Both the position numbers and the translations under genes were made by a program. Of a DNA stretch of 39,378 bases, positions 1 to 39,378 are shown one piece after another. Each line of letters opens with the position of its first letter. Within the stretch, counting starts at the first letter, position 1. This DNA comes from Planctomycetia bacterium (GTDB taxonomy: Bacteria > Planctomycetota > Phycisphaerae > Phycisphaerales > SM1A02): positions 1 to 39,378 of the forward strand of contig SYGP01000048.1 of assembly GCA_005799495.1 (NCBI GenBank), given 5' to 3'. Below the pieces are notes generated by a model, which worked only from the letters and a program-made list of their open reading frames with translations, made no database searches and had not been told where the DNA came from.

Positions 1-1470
1 CAGCCAAGGCTTGAGGCTTGCTGTCCAAGAACAGACATCAACGAACCGACCGCTGCTGCGCTCGCCTATGGACTCGAGAAGAAGAAGAACGCCCGCATCG
101 CCGTGTTCGATCTCGGCGGAGGAACTTTCGACATTTCCATCCTCGATGTCGGTGACGGCGTTTTCGAGGTGCTCGCCAGCAACGGTGATGGGCACCTCGG
201 CGGCGACGACTTCGATCAGCGTCTGATCGACTTCATCGGCGAGGAGTTCCGCAAGAAGGAAGGCATCGATGTCCGCAAGGACCCGATGGCGTTGCAGCGG
301 CTGAAGGAAGCGGCGGAGAAGGCCAAGATTGAACTCTCCACGCAGCTCGAAACCACCGTCAACCTCCCTTTCATCACGGCAGACCAGAATGGACCGAAGC
401 ATCTGCAGGTCTCCGTGACCCGCGCCAAGTTCGAGGAACTGTGCGCAGACCTCTTCACGCGCCTGCGCGGACCGTGCGAGGCGTGCCTGAAGGACGCCAA
501 GTTGTCCGCCAAGGACATTCAGGAGGTCGTCATGGTCGGCGGTTCCATCCGCATTCCCAAGGTGCAGGAGATCGCCAAGGACATCTTCAAGACGACGGAA
601 CTGGACCGCAGCATCAACCCCGACGAGGTGGTCGCCATTGGCGCCGCCATCCAGGGCGGCGTATTGCAAGGCGAGGTGAAGGACGTGTTGCTGCTGGATG
701 TCACGCCACTTTCGCTCGGCGTCGAAACGCTTGGCGGCGTGATGACCAAGTTGATCGAGCGCAACACGACCATCCCGACGAGCAAGAAGGAAACCTTCTC
801 GACCGCCGCGGACAATCAGTCATCGGTCACCATTCATGTGTTGCAGGGTGACCGCGAGTTTGCGGCAGACAACCGCAGCCTCGGGCGCTTCGACCTCACG
901 GGTCTCCCGCCGGCTCCGCGCGGTGTTCCGCAGGTCGAGGTGGAGTTCTCCATCGATGCCAACGGCATCATGAACGTCAGCGCGACCGACAAGGCCACTG
1001 GCAAGAAGCAGGAAATCCGCATCACGGGTTCGAGCGGCCTCAGCAAGGAAGAGGTTGATCGGATGCGTCGCGAGGCAGAGGAGAATGCGGCAGGCGATCG
1101 TCAGCGCCGCGAACTCGTCGATATCCGCAACAGTGCAGAACAGTTGATGTACGCCACACGCAAGGGTCTCGAGGAGCACGGGTCGCGCATTTCGGCTGAA
1201 GCGCGATCGGGCATCGAGAGTGCAGTCTCGAACCTCGAGACGAAGGTGAAGACCGATGACCGCCCAGCCATCGAGGCAGCGATGAAGGCGCTCAACGAAG
1301 CGGCAGCAGAACTTGGAAAGGCGGCCTACGAGGCATCGAAGTCCGCCGGCGGCGCTGAGTCGGCGGGTGGCTCGACAGCCAATGACTCCGGCAAGGGCGG
1401 CAGTGGTGCCGCCAGCGGCGGGAAGGGTGATGTGATCGATGCTGAGTACGAAGTCAAGGACGGCAACTGA
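1..1470 (+). CDS. dnaK: Chaperone DnaK (Hsp70), 5'-truncated by the window
   Basis: ATP-dependent cytoplasmic Hsp70 chaperone that works with DnaJ and GrpE. The gene runs in from the left edge, so the start and the first part of the ATPase domain are missing. Recognisable from base 37 ([12 protein letters not shown]), then the phosphate-2 motif [11 protein letters not shown] (from about 106), the adenosine motif region VVMVGGS (about 526-546), the linker and substrate domain ([19 protein letters not shown]) and the classic C-terminal tail DVIDAEYE. Two oddities. Bases 1-36 are in frame but do not read as DnaK. The adenosine motif reads GGSIRIP, with Ile (codon 547-549) where the family has Ser/Thr. 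A strong terminator follows. The family assignment is certain. Confidence 0.97.
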
Positions 1471-1497
1471 TCTGCGCCGCACACTCGCGTGACACAC

Positions 1498-1530
1498 GGG
1501 CCTCGGCATCTGCCGAGGCCCTTTTCTTTT
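1498..1530 (+). terminator. Rho-independent terminator of dnaK
   Basis: Perfect 11-base inverted repeat (gggcctcggca at 1498-1508, tgccgaggccc at 1511-1521) followed directly by ttttctttt. It lies 28 bases after the dnaK stop and ends that transcript before the AAA+ gene. Confidence 0.93.
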
Positions 1531-1576
1531 GACGGACACTCTCGACCAGATGCGTCGTCCATGAACTGATCAGACC

Positions 1577-1594
1577 TAGCATTCCAAGAAGGAG
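1577..1594 (+). promoter_or_regulatory. -10-like element and Shine-Dalgarno of the AAA+ gene
   Basis: TAGCAT at 1577-1582 is a plausible -10 box in the gap after the dnaK terminator. AAGAAGGAG at 1586-1594 is a good Shine-Dalgarno 5 bases before the ATG at 1600. This start is of the classic leadered type, unlike many others in the window. No clear -35 is visible. Confidence 0.45.
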
Positions 1595-1599
1595 TTCCG

Positions 1600-3069
1600 A
1601 TGCAAACAGCGACCAAGCCGATGAAGTCCGACTCGCCCCCGTCGATCCGAACGCTCGCGGAGCTTCGGGAGTCGGGGTGGCAGAGTCGCAGCGTGAAAGA
1701 TGAGATTCGGTCGAACTTTCAGCGGCAACTCGCAGCGGCGAGCGCCTCGGGGGAGCCGGCCGCCTCTTCGCTCTTTCCTGGCATCGTCGGCTATGACGAC
1801 ACCGTCTTGCCGGAACTCGCGACAGCGATCATCGCAGGGCACGACCTACTCTTTCTCGGCGAAAAGGGGCAGGGCAAGAGCCGCTTGATGCGCACGCTTC
1901 CCCGCTTTCTGGATGCGTGGATTCCATTCCTCGATCTGCCGAACTCCGCTGTCCACGAAGATCCCACCCGTCCGATCACCAGTGCGGGAAAGGCGTTTGT
2001 CGCGTCGACACCGCCCGAAAGCGTTCCCATCGCTTGGTGGCATCGGTCGAAGCGGTATGCAGAACGCCTCGCTCCAGGCACGAAGTTCGCAGATCTGATC
2101 GGTGAAATCGACCCGGCAAAACTTGCGCTCGGCACAAGTATGGGCGCCGAAGACGCGCTGCACTTCGGACTCGTGCTTCGCATGCACCGCGGCATCTTCG
2201 CGATGAACGAGCTGCCGGATCTCGATGAACTCGTGCAGGTCGGGCTCTTCAACATCCTGGAGGAACGCGATGTGCAGATCCGGGGCTACCCAGTCAGTTT
2301 CGATCTCGACGTTCTGCTCGCATTCAGCGCAAATCCATCGACCTACAACCGATCGGGCAAGGTGATCCCGCAGCTCAAGGACCGCATCGGCAGCACGATC
2401 GTCACCCACTATCCGAAGGAACGCGATGCCGGGATCGCCATCACTCGGCAGGAGGCAGGTCTCGAACTTGGCGGCGAAACGCCCGTCGTCGTGCCGCCGT
2501 TCATGGACCGCGTGATCGAGGAGATCTCGATCGCCGCGCGACGCAGCAAGTTTGTGGATCAGGCCTCGGGCGTGAGCGCGCGATTCAGCGTGTCAAACTG
2601 GCGAACCATGGTGGCGAGTGCTCGGCGCCGCGGCATTCAATTGGGCGAACGCCCGGCGGTTCCGCGCATCAGTGACCTCGCACACCTCCACGCTTCAGCG
2701 ATCGGCAAACTCGAACTCGACCTCATGGGCAGCCACCAGATGACGGAACGACAAGTCGTGGATGCGATTCTTGCAGAGGCGGTTGCCAGCGTCTTCAACG
2801 AATATGTCGAAGAGCATGGGTTGCCCGCGATCTCGGAAGCGTTCTCCAAGGGTGTGCGCGTGGAAGTCGGCGATCTCGTGCCAAGCAGCGAGTACCTCGC
2901 ACGGCTGAGCAGCATCCCCGAGGCGTGGCAGAAGGCCTTCGAGGTCAACAGTGATTCCCAGCCGGCGGTGCGCGCTGCATGCGCAGAGTTCGTGCTCGCG
3001 GGGCTCTGGGCGACGGACCGCCTGAGCCGAACCACGCGCCACGGGCGCACGGCATACGAATGGAAGTGA
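1600..3069 (+). CDS. AAA+ ATPase, MoxR / magnesium-chelatase ChlI-like
   Basis: A 489-residue AAA+ ATPase of the MoxR/ChlI type. These hexameric ATPases usually act with a von Willebrand A partner as metal-insertion or protein-remodelling chaperones. Walker A is GEKGQGKS (residues 87-94). The Walker B region reads [11 protein letters not shown], with Asn-Glu instead of the usual Asp-Glu. Sensor 1 is seen in [13 protein letters not shown], followed by LKDRIGS. The ATG has a strong Shine-Dalgarno. The stop overlaps the start of the vWA gene by 10 bases, so the two are almost certainly translated together. From memory, the NELPDL form recurs in this subfamily, so the Asn need not mean loss of activity. 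The substrate is unknown; lying behind dnaK fits a role in protein quality control, but that is inference. Confidence 0.85.
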
Positions 3070-4841
3070 CATCCGCTGATGGGGATCGCTTGGAACCCGC
3101 GCGGTCGCAACCGCTCGGCGGCGTTGTCCAGTCCTATCTCGGCTATGACCCACTGCGCTTCGGGAGTGCGCAGCCCGCCGATGCCGGCGGTGCCGCGCGC
3201 GGGGCACTCGAGCACATGCTGCACAGCGGCTCCATGCGGAGGTTCAGCGAAGAGGATCTCGCGAATGCGGTGGAGATCGATCCGTCTCAGATTGCCGGGC
3301 TTGGCCCGAGCATCGATGCACTCATCGCCACGCTGGAGGAACGCCGCCGCATGATCCTGGGGCGCTACGACCCTTCGCGCGCCATGGACGATGCGCGCCG
3401 TGCGTTCCGCGAGGCGGCGCAGCGCGTCGGAGATCGGCGCGATGACTCCCCCGTTTCGCGCGCGCTGCACCGTGCCATCGCCGGCGAGCAACTTCGCGAT
3501 CTGGAGCGGCTCTGGTACCGTTTGCCCGAGAACTCGCCGAGCCAGCGTGCCCTCACCCAAGCGCTCGAACGCCTCCGCGAGAAGTACGAGCTGGACCAAC
3601 TTCATTCGGGCTGGGAGTGGCTTGGACGCGAGCGGCTTGATGTGCCGCACGCGCTCGAAGTGAAGGCGGAACTCGATGAGATCGAGAGGCTTCTGGCGCA
3701 GCTTCGAGAGGCGCGCAAGAACGCGAAGCTCGCGATCATCGACCTCGAAGCGCTCGCGCAGTTTGCACAGCAGGAGCAGATCGACTCGCTGCGGGAGGCG
3801 CAGCAACGTGTGCGCGACCTGCTCGAGCGACTGGCGCAGGAGGCTGGGCTGCAACGCGACGAGGAGGGCGGCTACTCGGTGTCGCCGAAGACGATGCGCC
3901 TCTACCAGTCGGGACTTCTCGCGACGATCTTCGGCGACCTTCAGGCTGCTCGGAGCGGGCGACACGAAGGCGTGCTCTCCTCCGATGGCGCAGTCGAACT
4001 GCCATCCACCCGCGCATGGGAGTTCGGCGACAGCCCTGCAGCGCTCGATCTGCCGCAGAGCATGGTGAACGCCATGCTGCGCGAAGCAGCCACGCGAAAC
4101 GCGGGCGACCCCGTTCGCATGCGCAGCGAAGACATGGTCGTTCACAACACGCGGCAGCAACCCAAGTGCGCCACGGCGGTGATCATGGACATGTCAGGAT
4201 CGATGCGCTCGAGCGGGCAATATGTGCAGGTGAAGCGCATGGCGTTGGCGCTCGATGGGCTCATCCGAAGCGAGTACCCGGGCGACTTCCTGCAGTTCGT
4301 GGAGATGTTCACCTTGGCCAGACTGTGTGCGCCAGGAGAAGTGATGACGCTGCTGCCCAAGCCCGTCATGATCCATGATCCGGTCGTGCGGCTTCGAGCG
4401 GACATGTCGGATCCAGAGATCTCGGAACTGGATCTGCCACCCCACTTCACCAACATCCAGCGCTCTCTCGCGCTGGCGCGGCAGTGGCTCGCGGGACGGC
4501 CAACGCCCAATCGTCAGATCACGCTCATCACCGATGGCCTGCCGACTGCACACTTTGAAGGCAGTGATCTCTACATGCTCTACCCGCCCGATCCGCGCAC
4601 GGAACGCGAGACGCTGCGCGAGGGGCTCCGCTGCCGAGAGCAAGGCATCACCATCAACATCCTCCTTCTCCCAAGTTGGAATCAGGACGAGAACGACATC
4701 CGATTCGCACACCGCCTCGCGGAATCCACCGCTGGACGCGTCTTCTTCGTTGCAGGCGGAGATCTCGACCGCTTCGTCGTCTGGGATTATGTGCGCCGTC
4801 GGCGCTCCATTCTGGGCAATCGCCCCCGCTCATCGGATTGA
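3060..4841 (+). CDS. von Willebrand factor A domain protein, partner of the AAA+ ATPase
   Basis: A 593-residue protein with an N-terminal helical, charged region rich in Glu/Arg heptads (roughly residues 60-280, coiled-coil-like) and a C-terminal vWA domain. The MIDAS metal site is intact: DMSGS at residues 377-381 and the distal Asp in ITDGLP (Asp492). Such proteins pair with MoxR/ChlI ATPases, as ChlD pairs with ChlI, and present substrate or metal to the ATPase ring. The ATG at 3060 is preferred over an upstream in-frame GTG at 2979 because it overlaps the AAA+ stop by only 10 bases. No signal peptide or membrane segment is seen, so it is probably cytoplasmic. Function beyond the pairing is not known. 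Confidence 0.85.
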
Positions 4842-4879
4842 TTCCCGATATCTGAACTGGACTCTCCGCGCCTCTCGGC

Positions 4880-4885
4880 TACCTT
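4880..4885 (+). promoter_or_regulatory. -10-like TACCTT, leaderless-type start
   Basis: TACCTT ends 6 bases before the ATG at 4892, and no Shine-Dalgarno is present. It fits the leaderless pattern seen repeatedly in this window. Confidence 0.5.
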
Positions 4886-4891
4886 TCGTTC

Positions 4892-6007
4892 ATGGCCTGC
4901 AACCGTTCGAAGATCGTGCGGAGTCCGATTGCTGAAGTGGCCGCCTGCAGCGCGATTGCGCTGATCTTTGGGATCTGTGCCGCGTCGGCGCAGAGCCTTC
5001 TGCTCGTGCCCGACTCGCTTCCAAACTCGTCTGGTGCGAAGGTGTGGGCTTTCAGTGCGGTGGACGGATCCGTCGTCAATCCGGACTTCATTGCGCCAGA
5101 CGCACACCTGTCGCAGCCGATCGAGATCGTGGTCAGTCCGGCGGGCACGCTGCTCATCACCGACGAGACTGCCAATGCGATCTTCGAGTATTCGGTGGGT
5201 GGAAGGTACATCCGCACCATCGTCGGCCCGTCCGAGGGCATCGACCGACCGTATGGCATGGAAGTCGTCGGCGAATGGATCTATTTCTCTATGTCCATCA
5301 CTCAGGGCAGTGTCACGACAGGTGTTCTCAAGCGCGTGCGTTTGGACGGCACAGGCCTCGAAGATTGGTGCGTTCTGCCGCAGGTGGTCTCTCCGCGCGA
5401 CATCGTGCACATCGGCAACGGCGAGTTTCTCGTTGGCGATTCAGGGTTGCACCCCGGCGGCGAGGACATCGAACGCATCGGTCCCAACTGCTCCATTTCG
5501 GCGGGACCGTGGCACGACAGTGACGGCATCAGCGGCATCGACTTCCCACAGCAGATCACTCTGCCCGGCGACGGCACCGTGCTTGCAGCAGGATTCTCCG
5601 ATCCGTACGGGCTCTTCACATACGACCTGCAACTCGGACTGGAGATCGCGCGCGTCTCGAGTCTGCTCTTGTCTCCGCGCGGCGTTCATCTGATGCACGA
5701 TGGCCGTTACTTCTACACGGGCGGAACGCGCGTGACGATCTGGGATCCCATCGCCAACCAGAACATCGTGATCGTCAATCAGGTTTCGCCTACCGCCAGC
5801 GTGGCAAGTTTTCGCTGGGTCACACCCATCACGATCGCGCCCGCCTGTCCGACAGATCTCGACGGTGACGGCACAACGGGGGGCAGCGACCTCACCGTGC
5901 TCCTCGGCGCCTGGGGATCCGTGGATGGCGATGTGAATGGCGATGGGATGACGGACGGCTCCGACCTTTCGGTGCTTCTTGGCGCGTGGGGCGTTCCCTG
6001 CGATTGA
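4892..6007 (+). CDS. Secreted beta-propeller-like protein with dockerin-like C-terminus
   Basis: A 371-residue exported protein. Residues 1-33 form a signal peptide (basic start, hydrophobic stretch AACSAIALIFGICA, likely cleavage after ASA). The middle resembles NHL/SMP-30-type propellers by its repeated 'position, then event' strands (LLITDETANAIFEYSVGG, FLVGDSG, FYTGGTRVTIWDP), but no single family is certain. The C-terminus after Cys-Pro carries two Ca-binding dockerin-like loops, DLDGDGTTGGSDLTVLLGAWG-type and DVNGDGMTDGSDLSVLLGAWG-type, as is common in Phycisphaerae surface proteins. A -10-like TACCTT ends 6 bases before the ATG. Probably a single-gene unit. Enzymatic activity cannot be inferred. 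Confidence 0.8.
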   Translation: MACNRSKIVRSPIAEVAACSAIALIFGICAASAQSLLLVPDSLPNSSGAKVWAFSAVDGSVVNPDFIAPDAHLSQPIEIVVSPAGTLLITDETANAIFEYSVGGRYIRTIVGPSEGIDRPYGMEVVGEWIYFSMSITQGSVTTGVLKRVRLDGTGLEDWCVLPQVVSPRDIVHIGNGEFLVGDSGLHPGGEDIERIGPNCSISAGPWHDSDGISGIDFPQQITLPGDGTVLAAGFSDPYGLFTYDLQLGLEIARVSSLLLSPRGVHLMHDGRYFYTGGTRVTIWDPIANQNIVIVNQVSPTASVASFRWVTPITIAPACPTDLDGDGTTGGSDLTVLLGAWGSVDGDVNGDGMTDGSDLSVLLGAWGVPCD

Positions 6008-6040
6008 GCCGCCGACCCATCCGGGCACACTGACCAACAA

Positions 6041-6075
6041 CAACGCCGCGCGCACGAACGGTGCGCGCGGCGTTG
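6041..6075. terminator. Long GC-rich hairpin between convergent genes
   Basis: Perfect 15-base stem (caacgccgcgcgcac, with its complement at 6061-6075) and a 5-base loop (6056-6060). It sits between a rightward and a leftward gene end. There is no T-run on either side, so it is a terminator-like or mRNA-end-protecting hairpin rather than a textbook intrinsic terminator. It could serve both strands. Confidence 0.6.
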
Positions 6076-6130
6076 ACTCTTGAAACCGCCCCCATCCCGA
6101 AGGCGGGTGGCTCGTGTCTCCGGCGTCAGC

Positions 6131-6769
6131 TCAGCGGCGCCGACGCGCGGAAAGTCCAGCCAATCCAATCAGAGCGATTGCGCCTGGGGCGGGCACGACA
6201 CTGAAGGTGGCAACGCTTGTCGCCGTGGTCGATGAGCCAGTGGAAACGAACCCAGACCAGACATTGAACGTGAAGGTCGTGCTGAAGGAAATGCTGTAGG
6301 AGCCGTTGCTCAACCCCGCAGAGAGGTTGGTGTTCTGCGCTGGGGCAGAGAGCTGCCAGAAACGGTTGTTGCCGCTCACGCCAGTCTGGAAAAGTTCATA
6401 AGAGTTGCTCGAGATGACATTGCCACCCGACATCACGGTGACGGCGAGGGAGGCAGTGTTGCTGCCGTCGAGCCAGTTATCGTTGCTCAAAGCGCCAGCT
6501 GGGATGTTCCCGCCGTTGTAGGCGTAGTTCTCGAAGTACCAGTTTCCCAGAATAAGCGGTGCGAAGGGCTGAACGTCATTAAAGATGAATTGATCGAGGA
6601 CCGGGTTGTAGGGCGCTCCGACCGCGGAAACGTAGGAGGTCGATGACGATTCACCGAAGCGGAATGCGCCCGTTGCCTCCACGACGCCGATGTCGGCTGC
6701 GGCAAAGTTGCCAGCGGCAAGCAAGGTCGAAACGGACACGAAAGTCATGGATCGATTCAATGTGCTCAT
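6131..6769 (-). CDS. Exported PEP-CTERM-like protein
   Basis: A 212-residue protein with an N-terminal signal peptide (MSTLNRSMTFVSVSTLLAAG, cleavage probably near FAAA/D), a Ser/Thr/Asn-rich beta-strand body, and a C-terminal sorting tail: VPAPGA, a hydrophobic IALIGLAGL segment and terminal RRRR. This tripartite tail (PEP-like motif, membrane segment, Arg cluster) is the PEP-CTERM-type signal read by exosortase systems. The body is not recognised. It lies 65 bases downstream of another gene with the same tail, so the two may share a transcript. No Shine-Dalgarno or close -10 box is visible before the ATG. Confidence 0.8.
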   Translation of the reverse strand: MSTLNRSMTFVSVSTLLAAGNFAAADIGVVEATGAFRFGESSSTSYVSAVGAPYNPVLDQFIFNDVQPFAPLILGNWYFENYAYNGGNIPAGALSNDNWLDGSNTASLAVTVMSGGNVISSNSYELFQTGVSGNNRFWQLSAPAQNTNLSAGLSNGSYSISFSTTFTFNVWSGFVSTGSSTTATSVATFSVVPAPGAIALIGLAGLSARRRR

Positions 6770-6834
6770 GGGAATTCACTCACTTGGGTAAGAAAGTTCT
6801 GAACGGAGGTAATGAACTGATGGGAGCTGAAAGT

Positions 6835-7530
6835 TCAGCGACGACGACGAGAACCTACAAGCCCGGCGACGCCGAGCAGCGCGAGCGCGCCAGGGGCAGG
6901 AACCAAGTCCCCGCTCACAACGACATTGTCGATGCGGTTCGACCCAGTTGCTGCGCCAGCAACCAGGGCGCGGAAACGAATCAGGAGTTGATTCGCATTT
7001 TCAGCACCCGCCAACGCCTGCGAACTGGTGTAGAGCGCGCTGTAGGTGCTCGAGCTCCATGTCGCGGGAGAGCCGCCACCACCAGATTGCAGCACCGTGT
7101 AGTTGATCCCAGTCGACCAACTCGCTCCGCCATCGACACTGAAGATCAGCTCAAACGACGACGGACCTGTGGAACTTCGGGCCTGATCCCAAGACACCGA
7201 AATGTTCTGGTAGTTCGATGTTGACGCCCGTGCCTCGTAGTAATCGCCGATTGACCAGTTGTTGCTGCTGAACGCATACTGAGATCCGTTACCCGAGGGA
7301 GAGGTGTATGTCGCCGCGGCAAGTGTGTGGAAAGAACGCAGTTCGCTGCCTGCAGTCTGCTCACCTGCGTCCGCAGCGCCAACCGAATAGTTCTGCCCAG
7401 TTGGGACTTGCCCGGTGCCGGTGGGGAACGCAGTCGTGATCGACCAGCTCGCGACGACCGCTGCGCTCGACGACATCGAAGCGCCTGCAGCGACAACAAC
7501 CGCAACAACTGAGGACATTTTGGGGGACAT
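6835..7530 (-). CDS. Exported PEP-CTERM-like protein
   Basis: About 231 residues from the ATG at 7530. That start has a GGAG Shine-Dalgarno 10 bases upstream and gives a proper signal peptide (MSPKMSSVVAVVVAAGAS...). The open frame extends up to 7818, but that N-terminal part lacks coding character and runs into the divergent promoter region. The body is rich in Ser, Gly and aromatic residues and has lectin/jelly-roll-like spacing (SWDQARSSTGPSSFELIFS, IDNVVVSGD). It ends in VPAPGALALLGVAGLVG followed by RRRR, the same sorting tail as its downstream neighbour. 'IDNVVVSG' immediately before the tail is typical of CTERM proteins. Function unknown, probably surface-attached. Confidence 0.8.
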   Translation of the reverse strand: MSPKMSSVVAVVVAAGASMSSSAAVVASWSITTAFPTGTGQVPTGQNYSVGAADAGEQTAGSELRSFHTLAAATYTSPSGNGSQYAFSSNNWSIGDYYEARASTSNYQNISVSWDQARSSTGPSSFELIFSVDGGASWSTGINYTVLQSGGGGSPATWSSSTYSALYTSSQALAGAENANQLLIRFRALVAGAATGSNRIDNVVVSGDLVPAPGALALLGVAGLVGSRRRR

Positions 7531-7610
7531 GGGGGAAGGGCTCCAAGGAACTTGCGCATCGTTCCAATCAGCCCGCGCTGATTGCCCTAACACCGCCCCG
7601 CCGTGCAGCG

Positions 7611-7638
7611 AAAGTAACACCACAACAACCAAAGTCAA
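7611..7638 (-). promoter_or_regulatory. Possible sigma70 promoter of the CTERM gene pair
   Basis: On the minus strand, TTGACT (7638-7633) is followed after 16 bases by TACTTT (7616-7611), about 80 bases upstream of the ATG at 7530. The rest of the 274-base divergent gap (7531-7804) shows nothing else I can support except the ptsI Shine-Dalgarno. Confidence 0.35.
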
Positions 7639-7804
7639 TCCAAATCGCCACCTTTCGAGACTTTCCTGGTTGCCGGTCCTTGCTGATTCGAGTACAACTG
7701 CCCAGCGACAAGGGATAGGTTCCCCTTTCCGCATTGACCGTTGCTCTGGGTTCTGGATGGTCTGGAACCGCAGCGACTGACTCAAGCTTCGGAGAGCCAA
7801 CGCT

Positions 7805-9562
7805 TTGGAAGCCATCAAAGGAATCGGTGTCAGCCCGGGGATCGCGATTGGACGCGCCTGGATTCAGGAGGAACACGACCGCCGCGTGGCATTTCGCGTC
7901 GTGGAGCAGCGACACGTTCAAAGCGAACTTCAACGGATTGATGATGCGATAGAAAAGTCGAAAGAGGATATTCTGCGACTGCGGAACAGGGTTCACAGGC
8001 GAGCGGAAGCATCGGCCGCGGCAATCTTCGACTTTCATCTTGAACTGCTCTCGGACTCGAACCTCATCAGCCCGATCCGAGGCGACATCGAGCGTGAGTG
8101 TGTGGTCGCTGAGTACGCCGTCGCCGAGAACTTCGGCAAGTTGGCGGACCGACTGCGCGAGGTGGGAAACGAGATGTTCGTGCAGAAGGCGATCGATGTA
8201 CTCGATCTTGAGCGGCGAATCCTGACGCATCTGGACGGATCTGGATTGGAAGAGCTGGGCGACCGAAAGGGATCGATCGTCGTGATCGCCCACGAATTGA
8301 CGCCAAGCCGCGCGGTCGAGTTGCATCGCGCGCGCATCGTGGCTTTTGCCACCGACGGTGGTGGACAGACTGGGCACACCTCCATCGTGGCACGCGCACT
8401 TTCCATGCCCGCCGTGGTGGGCTGCACCTCGGCCACGCAGGACATCTCCGATGGCGACACCGTCATCATCGATGGCGATGGCGGACTGGTCATCGTCCGT
8501 CCCGACGATGCGCTGCTCGCTCGGTATCAGGGACTGGCTCGCGAGGCAGAACATCGCCGCACGGCGCTACGCAACGATGCCGCACAACCATCGCTGACCC
8601 GCGACAGCACCGCCGTGACTCTTCTGGGAAACATTGAATTCCCAGAGGAAATCAGCTCAATCCAAGACAACGGAGGAACGGGCGTTGGGCTCTATCGAAC
8701 GGAGTTCATGTTCCTCACGGGCGAGACCCCGCCGACCGAGGAGGATCAGTACGACGCGTATCGCAAGGCGATCGAGTTGTCGCATGGCCGCGCGCTGACG
8801 ATCCGCACGCTTGATCTCGGCGCAGACAAGTGGACCCAGGAGCATCTCACCGAATCCGAACGCAATCCATTCCTCGGCCTTCGCAGCATCCGATACTGCC
8901 TCGCTCACCCGGACATGTTCAAGACGCAGTTGCGCGCGCTGCTTCGAGCGAGTGCGCATGGCCCCATCCGCATCATGCTGCCGCTCGTGACCCATGTGAT
9001 GGAACTGCGTCAGACCAAGATGATGCTGAACGATCTCAGCGAGGAACTGGAGGAAGAGGGGATCGCGTTCGACCGCAACATCCCTCTCGGGATCATGGTG
9101 GAGACGCCGGCCGCAGCGCTCATGGCGCGCGCTTTCGCGCACGAGGCGGCGTTCCTGTCGCTCGGCACGAATGACCTCGTTCAGTACACGCTGGCGGTCG
9201 ACCGCGGCAACGAACGCGTGGCAAATCTCTACAACGCCGCGAACCCGGCGGTGCTGATGCTGATAAAAAGCGTGGTTCGGACCGCAAGGCACGTGGGAAT
9301 CGATGTCAGTGTCTGCGGTGAGATTGCGGGACAACCTCTCTTCGTGCCATTGCTCGTTGGGATGGGACTTCGTACACTTTCCATGTCTCCAAGCCAGATT
9401 CCCGCGGTCAAGCGGGTGGTGAGGGGGCTCGACATCGAGCATTGTGAGTCTCTCGCGAGGCGCGTGGGCTCGTTCGAGTCGGATCGGCAGGTGCTGTCGT
9501 GCCTGCGCGACGAACTTCGGAGAATCGACCCCGAGGCACTTGTCGGTGCAGAGCACGGCTAG
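7805..9562 (+). CDS. ptsI: Phosphoenolpyruvate-protein phosphotransferase (PTS enzyme I)
   Basis: Enzyme I transfers phosphate from PEP to HPr, the first step of the phosphotransferase system, in the cytoplasm. The 585-residue protein is full length. The phosphorylated His is His191 in GGGQTGHTSIVARAL (E. coli His189). The PEP-binding Arg lies in GLYRTEFMFL (about residues 295-304). The TIM-barrel shows MVETPAAAL and SLGTNDLVQYTLAVDR. The catalytic Cys is Cys504 in VCGEIAGQ (E. coli Cys502). The start is TTG at 7805 with GGAG 10 bases upstream. There is no GAF domain, so it is ptsI rather than ptsP. No HPr or EII gene lies in the window, so it may feed a regulatory (nitrogen-type or HPr-kinase) relay or a distant transporter. 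Confidence 0.95.
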   Translation: MEAIKGIGVSPGIAIGRAWIQEEHDRRVAFRVVEQRHVQSELQRIDDAIEKSKEDILRLRNRVHRRAEASAAAIFDFHLELLSDSNLISPIRGDIERECVVAEYAVAENFGKLADRLREVGNEMFVQKAIDVLDLERRILTHLDGSGLEELGDRKGSIVVIAHELTPSRAVELHRARIVAFATDGGGQTGHTSIVARALSMPAVVGCTSATQDISDGDTVIIDGDGGLVIVRPDDALLARYQGLAREAEHRRTALRNDAAQPSLTRDSTAVTLLGNIEFPEEISSIQDNGGTGVGLYRTEFMFLTGETPPTEEDQYDAYRKAIELSHGRALTIRTLDLGADKWTQEHLTESERNPFLGLRSIRYCLAHPDMFKTQLRALLRASAHGPIRIMLPLVTHVMELRQTKMMLNDLSEELEEEGIAFDRNIPLGIMVETPAAALMARAFAHEAAFLSLGTNDLVQYTLAVDRGNERVANLYNAANPAVLMLIKSVVRTARHVGIDVSVCGEIAGQPLFVPLLVGMGLRTLSMSPSQIPAVKRVVRGLDIEHCESLARRVGSFESDRQVLSCLRDELRRIDPEALVGAEHG

Positions 9563-9836
9563 TCCTCATCACCCAGAACGGTCACGAACAACAGGCACAC
9601 TTGTCCTCCGCAGGACCCGCGAGCGATTGGCCCATTCGGCGCCCGCTCGGCCGCGAGGACCATGGGACGGGATGTGCGGACGGATCACAGCGAATGCGGT
9701 TTGAACAACCTTGGACTCCAGCGGCCTTGTCGGTCGTGCGTGGCAGATCAGTCGGGCAACGCCCGCTGCTGTCCCCGGTGTCCCATCTCCTGTCGATCCG
9801 TCATGAACCGCCGCGACAGTGCGGCAGGATCTTGCA
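9563..9836 (+). other. 274-base gap between ptsI and the RNase E/G gene
   Basis: No convincing gene, RNA or terminator. A weak small hairpin (gtcct...aggac, 9603-9616) and a short Cys-rich open frame (9662-9847) were considered and not accepted. RNase E genes in other bacteria have long regulated 5' leaders, so this could be a leader, but nothing in the bases proves it. Confidence 0.3.
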
Positions 9837-12800
9837 ATGCAACTTGACGGAACAGACGGTCAGCCCGCGGACGAACGCGGCGAACTGAATCCCATTTCGA
9901 ATACACCGACTCGGTCGGACAGCTCCCCACCCTCGGCTTTCGTGCCCATGGGTGATGCCCGCCCGGCTCCCCCGCCGCCGCCGGCAAATCCTTCCGACTA
10001 TCTCGAGGAGGCTCTGGAGAGATCCGCTCTCGACGAGGCGCGGCTCCATCACGAGGAGTCGGAAACTGATTCGGATTCGGACCCCAATTCGGATTCGACC
10101 ACGGATGTGGAACGCGCATCGTTGCGCGCCGAGAACGATCCTGATGACGCGGCAGACGCGTCCGGTGAGACAGACGAAACCAAGGATGGCGGCGACGGCG
10201 GTACGGAGGCCCAGGAGTGGTCATCTGCCGCCGAAGGGCTTCCAGGATCCGATGGCGAGTCCGACCCTGATCTGCCGCCGCGAGCCGAGGGCTCCGAAGA
10301 GGATGCGGCCGAGGACGAGGAGTCTGCGGTCGGCTCGGGAGCTGCTCGCGCAGCTGCGCGCGGCCTCAAGAAACACGAAGCCGCCTTCGCGAATCGGCGT
10401 GTCACGCTTGTGGTGAACGACGAACCCGGAGAGGAAACGCGCATCGCGGTGCTCTCCGACGGACGGCTCGATTCCTACTTCGTTGAACGGGAAGCCACCG
10501 CAACGAATGTCGGCTCCATTTACAAAGGTCGCGTGATGAATGTCGAAGCCGCGATTCAGGCGGCCTTCGTGGACTTCGGAAGCGGACAGAACGGGTTCCT
10601 CCACATCAGCGATCTGCATCCCAAGTACTTCCCAGGTGGTGGACAGACCGAACGCGTGGGCAAGAAGATCGGGCGAAGTGAACGGCCGCTGATCCAACAG
10701 GCCTTGCGCAAGGGACAGGAAATCTTGGTGCAGGTCATCAAGGAGGGGCTCGGCAGCAAGGGGCCAACGGTCACGAGTTACCTCAGCATTCCCGGGCGCC
10801 TGTTGGTGATGATGCCGGACATGGATCGCGTCGGTCTCTCGCGGCGTGTGGACGACGAGGATCAGCGGCGCGACATGCGACGCATTCTGGACTCGCTCGA
10901 GCTGCCCGATGGATTCGGCTTCATTCTTCGTACCGCAGGCTTTGACGCATCGCGGACGGAGCTGCAGCGCGATGCGGCGTATCTCCAGCGCCTGTGGGAC
11001 GCGATGGAGGCGCGCAGCGAGAGGACGGGCGCGCCCTGTGAGCTGTATACGGAGAGCGATGTGCTTGTCCGAACGCTCCGCGATCAAGTCGATGCGACCG
11101 TTGAATCGATCGTGGTCGACAGCGCGGGGTCGTTCGAGCGCGCAAAGACGTTCCTCGATGTGATCGCACCGCAGTCCACGGACAAGGTGCAGTACTACAA
11201 CGGCCTCGTGCCCGTGTTTGAGGCATTCGGCGTTGAACGACAGATCGAAGAGATTCACTCGCGCATCGTGCCGCTTCCTTCAGGTGGCGCGTTGGTCTTC
11301 GACCAGACCGAAGCGCTGGTGGCAATCGATGTGAACAGCGGACGCAGCCGCACCGCGCGCGACTCCGAGACCAATGCGTTCCTCACCAATTGTGAGGCGG
11401 TCGAGGAGGTCTGCCGACAGCTTCGCCTTCGTGATCTCGGTGGACTCATCGTGATTGATTCGATCGACATGCGACAGATGCGTCACCGCCGCGAGATCGA
11501 AGATCGCCTCGCCGCACTCCTGAAGCTTGACCGTGCGAAGACATCGTTCGCACCGATCAGCGAGTTTGGAATGATCGAGATGACGCGCCAGCGCATGCGA
11601 CCGAGCCTGCGCAAGATGAACTACGCGGACTGCCCCAACTGCGGCGGCAGCGGCGAGATTCGGGTTCCAGGAGCCGTCGCGGCGGACGCCATGCGACGCA
11701 TTGCCCTGCTCTTCAGTTTCGACAAGGTTCGGCGGGTGGAAATCGTGTGCTCGGTGCGGGTGGCGGCTGAACTGCTGTCCAACCGCAGGCGCGCGATGCA
11801 CGAACTCGAGGACCGCTACTCCAAGCGCATCGATGTCCGCATCAGCGAGGTCTTCGCCGCGGATCGGCTCGACATGTACGCGTACGAAGCCGATGGAGCG
11901 GACATCGAAATGGATCGCCTGCCGCGCCCAAGTCGTCCGAGCGCCTCCACGCTGCACAACGACCTGCCCGAGTTGGATGCAGAGGATCTCACGCCCGCGG
12001 AGTCCCTGTCGCGAAAGCGAAGGCGCAAGCGGCGACCCGCACCCGCGGATGCCACCGCAATCGCGATGGCTGGCGGGTTCGATGACCTCCCGCCCATTGT
12101 TGCGAACGAAGGCTCGCTGCGCTCCTCCATGGGACGGACAGCGAGCGCGAGTGATGATGATGTTGGCGACGAGAGCGGAGATTCCGCCGATGGTGGCGGT
12201 CGACGCCGCGGTGGTCGTCGTCAGCGCCGCGGCCGGGGCGGAGACCGTGATGGTTCGGAACGCGGTGGCGCGCAGAAGCCGCAGAAGGTGAATGCCGCGC
12301 CGCAAGCGGCTGCACAGCAGGACCAGGGCGCGCAGGGGTCGCGGCGTGATGGCGGCAGACGTCGGCGCGGGCGTGGGGGTCGTTCGGTCCGCTCGCTCAC
12401 GGACATGGCGCTCGAGCAGGCAGCGTTCGAGACGGCGCGCGTTGCAGACATCGCAGGCGTATCGGTGGATGACCTGCTTGCGCGCCTGCGGAGCGCGGTG
12501 GATGCCGACACTGCTGCGCTGCTGCTCCCGACGACATCGATGCTTCCGCCCGAGATCATCGGCATTGCCGCCTCATTGTTCGAACCCACAGATTCCACGG
12601 AGGCAGGCGAGAACGATGACGCAGGTTCGCGAAGCGCAGACGCTTCGAGCGATGGTGACCGTGATGCTTCTGCGTCGGGATCAGGCGATGAATCAGGCGA
12701 AGGTCCATCCCGTCGGCGCCGCCGCGGACGCGGGCGCGGACGCGGAGGTCGCGGTCGTGAGGGCGGCGCGGCGGGCGGTGCTGCATCGCAGCCAAGCGAG

Positions 12801-12998
12801 CATGCGGCATCCGATGGTCCGCAAGGTGACGCTCCGGTGACCAAGGCTCCAGCCATTCCCGAACCACCACCTCCTCCCGGAGCGGCTCCCGCAGCGGAAC
12901 AGCCGCCCGCGAAACCGAAGCGACGTTCGCTGTATGGGGCGGCGGTTCGACTCCTGTCGTCGATCGAGCGCTCGAAGGCGAAGGGACGCTCTGAGTAG
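9837..12998 (+). CDS. rne: Ribonuclease E/G family endoribonuclease with long acidic and Arg-rich extensions
   Basis: Endoribonuclease for mRNA decay and rRNA/tRNA processing; about 1053 residues. Residues 1-190 are a low-complexity acidic extension (runs of Asp/Glu/Ser). The S1 domain follows (YKGRVMNVEAAIQAAFVDFG, about 224-250). Catalytic Asp498 (LVAIDVNSG) and Asp541 (LIVIDSIDM) are 43 apart, and the Zn-link cysteines Cys599 and Cys602 (DCPNCGGSG) lie 58 beyond, exactly the spacing of E. coli RNase E (303/346/404/407). The C-terminal 400 residues are disordered with two Arg/Gly-rich blocks (around 12190-12260 and 12710-12770), likely RNA- or partner-binding. They flank a short ordered helical segment (VADIAGVSVDDLLARLRSAV). 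The ATG at 9837 is preferred over the GTG at 9819 because of AGGAT at 9826-9830. Confidence 0.92.
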   Translation: MQLDGTDGQPADERGELNPISNTPTRSDSSPPSAFVPMGDARPAPPPPPANPSDYLEEALERSALDEARLHHEESETDSDSDPNSDSTTDVERASLRAENDPDDAADASGETDETKDGGDGGTEAQEWSSAAEGLPGSDGESDPDLPPRAEGSEEDAAEDEESAVGSGAARAAARGLKKHEAAFANRRVTLVVNDEPGEETRIAVLSDGRLDSYFVEREATATNVGSIYKGRVMNVEAAIQAAFVDFGSGQNGFLHISDLHPKYFPGGGQTERVGKKIGRSERPLIQQALRKGQEILVQVIKEGLGSKGPTVTSYLSIPGRLLVMMPDMDRVGLSRRVDDEDQRRDMRRILDSLELPDGFGFILRTAGFDASRTELQRDAAYLQRLWDAMEARSERTGAPCELYTESDVLVRTLRDQVDATVESIVVDSAGSFERAKTFLDVIAPQSTDKVQYYNGLVPVFEAFGVERQIEEIHSRIVPLPSGGALVFDQTEALVAIDVNSGRSRTARDSETNAFLTNCEAVEEVCRQLRLRDLGGLIVIDSIDMRQMRHRREIEDRLAALLKLDRAKTSFAPISEFGMIEMTRQRMRPSLRKMNYADCPNCGGSGEIRVPGAVAADAMRRIALLFSFDKVRRVEIVCSVRVAAELLSNRRRAMHELEDRYSKRIDVRISEVFAADRLDMYAYEADGADIEMDRLPRPSRPSASTLHNDLPELDAEDLTPAESLSRKRRRKRRPAPADATAIAMAGGFDDLPPIVANEGSLRSSMGRTASASDDDVGDESGDSADGGGRRRGGRRQRRGRGGDRDGSERGGAQKPQKVNAAPQAAAQQDQGAQGSRRDGGRRRRGRGGRSVRSLTDMALEQAAFETARVADIAGVSVDDLLARLRSAVDADTAALLLPTTSMLPPEIIGIAASLFEPTDSTEAGENDDAGSRSADASSDGDRDASASGSGDESGEGPSRRRRRGRGRGRGGRGREGGAAGGAASQPSEHAASDGPQGDAPVTKAPAIPEPPPPPGAAPAAEQPPAKPKRRSLYGAAVRLLSSIERSKAKGRSE

Positions 12999-13014
12999 GT
13001 CGCGAGAGAAACAG

Positions 13015-14196
13015 ATGACTTCGCCGAGGCGAATCCTGATTCTTGGCTCGACGGGATCGATCGGTGTGAACGCCGTCTCGGTCGTGGAACACCTTGCCTC
13101 GAATGGACGACCGCTGCAAGCGGTCGGACTTGCCGCTGGTCGAAGTGCTTCGCTGCTTGCCGAGCAAGCGCGCAAGTTGCGCCCATCGGCCATCGCGCTC
13201 GCGTCTGAATCGGACGCTGCGCTGCGCGATGTTCCAGCAGGGACGAAGGTCATCGTCGGGCCAGGGAGTGCGCTCGAACTTGTTCGCACCTGTGCACGCC
13301 GAGGCGACCTCGTGCTCGGTGCGATGGTCGGAGCCGAGGGCATTCCACCGCTGCTCGCGGCGATTGAAGCGGGCTGCGACATCGCTCTGGCGAACAAGGA
13401 GACGCTTGTGGCTGCCGGCGAACTCGTGACGACGGCAGCTCGCCGAGCAGGGGTCGAGATCATCCCCGTGGACAGCGAGCACAGTGCGATCCTGCAGTGC
13501 ATGCGAGGCGGCAGTCCGCAGGAAGTGGAGCGCATCGTTCTCACCGCAAGCGGCGGACCATTCCGCCGTTCCACGCGCGAGCAGATCGAGTCCGCCACCC
13601 TGGAGGACGCGCTGCGACATCCAACCTGGTCCATGGGGCGGAAGGTCACGATCGACAGCGCCACGATGATGAACAAGGCGCTCGAGGTGATCGAAGCGCA
13701 TTGGCTCTTCGGGCTGCCCGCCGAACGGATCGATGCCATCGTGCACCCGCAGTCGATCGTGCATTCGTTCGTGGAGTACCACGATGGCAGCGTTCTTGCG
13801 CAACTGTCGCCACCCGACATGCGCCTGCCGATCGAGTTGGCGCTCACATGGCCCGCACGCGCAGCGCGCTGCACAACAGCGATGGACTGGCGAACCCTGC
13901 GCACGCTCGACTTCGAGCCTGTCGACCACGATCGATTCCCTGCGATCTCGCTCGCCTGGCAAGCGATTCGCGCTGGCGGCTCATCGGGCGCAACCCTGAA
14001 CGCTGCCAATGAGGCTGCTGTCGAGGCGTTCATCGGCGGGCTGATCCGGTTCGGCGAGATCACGAGGCTCGTTCGCGGCGCGCTCGAAGCGCTGCCCGTC
14101 ACCACGGTCACGACGCTCGATCAAGTCCTCGCGGCTGATCGCGCGGCACGCGCGTGGGTGCTCTCCCACATCGCGGCAACACCCGTCGGTCGCTGA
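13015..14196 (+). CDS. dxr: 1-deoxy-D-xylulose 5-phosphate reductoisomerase
   Basis: Converts DXP to 2-C-methyl-D-erythritol 4-phosphate with NADPH, the committed step of the MEP isoprenoid pathway. The 393 residues match the family length. NADPH loop GSTGSIG is at residues 11-17; then ANKETLV, the metal-binding PVDSEHSAI, LTASGGPF, the flap HPTWSMGRKVT and the MNKALEVIEAH segment. The ATG at 13015, 16 bases after the RNase stop and preceded by a GAGAGAA purine stretch, is preferred to an upstream in-frame ATG inside the RNase gene. It is followed by the RseP-type protease, the classic dxr-rseP order of many bacteria. Confidence 0.96.
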   Translation: MTSPRRILILGSTGSIGVNAVSVVEHLASNGRPLQAVGLAAGRSASLLAEQARKLRPSAIALASESDAALRDVPAGTKVIVGPGSALELVRTCARRGDLVLGAMVGAEGIPPLLAAIEAGCDIALANKETLVAAGELVTTAARRAGVEIIPVDSEHSAILQCMRGGSPQEVERIVLTASGGPFRRSTREQIESATLEDALRHPTWSMGRKVTIDSATMMNKALEVIEAHWLFGLPAERIDAIVHPQSIVHSFVEYHDGSVLAQLSPPDMRLPIELALTWPARAARCTTAMDWRTLRTLDFEPVDHDRFPAISLAWQAIRAGGSSGATLNAANEAAVEAFIGGLIRFGEITRLVRGALEALPVTTVTTLDQVLAADRAARAWVLSHIAATPVGR

Positions 14197-14284
14197 TCGC
14201 GGTTGTGCACGATCCGACCGCAAATGGGTGCGGCAACCCACAGCGGTACGCAGCGACCCCCCTGCGTCTACCCTTCCACGACCT

Positions 14285-16438
14285 ATGGAGTGGCTTGGCA
14301 CCAGTACGAACTTTGTGATGGTCGTCATCGGCTTCGGTGTGCTGATCGCCATCCATGAGTTCGGGCACTTCATCGCCGCAAAGTGGGCGGGGGTGCGCGT
14401 CGACAGTTTCGCCGTCGGCATGGGGCCCGTGGTGATCGCCTTTCGCCGCGGGATTGGCATCCGCTTCGGATCGACGGACGGCGAGATGCGCCGTCGTTTC
14501 GGCAGTGAGTCAATCGCCGTCGATCCGCAGCGTCTTCAGGAAGCGGGCGTGGATGAGACGGAGTATTCCCTCCGACTCCTTCCACTCGGCGGCTTCGTCC
14601 GCATGCTCGGGCAGGATGATTTGAACGCATCCGCCATGAGCAGCGATGCGCGCTCCTACACGAAGGCGCCGATCTGGAAGCGAATGGTGATCGTCTCCGC
14701 AGGCGTGATCTGCAACATCCTGCTTGCGATCGTGTTGTTCATGATCGCATTTCTCGTGGGCGTTCGATTCGATGCACCTGTCATCGGCTCGGTCGCACCC
14801 GGCAGCCCTGCCGCGGAGGCGGGATTGCTGCCCGGTGATCGCATCGTCACCATCGATGGCCATCCCGCCACGACATTCTCCGATGTTCAGATCGCTGCCG
14901 CGATGGCACGACCTGGCAGTGCCCTGTCGATCGTGGTGGAACGCGGCGCGGGAGCTGATGTCCAGTCGCGAACGCTGTCCGTCACACCGAAGCAGAACGC
15001 CGCCGCAGGCATGCTGGCCATCGGCGTTGCACCAGCATCCAGCACGCAGCTGACCGATGAAGCGGAGGCACTGCCGTTCCTCCAAAGTGCCCTGCAGCGC
15101 GCAGGCTTTTGGGAGCACACGGCGCTCGAGGGCAGCACCGCGTGGGGCATTCCACCGGGCATCCTGGCGACGACCGTCGGTGGGCCACCCGACACTGCGA
15201 AGTTCGCGGCGGCTTTCCAAGGCGCCCAGCTTCTGACCATCCACGGGAAGCCCGTCTCGACCTTTGAGTCACTCGCAACCGCTGCCCAGGGCAGCGGCGG
15301 TGATCCGATCCCCACGCGCTGGATGATCGATGGCATCGGTGATGTCGACATCGCGCTCCGCACGGCGCCGACATGGCAGGCTCTTTCGTACACGGAAAGG
15401 CCAGCGAACGCGCCGCTCGATTATGAACTGGGCTTGCTCGGCATGACGCCGCTCGTTCGCATCGGGCGCGTGCCGGAGGAATCGGGATGCTTTGGGCTCC
15501 TGCTTGACGGTGATGTCGTGCTGCGCGTGGCAGACATCGATGGACCGCGACAGGTCGACTTCCGAAGCAGCATCGCACAGCACGCGGACGGCATGATCGG
15601 CCTGCGCGTCCTGCGTGGTGGCAAGTCGATCGACCTCGCCGCGCCCGTCTCGCGTGAAGGTCGCCTCGGGGTGGAGATCGGAAGCGCGTGGGATCTGCCG
15701 CTGATCGCGCGCCCTTTCGACACAGTCGGAGTGCCGCCGGGTCAGCCAACGCCCGTGCGTGCATGCCAGCTCATGCCGCTCAGTCGTCTCGAATCGCTCG
15801 AGGGCACTGCCCTCGCCAACTGGAACGACCTCTTTCGTGTGGCAAAGTTGGCCATCGCAGCGCAGCCCGAGATCACACGCCTGGTGCTCGTCTGCACGCC
15901 GCCCACGCCAGATGCGCGGGCAGAGCCCTGCGCGGTTGAACTCGCTGCATCGGATCGCGACGCTCTTGCCGCACTTTCGTGGAGATCAGCGCTCGGTCCC
16001 GAGTGGTTCCAACCCGCCGAAGTCACGCTGAACGCCGGCGGGAGTCCCGTGCGCGCCATTGCGTTGGGCTTTCACGAGACGCACAAGCTGGTGCTGATGA
16101 CCTACCTCACGCTCGATCGGCTCTTTCGGGGCAGCGTTGCGGTCTCGCAATTGCGTGGTCCAGTGGGGATCGTTCACATCGGCACGCGCATCGCGGACCG
16201 CGGCGTCACCTATCTCGTTTTTTTCCTCGCGATGATCAGCGTCAACCTCGCGGTGATCAACTTTCTGCCCATCCCGATCGCGGATGGAGGACTGATGGTG
16301 TTCCTGTTGTACGAACGCCTGCGCGGCAAGCCACCCAGTCCCGCGTTCCAGAATGGTGCCATGGTGGCCGGGCTCATCATCGTCGGCATGTTGTTTGCCG
16401 TCACCTTCTACTTCGATGTGATGCGACTGGTCGGCTGA
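14285..16438 (+). CDS. rseP: Site-2 intramembrane metalloprotease, RseP family (enlarged)
   Basis: Membrane-embedded zinc protease that cleaves transmembrane anti-sigma factors or signal peptides. HEFGH (residues 24-28) lies in the first membrane segment. The second motif NFLPIPIADGG (659-669, Asp667 as ligand) lies in the C-terminal membrane region. A PDZ domain follows the second helix (VIGSVAPGSPAAEAGLLPGD). The protein is about 717 residues versus roughly 450 for E. coli RseP; the excess lies in the periplasmic part between the PDZ domain and the C-terminal helices. The ATG at 14285 has no Shine-Dalgarno; TACCCT (14269-14274) ends 10 bases upstream. The protease role is secure; the substrate is unknown. 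Confidence 0.92.
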   Translation: MEWLGTSTNFVMVVIGFGVLIAIHEFGHFIAAKWAGVRVDSFAVGMGPVVIAFRRGIGIRFGSTDGEMRRRFGSESIAVDPQRLQEAGVDETEYSLRLLPLGGFVRMLGQDDLNASAMSSDARSYTKAPIWKRMVIVSAGVICNILLAIVLFMIAFLVGVRFDAPVIGSVAPGSPAAEAGLLPGDRIVTIDGHPATTFSDVQIAAAMARPGSALSIVVERGAGADVQSRTLSVTPKQNAAAGMLAIGVAPASSTQLTDEAEALPFLQSALQRAGFWEHTALEGSTAWGIPPGILATTVGGPPDTAKFAAAFQGAQLLTIHGKPVSTFESLATAAQGSGGDPIPTRWMIDGIGDVDIALRTAPTWQALSYTERPANAPLDYELGLLGMTPLVRIGRVPEESGCFGLLLDGDVVLRVADIDGPRQVDFRSSIAQHADGMIGLRVLRGGKSIDLAAPVSREGRLGVEIGSAWDLPLIARPFDTVGVPPGQPTPVRACQLMPLSRLESLEGTALANWNDLFRVAKLAIAAQPEITRLVLVCTPPTPDARAEPCAVELAASDRDALAALSWRSALGPEWFQPAEVTLNAGGSPVRAIALGFHETHKLVLMTYLTLDRLFRGSVAVSQLRGPVGIVHIGTRIADRGVTYLVFFLAMISVNLAVINFLPIPIADGGLMVFLLYERLRGKPPSPAFQNGAMVAGLIIVGMLFAVTFYFDVMRLVG

Positions 16439-16460
16439 TACCGACAGCGCACGCAGTGCC

Positions 16461-16466
16461 TATTGT
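16461..16466 (+). promoter_or_regulatory. -10-like TATTGT, leaderless-type start
   Basis: TATTGT ends 6 bases before the ATG at 16473, without a Shine-Dalgarno. Confidence 0.45.
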
Positions 16467-16472
16467 TGCCAC

Positions 16473-17180
16473 ATGAGCAGCGCACCCGTTTCGGTTGTCG
16501 TGGGCGGTGGCGGCGGCATAGGCCGTGAGGTTGCGGCACAGCTTGCTGCGCTCGGTCACTGCCTCGCGCTCGCTGGACGCACCGCGGGGAAACTCGAAGA
16601 TGCCGCACTGGGCTGCTCTGCTTCACCAGGTCTCCTGCTGCACCCTGCGGTCATCACGGATGAAGCGACTGCGGCTGCGCTGATCGACGCGGTCATCGGG
16701 CGCTGGGGACGCATCGATCACCTCGTGCACTGCGCGGCAATCGCGCCACTGCTGCCGATTGAACGAACCACGGGCGAAGTGCTCCGCGCAACCTTCGAGT
16801 CCAATGTCTTTGGTGCCGCAAACCTGCTTTCGCGTGCATGGCCACACTTCAAGGCGCAGCAGAGTGGACGCGTGGTGCTCGTCTCGAAAGCGAAGGCACT
16901 GGATCCGCTTCCTGGGTTCATGGCCTATGCCGCGGCAAAGTGTGCGGTGGAATCCCTCACGCGAAGTGCAGCAAAGGAGGGCGCGCGCATCGGTGTGAAG
17001 GCATTCACGGTGGTCCCGGGCGCGACCGAGACGGCACTGCTTCGATCGAACTTCAGTGAACGCGTCGTGCCCGCGGCGAAGACGATGGCGCCAGCAGTCG
17101 TGGCAGCAACCATTGTTGCCTGCATCCGCGGCGACCACGATGCGCAATGCGGACAGTGCATTCACCTCACGCAGCCTTGA
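16473..17180 (+). CDS. Short-chain dehydrogenase/reductase (SDR)
   Basis: A 235-residue Rossmann-fold oxidoreductase of the classical SDR family. The cofactor loop is GGGGGIG near residues 11-17. The active-site Ser is in VVLVSKAKAL, and the catalytic YxxxK reads YAAAK, 14 residues after the Ser. AGRT after the second strand suggests NADP preference (Arg near the ribose phosphate), but this is inference. The substrate cannot be told. The short C-terminus ends in CGQCIHLTQP. A -10-like box lies immediately upstream, so it may be a separate leaderless transcript rather than part of the dxr-rseP unit. It converges on smpB 41 bases away. Confidence 0.85.
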   Translation: MSSAPVSVVVGGGGGIGREVAAQLAALGHCLALAGRTAGKLEDAALGCSASPGLLLHPAVITDEATAAALIDAVIGRWGRIDHLVHCAAIAPLLPIERTTGEVLRATFESNVFGAANLLSRAWPHFKAQQSGRVVLVSKAKALDPLPGFMAYAAAKCAVESLTRSAAKEGARIGVKAFTVVPGATETALLRSNFSERVVPAAKTMAPAVVAATIVACIRGDHDAQCGQCIHLTQP

Positions 17181-17221
17181 AGGTGCGTCCAAGATCGTGC
17201 GGCGTGTGCGCCGAGCGGCGC

Positions 17222-17707
17222 TCAGCGGCGGCGATGCATGGCGCGGTCGATGTCGCGCTGAGACTCGCGTTTGGCAATCGACTGACGCTTGTCGACCTTG
17301 CTCTTGCCAGTCCCAACCCCGATGAGCAACTTGGCAAATCCATTCTTGAAATAGATCTTCAGGGGAACAAGCGAAACGCCCTTCGCCTGCACTTGACCCG
17401 CGAGCCGTTCGATCTCGCGCCGCGAGGCCAGCAACCGCCGTACCCGAGTTGGATCATGCTGTCGGTCACGCCCCGCCGGCGGGTACTCCGCGATGTGAAC
17501 GCCGTGCAGAGCGAGTTGCAGGGGCGAACCCTCGGCCATCACAAATCCCTCGGCGATACTGACTTGCGAAGCCCGCACGGACTTGACCTCTGTGCCCCTC
17601 AGTTCCATACCGCACTCCACCGTTTCGCCGATTGAAAAGTCGTGAAACGCCCGACGATTTTCAATGGTCGGGCTGTTCTTCGGCTGTTTCTCCGAGCGAC
17701 CCGACAT
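17222..17707 (-). CDS. smpB: SsrA-binding protein SmpB
   Basis: Binds tmRNA and delivers it to stalled ribosomes for trans-translation. The 161 residues fit the family. Conserved features are NRRAFHDFSIGETVECGMEL near the start, GTEVKSVR (family GTEVKSLR), the KGVSLVPLKIYFKNGFAKL stretch (family LVPL.lY...G..K), the GKSKVDKR motif, and a basic C-terminal tail ending RAMHRRR that reaches into the decoding site. No tmRNA gene is recognisable nearby. A 7-base inverted repeat lies 16 bases upstream of its ATG. Confidence 0.97.
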   Translation of the reverse strand: MSGRSEKQPKNSPTIENRRAFHDFSIGETVECGMELRGTEVKSVRASQVSIAEGFVMAEGSPLQLALHGVHIAEYPPAGRDRQHDPTRVRRLLASRREIERLAGQVQAKGVSLVPLKIYFKNGFAKLLIGVGTGKSKVDKRQSIAKRESQRDIDRAMHRRR

Positions 17708-17723
17708 GGTTTCGATCCGTTCC

Positions 17724-17742
17724 GCAGTCGCGGCGCGACTGC
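17724..17742. promoter_or_regulatory. Inverted repeat upstream of smpB
   Basis: GCAGTCG (17724-17730) and CGACTGC (17736-17742) form a perfect 7-base hairpin with a 5-base loop, 16 bases from the smpB ATG. It could be a 5' UTR hairpin or an operator. The remaining gap to the metalloprotease is relatively AT-rich and probably holds both divergent promoters, but I cannot fix them. Confidence 0.35.
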
Positions 17743-17920
17743 ATAAAAATGCTTGTGATTGTCTCAGAAATGTTGCGTTCGTTCAATCTTCGTGCATGCT
17801 TCCGCATTCACGAGTCGTAGAGTTTAGGGACTTGTCATTTCGGGGGCTGAGGCTACGGGTATGCGGTACCTCAAGTGTCTGATTTGCGTATCCCCCGTTC
17901 TTCCAATCCAAAGACTCCCG

Positions 17921-20758
17921 ATGCCCAACCACACAAAGTTCTTGGTCGCCGTTCCACTCGTCGCAGCATTCATCGGATTCCTCGGCGCGGCGCCCTTGCG
18001 TGCGCAGCAGATCGATCTCCGAGGAGCGAAGAATGAAGACATCATTGATGTCGATGCCGCAGCGGCCCAGATCAAGTTCAAGGATGCGCACCCCGCGACC
18101 GAGCTGTTCACCATCGCGGATCGCGTGACCTGCCTTTCGGGTCGGTTCTTTTCGCAAGGGACCTCGCCATCGCGCAGCGCCGAAGCATTCTTGCGACAAC
18201 ACGCAGGCATCTTCGGAGCGCGGACGCAGGACATCGTGCCGTTTGGTGCGTTCCCTGATGCCGTGCACTCGGTTGGTGTCCTGTGGGATGAAGCCACGCA
18301 GTCCTTCAACTTCACCCTGCTGGGTTACTCGCAAGTCGTGGAGGGGATTCCAGTCTTCCGAAGCGCCCTCAAGCTGCTGATGAGAAACGAAGCCGGGTTC
18401 CCCCTCGTTCTCGCGAGCGCCGACCTTCGAGATCTTGGCGACTTCCCTGCGACGCTTGCAGCTCGCCCCACGCTGGCCGATTTCGATCCACGCGTGTGGA
18501 GCGGTGAAGCGATCGCGCACCGCGCGCTTGGAGAACCGCAGGAGGCGCAACTCGTCATCTTTGCCGGCGTGGATGACGCGCCCGCTCAGCCCACGCTCGC
18601 AGTCAGCTTCGTGGTGGAGCGTGGTGTCCCTGGCACGGGCTACACCAAGATGCTCTATGTCGCAGATGTGCGGACAGGAAAGGTGCTCTTCTCCGAGAGC
18701 CAGATCTTCCACGCCGATGTTTCGGGAACCATCGCAGGCCAGGCGACGCAGGGCTTCGTCGCCGATGCGTGCAGCGCGGAAGCGCAGACGGGCATGCCCT
18801 ACGCCCGCGTGACAGCAGGATCGACGAATGTGTTCGCGGACGTCAACGGCAACTTCGTTGTTCCCAATTCTGGAACGGGCTCCGTCAATGTGACGAGCGA
18901 CTTTGGAGTCGCGGGCCGATACTTCAAGGTGGCAGACAATGCAGGCCCCGTCTCGTCACTCTCGCAGAGCATTCCGAGTGGCGGATCAGCCACGCTCGTC
19001 CACAATGCGGCGAATACCGATGCGAATGTTCGCGCGCAAGTGAACGCCTATCTGCATGCCAACATCGCGCGGGACGCCATCCTCGCGACCAACCCCAACT
19101 ATCCCGTCATCGCAGGTCAGCAGGACAGCTCTGCGTTCCAGATCAATGTGCAGGTTTCGGGCACCTGCAATGCGTTCTACAACGGGAGCTCGATCAACTT
19201 CTATCCCGCGGGCGGGGGATGCAACAACACGGCATTCGCGACGATTGTTCATCACGAGTTCGGGCATCACATGGTCTCCTCAGCAGGGAGTGGTCAGGGC
19301 GCGTACGGTGAGGGGCAAGCCGATGTGCTCTCGGTTGTCATCAGTGAATCCCCATTCCTTGCCATTGGGTTCCAGTCGTGCAGCACTGGTCTTCGGAACG
19401 CGGACAACGACAATCAGTACTCAGCGTCAGGCTGCTCGACCGCAGGGAGTGCGGTCCACACCTGCGGCACGCTGCTTTCTGGATCTGTGTGGGATACATG
19501 GCTGAACATGCAGACCGCAGAGCCTGTGAACTACCGCACGATCATGAGGAATCTGGCGGTCAACAGCACGCTTCTTCACACGGGCACCAGCATCAACAGC
19601 GACATCACGCGGCACTACCTCACGCTCGATGACAACAATGCGACCCTGGAGGATGGAACGCCGCACTATGCGCAGATCAACACGGGATTCTCGGATCACG
19701 GGTTGCCTGGTCCCCCGCTCTCCCCTCTTGCGTTCTCGGTGGCTGGTGGCATTCCCGCCTACGCCGATCCAGCATCGACTCGCAACCTGACGGTCACGGT
19801 GAGCGCGCTCGGTGGACAGCCGCAGGCTGGTACGGGGCGTCTGTTCTGGCGCGCAGGATCGAGCGGTGCATTCACGGATGTGGCCATGCCGCAAGGCGCC
19901 GCCAATGCCTACACCGCATCGCTTCCGATGGGGGTTTGTGGCAGCATCGTCCAGTACTACTTCCAAGCCCAAACAACGAGTGGGACGACAGTCACGAGCC
20001 CGGCAAGTGCGCCGACCTCGGTGCATTCCACTTCCGCTGGATATGGAGACCTTGGTGTTGTGTTCGCCACTTTGGAGACCGATCCAGGGTGGACCGTCGG
20101 CATTGCGGGCGACACGGCAACTGCTGGTCAGTGGACTCGCGTGGATCCGAACGGAACGCAAGCTCAGCCTGAGGACGACTTCACCCCTGCCCCAGGAACC
20201 GTGTGCTTCATCACGGGTCAGGGATCTGTCGGTGGAGCGCTTGGGGAGGCTGACATCGACGGCGGCGTGACCACCCTCATGACAGCCGCGTTCTCGCTGA
20301 CGGCCGTTGCTGAACCGCAGATCTCCTATGCGCGTTGGTACTCCAACGACAAGGGAGCGAGCCCGAATGCAGACTCGATGCCCGTGGAGATCTCCAACAA
20401 CAATGGAACGACTTGGGTGCAATTGGAATTGGTCACGGAAAATCTGAATGCGTGGTCTGTGAAGACCTTCCGCGTCGCTGACTTCGTGACGCCGACTGCC
20501 ACCATGCGGGTCCGTTGGCGTCCGAGCGACCTGGGAAGCGGCTCGTTGGTCGAGGCGGGTGTGGATGACTTCCGTGTGTTCGGCATCGATTGCACCGATC
20601 CAGGCAACCCAGCGGATTTGAACGGCGACGGATATGTCGACGGATCTGATCTCGCGGCTCTTCTGAGTGGTTGGGGCACGGCGACAGGCGATGTGAACGG
20701 CGATGGCACGACGGATGGCACTGACCTTGCCGGTCTGCTGTCGGCGTGGACCAACTGA
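17921..20758 (+). CDS. Secreted zinc metalloprotease (fungalysin/thermolysin-like) with dockerin-like C-terminus
   Basis: A 945-residue exported protein. From the ATG at 17921 a signal peptide is clear (FLVAVPLVAAFIGFLGAAPLRA, cleavage after RAQ or LRA). The next about 200 residues resemble an FTP/PepSY-type propeptide (YSQVVEGIPVF, VLASADLRDL). The metallopeptidase centre is HEFGH at residues 445-449 with EGQADV (Glu464, Asp468) resembling the EG.SD third-ligand motif of M36. Only 14 residues separate His449 from Glu464, shorter than in M4 or M36, so the subfamily may be new. Beta-sandwich domains follow (about 600-890). Two dockerin-like loops close the protein (DLNGDGYVDGSDLAALLSGW and a second copy). 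An in-frame ATG at 17861 is possible but gives no better signal peptide. Confidence 0.82.
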   Translation: MPNHTKFLVAVPLVAAFIGFLGAAPLRAQQIDLRGAKNEDIIDVDAAAAQIKFKDAHPATELFTIADRVTCLSGRFFSQGTSPSRSAEAFLRQHAGIFGARTQDIVPFGAFPDAVHSVGVLWDEATQSFNFTLLGYSQVVEGIPVFRSALKLLMRNEAGFPLVLASADLRDLGDFPATLAARPTLADFDPRVWSGEAIAHRALGEPQEAQLVIFAGVDDAPAQPTLAVSFVVERGVPGTGYTKMLYVADVRTGKVLFSESQIFHADVSGTIAGQATQGFVADACSAEAQTGMPYARVTAGSTNVFADVNGNFVVPNSGTGSVNVTSDFGVAGRYFKVADNAGPVSSLSQSIPSGGSATLVHNAANTDANVRAQVNAYLHANIARDAILATNPNYPVIAGQQDSSAFQINVQVSGTCNAFYNGSSINFYPAGGGCNNTAFATIVHHEFGHHMVSSAGSGQGAYGEGQADVLSVVISESPFLAIGFQSCSTGLRNADNDNQYSASGCSTAGSAVHTCGTLLSGSVWDTWLNMQTAEPVNYRTIMRNLAVNSTLLHTGTSINSDITRHYLTLDDNNATLEDGTPHYAQINTGFSDHGLPGPPLSPLAFSVAGGIPAYADPASTRNLTVTVSALGGQPQAGTGRLFWRAGSSGAFTDVAMPQGAANAYTASLPMGVCGSIVQYYFQAQTTSGTTVTSPASAPTSVHSTSAGYGDLGVVFATLETDPGWTVGIAGDTATAGQWTRVDPNGTQAQPEDDFTPAPGTVCFITGQGSVGGALGEADIDGGVTTLMTAAFSLTAVAEPQISYARWYSNDKGASPNADSMPVEISNNNGTTWVQLELVTENLNAWSVKTFRVADFVTPTATMRVRWRPSDLGSGSLVEAGVDDFRVFGIDCTDPGNPADLNGDGYVDGSDLAALLSGWGTATGDVNGDGTTDGTDLAGLLSAWTN

Positions 20759-20801
20759 CGCGCTCACGGACCGATCACCTCGCGCCTCGATTGCGACTTC
20801 G

Positions 20802-20807
20802 TATACT
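20802..20807 (+). promoter_or_regulatory. -10 box TATACT of the tRNA gene
   Basis: TATACT ends 12 bases before the mature 5' end of tRNA-Leu, a suitable place for a -10 box with a very short 5' leader. No good -35 at 16-18 bases. Confidence 0.5.
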
Positions 20808-20819
20808 GCTCCGTCCGTT

Positions 20820-20903
20820 GCCCAGGTGGCGGAATTGGCAGACGCGCCAGCTTGAGGTGCTGGTGGGAGAAATCTCTTGGAGGTTCGAGTCCTCTTCTGG
20901 GCA
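20820..20903 (+). tRNA. tRNA-Leu (anticodon GAG)
   Basis: An 84-base class II tRNA. The acceptor stem GCCCAGG pairs with TCTGGGC (one G-T). The anticodon arm CCAGC-TTGAGGT-GCTGG gives anticodon GAG (reads CUC/CUU). There is a long variable arm (TGGGAGAAATCTCTT), and the T arm GGAGG-TTCGAGT-CCTCT is standard. The discriminator base is A. CCA is not encoded and must be added enzymatically. Confidence 0.97.
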
Positions 20904-20910
20904 TTCAAAC

Positions 20911-20936
20911 GGGCGCCGCCCACGGGCGCCCTTTTT
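20911..20936 (+). terminator. Rho-independent terminator after tRNA-Leu
   Basis: GGGCGCC (20911-20917) and GGCGCCC (20925-20931) form a 7-base GC stem with a 7-base loop, followed by TTTTT. It starts 8 bases after the tRNA and separates it from queE. Confidence 0.88.
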
Positions 20937-20978
20937 CATGGACCGTGCGCTGAAGACTCCTTCGCCATCGAGACTCCC

Positions 20979-21656
20979 GTGCCCCTGCGAATCAACGAGA
21001 TCTTTCACTCTGTGCAGGGCGAGTCGACATGGATGGGTGCACCCTGTGTGTTCGTGCGCCTGACGGGCTGCCCGCTTCGCTGTGGGTACTGCGATACCGA
21101 GTACGCCTTTCGCCAGGGGGCCATGCGAGAGCGTGCCGATGTGCTGCGCGAGGTGCTCTCCTACGACTGCGATCTCGTGGAGATCACTGGCGGCGAACCC
21201 CTCGCACAGCGGGAAGCGTTCGACCTGATTCGCGAACTGCTCGATGCAGGCCGTACGGTGCTGATCGAGACATCGGGAGCGATCGGGACTGCTGGCGTGG
21301 ATCCGCGCGCGCACATCATTCTGGACATCAAGACACCTGGCTCGGGCGAGGCGGCCCGAATGGACTGGTCGAATGTCGATCGGCTGCGAGCGCACGATGA
21401 AGTGAAGTTCGTGATCTGTTCGCGCAGCGACTATGAGTTTGCACGAGAGGCCACTCGAACGCACCGCCTCGTCGAACGCTGCCGCTGCGTGCTGTTCTCA
21501 CCTGTCCATGAACAACCGCGCGGAGTCGAGATCGGCGGCATGCAGGGGCTTTCACCACGCGATCTGGCGGCGTGGGTTCTCGCTGATGGGCTTCGAGTGC
21601 GGGTGCAGATGCAGCTTCACAAGATCATCTGGGAACCGCAAACGCGCGGCGTCTGA
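20979..21656 (+). CDS. queE: 7-carboxy-7-deazaguanine synthase QueE (radical SAM)
   Basis: Radical-SAM enzyme that turns 6-carboxytetrahydropterin into 7-carboxy-7-deazaguanine in queuosine synthesis. Read from the GTG at 20979 it begins PLRINEIFHSVQGEST, as QueE proteins do, and is 225 residues. The 4Fe-4S cysteines are Cys31, Cys35 and Cys38 in CPLRCGYCDTEYAF. The SAM-binding ITGGEPLAQ follows, then ETSGAIG and DIKTPGSGE. No preQ1 riboswitch and no other queuosine gene are visible. No Shine-Dalgarno or adjacent -10 box was found. The open frame extends upstream through the tRNA 3' end, but that part is not coding. Confidence 0.95.
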   Translation: MPLRINEIFHSVQGESTWMGAPCVFVRLTGCPLRCGYCDTEYAFRQGAMRERADVLREVLSYDCDLVEITGGEPLAQREAFDLIRELLDAGRTVLIETSGAIGTAGVDPRAHIILDIKTPGSGEAARMDWSNVDRLRAHDEVKFVICSRSDYEFAREATRTHRLVERCRCVLFSPVHEQPRGVEIGGMQGLSPRDLAAWVLADGLRVRVQMQLHKIIWEPQTRGV

Positions 21657-21677
21657 CGGCCTCGCTTCCTCAGTCCG

Positions 21678-21707
21678 CAAGCCGAGGGTCTTTCCACAAG
21701 CCGAGGG
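21678..21707 (+). repeat. Short direct repeat between convergent queE and the DUF429 gene
   Basis: CAAGCCGAGGG occurs at 21678-21688 and again at 21697-21707. The 72-base convergent gap shows no clear terminator for either gene. Confidence 0.5.
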
Positions 21708-21728
21708 GCTCGCGGTCCGAACATCGAT

Positions 21729-22472
21729 TCAGTACACCCAGCCTTCCACGAGCGCCTCGCGTGGCACGACTGTCACCTGCGGTGGCGTCAGGAGCAGGAG
21801 TGCGTCGAGTGTGTCGCCCTCTTCGTCTTCCTCCGCTTCCGCAGCGATGCGAGGTGGCACTCGAAGTCCCGTACCCATCAGCTTGTGCAGAATCGTCTGC
21901 CGAACTTCGCGCGGCGGACCTCCAGAGCCCTTGTAGCCGCGCGCTGGCCAGCCGCGGCGCTGCAAGACACTTGCGGGACATCCTTCGCAGACCATCGCGT
22001 TCGATGCGCTCGGCGCCATCGGCACGATCGAGACACCAGCGTCGTGCAGCGGCAACAGCACTTCGCACATCAGCGTCCATGTCTGCTTGAAGATGCGGAG
22101 ATTCATCGGCGCCATGGGAGTCCGCGCCTCGATGTCGGCACGGCGGCGAGGCTCTTCTCGGGAAACCGATCGCATCATCGACCGCCATGCGCGAGGCGAG
22201 CCGCTCTCGAAAGCCCACTTCGCGGACGCGAGCCACTCCTCAGGAACGCCGTGCGCTCGCAGCGTGGCGAGTGGCAGTCCCACGGGCGCATCGATGCGCC
22301 AGATGTGACGCGCCGTCCCAGACGCTGAGTCGATGATCGCTCGAAGCAATTGCCCACGATCCGCGCGTCCAAGCCGAACGCTGCCCGACTCGAGCGTGGC
22401 GATTCGAATCTTGTGGACGCCACCCTGGTCCGCCCCGGAAAAGTCCACGCCGTGCAGGATGGGCGCGTTCAC
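21729..22472 (-). CDS. DUF429 family protein (predicted RNase H-like nuclease)
   Basis: About 247 residues from a GTG at 22472. Recognised as DUF429 by the opening beta-strand GVDFSGA (Asp10, the expected first acidic residue of an RNase H-like fold), the IDAPVGLP segment and the late DTLDALLLL helix that usually carries further acidic residues. The biochemical activity of the family is not established as far as I know. The GTG overlaps the stop of the upstream zinc-ribbon gene by four bases (GTGA), so translation is coupled. An ATG at 22514 would add 14 residues and lengthen the overlap. Confidence 0.7.
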   Translation of the reverse strand: MNAPILHGVDFSGADQGGVHKIRIATLESGSVRLGRADRGQLLRAIIDSASGTARHIWRIDAPVGLPLATLRAHGVPEEWLASAKWAFESGSPRAWRSMMRSVSREEPRRRADIEARTPMAPMNLRIFKQTWTLMCEVLLPLHDAGVSIVPMAPSASNAMVCEGCPASVLQRRGWPARGYKGSGGPPREVRQTILHKLMGTGLRVPPRIAAEAEEDEEGDTLDALLLLTPPQVTVVPREALVEGWVY

Positions 22473-22705
22473 TGGCGACCGCACGCCGACTGTGGCTTCC
22501 CGCACGGGCAGCATCCACCGACATGCACATGCGGCGCAGCGGATGTTCCACCTTCCGCGCCCGACACGCCGAAGGTGCTCAGACGACGGGTGAAAGTCCT
22601 GCCCTTGCCCTCGGGATCGGCAACGGGGTCGTCCGCCTGCGCCATGGGTCGCAGCAGCGTGATCACTTCGCCGTCGTTCTCACAGACGTATTCGTATTGC
22701 GGCAT
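22469..22705 (-). CDS. FmdB-like small zinc-ribbon protein, atypical
   Basis: A 78-residue protein starting MPQYEYVC, the hallmark of the FmdB zinc-ribbon regulator family (MP.YEY.C..CG). The ribbon is degenerate. The second Cys is Asp (CENDGE), and the usual CP.C is replaced by an acidic stretch. A C-terminal His/Cys cluster (HVHVGGCCPCG, Cys65, 66, 68, 75) could bind metal instead. TACACT (minus strand 22718-22713) ends 7 bases before the ATG, so the mRNA is probably leaderless. Coupled to the DUF429 gene. Function unknown. Confidence 0.72.
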   Translation of the reverse strand: MPQYEYVCENDGEVITLLRPMAQADDPVADPEGKGRTFTRRLSTFGVSGAEGGTSAAPHVHVGGCCPCGKPQSACGRQ

Positions 22706-22712
22706 GTCGGGA

Positions 22713-22718
22713 AGTGTA
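22713..22718 (-). promoter_or_regulatory. -10-like TACACT, leaderless-type start
   Basis: On the minus strand TACACT lies 7 bases before the ATG at 22705. It is the same hexamer as before nuoB on the plus strand. Confidence 0.55.
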
Positions 22719-22737
22719 GGGAACGACCACCGCGACA

Positions 22738-23775
22738 TCATCGAGATCGACCGCGAAAACCACTCTTGCGACCGCGCTGGTCTTGTCTGCCTGCACGGAA
22801 GTTGCGGGTACCACTGGCGGTTTGTGCTCCCGCCTTTCCTGCACGGAAGTCGCGTTTCCCACCTGGAGCGCGGACAATGCGCTGCGCGCTGCGCGTCTCG
22901 CGTGGCATGCGATCGAGTGCATGCAAGGCGCGTTCGCGGCGCTGACGAATCGCCGCCGTATCGGCAAACGCAGCGGAGCGCAGTTGCGCCAGTTCGCCCC
23001 TCGTCAGATCGCGCCACTCACCGACGGCCAGCCCGCGCAATTGCAACGGTCCGATCCGAGTGCGCTTGATGCGCTTCACAGGGCGACCGATTTCGGCCAG
23101 CGCGTCGCGGATGGTGCGCTGCCGCGGCTCGTTCACCTCAATCGCGAGCAGGGTGCGTTCCCCCTCGCGGCGCAGAATGCGCACATGCGACAGTTGCCCA
23201 CCCTCCGCCGACCTTCCCGCAGCCGCACCGAACAGCGCCTCCTCGATGTGCGGCACATCAGCCGCCTGCACATCACTGCGCACAAGCACTTCATATTCCT
23301 TCCCGATTTCGTAGCGCGGATGCGTGAGGCGGTTGATGAGCTCTCCGTCATTGGTCAGCAGCACGAGACCGATGGCGTCCACATCGAGGCGACCCACTGG
23401 GTTCAGCCGCGCACCACTCGGATGATCAACCAACGCAAGAACCGATGCGCGCCCCTCTGGATCGGAGCGCGTCACCAAGGAGCCTCCAGGCTTGTGCAGC
23501 ATCACAAACACATGCTCCTGCGCTCGCTGCATCGGCTTGCCATCGATGGTGATTCGGTCGCGTGCGGGGTCAACCCACGCAGGGAGCGCCGCCACGATCT
23601 CGCCGTTGACGCTGACGCGCCCCCCTTCGATCATCTGCTCCGCCTCACGCCGCGATGCAGCCCCCGCATCAGCGATCACCTTCTGGATGCGAACGCCGCG
23701 CGCAGCATCCGTGAATGCATGAGTCGGCTTGGTTCGGCGTCGCCGCATCCCTTGGAGGGTAGTCGCTGCGGACAT
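22738..23775 (-). CDS. rluB: rRNA pseudouridine synthase, RsuA/RluB family
   Basis: Isomerises a uridine in rRNA. The 345-residue protein has an N-terminal S4 RNA-binding domain (RIQKVIADAGAASRREAEQMI, about 29-49, then GRVSVNGE) and the catalytic motif GRLDVDAIGLVLLTNDGEL with Asp131. YEVLV and RTRIGPLQLRGL (about 240) are further family signatures. The last 70 residues are a basic, low-complexity tail with FRAG-type repeats, likely disordered. The start at 23775 is uncertain; a second ATG nine codons in (23748) is possible. It is divergent from the lipoprotein gene, with starts only 15 bases apart. RluB versus RluE/RluF-like specificity cannot be told. Confidence 0.9.
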   Translation of the reverse strand: MSAATTLQGMRRRRTKPTHAFTDAARGVRIQKVIADAGAASRREAEQMIEGGRVSVNGEIVAALPAWVDPARDRITIDGKPMQRAQEHVFVMLHKPGGSLVTRSDPEGRASVLALVDHPSGARLNPVGRLDVDAIGLVLLTNDGELINRLTHPRYEIGKEYEVLVRSDVQAADVPHIEEALFGAAAGRSAEGGQLSHVRILRREGERTLLAIEVNEPRQRTIRDALAEIGRPVKRIKRTRIGPLQLRGLAVGEWRDLTRGELAQLRSAAFADTAAIRQRRERALHALDRMPRETRSAQRIVRAPGGKRDFRAGKAGAQTASGTRNFRAGRQDQRGRKSGFRGRSR

Positions 23776-23778
23776 TCC

Positions 23779-23784
23779 TATGCT
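23779..23784 (+). promoter_or_regulatory. -10-like TATGCT, leaderless-type start
   Basis: TATGCT ends 6 bases before the ATG at 23791. It sits in the 15 bases between two divergent genes, so the upstream promoter part must lie inside the pseudouridine synthase gene. Confidence 0.5.
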
Positions 23785-23790
23785 TCCGTC

Positions 23791-25785
23791 ATGCGACTTG
23801 CCTGCACATGGCTGACCGTGACGATCGTCGGCTGTGCGAACCTCGCTCCCCCGCGGACCGATCCTGCCGATGCTGCGAGCTCTCGGCGTCCTCCGATGAC
23901 GCTGGCCGACGCGGCAGAAAGAACGACCGCCCTGCTTGATGTGCAGAGCGAGTCATCGCCCGTGACACGGGCGTTCAGAGCGCGCGGTCTTGCCGATGAA
24001 GCGCGGGCCACGGAACTTCGCGTGCAGGATGCACTGCACAGGCACGCCGATGACCGCATGTGCGTTCCCATGCACGGCATCGCCGCGAAGCCGAGCCAAG
24101 CAGCATCGATTGCCGCCCACATGCTGGTGCCTTGCGTCCCCACGACAGATCAGTCATCGCGCAGCTCGCACATGCGGCGTGCCGCAGAGTTCGTCTGCCG
24201 GACATGGCAACTCGATGCCAGCCTGCTCCCACCACCACAAGGCTCCGTTCCTGTCCCAGGCGCGCAGGGCGCGATTTATGCGTTGGATTTCCTGTTGAAT
24301 ACGCCGCGGCTTCTGCTGGAAGAATCACTTCGCGACCGCCCGAACATCGAGGATGTGGAGTCGATCGCCCGCATGCTCCGCAACGAAATCAGCCCGTCGT
24401 CCGAAACGCGCACTGCGCTTCGCGCTGCATCGGACCTGCTCGGCGAGCGGCTGCGCGGTGAAAGCGGCTTGATGTGGGCAATCGCGCGCGCCCTCGCCCA
24501 TGTGGATGCGGAGTTCGGCATCACGGCTGATTGGAGCAAGGAAGAGTCAGAGCCCGTTCCGCCGGAGATTGCATCGGCGATCGAAGGGACGGTGTTCACG
24601 GCGCAGGAAGTGCCCGGCATCGGTTGGATCGTCATCGGTGGACTCGGTGACAACCGCTACGACATGTCGCGTCTTGCAGGCGTGTTCGATCCGGGCGGGA
24701 ACGACCGCTATGTCTGGGGAACGCTGCGAGAAGGAAATCAGGGCATCATCGACTTGCAGGGCAATGACCAGTACGAAGGCAGCGCAGAACAGGGCGCTGC
24801 AGGTGCATGGCGTGGCGTATCGATGGTGCTCGACGTTTCCGGCAACGATCGATATTCGGGCGGGCGGCTCAGTGGCGGATGCGGATGGCTTGGGGTCGGA
24901 CTGCTGATGGACCGCGCAGGCGATGATGTGTACGACTGCGGCCCATGGGCACTTGGAGCGGGGCTTTGCGGCGCCGGATTCCTCTTCGATGATGCGGGGC
25001 GCGATGTGTACTTGGACCGTGGTTTTTCGCAGGGAGTCGGCGGGCCAGTCGGCATCGGCGTGCTGATCGATGGCGCGGGAAATGATCTGCACCACAGCCG
25101 CGGCATGACGGCCGGCGCGGATTCGGTACCGGGTATCACGCTCAGTTTCTCACAGGGCATGGCGGTCGGCGCACGCAGGCTCTTGTCGGGCGGAATGGGT
25201 GCGCTCGTGAACATCGGCGGCGATGATCGCTATGAGGCGGACGAGTTTTCGCAAGGTGGCGCCTACTGGCTCGGACTCGGTGTCCTCTTCGACTCGGCCG
25301 GGCACGATCTCTACCGAGGCAGCCACTACTCCCAAGGGGTCGGCTGTCATCAGGCGGCAGGCGCGCTCATCGATCTTTGCGGGGACGACACCTACTGGTC
25401 GACAGTCAGCGCCGCGCAAGGCGCAGCGTGGGACGAGGCGGTCGGTGTATTGATCGACGCGGACGGCAACGACACCTATCGAGGAGGCGCGCTCGTTCAA
25501 GGTTCTGCCGCGCAAAGTGCGCTCGCTGCGCTCATCGACTTCGGCGGTCGGGATCACTTCAGTGCCGCGGGCCCGTACCGTCAGGGCGAATCGGGACCGA
25601 ACACCTATCACCCCGATCACCGCAAAGCGCGTTCACTGAGTCTGCTGCTGCTGGGCGGCACGGATGCATTCTGCAACAGTGGACCGTGGACGGGTCAGGC
25701 GGTCTGGCAATGGCCGGAGATCGGCAGTTCCGCTCCACTCGAAGAGCCGATGATGGGAATGCGGGCGCGCGGCATCACCGATTGA
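23791..25785 (+). CDS. Lipoprotein with eleven ~27-residue G-[ND]-D-x-Y repeats
   Basis: A 664-residue protein beginning MRLACTWLTVTIVGCANL, a lipoprotein signal with lipobox IVGC (modified Cys15), so probably anchored in a membrane. Residues 30-290 are a helical, mixed region without a recognised domain. Residues 303-590 hold eleven copies of a motif: GNDRY, GNDQY, GNDRY, GDDVY, GRDVY, GNDLH, GDDRY, GHDLY, GDDTY, GNDTY, GRDHF. They are mostly 26-28 residues apart; one gap is 21 and one 47. Between them QG.G and G.LxD recur. This looks like a beta-solenoid with acidic, possibly Ca-binding turns. It differs from RTX nonapeptides in its long period. No enzyme family recognised; function unknown. 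Confidence 0.8.
   Translation: MRLACTWLTVTIVGCANLAPPRTDPADAASSRRPPMTLADAAERTTALLDVQSESSPVTRAFRARGLADEARATELRVQDALHRHADDRMCVPMHGIAAKPSQAASIAAHMLVPCVPTTDQSSRSSHMRRAAEFVCRTWQLDASLLPPPQGSVPVPGAQGAIYALDFLLNTPRLLLEESLRDRPNIEDVESIARMLRNEISPSSETRTALRAASDLLGERLRGESGLMWAIARALAHVDAEFGITADWSKEESEPVPPEIASAIEGTVFTAQEVPGIGWIVIGGLGDNRYDMSRLAGVFDPGGNDRYVWGTLREGNQGIIDLQGNDQYEGSAEQGAAGAWRGVSMVLDVSGNDRYSGGRLSGGCGWLGVGLLMDRAGDDVYDCGPWALGAGLCGAGFLFDDAGRDVYLDRGFSQGVGGPVGIGVLIDGAGNDLHHSRGMTAGADSVPGITLSFSQGMAVGARRLLSGGMGALVNIGGDDRYEADEFSQGGAYWLGLGVLFDSAGHDLYRGSHYSQGVGCHQAAGALIDLCGDDTYWSTVSAAQGAAWDEAVGVLIDADGNDTYRGGALVQGSAAQSALAALIDFGGRDHFSAAGPYRQGESGPNTYHPDHRKARSLSLLLLGGTDAFCNSGPWTGQAVWQWPEIGSSAPLEEPMMGMRARGITD
24697..25560 (+). 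repeat. In-gene array of about 81-base repeat units
   Basis: Encodes the eleven G-[ND]-D-x-Y units. The units are diverged at the DNA level, so the array is old rather than a recent slippage product. Confidence 0.8.
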
Positions 25786-25833
25786 AGCGCTTCCGATGCT
25801 GAGAATCCTGCTCGGGATTCAACGGCGAATCGT

Positions 25834-25839
25834 TAGGAT
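25834..25839 (+). promoter_or_regulatory. -10-like TAGGAT, leaderless-type start
   Basis: TAGGAT ends 6 bases before the GTG at 25846. The same hexamer at the same distance precedes plsY. Confidence 0.5.
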
Positions 25840-25845
25840 TGACCC

Positions 25846-27153
25846 GTGGATATCAACCTCGTACGCACCTCGAGCCGCGGCTGGTCCATCGCCCGCTACT
25901 GCGCGCGGCACCTCAGCGAAGTCCGCGCGCCAGACATGGCAGCCGCACTGTCGTTCCGAACACTCTTTGGGATGATCCCCGTGCTGTTCGTTGCCACGCT
26001 GCTCATTCGGGCGCTCACGGGTGATGAGTTTCCCAAGTTCGTGACATCGATGGCATCGATGGCTGGACTCGATGAGATCGGCGTGACGGTCGCCAAGGAC
26101 GGCACGGGTGCGGAGCAGCAGCCCGTGAGCGCTTGGATCGAAGAGTTGGTCCGCGTCTCCGGAACGGTCGATCTCTCTGCGCTTGGATTCATCGGACTCG
26201 GCGTCGTGCTCTTCTCAGCGATTTGGCTGATCGTTGCAATCGAGAAGACTTTCAACATCGTCTGTCGCGCACCGAGTGATCGCCCCTGGCACCGACGGCT
26301 GCTCGTGTACTGGACGATGCTCACTCTCGGGCCCGTCCTTCTTGCCACGCTGCCGTTCGTCGACGGTGAACTACGGCGTGTGATGGATGGACAGCCCACA
26401 TTCCCCACCGCATACAGCTATGTGCGTCCCATCCTCGGCTTCGTGCTGCTGCTGGCGGTGTTGCTGTTGGCCTATGGGGTCATGCCGACGGTGCGGATGC
26501 GATGGAAAACACTCCTCGCTGGTGCATTCGTGGCTGCCGTGGGCATCGAGTTGGGACGCAAGTTCCTGGCCATCTACATGGAGCGGGCATTTTCGGGGAA
26601 TCGACTGTACGGCTCGCTCGGACTGGTGCCACTCTTCATGTTCTGGGTGTACGCCATGTGGCTCATCATTTTGTTCGGACTCCAGGTCAGTTCGCTGCTG
26701 AACGCGCTGCTCAGCAACGACCGCGTCCGCAGCCAGTCGTCGCATCCGCTGCGCACGCTCGATCCTGCCCTCGTGGTCAGTGCCATGGAGCACATTTGTG
26801 CCCGTCATCAGGGGGGGAAAGCGGCGACATTCGATTCCCTGATGGACGAGCTGGCTGTCGAATCCGAGGCTGCCCACCAGCTGTGCGGATTGCTCGCTGC
26901 GCATCAGTTGGTATTGCTGATCCCAGAGACGGGACAGGTGGTCCCCGCCCGATCCGCGGATCAGCTACGAGTGGCGGATGTACTGCGGATCGGCTTCGAT
27001 ACCGCCGCGCCGAACCGACGGACTGCGTCGGGCGAAATGCTTGGATCACTCCGCGCTGCGCAACTCGAAGCCGTGGGTCACCGGACATTCGCGCAGGACG
27101 GCGGTTGCAATGGCGAAGAGTCGACTGCACAATTGGGGGTCCACGCACGATGA
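25846..27153 (+). CDS. YihY/BrkB family inner-membrane protein
   Basis: A 435-residue integral membrane protein of the YihY/virulence-factor-BrkB family. Family marks are MAAALSFRTLFGMIP in the first helix and LYGSLGLVPLFMFWVYAMWLIILFG late in the membrane part. About six membrane segments are visible (for example LGFIGLGVVLFSAIWLIVAI and ILGFVLLLAVLLLAYGVM). After about residue 300 comes a cytoplasmic tail of about 130 residues with winged-helix-like helices. Members were once called RNase BN, which is no longer accepted; transport roles are suggested but unproven. The GTG start is supported by the adjacent -10-like box. The stop overlaps the STAS gene as ATGA. Confidence 0.88.
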   Translation: MDINLVRTSSRGWSIARYCARHLSEVRAPDMAAALSFRTLFGMIPVLFVATLLIRALTGDEFPKFVTSMASMAGLDEIGVTVAKDGTGAEQQPVSAWIEELVRVSGTVDLSALGFIGLGVVLFSAIWLIVAIEKTFNIVCRAPSDRPWHRRLLVYWTMLTLGPVLLATLPFVDGELRRVMDGQPTFPTAYSYVRPILGFVLLLAVLLLAYGVMPTVRMRWKTLLAGAFVAAVGIELGRKFLAIYMERAFSGNRLYGSLGLVPLFMFWVYAMWLIILFGLQVSSLLNALLSNDRVRSQSSHPLRTLDPALVVSAMEHICARHQGGKAATFDSLMDELAVESEAAHQLCGLLAAHQLVLLIPETGQVVPARSADQLRVADVLRIGFDTAAPNRRTASGEMLGSLRAAQLEAVGHRTFAQDGGCNGEESTAQLGVHAR

Positions 27154-27527
27154 CCCCAACACCTTCCCCATCCTCGACCGACGGAATCGTGATGGTGCAA
27201 CATCGGAATCGGCACGCCATCGTTCGATTCGACTCGATCGCGATCGGCGCACGCGAGGCGGCGATCATTGCGGAGGAGGCGTACAAAGCGATTGATTCCA
27301 CGCCTCGGGGGAAGTGCATGGTCATCGATCTCTCCCGCTGCCAGTCGTTGTCGAGCATGGCGCTCGGTCTGTGCGTCACGCTCGCCAATCGAGGCAGCGA
27401 GGCTGGACTGCGCCCCGTGGTCGCGGGAATGAATGTTCAACTTGCGGAACTCTTTCGACTGATGCGCGTCGACCGCATGTTCACGACCGCCACATCGACG
27501 GCTGATTTGGAACGACTGCTGCTTTGA
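27150..27527 (+). CDS. STAS-domain protein (anti-sigma-factor-antagonist-like)
   Basis: A 125-residue single STAS domain. The region VIDLSRCQSLSSMALGLCV aligns with the phosphorylation loop of SpoIIAA-type antagonists (DLS.....DSSGLG). Ser69 would be the phospho-acceptor; the preceding Asp is Ser here. These proteins bind and release anti-sigma factors in partner-switching cascades. The ATG overlaps the YihY stop by four bases, so translation is coupled. No anti-sigma kinase or phosphatase lies nearby. The STAS fold is well supported; the regulatory target is unknown. Confidence 0.82.
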   Translation: MTPTPSPSSTDGIVMVQHRNRHAIVRFDSIAIGAREAAIIAEEAYKAIDSTPRGKCMVIDLSRCQSLSSMALGLCVTLANRGSEAGLRPVVAGMNVQLAELFRLMRVDRMFTTATSTADLERLLL

Positions 27528-27554
27528 CAGCCGCGCTGCCCGAGCGCCTACACT
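27524..27554 (+). promoter_or_regulatory. Sigma70-type promoter of nuoB
   Basis: TTGACA (27524-27529, exact -35 consensus, overlapping the STAS stop codon) is followed after 19 bases by TACACT (27549-27554), which ends 6 bases before the nuoB ATG. It is the best -35/-10 pair in the window, though the spacer is slightly long. Confidence 0.65.
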
Positions 27555-27560
27555 TCCGTC

Positions 27561-28130
27561 ATGGGTCTTGAAACCGCTCTTCCGTCCGACAGCGTGCTGA
27601 CCACGAGCCTCCAGCGGGTGGTGAACTGGGCGCGGCGTTCCAGTGTCTGGCCGATGCCATTTGCAACGGCATGCTGCGGCATCGAATTGATGGCCACCGC
27701 TTGCTCACGCTTCGATCTGGCGCGTTTCGGTGCGGAAGTGATGCGCTTCTCGCCGCGTCAAGCAGATCTCATGATCGTGGCTGGGCGCGTCAGTGTGAAA
27801 ACGCTCCCGGTGCTGCAGCGCATCTACGAGCAAATGGCGGAACCCAAGTGGGTCATTTCGATGGGTGCCTGTGCATCGACGGGAGGTGTGTTCGACACCT
27901 ACGCCGTGGTGCAAGGCGTCGATCAGTTCATTCCCGTGGATGTCTATGTTCCCGGCTGCCCGCCCCGACCCGAAATGCTGATTGAGGGGATCATGGCAAT
28001 CCAGCGCATCATCGACGAAGAGGGCATCCCGCGTGATCCGTCTGGACATCGTCGCCCACTCAACATTGCACTGAGCCCGAACTACGAGCCGCGGGCACAG
28101 CCTCTTCCGGTGACGATCGGCGCGACCTGA
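27561..28130 (+). CDS. nuoB: NADH-quinone oxidoreductase subunit B
   Basis: Peripheral subunit of respiratory complex I carrying the N2 4Fe-4S cluster next to the quinone site. The 189 residues show all four cluster ligands: Cys38 and Cys39 ([13 protein letters not shown]), Cys104 ([16 protein letters not shown]) and Cys133 ([13 protein letters not shown]). The sequence is complete. It stands alone: upstream are YihY and STAS, downstream a convergent aminotransferase, and no other nuo gene lies in the window. It has its own promoter, so complex I genes are probably dispersed here. Other members of the NuoB/HycG/PsrC-like family are unlikely given the [13 protein letters not shown] motif. Confidence 0.95.
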
Positions 28131-28162
28131 ACACTGGGTCGGAACTCTGCCTCGCAGTGTTC
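28129..28162. terminator. Possible terminator between nuoB and the aminotransferase
   Basis: GAACACTG (28129-28136) pairs perfectly with CAGTGTTC (28155-28162) around an 18-base loop, followed by cgtgtttct. It is a weak candidate because of the large loop and short T-tract, but it is placed exactly in the 66-base convergent gap. Confidence 0.4.
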
Positions 28163-28196
28163 CGTGTTTCTGCTTCAGCGCGCCCGATTCAGCACT

Positions 28197-29456
28197 TCAG
28201 TTGGCGTGGGAAGTCGCGTGCGCACCCTGGAGCGAACGAACGAAGCGATCGAGTCGCAGCACGCCTTCGGTGAGCTGCGCCTCGCTGCACGCGAAGGAGA
28301 GCCGAACATGATGGCGAGCGCATGTGCCGAAGTCCTCCCCCGGCACGACAGCAACATGGGCCTCGGCAAGCAGAGCATCCGCGAACGCCTGCGCTGAATC
28401 GATGCGAGTGCCGAGGGGTGTCTGGCTGCCGATCCATGCGGCGATGCTCGGGAATGCATAGAACGCACCCGTCGAGCGCGGGACCTGAAGTCCGGGCACA
28501 CGCGACAGCAGTCGGTGGAGCAGACCCGCGCGCGCCGCGAACGCGGCTCGCATGCGTTCCACTTCGGGTGCGACCCTGGCCGAGAGCGCCTCCACCACGG
28601 CGGGCAGGAAGAAACTGGGAACAGAGTTGGTCATCTGCCCCTGCAACTTGATGATCTCTCGGATGAAGCGCCCCTGATCGCCAGGAGCACAGAGGTATCC
28701 GAGTCGCCATCCAGTCATCGCGAATGCCTTGCTCATGCCGTTCACGGTCACCGTCCGCCCTGCCACGCGCGGATCACTCGCAGGAGACCAGTGCGTCAGC
28801 CCTGGCTCGATCTCCGGGAAGATGAGTTTCTCGTAAATCTCGTCGGACACGATGCTGATGCGAGGATGATTCGCCACCACGTCGATGAGCGAACGAAGCT
28901 CGTTCGCGGGATATGTCACCCCACAGGGATTGCTCGGCGAGTTCAGCAGCAGTCCGACCGTGCGCGGTGTGATCGCTTCATCCAGCTGCTGCGGGGTGAT
29001 GCGAAAGGCGTTCTCGACGGAACCCGCGACCTCCACACACACGCCACCGGCCAACTCGATCAGCGGGCGATAACTCACCCAAGCAGGCGTCGGCAGGATG
29101 AACTCATCGCCGCGACCTGGCTCGATCAGCGCCTGAAGCGCCATGAAGATTGCATGTTTGGCTCCCACCGTGATGGTGACATGCTCCGCCGCGCAGTCGA
29201 TCCCGTTTTCGCTTCGAAGTTTCGCGGCAATCGCTTCACGCGATGCCTTGTCGCCGGGCGTTGGCGCGTACTTCGTCATCCCAGCCATCAGTGCGTCCGC
29301 TGCGCGTTGCTTGATCGACTGCGGCGTATCAAAGTCGGGCTCGCCCATGGCGAATCCCACGACATCCACTCCATTCGCCTTCAGAGCCGTCACCTTTGCT
29401 CCGACTGCCAGCGTTGCGGACTCCTTCATCCTCGAAATCTGCGTGGCAACATGCAT
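28197..29456 (-). CDS. Class I/II pyridoxal-phosphate aminotransferase, aspartate type
   Basis: A 419-residue fold-type I aminotransferase. Conserved features: AMGEPDFDTP at residues 36-45, YAPTPGDKASREAIA, ITVGAKHA, SPSNPCG with Asn176, SDEIYEK with Asp205, and the PLP lysine Lys243 in GMSKAFAMTGWRLGY, with a C-terminal VRLSF substrate Arg. This matches the aspartate/aromatic (AspC/AAT-like) subgroup; the amino donor cannot be decided by eye. The ATG at 29456 has TACTCT on the minus strand ending 6 bases upstream. Divergent from the phosphofructokinase gene. Confidence 0.92.
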   Translation of the reverse strand: MHVATQISRMKESATLAVGAKVTALKANGVDVVGFAMGEPDFDTPQSIKQRAADALMAGMTKYAPTPGDKASREAIAAKLRSENGIDCAAEHVTITVGAKHAIFMALQALIEPGRGDEFILPTPAWVSYRPLIELAGGVCVEVAGSVENAFRITPQQLDEAITPRTVGLLLNSPSNPCGVTYPANELRSLIDVVANHPRISIVSDEIYEKLIFPEIEPGLTHWSPASDPRVAGRTVTVNGMSKAFAMTGWRLGYLCAPGDQGRFIREIIKLQGQMTNSVPSFFLPAVVEALSARVAPEVERMRAAFAARAGLLHRLLSRVPGLQVPRSTGAFYAFPSIAAWIGSQTPLGTRIDSAQAFADALLAEAHVAVVPGEDFGTCARHHVRLSFACSEAQLTEGVLRLDRFVRSLQGAHATSHAN

Positions 29457-29462
29457 CGCAAG

Positions 29463-29487
29463 AGAGTACGCCCTCTCGCAGCGAGAG
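29463..29487 (-). promoter_or_regulatory. -10-like TACTCT with adjacent inverted repeat
   Basis: TACTCT (minus strand 29468-29463) ends 6 bases before the aminotransferase ATG. Directly upstream, CTCTCG-CAG-CGAGAG (29473-29487) is a perfect inverted repeat in the -10/-35 spacer, a possible operator or hairpin. Confidence 0.45.
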
Positions 29488-29555
29488 CGATGTTGCACTA
29501 GAGTGCCGCGCTTCCGAAATCCACACTCGCTCCCCTTGCCCGCCACGAACCTCCC

Positions 29556-30704
29556 ATGAGCCCAGACTCCATCCGCCGCATCGGCATCCTGACTGGTGGC
29601 GGCGACTGCCCAGGGCTGAATGCGGTCATCCGTGCGGTCGCCAAGACGGCCATCCTCCAGTACCGCATCGAGGTCCTTGGCATTGAGGACGGATTTCAGG
29701 GGCTGATCGAAGATCGCATCCGCCCACTGAGTTTCCGCGATGTTTCCGGCATCCTGACGCGCGGCGGAACCATCCTCGGCACCAACAACCGCTGCAATCC
29801 CGCGCGCTGGTGCACTGGGTTTCACCCAAACGGTGAACCGATCTTCAGCGATGTCACCGCAACATGCATCGACAACATTCGCAAGCACCGAATCGATGCG
29901 CTCATCGTCATCGGCGGCGACGGTTCGATGAAGTGTGCGGCGCCGTTCGTGGAGGCTGGCATCAATGTCATCGGCATCCCAAAGACGATCGATAACGACC
30001 TGTATGGCACGGAGATCACCTTCGGGTTCCTCACGGCAGTCAATACGGCGACCGAAGCGATCGATCGGCTGCATTCGACAGCGGACAGTCATCACCGCGT
30101 GATGGTCTGCGAGGTGATGGGGCGCAATGCGGGATGGATCGCGCTCACCGCGGGCGTCGCCAGCGGATCGGACATGATCCTGATCCCCGAGATCCCCTTC
30201 CATGAGGATGCGATCGAAGAGTTCGTCGGCAGCCGCATGAAGGGTGGACCTGGATTCGCGATCGTGGTCGTGGCGGAGGGTGCAACTGCTGCAGGCGGAC
30301 AGCAGACGATTGCTCGACTCGATCCCACAAGCCCAGATCCCGTTCGGCTCGGCGGCGTCGGGAACCATGTCGCCGAAATCATTCGTGCACGCACAAGGGC
30401 GGATGTCCGGACCACGGCACTGGGGCATGTCCTCCGTGGTGGCTCGCCGATTGCGGCAGACCGAATCCTTGCCACGAACTTCGGTTACCACGCGTTGGCG
30501 ATCCTCCTCGAAGGAGCGCGCGGCAGGTTGGTCGTCCGTGAGAGCAATGTGTTCACGGATGTCGATCTGTTGGTTTCCGCGGGCAATCAGCGGCTCGTTC
30601 CGACCGACCATGCGCTGATCACGGCTGCCCGTGCGCTGGGGACTTCCTTCGGCGACCACGAGATACATCGCCTCGGCACGCGGGGTCAGTCGACCACCGT
30701 GTGA
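29556..30704 (+). CDS. pfkA: 6-phosphofructokinase
   Basis: Phosphorylates fructose 6-phosphate in glycolysis. The 382 residues show GILTGGGDCPGLNAVIR, TRGGTILGTNN, VIGGDGSMKCA, IPKTIDNDLYGTE and EVMGRNAGWIALTAGVA. The phosphoryl donor can be judged from two sites. Gly123 in GGDGS (E. coli position 104) is the ATP type, while Lys143 in PKTIDND (E. coli position 124) is typical of PPi enzymes and of the mixed 'group III' ATP enzymes. ATP is the likelier donor, since PPi enzymes have Asp at the first site. The ATG at 29556 has no obvious Shine-Dalgarno. Confidence 0.93.
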   Translation: MSPDSIRRIGILTGGGDCPGLNAVIRAVAKTAILQYRIEVLGIEDGFQGLIEDRIRPLSFRDVSGILTRGGTILGTNNRCNPARWCTGFHPNGEPIFSDVTATCIDNIRKHRIDALIVIGGDGSMKCAAPFVEAGINVIGIPKTIDNDLYGTEITFGFLTAVNTATEAIDRLHSTADSHHRVMVCEVMGRNAGWIALTAGVASGSDMILIPEIPFHEDAIEEFVGSRMKGGPGFAIVVVAEGATAAGGQQTIARLDPTSPDPVRLGGVGNHVAEIIRARTRADVRTTALGHVLRGGSPIAADRILATNFGYHALAILLEGARGRLVVRESNVFTDVDLLVSAGNQRLVPTDHALITAARALGTSFGDHEIHRLGTRGQSTTV

Positions 30705-30716
30705 CGAGGGCTGCGC

Positions 30717-30722
30717 TAGCCT
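30717..30722 (+). promoter_or_regulatory. -10-like TAGCCT, leaderless-type start
   Basis: TAGCCT ends 7 bases before the GTG at 30730 and supports that start over an ATG at 30631 that lies inside pfkA. Confidence 0.42.
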
Positions 30723-30729
30723 CTCGGCA

Positions 30730-31590
30730 GTGCAGAGCGCCGTCTTTCTCGACCGCGACAACACGATCATCGCCAACGACGGCGATCTCGGCGACCCCTC
30801 GCTCGTGCGTCTGATGCCGGGGGCGGCGTGGGGCATGCGGGCGCTGCACGAAGCCGGCTATCTGCTCATCGTGGTGACCAATCAGGGAGGTGTTGCTCGC
30901 GGCGCGTACGGCGAAGTCGATGTGGATGCCGTTCACCAGCGCACTGCGCAGATGCTCGAGGACGCCTGCGACTGGAAGCGGAGTGTTCCACTCGTACGCG
31001 ACTGGATCTCCTGTCCGTTCCATCCGCAGGGAACGGTCGACGCATACCGACGCGAGCATCCATGGCGCAAGCCCGCACCCGGCATGCTGCTCGAGGCGGC
31101 GACACGCCACGGCATCGACTGCACACGCAGTTGGATGGTGGGCGATCAGGACCGTGATGTGGAAGCCGGTCGAGCTGCGCAGTGCCGAACCATCCGACTG
31201 CGACGCGCGGGCGAGGACGAGAAGGATGTGCGCGCCTCGAGCAATGCAGACTTCGTGGAAACGGACCTGCTGCACGCGAGCCACCGAATCCTCCGCGCCG
31301 ATGGCAAGGACGGCGCCCCACGCTGGGAGTCCACCAGTCACACGCGAATCCTCGCGAAGGATGACATGCTGCATGCTCCCGCGACGCGCGACATCATTGC
31401 CGCCACCGCGCACGCCATCGCCGAGCGCGAGGGAGTTTCGCTGCTGCGCTTGGATGTCGAGGCGTGGGGAGTGAATCTGGAAATCGCGGGTCCAGAAGTT
31501 GTGGCGATGGGGCTTGCGGCGGAACTTCGGCGCAACACCAACCTGTGGGCTGCTGCGCGCGGACTTCCATCCCTCTGGGCTGGCGAATGA
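30730..31590 (+). CDS. gmhB: HAD-family heptose-bisphosphate phosphatase-like protein (GmhB-like) with extra C-terminal domain
   Basis: A 286-residue protein. The first about 185 residues are a HAD phosphatase of the HisB-N/GmhB type: nucleophile Asp8 and Asp10 in FLDRDNTI, motif II VVTNQGGVARG, Lys114 in RKPAPGML and acidic motif GDQDRDVEAG. GmhB removes the 7-phosphate of heptose 1,7-bisphosphate in LPS heptose synthesis, and the next gene is a heptosyltransferase. The zinc loop keeps Cys95 and His98 (CPFHP), but the usual C.C before RKP reads HPW. The last about 100 residues form an alpha/beta-looking extension absent from E. coli GmhB. The GTG is chosen for its -10 box. Phosphatase class sure, substrate probable. 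Confidence 0.8.
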   Translation: MQSAVFLDRDNTIIANDGDLGDPSLVRLMPGAAWGMRALHEAGYLLIVVTNQGGVARGAYGEVDVDAVHQRTAQMLEDACDWKRSVPLVRDWISCPFHPQGTVDAYRREHPWRKPAPGMLLEAATRHGIDCTRSWMVGDQDRDVEAGRAAQCRTIRLRRAGEDEKDVRASSNADFVETDLLHASHRILRADGKDGAPRWESTSHTRILAKDDMLHAPATRDIIAATAHAIAEREGVSLLRLDVEAWGVNLEIAGPEVVAMGLAAELRRNTNLWAAARGLPSLWAGE

Positions 31591-32657
31591 GCACCACGCC
31601 TGAATCCCCGACTTCACCATCAGCACACGTGCCACCATCGGTGGAGCGGCTGCTGATCGTCCTGCCCTCGTGGGTCGGAGATGTCTGTATGGCAACGCCC
31701 GCCATCGCTCACATTGCATCGCATCACCCGCGCGCAACCATCGTCGCGCTCGGTCGTCCAAACCTCCGTCCACTCATCGAAGGCTTGCCGTTCGTGAGTG
31801 CGTTCGAGGGCGGCTCGCTTCGCATGACCGATGGCGGACTCCGCGCACGCATCCGCGCGCAGCGAACCGAAGCGGTTCTCCTGCTCCCGAACTCCTTCCG
31901 GAGCGCGCTGTTCACGGCTCTTTGTCGCGTCCCGCGGCGTGTCGGCTTTGCAACGGATCTCCGCGGACTGCTGCTCACCGATCGTGTACCGCGCCGTGAT
32001 GGTGTGATGAACACGTCATCGATGTACGGTGATCTTGCCGAGTGGTGGACGGGCACGACACCTCCCGCGTGCGTTCCACGACTCGCCGTCACGAGCGCCG
32101 ATTCGAGCGAGGCAGATCGCCTTGTCGGTGCGCCGCACAATCCACTGCGGCCTCTCGTCATCCTCAACCCTGGGGCAAATCGCGCCGACAAGCGTTGGCC
32201 GAAGGAACGGTTCGTGGAACTCGCGCAGCGAATGACATACCGAGCGCGCACTGGCACGGCACCGCTCATCGCCGTGAACGGATCACCCGCGGAGGCAGAA
32301 CTTTGCGCGCTCATTGCTGCGCAAACGGGTGGCATGGACCTCGTCGCGCGCGGCGTCACGCTTGGTGGGCTGAAGGCCCTGCTGCAGCGCGCTGCACTCC
32401 TGATCACCAATGACACGGGCCCGCGCCACATCGCGGCAGCCTTTGGAACGCCCACGCTCGCATTCTTTGGACCGACGGATTGCCGTTGGACCCCGACGGA
32501 CTATCCGCATGAGCGCATCATGGTCGCCGATCCATTCCTCGAAGAGGGACTTATCGCCAACGACCATCCGCTTCGCTGCGCCATCACGCGAATTCCAGTC
32601 ACGGATGCATGGAACGCCATCGAGTCACTGCTCGATGCACCAACCGCACGGAAGTAG
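31587..32657 (+). CDS. ADP-heptose:LPS heptosyltransferase-like glycosyltransferase (GT9)
   Basis: A 356-residue GT-B glycosyltransferase of family 9 (WaaC/WaaF/WaaQ). Marks are RLLIVLPSWVGDVCMATPAI at the N-terminus, LPNSFRSAL, RVGFATDLRGLLL, the nucleotide-site NPGANRADKRWP and LLITNDTGPRHIAAAFGTPTLAFFGPTD. It transfers heptose to the LPS inner core at the cytoplasmic face of the inner membrane. The ATG overlaps the stop of the GmhB-like gene (ATGA), which supports a joint role in heptose metabolism. The stop codon TAG is also the first part of the plsY -10-like box. Closest in feel to WaaF, but the acceptor is not provable. Confidence 0.88.
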   Translation: MSTTPESPTSPSAHVPPSVERLLIVLPSWVGDVCMATPAIAHIASHHPRATIVALGRPNLRPLIEGLPFVSAFEGGSLRMTDGGLRARIRAQRTEAVLLLPNSFRSALFTALCRVPRRVGFATDLRGLLLTDRVPRRDGVMNTSSMYGDLAEWWTGTTPPACVPRLAVTSADSSEADRLVGAPHNPLRPLVILNPGANRADKRWPKERFVELAQRMTYRARTGTAPLIAVNGSPAEAELCALIAAQTGGMDLVARGVTLGGLKALLQRAALLITNDTGPRHIAAAFGTPTLAFFGPTDCRWTPTDYPHERIMVADPFLEEGLIANDHPLRCAITRIPVTDAWNAIESLLDAPTARK

Positions 32658-32660
32658 GAT
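32655..32660 (+). promoter_or_regulatory. -10-like TAGGAT, leaderless-type start
   Basis: TAGGAT begins with the stop codon of the heptosyltransferase gene and ends 6 bases before the plsY GTG. Confidence 0.45.
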
Positions 32661-32666
32661 GTCACG

Positions 32667-33404
32667 GTGAACGCATGGCCTTGGATCATGGCGTCGCTCG
32701 CAGGATTCACTGCAGGGAGCGTTCCATTTGGACTTCTCATCGGTCGCCTCAGGGGCGTGGATGTCCGCGAGCATGGATCTCGAAACATCGGCGCGACAAA
32801 TGTCGGGCGTGTCCTCGGGCGACGCTTCGGCTACATCTGCTTCGTGCTCGATGCGCTCAAAGGGGTCCTGCCCGTGCTGCTCATGGGTTCACTGCTCAGC
32901 GACCATGTGCCCGACACGCAACGAACAAGCCTGCTGATGCCGCTCACCGGCATCGCTGCCATCCTTGGTCACATCTATTCGCCGTGGGTTGCGTTTCGCG
33001 GAGGCAAAGGCGTCGCCACGAGCTTTGGAGCATTGCTGGCGATGTGGCCGCTGATGACCTTCCCGGCGCTTGGTGCGCTTCTGGTGTGGATCGTGGTCGT
33101 GAAGGTGACCCGATATGTCTCCGCTGCATCGATGCTCGCAGCGCTGGCGCTGCCCTTGCTGCTGCTGGTGCGCGCGCTCGCATGGCCAGGTCGTGAACCC
33201 ATGCAGCGTGCGGAGTATCTGCCGCTGCTCATTGCCGTGACGCTGCTCGCTGGACTCGTGATCTGGAAGCACCGCGCGAACATTGCACGCCTGCGCGCCG
33301 GAACGGAACTCCGTATCGGCGGCGCGAAGGGCGCGAGCGCCATGAACGCACCACGGCAGCCTCACGCACCATCCACGCTCCCCTCCGATACGCTTCGGTC
33401 ATGA
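32667..33404 (+). CDS. plsY: Acyl-phosphate glycerol-3-phosphate acyltransferase PlsY
   Basis: Integral membrane acyltransferase making lysophosphatidic acid from acyl-phosphate and glycerol 3-phosphate. The 245 residues show the family loops GSVPFGLLIG, GSRNIGATNVGR, LDALKGVLPVL, GHIYSPWVAFRGGKGVATSFG and a final IWKHRANIARLRAGTE; five or more hydrophobic segments. GSRNIGATN replaces the common GSGNIGATN (Gly to Arg). The C-terminal 30 residues are an unconserved tail. The GTG start is supported by TAGGAT upstream; the stop overlaps purB (ATGA). Confidence 0.94.
   Translation: MNAWPWIMASLAGFTAGSVPFGLLIGRLRGVDVREHGSRNIGATNVGRVLGRRFGYICFVLDALKGVLPVLLMGSLLSDHVPDTQRTSLLMPLTGIAAILGHIYSPWVAFRGGKGVATSFGALLAMWPLMTFPALGALLVWIVVVKVTRYVSAASMLAALALPLLLLVRALAWPGREPMQRAEYLPLLIAVTLLAGLVIWKHRANIARLRAGTELRIGGAKGASAMNAPRQPHAPSTLPSDTLRS
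33389..33394 (+). promoter_or_regulatory. -10-like TACGCT inside the plsY end, before purB
   Basis: TACGCT ends 6 bases before the purB ATG and lies within the last codons of plsY. purB may therefore have its own leaderless transcript in addition to read-through. Confidence 0.45.
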
Positions 33405-34846
33405 GCGCAGCGGAACCCGAACTCGGCTACCGATCACCGCTCGAGACGCGCAACGCCACTGCAGCGATGCGTGGCATCTGGAGCGAGCACCGCCGTTTCA
33501 CGACTTGGCGCCGCGTCTGGTTGGCACTGGCGCAGGCGCAGTCGGAACTTGGACTCGGCGTCTCGCTCGAACAAGTCGACGCGATCCGATCGCAAGTCGA
33601 CCGCGTCGACATCGCCGCTGCCGCGCGCCACGAGCAGCGTTTGCGCCATGATGTGATGGCCCATGTCCATGCGCTGGCGGATCAGGCGCCTGCCGCACGC
33701 GCCATCATTCACCTCGGCGCAACAAGCCAGGACATCGTGTGCAATGCCGATGCGATCCTCCAGCGCGATGCACTGCGGCTGATCGCGGGTCGTCTCGCGC
33801 GCGTGATCGATCGGCTCGCCACATTCGCGGCGAAGCACCGTGATCTGCCCGTACTTGGGTTCACCCACTACCAGCCTGCGCAGCCACTCACCATGGGTCG
33901 CCGCGCGGCGCAGTGGGCGCAGGACTTCGCCACTGCGCTGCATGACATTGAGCAGCGCATCGCCGGCCTGCGCCTGCGCGGACTGCGAGGTGCCACAGGC
34001 ACGCAGGCATCGTTCCTGTCGCTGTGCGGCGGCGACTGCAGCAAGGTCGATGCGCTCGAGAGGCGTTTCTCGGAATTGCTCGCGGGCGCCGACGCCACGA
34101 CTTGGACGCTCACCACGCAGACCTATCCACGCCTGTGGGATGCGCAGATGCTCTCGTCGCTGGCGACCGCAGCGGCGGCTGTGCACAAGTGCGCAAACGA
34201 CATTCGACTGCTCTGCAATCTGCGCGAAGTGGATGAGCCATTCGAGAGCGAGCAGATCGGATCGAGCGCCATGCCCTACAAGCGGAATCCGATGCGATGC
34301 GAACGAGCCACCGGGCTTGCCCGCTTCGTCATCTGCATGCCACAGAACGCCCTCGACACAGCTGCGACACAATGGCTGGAACGCACCCTCGATGATTCCG
34401 CCAACAGACGCCTGTCGATTCCTGAAGCTTTCCTGGCTCTCGATGGAGCGCTCGAGGTGATGGCGGATGTCTGCGGCGGTCTCGTTGTCCATCCCTTGCA
34501 GTGTGCGCGCCGCATCGAAGCCGAAATCCCCTTCCTTGCCACCGAGGAGTTCATTCTTGCCGCCGTGGCACGCGGTGGCGATCGCCAGCAGGCACATGAG
34601 GCGATCCGTCATCATGCGCAGGCGACGGCCGCGCACATGAAGGCGACAGGTGCAGCGAACGACCTCGTGGCACGCCTCGCGGCGGAGGCTGCGTTTTGCG
34701 GCATCGACCTCACCGCACTGCTCCGACCAGAGCGTTTCGTCGGGCGATCCGCGGAGCAAGTTGATCGTTTCCTCGCCGATGTGGTCAAACCCATTCGCGC
34801 TCGTTACCCACGCGAGATCGCGGATACGCCAGCGCTCCGCGTGTGA
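33401..34846 (+). CDS. purB: Adenylosuccinate lyase
   Basis: Splits adenylosuccinate and SAICAR to release fumarate in purine synthesis. The 481 residues belong to the fumarase/aspartase superfamily: YRSPLETRNA opening, HLGATSQDIVCNAD (His of the family TSxD region), GFTHYQPAQPLTMGRR, RGLRGATGTQASF and the signature SSAMPYKRNPMRCE with the catalytic Ser loop. The N-terminal and C-terminal form resembles the eukaryote-like PurB type (RY.SPL) rather than E. coli PurB. Its ATG overlaps the plsY stop; its stop overlaps the next gene. Confidence 0.96.
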   Translation: MSAAEPELGYRSPLETRNATAAMRGIWSEHRRFTTWRRVWLALAQAQSELGLGVSLEQVDAIRSQVDRVDIAAAARHEQRLRHDVMAHVHALADQAPAARAIIHLGATSQDIVCNADAILQRDALRLIAGRLARVIDRLATFAAKHRDLPVLGFTHYQPAQPLTMGRRAAQWAQDFATALHDIEQRIAGLRLRGLRGATGTQASFLSLCGGDCSKVDALERRFSELLAGADATTWTLTTQTYPRLWDAQMLSSLATAAAAVHKCANDIRLLCNLREVDEPFESEQIGSSAMPYKRNPMRCERATGLARFVICMPQNALDTAATQWLERTLDDSANRRLSIPEAFLALDGALEVMADVCGGLVVHPLQCARRIEAEIPFLATEEFILAAVARGGDRQQAHEAIRHHAQATAAHMKATGAANDLVARLAAEAAFCGIDLTALLRPERFVGRSAEQVDRFLADVVKPIRARYPREIADTPALRV

Positions 34847-35427
34847 AGATGCCGCCCGCCCGCATGCATCCAAGCACCACGGCGCTGCTGGTCATCGACA
34901 TCCAGGATCGCTTGCTGCCGACCATCCACGCACGCGATCCGATGATCGCTTCGGTGCGGGGACTGATGCAAGGCTGCACGCTTCTGGAGATGCCCGTGAT
35001 CCTCACGGAGCAGTATGTGCGCGGGCTCGGACACACATGCGAAGCGGTCTCGCAGGCGCTCCCTGCACGCGCACCCGTCTTCGAGAAGATGGCGTTCTCG
35101 GCGCTCAGCCCGGAGGTCCTCTCGACCCTTCGCGCCGCGCGGTGCACGACACTCATCGTGTGCGGCATCGAGGCGCATGTGTGCGTGCTGCAAACGGTGC
35201 TCGACTGCTGTGCAAACGGTCTGCAGTCATTCCATGCCACCGATGCGATTTCCGCGGGACAGCCAGATCAGATCGAACCTGCCTTCCGCCGGATGGAGCG
35301 CGCGGGCAGCATCCCGACGGGCGCCATCAGCGCGCTCTACGAACTGATGCACTCCTGCGAGCATCCCGCGTTCAAGCGGATGCTGCCGATCGCGAAGGAC
35401 ATTCTCGCTTCACGCAGCAGCGTCTGA
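34843..35427 (+). CDS. Isochorismatase-like cysteine hydrolase
   Basis: A 194-residue alpha/beta hydrolase of the isochorismatase superfamily. The catalytic triad is visible as Asp19 (LLVIDIQDRL), Lys82 (FEKMAFSAL) and Cys114 (VCGIEAHVCVLQT). The motif set is closest to the YcaC/ribonuclease-like 'isochorismatase domain-containing 1' group (QYVRGLGHT, GIEAHVCV, HATDAIS). The substrate cannot be named; nicotinamidase is unlikely because its metal-binding motifs are absent. GTG at 34843 overlaps the purB stop (GTGA); an ATG two codons later is equally possible. Last gene of the run that starts at 30730. Confidence 0.85.
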   Translation: MKMPPARMHPSTTALLVIDIQDRLLPTIHARDPMIASVRGLMQGCTLLEMPVILTEQYVRGLGHTCEAVSQALPARAPVFEKMAFSALSPEVLSTLRAARCTTLIVCGIEAHVCVLQTVLDCCANGLQSFHATDAISAGQPDQIEPAFRRMERAGSIPTGAISALYELMHSCEHPAFKRMLPIAKDILASRSSV

Positions 35428-35430
35428 CCG

Positions 35431-35445
35431 CGGCGAATCGCGCCG
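35431..35445. terminator. Small GC hairpin in an 18-base convergent gap
   Basis: CGGCG (35431-35435) pairs with CGCCG (35441-35445) around AATCG, exactly between two converging stop codons. No T-run; a weak terminator candidate. Confidence 0.3.
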
Positions 35446-36909
35446 TCACTGCGCGGCGCGGCGAGCATCGTGCCGTGCCGCGAGCGACTCCCAATCGGAC
35501 CCGAACGCCCACGCATAGTTCTGCCATCGACCGATCGAGGATGCGTTGATCGGTGCCTGCACCTGCGCATGGCTCAAGGTGAACACGGTGCGGCGGTTCG
35601 CCTCGGGTCGCAGCATGGTCTCCGTCAACTCAAGTCCCATCATCTTCAGGCAGTGGTTCGCTTCGCCCGCTGGATCCTCGACCAACCGCTCATACACGAC
35701 CGTCGCGTATTCAAGACCGTGGAAAGAGAACGCACTCGGCAGCACGCTGTCGACTGCCTCCAAGACGCGCCGAATGGAGTCGAGCGATGCAGTCCAACCA
35801 TCCGAGTACGGATGGAAGTACGACAGCAGGATGCTGATCGCCGTATCGCGCGGGTCGCGCACAACATGCAGACAGCGCGTGCCCGGCAACACGGCGGCGA
35901 GTTCGGGCAGCAACCGCCATGCGCGAAGGTTCTTGTCGACCATCCACCGCGAACCCGCCCGCTGTCTCCGCCGCGCGTCCGCCATGTACTCGCCCTGCAA
36001 GCGGAGCGCATCCTGCAGTGGAACATGATCGATCGAACGCCCTCCATACCCGAGTGACTGCGCTGCCTCACCCACGAAGCGAAGTCCGTCGTACTCGCCG
36101 ATGCCACTGATCTGAGGATGCGCATCGAGCATCTGCTCCAACAAAGTCGTTCCACTGCGCGGAACGGCGACGAACATGGCAAGTCCATCCACCGCTGGAA
36201 CCGCTTGCGCAGATGGCTTCTTCTTCGCCGAACGCGTTCGTTCATCCAGCACAGGCTGCAGGAACGCGTCGAGGTCGAAGGGCAGTCCCGTGAGGGCATG
36301 AGTCCTTTGCGCGAGATCGAAAGCCTCTCGATACCTCCCCAGTCGATCGAGGAGACGAACTGCATCGAAACCAGCGAGGCGCCGCACGGAAGGTGCCACC
36401 TGCGACTGTGCAACCACAGCGAGCTCCGCCGCGGCGCGCGCAGGATCCGAATGCGAAATGCAGCGTGCGGCATGAAGCGCGTGACGCGGATCCGACTTCC
36501 ACGGTCCGGTGCGCGCCACCTCTTCCGCGAGTTCGGCAGAACGCCCAGCGATCCAAAGGCTGTCGACAAGTCCCATCCATGCCTCAGTTGCGTAGGGACC
36601 GAATCGTCGGGTCAGTGGACGCAGGCGAGCGATCGATGCATCGAGGCGGGCAAGTTGCTGGTCCGACAATCCCTGTAGAAAGACCACTCGGTCATCCATC
36701 GGAGCGAGCCGCGCAGCCACTTCGAGGTCCCGGTCCGCGGCATCGATCCTCCCGAGTCTGGAATGTGCAGTCGCCCGAGCTAGCCAGGCCCCCACCTGCT
36801 GCGGCGACTTGGCGCACCAACGATCTGCTACTTCCAGTGCACGCCGCGCATACCCCTGATCAAGCAGCGATTGCACCTCTGCCGCCAGCTTGGAATCCGC
36901 TGCCTGCAT
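35446..36909 (-). CDS. TPR-sulfotransferase fusion
   Basis: A 487-residue protein. Residues 1-215 are helical TPR-like repeats (ALEVADRWCAKSPQQVGAWL, RIDAADRDLEVAARLAP, GRYREAFDLAQR). Residues 243-480 are a PAPS-dependent sulfotransferase domain: 5'-phosphosulfate loop FVAVPRSGTTLLEQML (250-255 core) and 3'-phosphate motif HVVRDPRDTAIS. TPR-sulfotransferase proteins are usual in planctomycetes and proteobacteria; acceptors are mostly unknown (protein tyrosine, glycans). The ATG at 36909 is chosen because TAGCAT on the minus strand ends 7 bases upstream, although the open frame continues to 37101 across the Hc1-like gene. Confidence 0.87.
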   Translation of the reverse strand: MQAADSKLAAEVQSLLDQGYARRALEVADRWCAKSPQQVGAWLARATAHSRLGRIDAADRDLEVAARLAPMDDRVVFLQGLSDQQLARLDASIARLRPLTRRFGPYATEAWMGLVDSLWIAGRSAELAEEVARTGPWKSDPRHALHAARCISHSDPARAAAELAVVAQSQVAPSVRRLAGFDAVRLLDRLGRYREAFDLAQRTHALTGLPFDLDAFLQPVLDERTRSAKKKPSAQAVPAVDGLAMFVAVPRSGTTLLEQMLDAHPQISGIGEYDGLRFVGEAAQSLGYGGRSIDHVPLQDALRLQGEYMADARRRQRAGSRWMVDKNLRAWRLLPELAAVLPGTRCLHVVRDPRDTAISILLSYFHPYSDGWTASLDSIRRVLEAVDSVLPSAFSFHGLEYATVVYERLVEDPAGEANHCLKMMGLELTETMLRPEANRRTVFTLSHAQVQAPINASSIGRWQNYAWAFGSDWESLAARHDARRAAQ

Positions 36910-36916
36910 CTCCGCG

Positions 36917-36922
36917 ATGCTA
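36917..36922 (-). promoter_or_regulatory. -10-like TAGCAT, leaderless-type start
   Basis: On the minus strand TAGCAT lies 7 bases before the ATG at 36909, in the 52-base gap after the Hc1-like gene. Confidence 0.45.
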
Positions 36923-36961
36923 TGGCGCAGCGATGCCGCCCCGAGCCCGGCACGATGACGA

Positions 36962-37150
36962 TCAGGCTGCGGGCGGCTGCTCGCGGCCCGAGAGGATCGC
37001 TTTGCGAACCTCTTGTGCGGCTGCACGCACCGTCTGCATGTGCTTGCGGGCGCGCGTCCCGGCAGCACGGTTGCCGCCATGAGCCTTTTCGATGTCCTCA
37101 CGGGCTGCGTTCACGACCCGCAAGAGTTCCTCATAACTGTTCATGATCAT
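36962..37150 (-). CDS. Histone H1-like, Hc1-type DNA-binding protein
   Basis: A small protein of 62 residues. The core GNRAAGTRARKHMQTVRAAAQEVRKAIL closely follows the pattern of bacterial histone H1-like (Hc1 N-terminal) proteins of Chlamydiae and Bacteroidetes (GNKAAGTRVRK...). It is a helical hairpin with basic residues, preceded by an acidic helix (YEELLRVVNAAREDIEKA). It lacks the Lys/Ala-rich C-terminal tail of chlamydial Hc1. A perfect AAGGAGG lies 10 bases before the ATG at 37150 (16 before a second ATG at 37144), the strongest Shine-Dalgarno in the window, suggesting high expression. Likely nucleoid-associated. Confidence 0.8.
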   Translation of the reverse strand: MIMNSYEELLRVVNAAREDIEKAHGGNRAAGTRARKHMQTVRAAAQEVRKAILSGREQPPAA

Positions 37151-37170
37151 TGGTTCAGATCCTCCTTGGA

Positions 37171-37200
37171 ATGCGGAAATAGTAACGAATTGTTATCTTG
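37171..37200. promoter_or_regulatory. AT-rich divergent control region of the Hc1-like gene and fabZ
   Basis: The short stretch ggaaatagtaacgaattgttatctt is strikingly AT-rich for this genome. It contains TATCTT (37194-37199, plus) and a partial inverted repeat TAAC-GAATT-GTTA (37183-37195). It probably holds overlapping promoters for both directions. Confidence 0.45.
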
Positions 37201-37221
37201 ATGCGAGTCCCGAGGCACGAA

Positions 37222-37695
37222 ATGGCTGCCGAACTACTCATCCCCATCGACAAGATAGACCTCAGCGCGACACTTTGCGACAAGACGGAGGTCGATAAGT
37301 ACCTGCCGCAGACTGGGCATATGCGGATGATCGACCGGGTCATTTGGATCGCCCAGGATGGGACCTCCGCCATCGGCGAGCGCATGATTCGCGACGACGA
37401 GTTCTGGGTGGAAGGGCATATCCCGGGCCGCCCGATCTTTCCTGGGGTACTGATGATTGAGGCTGCTGCGCAGATGTGCAGCCTGCTCCACACGAGGCTC
37501 GGCCGAGCCAACGGATTCCTTGGATTTACCCGCTGCAATGATGTGGTTTTTCGCGGGCAGGTGCTGCCCGGCGACCGCCTGCTGCTGCTCTCACAGGAAA
37601 TCGAGTTCAACCGCCGACGCTTCATCAGCAAGGCGCAGGGCGTGGTGGGCGACAAGCTCGTGTTTGAAGGCACGATCACCGGCATGGTGATCTAG
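37222..37695 (+). CDS. fabZ: 3-hydroxyacyl-[acyl-carrier-protein] dehydratase FabZ
   Basis: Hot-dog dehydratase of type II fatty acid synthesis. From the ATG at 37222 (GAGG 6 bases upstream) it is 157 residues. Catalytic His66 (FWVEGHIPGRPIFPGVL) and Glu80 (LMIEAAAQM) are 14 apart, as in E. coli FabZ (54/68). The opening LPQTGHMRMIDRV replaces the usual LPHRYPFLLIDRV, and the end FEGTITGMV is family-like. Longer starts at 37201 (ATG) and 37198 (TTG) are possible. A related FabZ-like hot-dog protein of other lipid pathways cannot be excluded, since no fab genes adjoin. Confidence 0.86.
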   Translation: MAAELLIPIDKIDLSATLCDKTEVDKYLPQTGHMRMIDRVIWIAQDGTSAIGERMIRDDEFWVEGHIPGRPIFPGVLMIEAAAQMCSLLHTRLGRANGFLGFTRCNDVVFRGQVLPGDRLLLLSQEIEFNRRRFISKAQGVVGDKLVFEGTITGMVI

Positions 37696-37711
37696 GCCGA
37701 AGCGCCGCCGC

Positions 37712-38791
37712 ATGATTCACCCGCTGCTCCTGACGCCTGTCTTCCGCCATCGGGTGTGGGGCGGCGATCGGTTGGCAAAGTGGCTGGCCGCAGGCGATTC
37801 AACAGCTGAGGCGTACGAAAGGGCGCGGGCGCGCGGGCGCATCGGCGAGGCGTGGGTGCTCGCGGATCTGCCGCCGACGATCCTCGATGGGAAGAGCCGC
37901 ATTGCCACCGGTCCGCATGAGGGCAACAGCCTCTCGGACCTTCTTTCAGCGCCGCCCCTGCGCCGCAGTTTGATGGGACACGCAAAGAGCGGTTCGGCAG
38001 GTGAAAACTGTTTCCCGCTGCTCGTGAAACTGCTCGACGCTTCGGAGAACCTTTCGGTCCAGGTTCACCCAGATGCTGCGTTCGCGCACCGAAATCCCGA
38101 TACGCACATGAAGAGCGAGATGTGGCTGGTGCTCGATGCCGAACCGGGTGCGGTCATCTACCGCGGCATCGATCCCGCAGTCGACCGCGATGCGCTTCGC
38201 CGCCGAATCCTCGACGACACGCTGCTCGATGCGATGATCCGCGTTCCTGCGCGCGCGGGCGACTGCTTCTGGCTTCCGTCTGGAATCTGCCACGCGCTCG
38301 GTGCGGGCACACTCGTGGCTGAAGTGCAGACGCCCAGCGACACCACCTTTCGTGTGTGGGACTGGGGACGCAACGATCCGTCGCGTCCGCTGCACATTGA
38401 GCAGGCGATCGAGTGCATCCTCCTCGGTGACGAGCAGCAGATCGATCGCCTCGAGGCGCCACCGCATTCCCCCGCGCTGTCCGGCGAGCGAATCGCGATC
38501 ACGGGGCTGGTTCGCACGGACTTCTTCGATGTGGAACGCTGGACAGTCTGCGCCGACACCACGATCGAACATGGCGCGGCGGGCGTGCCGATTTCGTGGA
38601 CCGTGCTCGCAGGTGAAGTACGCATCCCTGTGCTTCCCACGCCGCTGCGCACAGGGGGAACCATCGTGATTCCTGCGGAATCGCCGCCTTGGGAGGCGAT
38701 CGCCGGCCCATGCGGCGTGGAACTGCTGGTGACGACGCTGCCCGCGCCCGACTTGATGCACCGATCACACGGCGGACTTCGGCTCGCGTGA
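37712..38791 (+). CDS. manA: Mannose-6-phosphate isomerase, class I
   Basis: Zinc-dependent cupin that interconverts mannose 6-phosphate and fructose 6-phosphate. The 359 residues match the short (Bacillus-type) class I form. The metal ligands are Gln117 and His119 (SVQVHPD), Glu136 (KSEMWLVLD) and His194 (SGICHALGAG). The N-terminal VWGGDRLAKWL, GEAWVLAD and the TTFRVWDWGR strand with the catalytic Arg are also present. It starts 16 bases after fabZ and is probably cotranscribed with it. It supplies mannose units for glycans or for GDP-mannose-derived sugars. Confidence 0.93.
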   Translation: MIHPLLLTPVFRHRVWGGDRLAKWLAAGDSTAEAYERARARGRIGEAWVLADLPPTILDGKSRIATGPHEGNSLSDLLSAPPLRRSLMGHAKSGSAGENCFPLLVKLLDASENLSVQVHPDAAFAHRNPDTHMKSEMWLVLDAEPGAVIYRGIDPAVDRDALRRRILDDTLLDAMIRVPARAGDCFWLPSGICHALGAGTLVAEVQTPSDTTFRVWDWGRNDPSRPLHIEQAIECILLGDEQQIDRLEAPPHSPALSGERIAITGLVRTDFFDVERWTVCADTTIEHGAAGVPISWTVLAGEVRIPVLPTPLRTGGTIVIPAESPPWEAIAGPCGVELLVTTLPAPDLMHRSHGGLRLA

Positions 38792-38798
38792 CCCATTT

Positions 38799-38816
38799 GG
38801 GGAGCTCCCCCTTTCG
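38799..38816 (+). terminator. Weak palindromic hairpin after manA
   Basis: The palindrome ggggagctcccc (38799-38810) is followed by ctttcg. Short stem and poor T-run; it may end the manA transcript before atpD. Confidence 0.35.
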
Positions 38817-38839
38817 TGGACGCGGTGGCACGCTGCGGA

Positions 38840-38845
38840 TATCCT
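38840..38845 (+). promoter_or_regulatory. Possible -10 box of atpD
   Basis: TATCCT in the 107-base gap between manA and atpD would give a leader of about 45 bases. No -35 or Shine-Dalgarno recognised. Confidence 0.25.
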
Positions 38846-38898
38846 TCTCCCCCTCCAAGAAGTTGCCCGAAATCAGCCCGCGAAACCCTCAGCACACC

Positions 38899-39378
38899 AT
38901 GTCCACTTCCAATACAGGCGTTGTCACCCAAGTGATCGGATCGACCTTCGATGCGCGCTTCGCCGAAAACGCGATGCCCGAGATCTACAACGCAGTGACG
39001 ATCGACTTTACCCTGCGTGGAGTGAAGTCGACGCTCGTGGGCGAAGTCGCCAAGCACCTCGGTGGCGGCATCGTCCGCTGCGTTGCACTCGCGTCCACCG
39101 ACGGACTTCGCCGCGGCGATGCGTGCATCAACACGGGTGCGCCGGTGAGCGTTCCCGTGGGTGAAGCAGTCCTCGGACGCGTATTCAATCTTCTCGGTCA
39201 ACCCGTCGATGAGCGTGGTCCCGTCCATACAACGGAGCGCGCACCGATCCACCGTCTTGCGCCGACGCTGACCGACCTCAACCCGAAGACCGAAGTGCTC
39301 GCCACAGGCATCAAGGTGATCGATCTCCTCTGCCCCTTCGTGCGCGGCGGCAAGATCGGGCTCTTCGGCGGCGCCGGC
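38899..39378 (+). CDS. atpD: F1F0 ATP synthase subunit beta, 3'-truncated by the window
   Basis: Catalytic subunit of ATP synthase; the first 160 codons are present. Family marks are GVVTQVIGSTFDARF, LGGGIVRCVALASTDGLRRG, VPVGEAVLGRVFNLLGQPVDE, RAPIHRLAP, TEVLATGIKVIDLLCPF and GKIGLFGGAG, where the P-loop begins and the window ends. It is not preceded by atpA or atpG but by manA, so in this genome the beta gene heads its own unit (as atpDC does in Bacteroidetes). The N-ATPase operon also begins with a beta gene; the visible part reads as an ordinary F1 beta. Confidence 0.96.
   Translation, partial: MSTSNTGVVTQVIGSTFDARFAENAMPEIYNAVTIDFTLRGVKSTLVGEVAKHLGGGIVRCVALASTDGLRRGDACINTGAPVSVPVGEAVLGRVFNLLGQPVDERGPVHTTERAPIHRLAPTLTDLNPKTEVLATGIKVIDLLCPFVRGGKIGLFGGAG

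Follow-up and report, generated by a model that had tools for sequence, protein, structure and literature searches.

By its sequence, the gene at 36,962–37,150 (minus strand, stop codon included) of the 39,378-nucleotide stretch of DNA analysed here, which we call the window, is a real conserved gene and a fresh member of the already known Hc1 family. It encodes a 62-residue protein, an Hc1 core without the tail, which we consider most likely to be a small, well-translated nucleoid-associated protein (probability roughly 0.6) with a likely role in DNA packing; nucleic-acid binding is the preferred activity because the invariant residues are mostly basic. We count towards a nucleoid role the Hc1 family membership, the predicted hairpin, the strength of the Shine-Dalgarno sequence, the class-wide presence as a single copy, the linkage to a fabZ-like gene, and the chlamydial and viral parallels. 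Against it we count the small net charge, unlike that of a histone, the absence of a binding tail, the presence of HU, the loss of the gene in most of one bacterial family (f15) and the generic fold.

An earlier note, made from the DNA letters, had proposed an Hc1-type protein with a GN.AAGTR.RK core, and both points are confirmed. The ATG opens a 62-codon reading frame whose translation contains GNRAAGTRARK, and the Pfam profile PF07432 (Hc1) matches the protein with an E value of 2.1e-16 and 60 bits, against a cut-off of 23.5. The alignment places residues 3–54 of 62 on profile positions 1–53 of 57, so nearly the whole protein is aligned and it falls in the length class of the short form of the family, with the conserved GN..A..R.R.K turn lying between two helices. 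All 90 aligned relatives (alignment A1) also match PF07432 at E ≤ 1 (best 2.3e-24), as does a Bacteroides control genome, and a single Hc1 copy was found in the window's genome (a 2.36-Mb assembly in 50 contigs). To our knowledge, no member of the short form has a solved structure or a tested function. Searches of the PDB sequences for short-form Hc1, using phmmer and the A1 profile, returned nothing significant, and a PHROGs search with the window protein gave no significant family.

AlphaFold2 predicts a two-helix hairpin (helices 2–24 and 28–57, pLDDT 93, pTM 0.73). The first helix is acidic; the second is basic and begins at the invariant GN..A..R.R turn. Gly26, Ala30, Arg33, Arg35 and Arg49 are invariant in the 90 aligned sequences, and Asn27, Lys22 and Lys36 are among the positions conserved at 90% or more. 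Across 150 class members, the median charge is −3 for helix 1, +6 for the 33 residues from the GN turn and −1 for the tail, giving a median net charge of +2 (range −2 to +4). None of the Hc1 members inspected has a lysine-rich tail; one out-of-class protein (L083) carries a Pro/Gly-rich extension with a few lysines. Structural comparison of the model yields only generic helical hairpins: Foldseek against the PDB gave no match at E ≤ 0.001, and the best VIA-align score (Z 8.4) was to designed bundles and lies below the level that the tool regards as meaningful for helical bundles. Two predicted viral 'Histone H1' proteins have the hairpin shape in common with the window protein (TM 0.83 and 0.73, E 0.43 and 1.4), the former at 28% identity. 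A kinship with the eukaryotic CDK2AP proteins, suggested by a weak Pfam match (E 0.068) and by the highest-ranking PDB entries in Foldseek (E 0.4 and 0.97), was rejected. When the 90 relatives are compared with Pfam, CDK2AP does not appear among their first 25 families, and the A1 profile finds no CDK2AP protein in the PDB; the likeness is one of helical hairpins.

According to a passage in PMC3469542, the conserved sequence of Chlamydia Hc1 is N-terminal, and its divergent C-terminal region holds the DNA-binding domain. The window protein has the same N-terminal core as chlamydial Hc1/HctA, but lacks the C-terminal nucleic-acid-binding region: it ends at residue 62, without the basic tail expected of HctA. 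It scores 13.9 bits against the NCBIfam equivalog for chlamydial HctA (NF051889), whose cut-off is 100, in a weak match of residues 12–37 that covers 26 of 121 model positions. The earlier suggestion of a nucleoid protein with high translation stands as regards its strong, conserved ribosome-binding site, whereas the term 'histone-like' is weaker than it looks, because what is conserved here corresponds to the N-terminal, potentially dimerising part of the chlamydial protein and the C-terminal binding half is absent.

The same comparison brings in the most serious alternative, which we regard as possible though clearly less probable than nucleic-acid binding: the Hc1 core may be a protein–protein module for dimerisation or adaptation that does not bind nucleic acid, to which the Chlamydiae added a tail, and which does another job here, for instance in the envelope or in metabolism. 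The missing tail and its charge of −5 to +1 across the 150 class members would agree with such a module, as would the low net charge, the old linkage to a fatty-acid-type enzyme and the N-terminal part of chlamydial Hc1 being a potential dimerisation site, as worded in the title of a reference cited in PMC3469542. Most of the invariant residues, however, are basic, and they gather around the turn and in the second helix, where they would suit phosphate binding; phage members of the family are annotated as histone H1, though by homology only. One such protein, from cyanophage S-SRM01 ('histone H1', 183,637–183,759), aligns with residues 1–41 at 48.8% identity (E 2e-3, 66% of the query); in the phage collection searched, S-SRM01, with two records, is the sole phage to match at E ≤ 0.01 when the window protein is the query. 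A passage in PMC12619734 reports PF07432 in four moraphages. These are viral genes, in contrast to the gene in the window. That the protein associates with RNA or ribosomes, and does not shape DNA, seems improbable: the small bipolar hairpin would suit such a role, and chlamydial Hc1 is reported, again in the title of a reference cited in PMC3469542, to repress translation in vitro and to bind RNA as well as DNA, but no RNA-binding fold stood out in the Foldseek and VIA-align comparisons.

If nucleic-acid binding is accepted as the preferred reading, the following mode of action can be proposed. Two or more hairpins would pair, as the N-terminal region of the chlamydial protein has been proposed to do, and conserved Arg and Lys side chains in the turn and in helix 2 would make contact with the backbone phosphates of DNA (or RNA). 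The paired hairpins may then bridge or coat the nucleic acid, instead of condensing it through a basic tail.

Strong translation of hc1 would fit its ribosome-binding site, AAGGAGG at 37,161–37,167 (minus strand), 10 nt before the ATG. The claim that this is the best Shine-Dalgarno sequence of the window held up: computed against a typed anti-Shine-Dalgarno sequence, its duplex energy of −11.7 kcal/mol is the lowest obtained, followed by −10.7, with 24 true starts among the 28 positions tested. AAGGAGG occurs four times in the window, both strands counted, and AGGAGG is found in all 17 same-genus divergent loci. Throughout the class, the median duplex energy is stronger for hc1 (−9.25, n=150) than for fabZ (−4.9, n=133).

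We then considered the distribution of the gene in a sample of planctomycete genomes. PF07432 is present in 38 of 41 close relatives, the window's genome included, in 162 of the 198 class genomes, with one match per genome among the matches listed, and in 69 of 392 genomes of the phylum, 40 of them within the class and 29 outside it (from a non-class total of at most 351). Many of the named relatives (best 80 of 406) are Phycisphaerales or Phycisphaerae assemblies, which makes Phycisphaerae the probable identity of the class. Two genomes have two matches each, G014 in the close-relative set and G465 in the phylum set; the former, an assembly of the window's genus (85% complete, 4% contamination), holds two different hc1 loci (L025 and L104) and perhaps represents mixed strains. 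A passage in PMC1403754 (2006) confined Hc1 to Chlamydiales, which the planctomycete matches contradict. Nevertheless, the link between relatives in the PVC group that had been read into the gene is not supported as stated: because presence is patchy elsewhere in the phylum, a shared Hc1 is weak evidence of common PVC inheritance. At the 29 out-of-class loci (L058, L063, L064, L066, L068, L070, L071, L073, L074 and L079–L098), Hc1 has variant turns such as GNKAACARVRK and GNKAATSRVRK, or GKKVAATRARK in family f97, and an EVE-domain gene (PF01878) is a member of a cluster with representatives at 18 loci.

The gene next to hc1 in the window, at 37,222–37,695 on the plus strand, encodes a FabZ-like hotdog dehydratase (PF07977, FabA-like hotdog, E 5.8e-23). 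The catalytic dyad of FabZ consists of a histidine and a glutamate, and both are kept here: His65 and Glu79 are invariant in all 24 sequences of alignment A2. The neighbour resembles FabZ 3-hydroxyacyl-ACP dehydratase in its hotdog domain and these two residues, but does not reach either NCBIfam cut-off for the FabZ equivalog (79.5 vs 113 bits and 75.9 vs 155 bits). Three further FabA-like domains are encoded in the window's genome, on contigs C11 and C49 (L075, L077 and L078), two of them close together on C49; the best of the three sits in a 475-residue frame that we infer to be an LpxC–FabZ fusion.

Conservation of hc1 and its fabZ neighbour in relatives, many of them named as Phycisphaerae, was borne out, with hc1 in the 162 class genomes given above and with a linkage that we scored, using profiles built from hc1 loci, as a fabZ-like gene at most 0.7 kb away. 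In 178 hc1 loci from 177 of the 186 matching class genomes (close-relative and class sets), such a gene was found at 159 (150/163 and 9/15); the 163 loci span 25 families, and 22 of these show it. Five of the 19 unlinked loci run into a contig end (L025, L117, L152, L154 and L177); the 14 with room belong to f7 (2), f10 (3), genus g69 of f19 (2) and genus g86 of f9 (7). At the 29 out-of-class hc1 loci, no fabZ-like gene was seen within the 1.5–2 kb examined (a few were shorter). A third conserved gene was not evident: adenylosuccinate-lyase-like, isochorismatase and flavodoxin genes occur in subsets of loci only, and the largest ORF cluster, a merged component with 1,486 ORFs from all 192 loci, is uninformative and could hide one. 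Searches of the open-licence literature with the terms used turned up no publication that deals with Phycisphaerae Hc1 or with hc1–fabZ linkage, and no earlier description of the linkage as a class-wide feature.

The neighbour is FabA/FabZ-like and divergent from hc1 in the window, as had been claimed, but this layout is derived and local: at 138 of the 159 linked loci fabZ lies downstream on the same strand, and only 21 are divergent. The best 80 of 406 named loci, which overlap the same genomes, comprise 62 same-strand, 14 divergent and four without fabZ (two near a contig end). All 21 divergent cases of known family fall in f1, the family of the window, where ten same-strand loci also occur, and the median gap of same-strand pairs is 118 nt (n=129). 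The commoner order, hc1 followed by fabZ on one strand, is probably ancestral. One locus (L014) reads lyase, isochorismatase, hc1, fabZ and a phosphomannose-isomerase-like gene on one strand, and a locus of the window's genus (L022) keeps that order and differs only in the orientation of hc1, so the divergence in the window is most simply explained by the in-place inversion of one small gene. In the window, isochorismatase and hc1 are separated by a sulfotransferase gene (PF13469; longest ORF 35,446–37,101, minus strand). Because tblastn found no full-length copy of it at the other same-genus loci compared, it has the look of a local insertion. Its listed start is probably wrong because the longest ORF overlaps hc1. 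We picture the fabZ-like gene as an old neighbour, probably first co-transcribed with hc1, until hc1 was flipped in place in the window's genus, where transcription of the two now seems to begin at promoters placed back to back.

The 71-nt region between the two genes (37,151–37,221, up to the fabZ ATG at 37,222) is unusually AT-rich, as the earlier note had said: a 72-nt stretch covering it has 46% G+C against 63% for the window, and 0.5% of 72-nt windows are as low. It contains the dyad TAAC-GAATT-GTTA (37,183–37,195), the only TAAC-N5-GTTA in the window, for which a role as a shared operator had been suggested. Most relatives have TAGC-N5-GCTA, so the site across the 17 genus loci is TARC-N5-GYTA; both halves match in ten (counted by eye) and the dyad is imperfect in seven. 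Fourteen of the 17 (also counted by eye) retain the right half, G[CT]TATC[TG]T, among them L023, L024, L103 and L106, whose left half has diverged. The right half overlaps a candidate extended −10 element of fabZ, TGTTATCTT (37,191–37,199, plus strand), whose pattern TG.TATCTT occurs once in the window, and a more distant divergent locus (L180) has GCTATCTT near the fabZ start. A putative −10 of fabZ requires fewer assumptions because the right half is kept even where the left has drifted, so the dyad is better read as a promoter element than as an operator, and the shared operator is not supported as stated. The paired change to TAAC/GTTA in the window relative to its genus relatives and the ten perfect dyads remain in favour of the dyad. 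A consensus promoter scan of 36,900–37,300 found no sites and no −35/−10 pair, and supports neither reading.

Linkage between hc1 and fabZ is old and strong, yet dispensable, as some genomes keep fabZ without hc1 and two others (G080 and G211) keep both genes apart. The first case is best seen in family f15. Among the 20 listed of the 36 class genomes without PF07432, 17 belong to f15, and 17 of the 18 listed f15 genomes have no Hc1 match, G140 being the exception that has hc1. All 17 retain the fabZ-like orthologue (E ≤ 1.3e-61; L280–L292, L294 and L296–L298), as do G029 and G087, in which no credible Hc1 was found near fabZ. The pattern points to natural loss of an otherwise widespread gene in f15, with the fabZ-like gene kept, and hence hc1 is not needed for the dehydratase. 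A diverged hc1 upstream of fabZ in the 17 genomes was sought at full sensitivity and gave no credible hit; the search of 27 fabZ loci produced weak rows only in L287 (f15, E 2.9) and L295 (f9, E 3.9), and inspection by eye revealed no consistent small replacement gene upstream of the f15 fabZ. Three genomes (G007, G018 and G064) have neither Hc1 nor a strong orthologue of the neighbour, perhaps through assembly gaps. HU-family genes are present in all 36 class genomes checked, and the window's genome has two such genes, so hc1 does not encode the sole nucleoid protein. No clear compensation by HU was seen in f15, the mean copy number being 2.3 in the 17 genomes without hc1 and 2.1 in 18 genomes of other families.

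That hc1 and fabZ form one functional unit, for example in a joint control of lipid supply and nucleoid state, the dyad being a shared operator, would suit their linkage in 159 of 178 loci and 22 of 25 families amid variable other neighbours, and an adjacency that outlasted the inversion in the window's genus, but is very unlikely given the 19 genomes (17 of f15, G029 and G087) that keep fabZ without hc1, the 14 loci with room that keep hc1 without adjacent fabZ, its absence near all 29 out-of-class hc1 genes and the seven imperfect dyads. We give equally slight credence to a broader scenario, in which the Hc1 fold would have begun as a tail-less, class-wide hairpin protein that does not condense DNA itself but serves as an adaptor to the neighbouring FabZ-like membrane-lipid enzyme and so couples envelope growth to the state of the nucleoid; the chlamydial histone would be a later derivative with a tail.

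Hc1, which is known experimentally from one group of intracellular parasites, gains a free-living, tail-less version across a class of planctomycetes. The loss in most of f15 offers a natural control, and the fabZ-like gene is a conserved neighbour. This opens a testable question, namely what role the conserved half of Hc1 plays when the DNA-binding half is absent.
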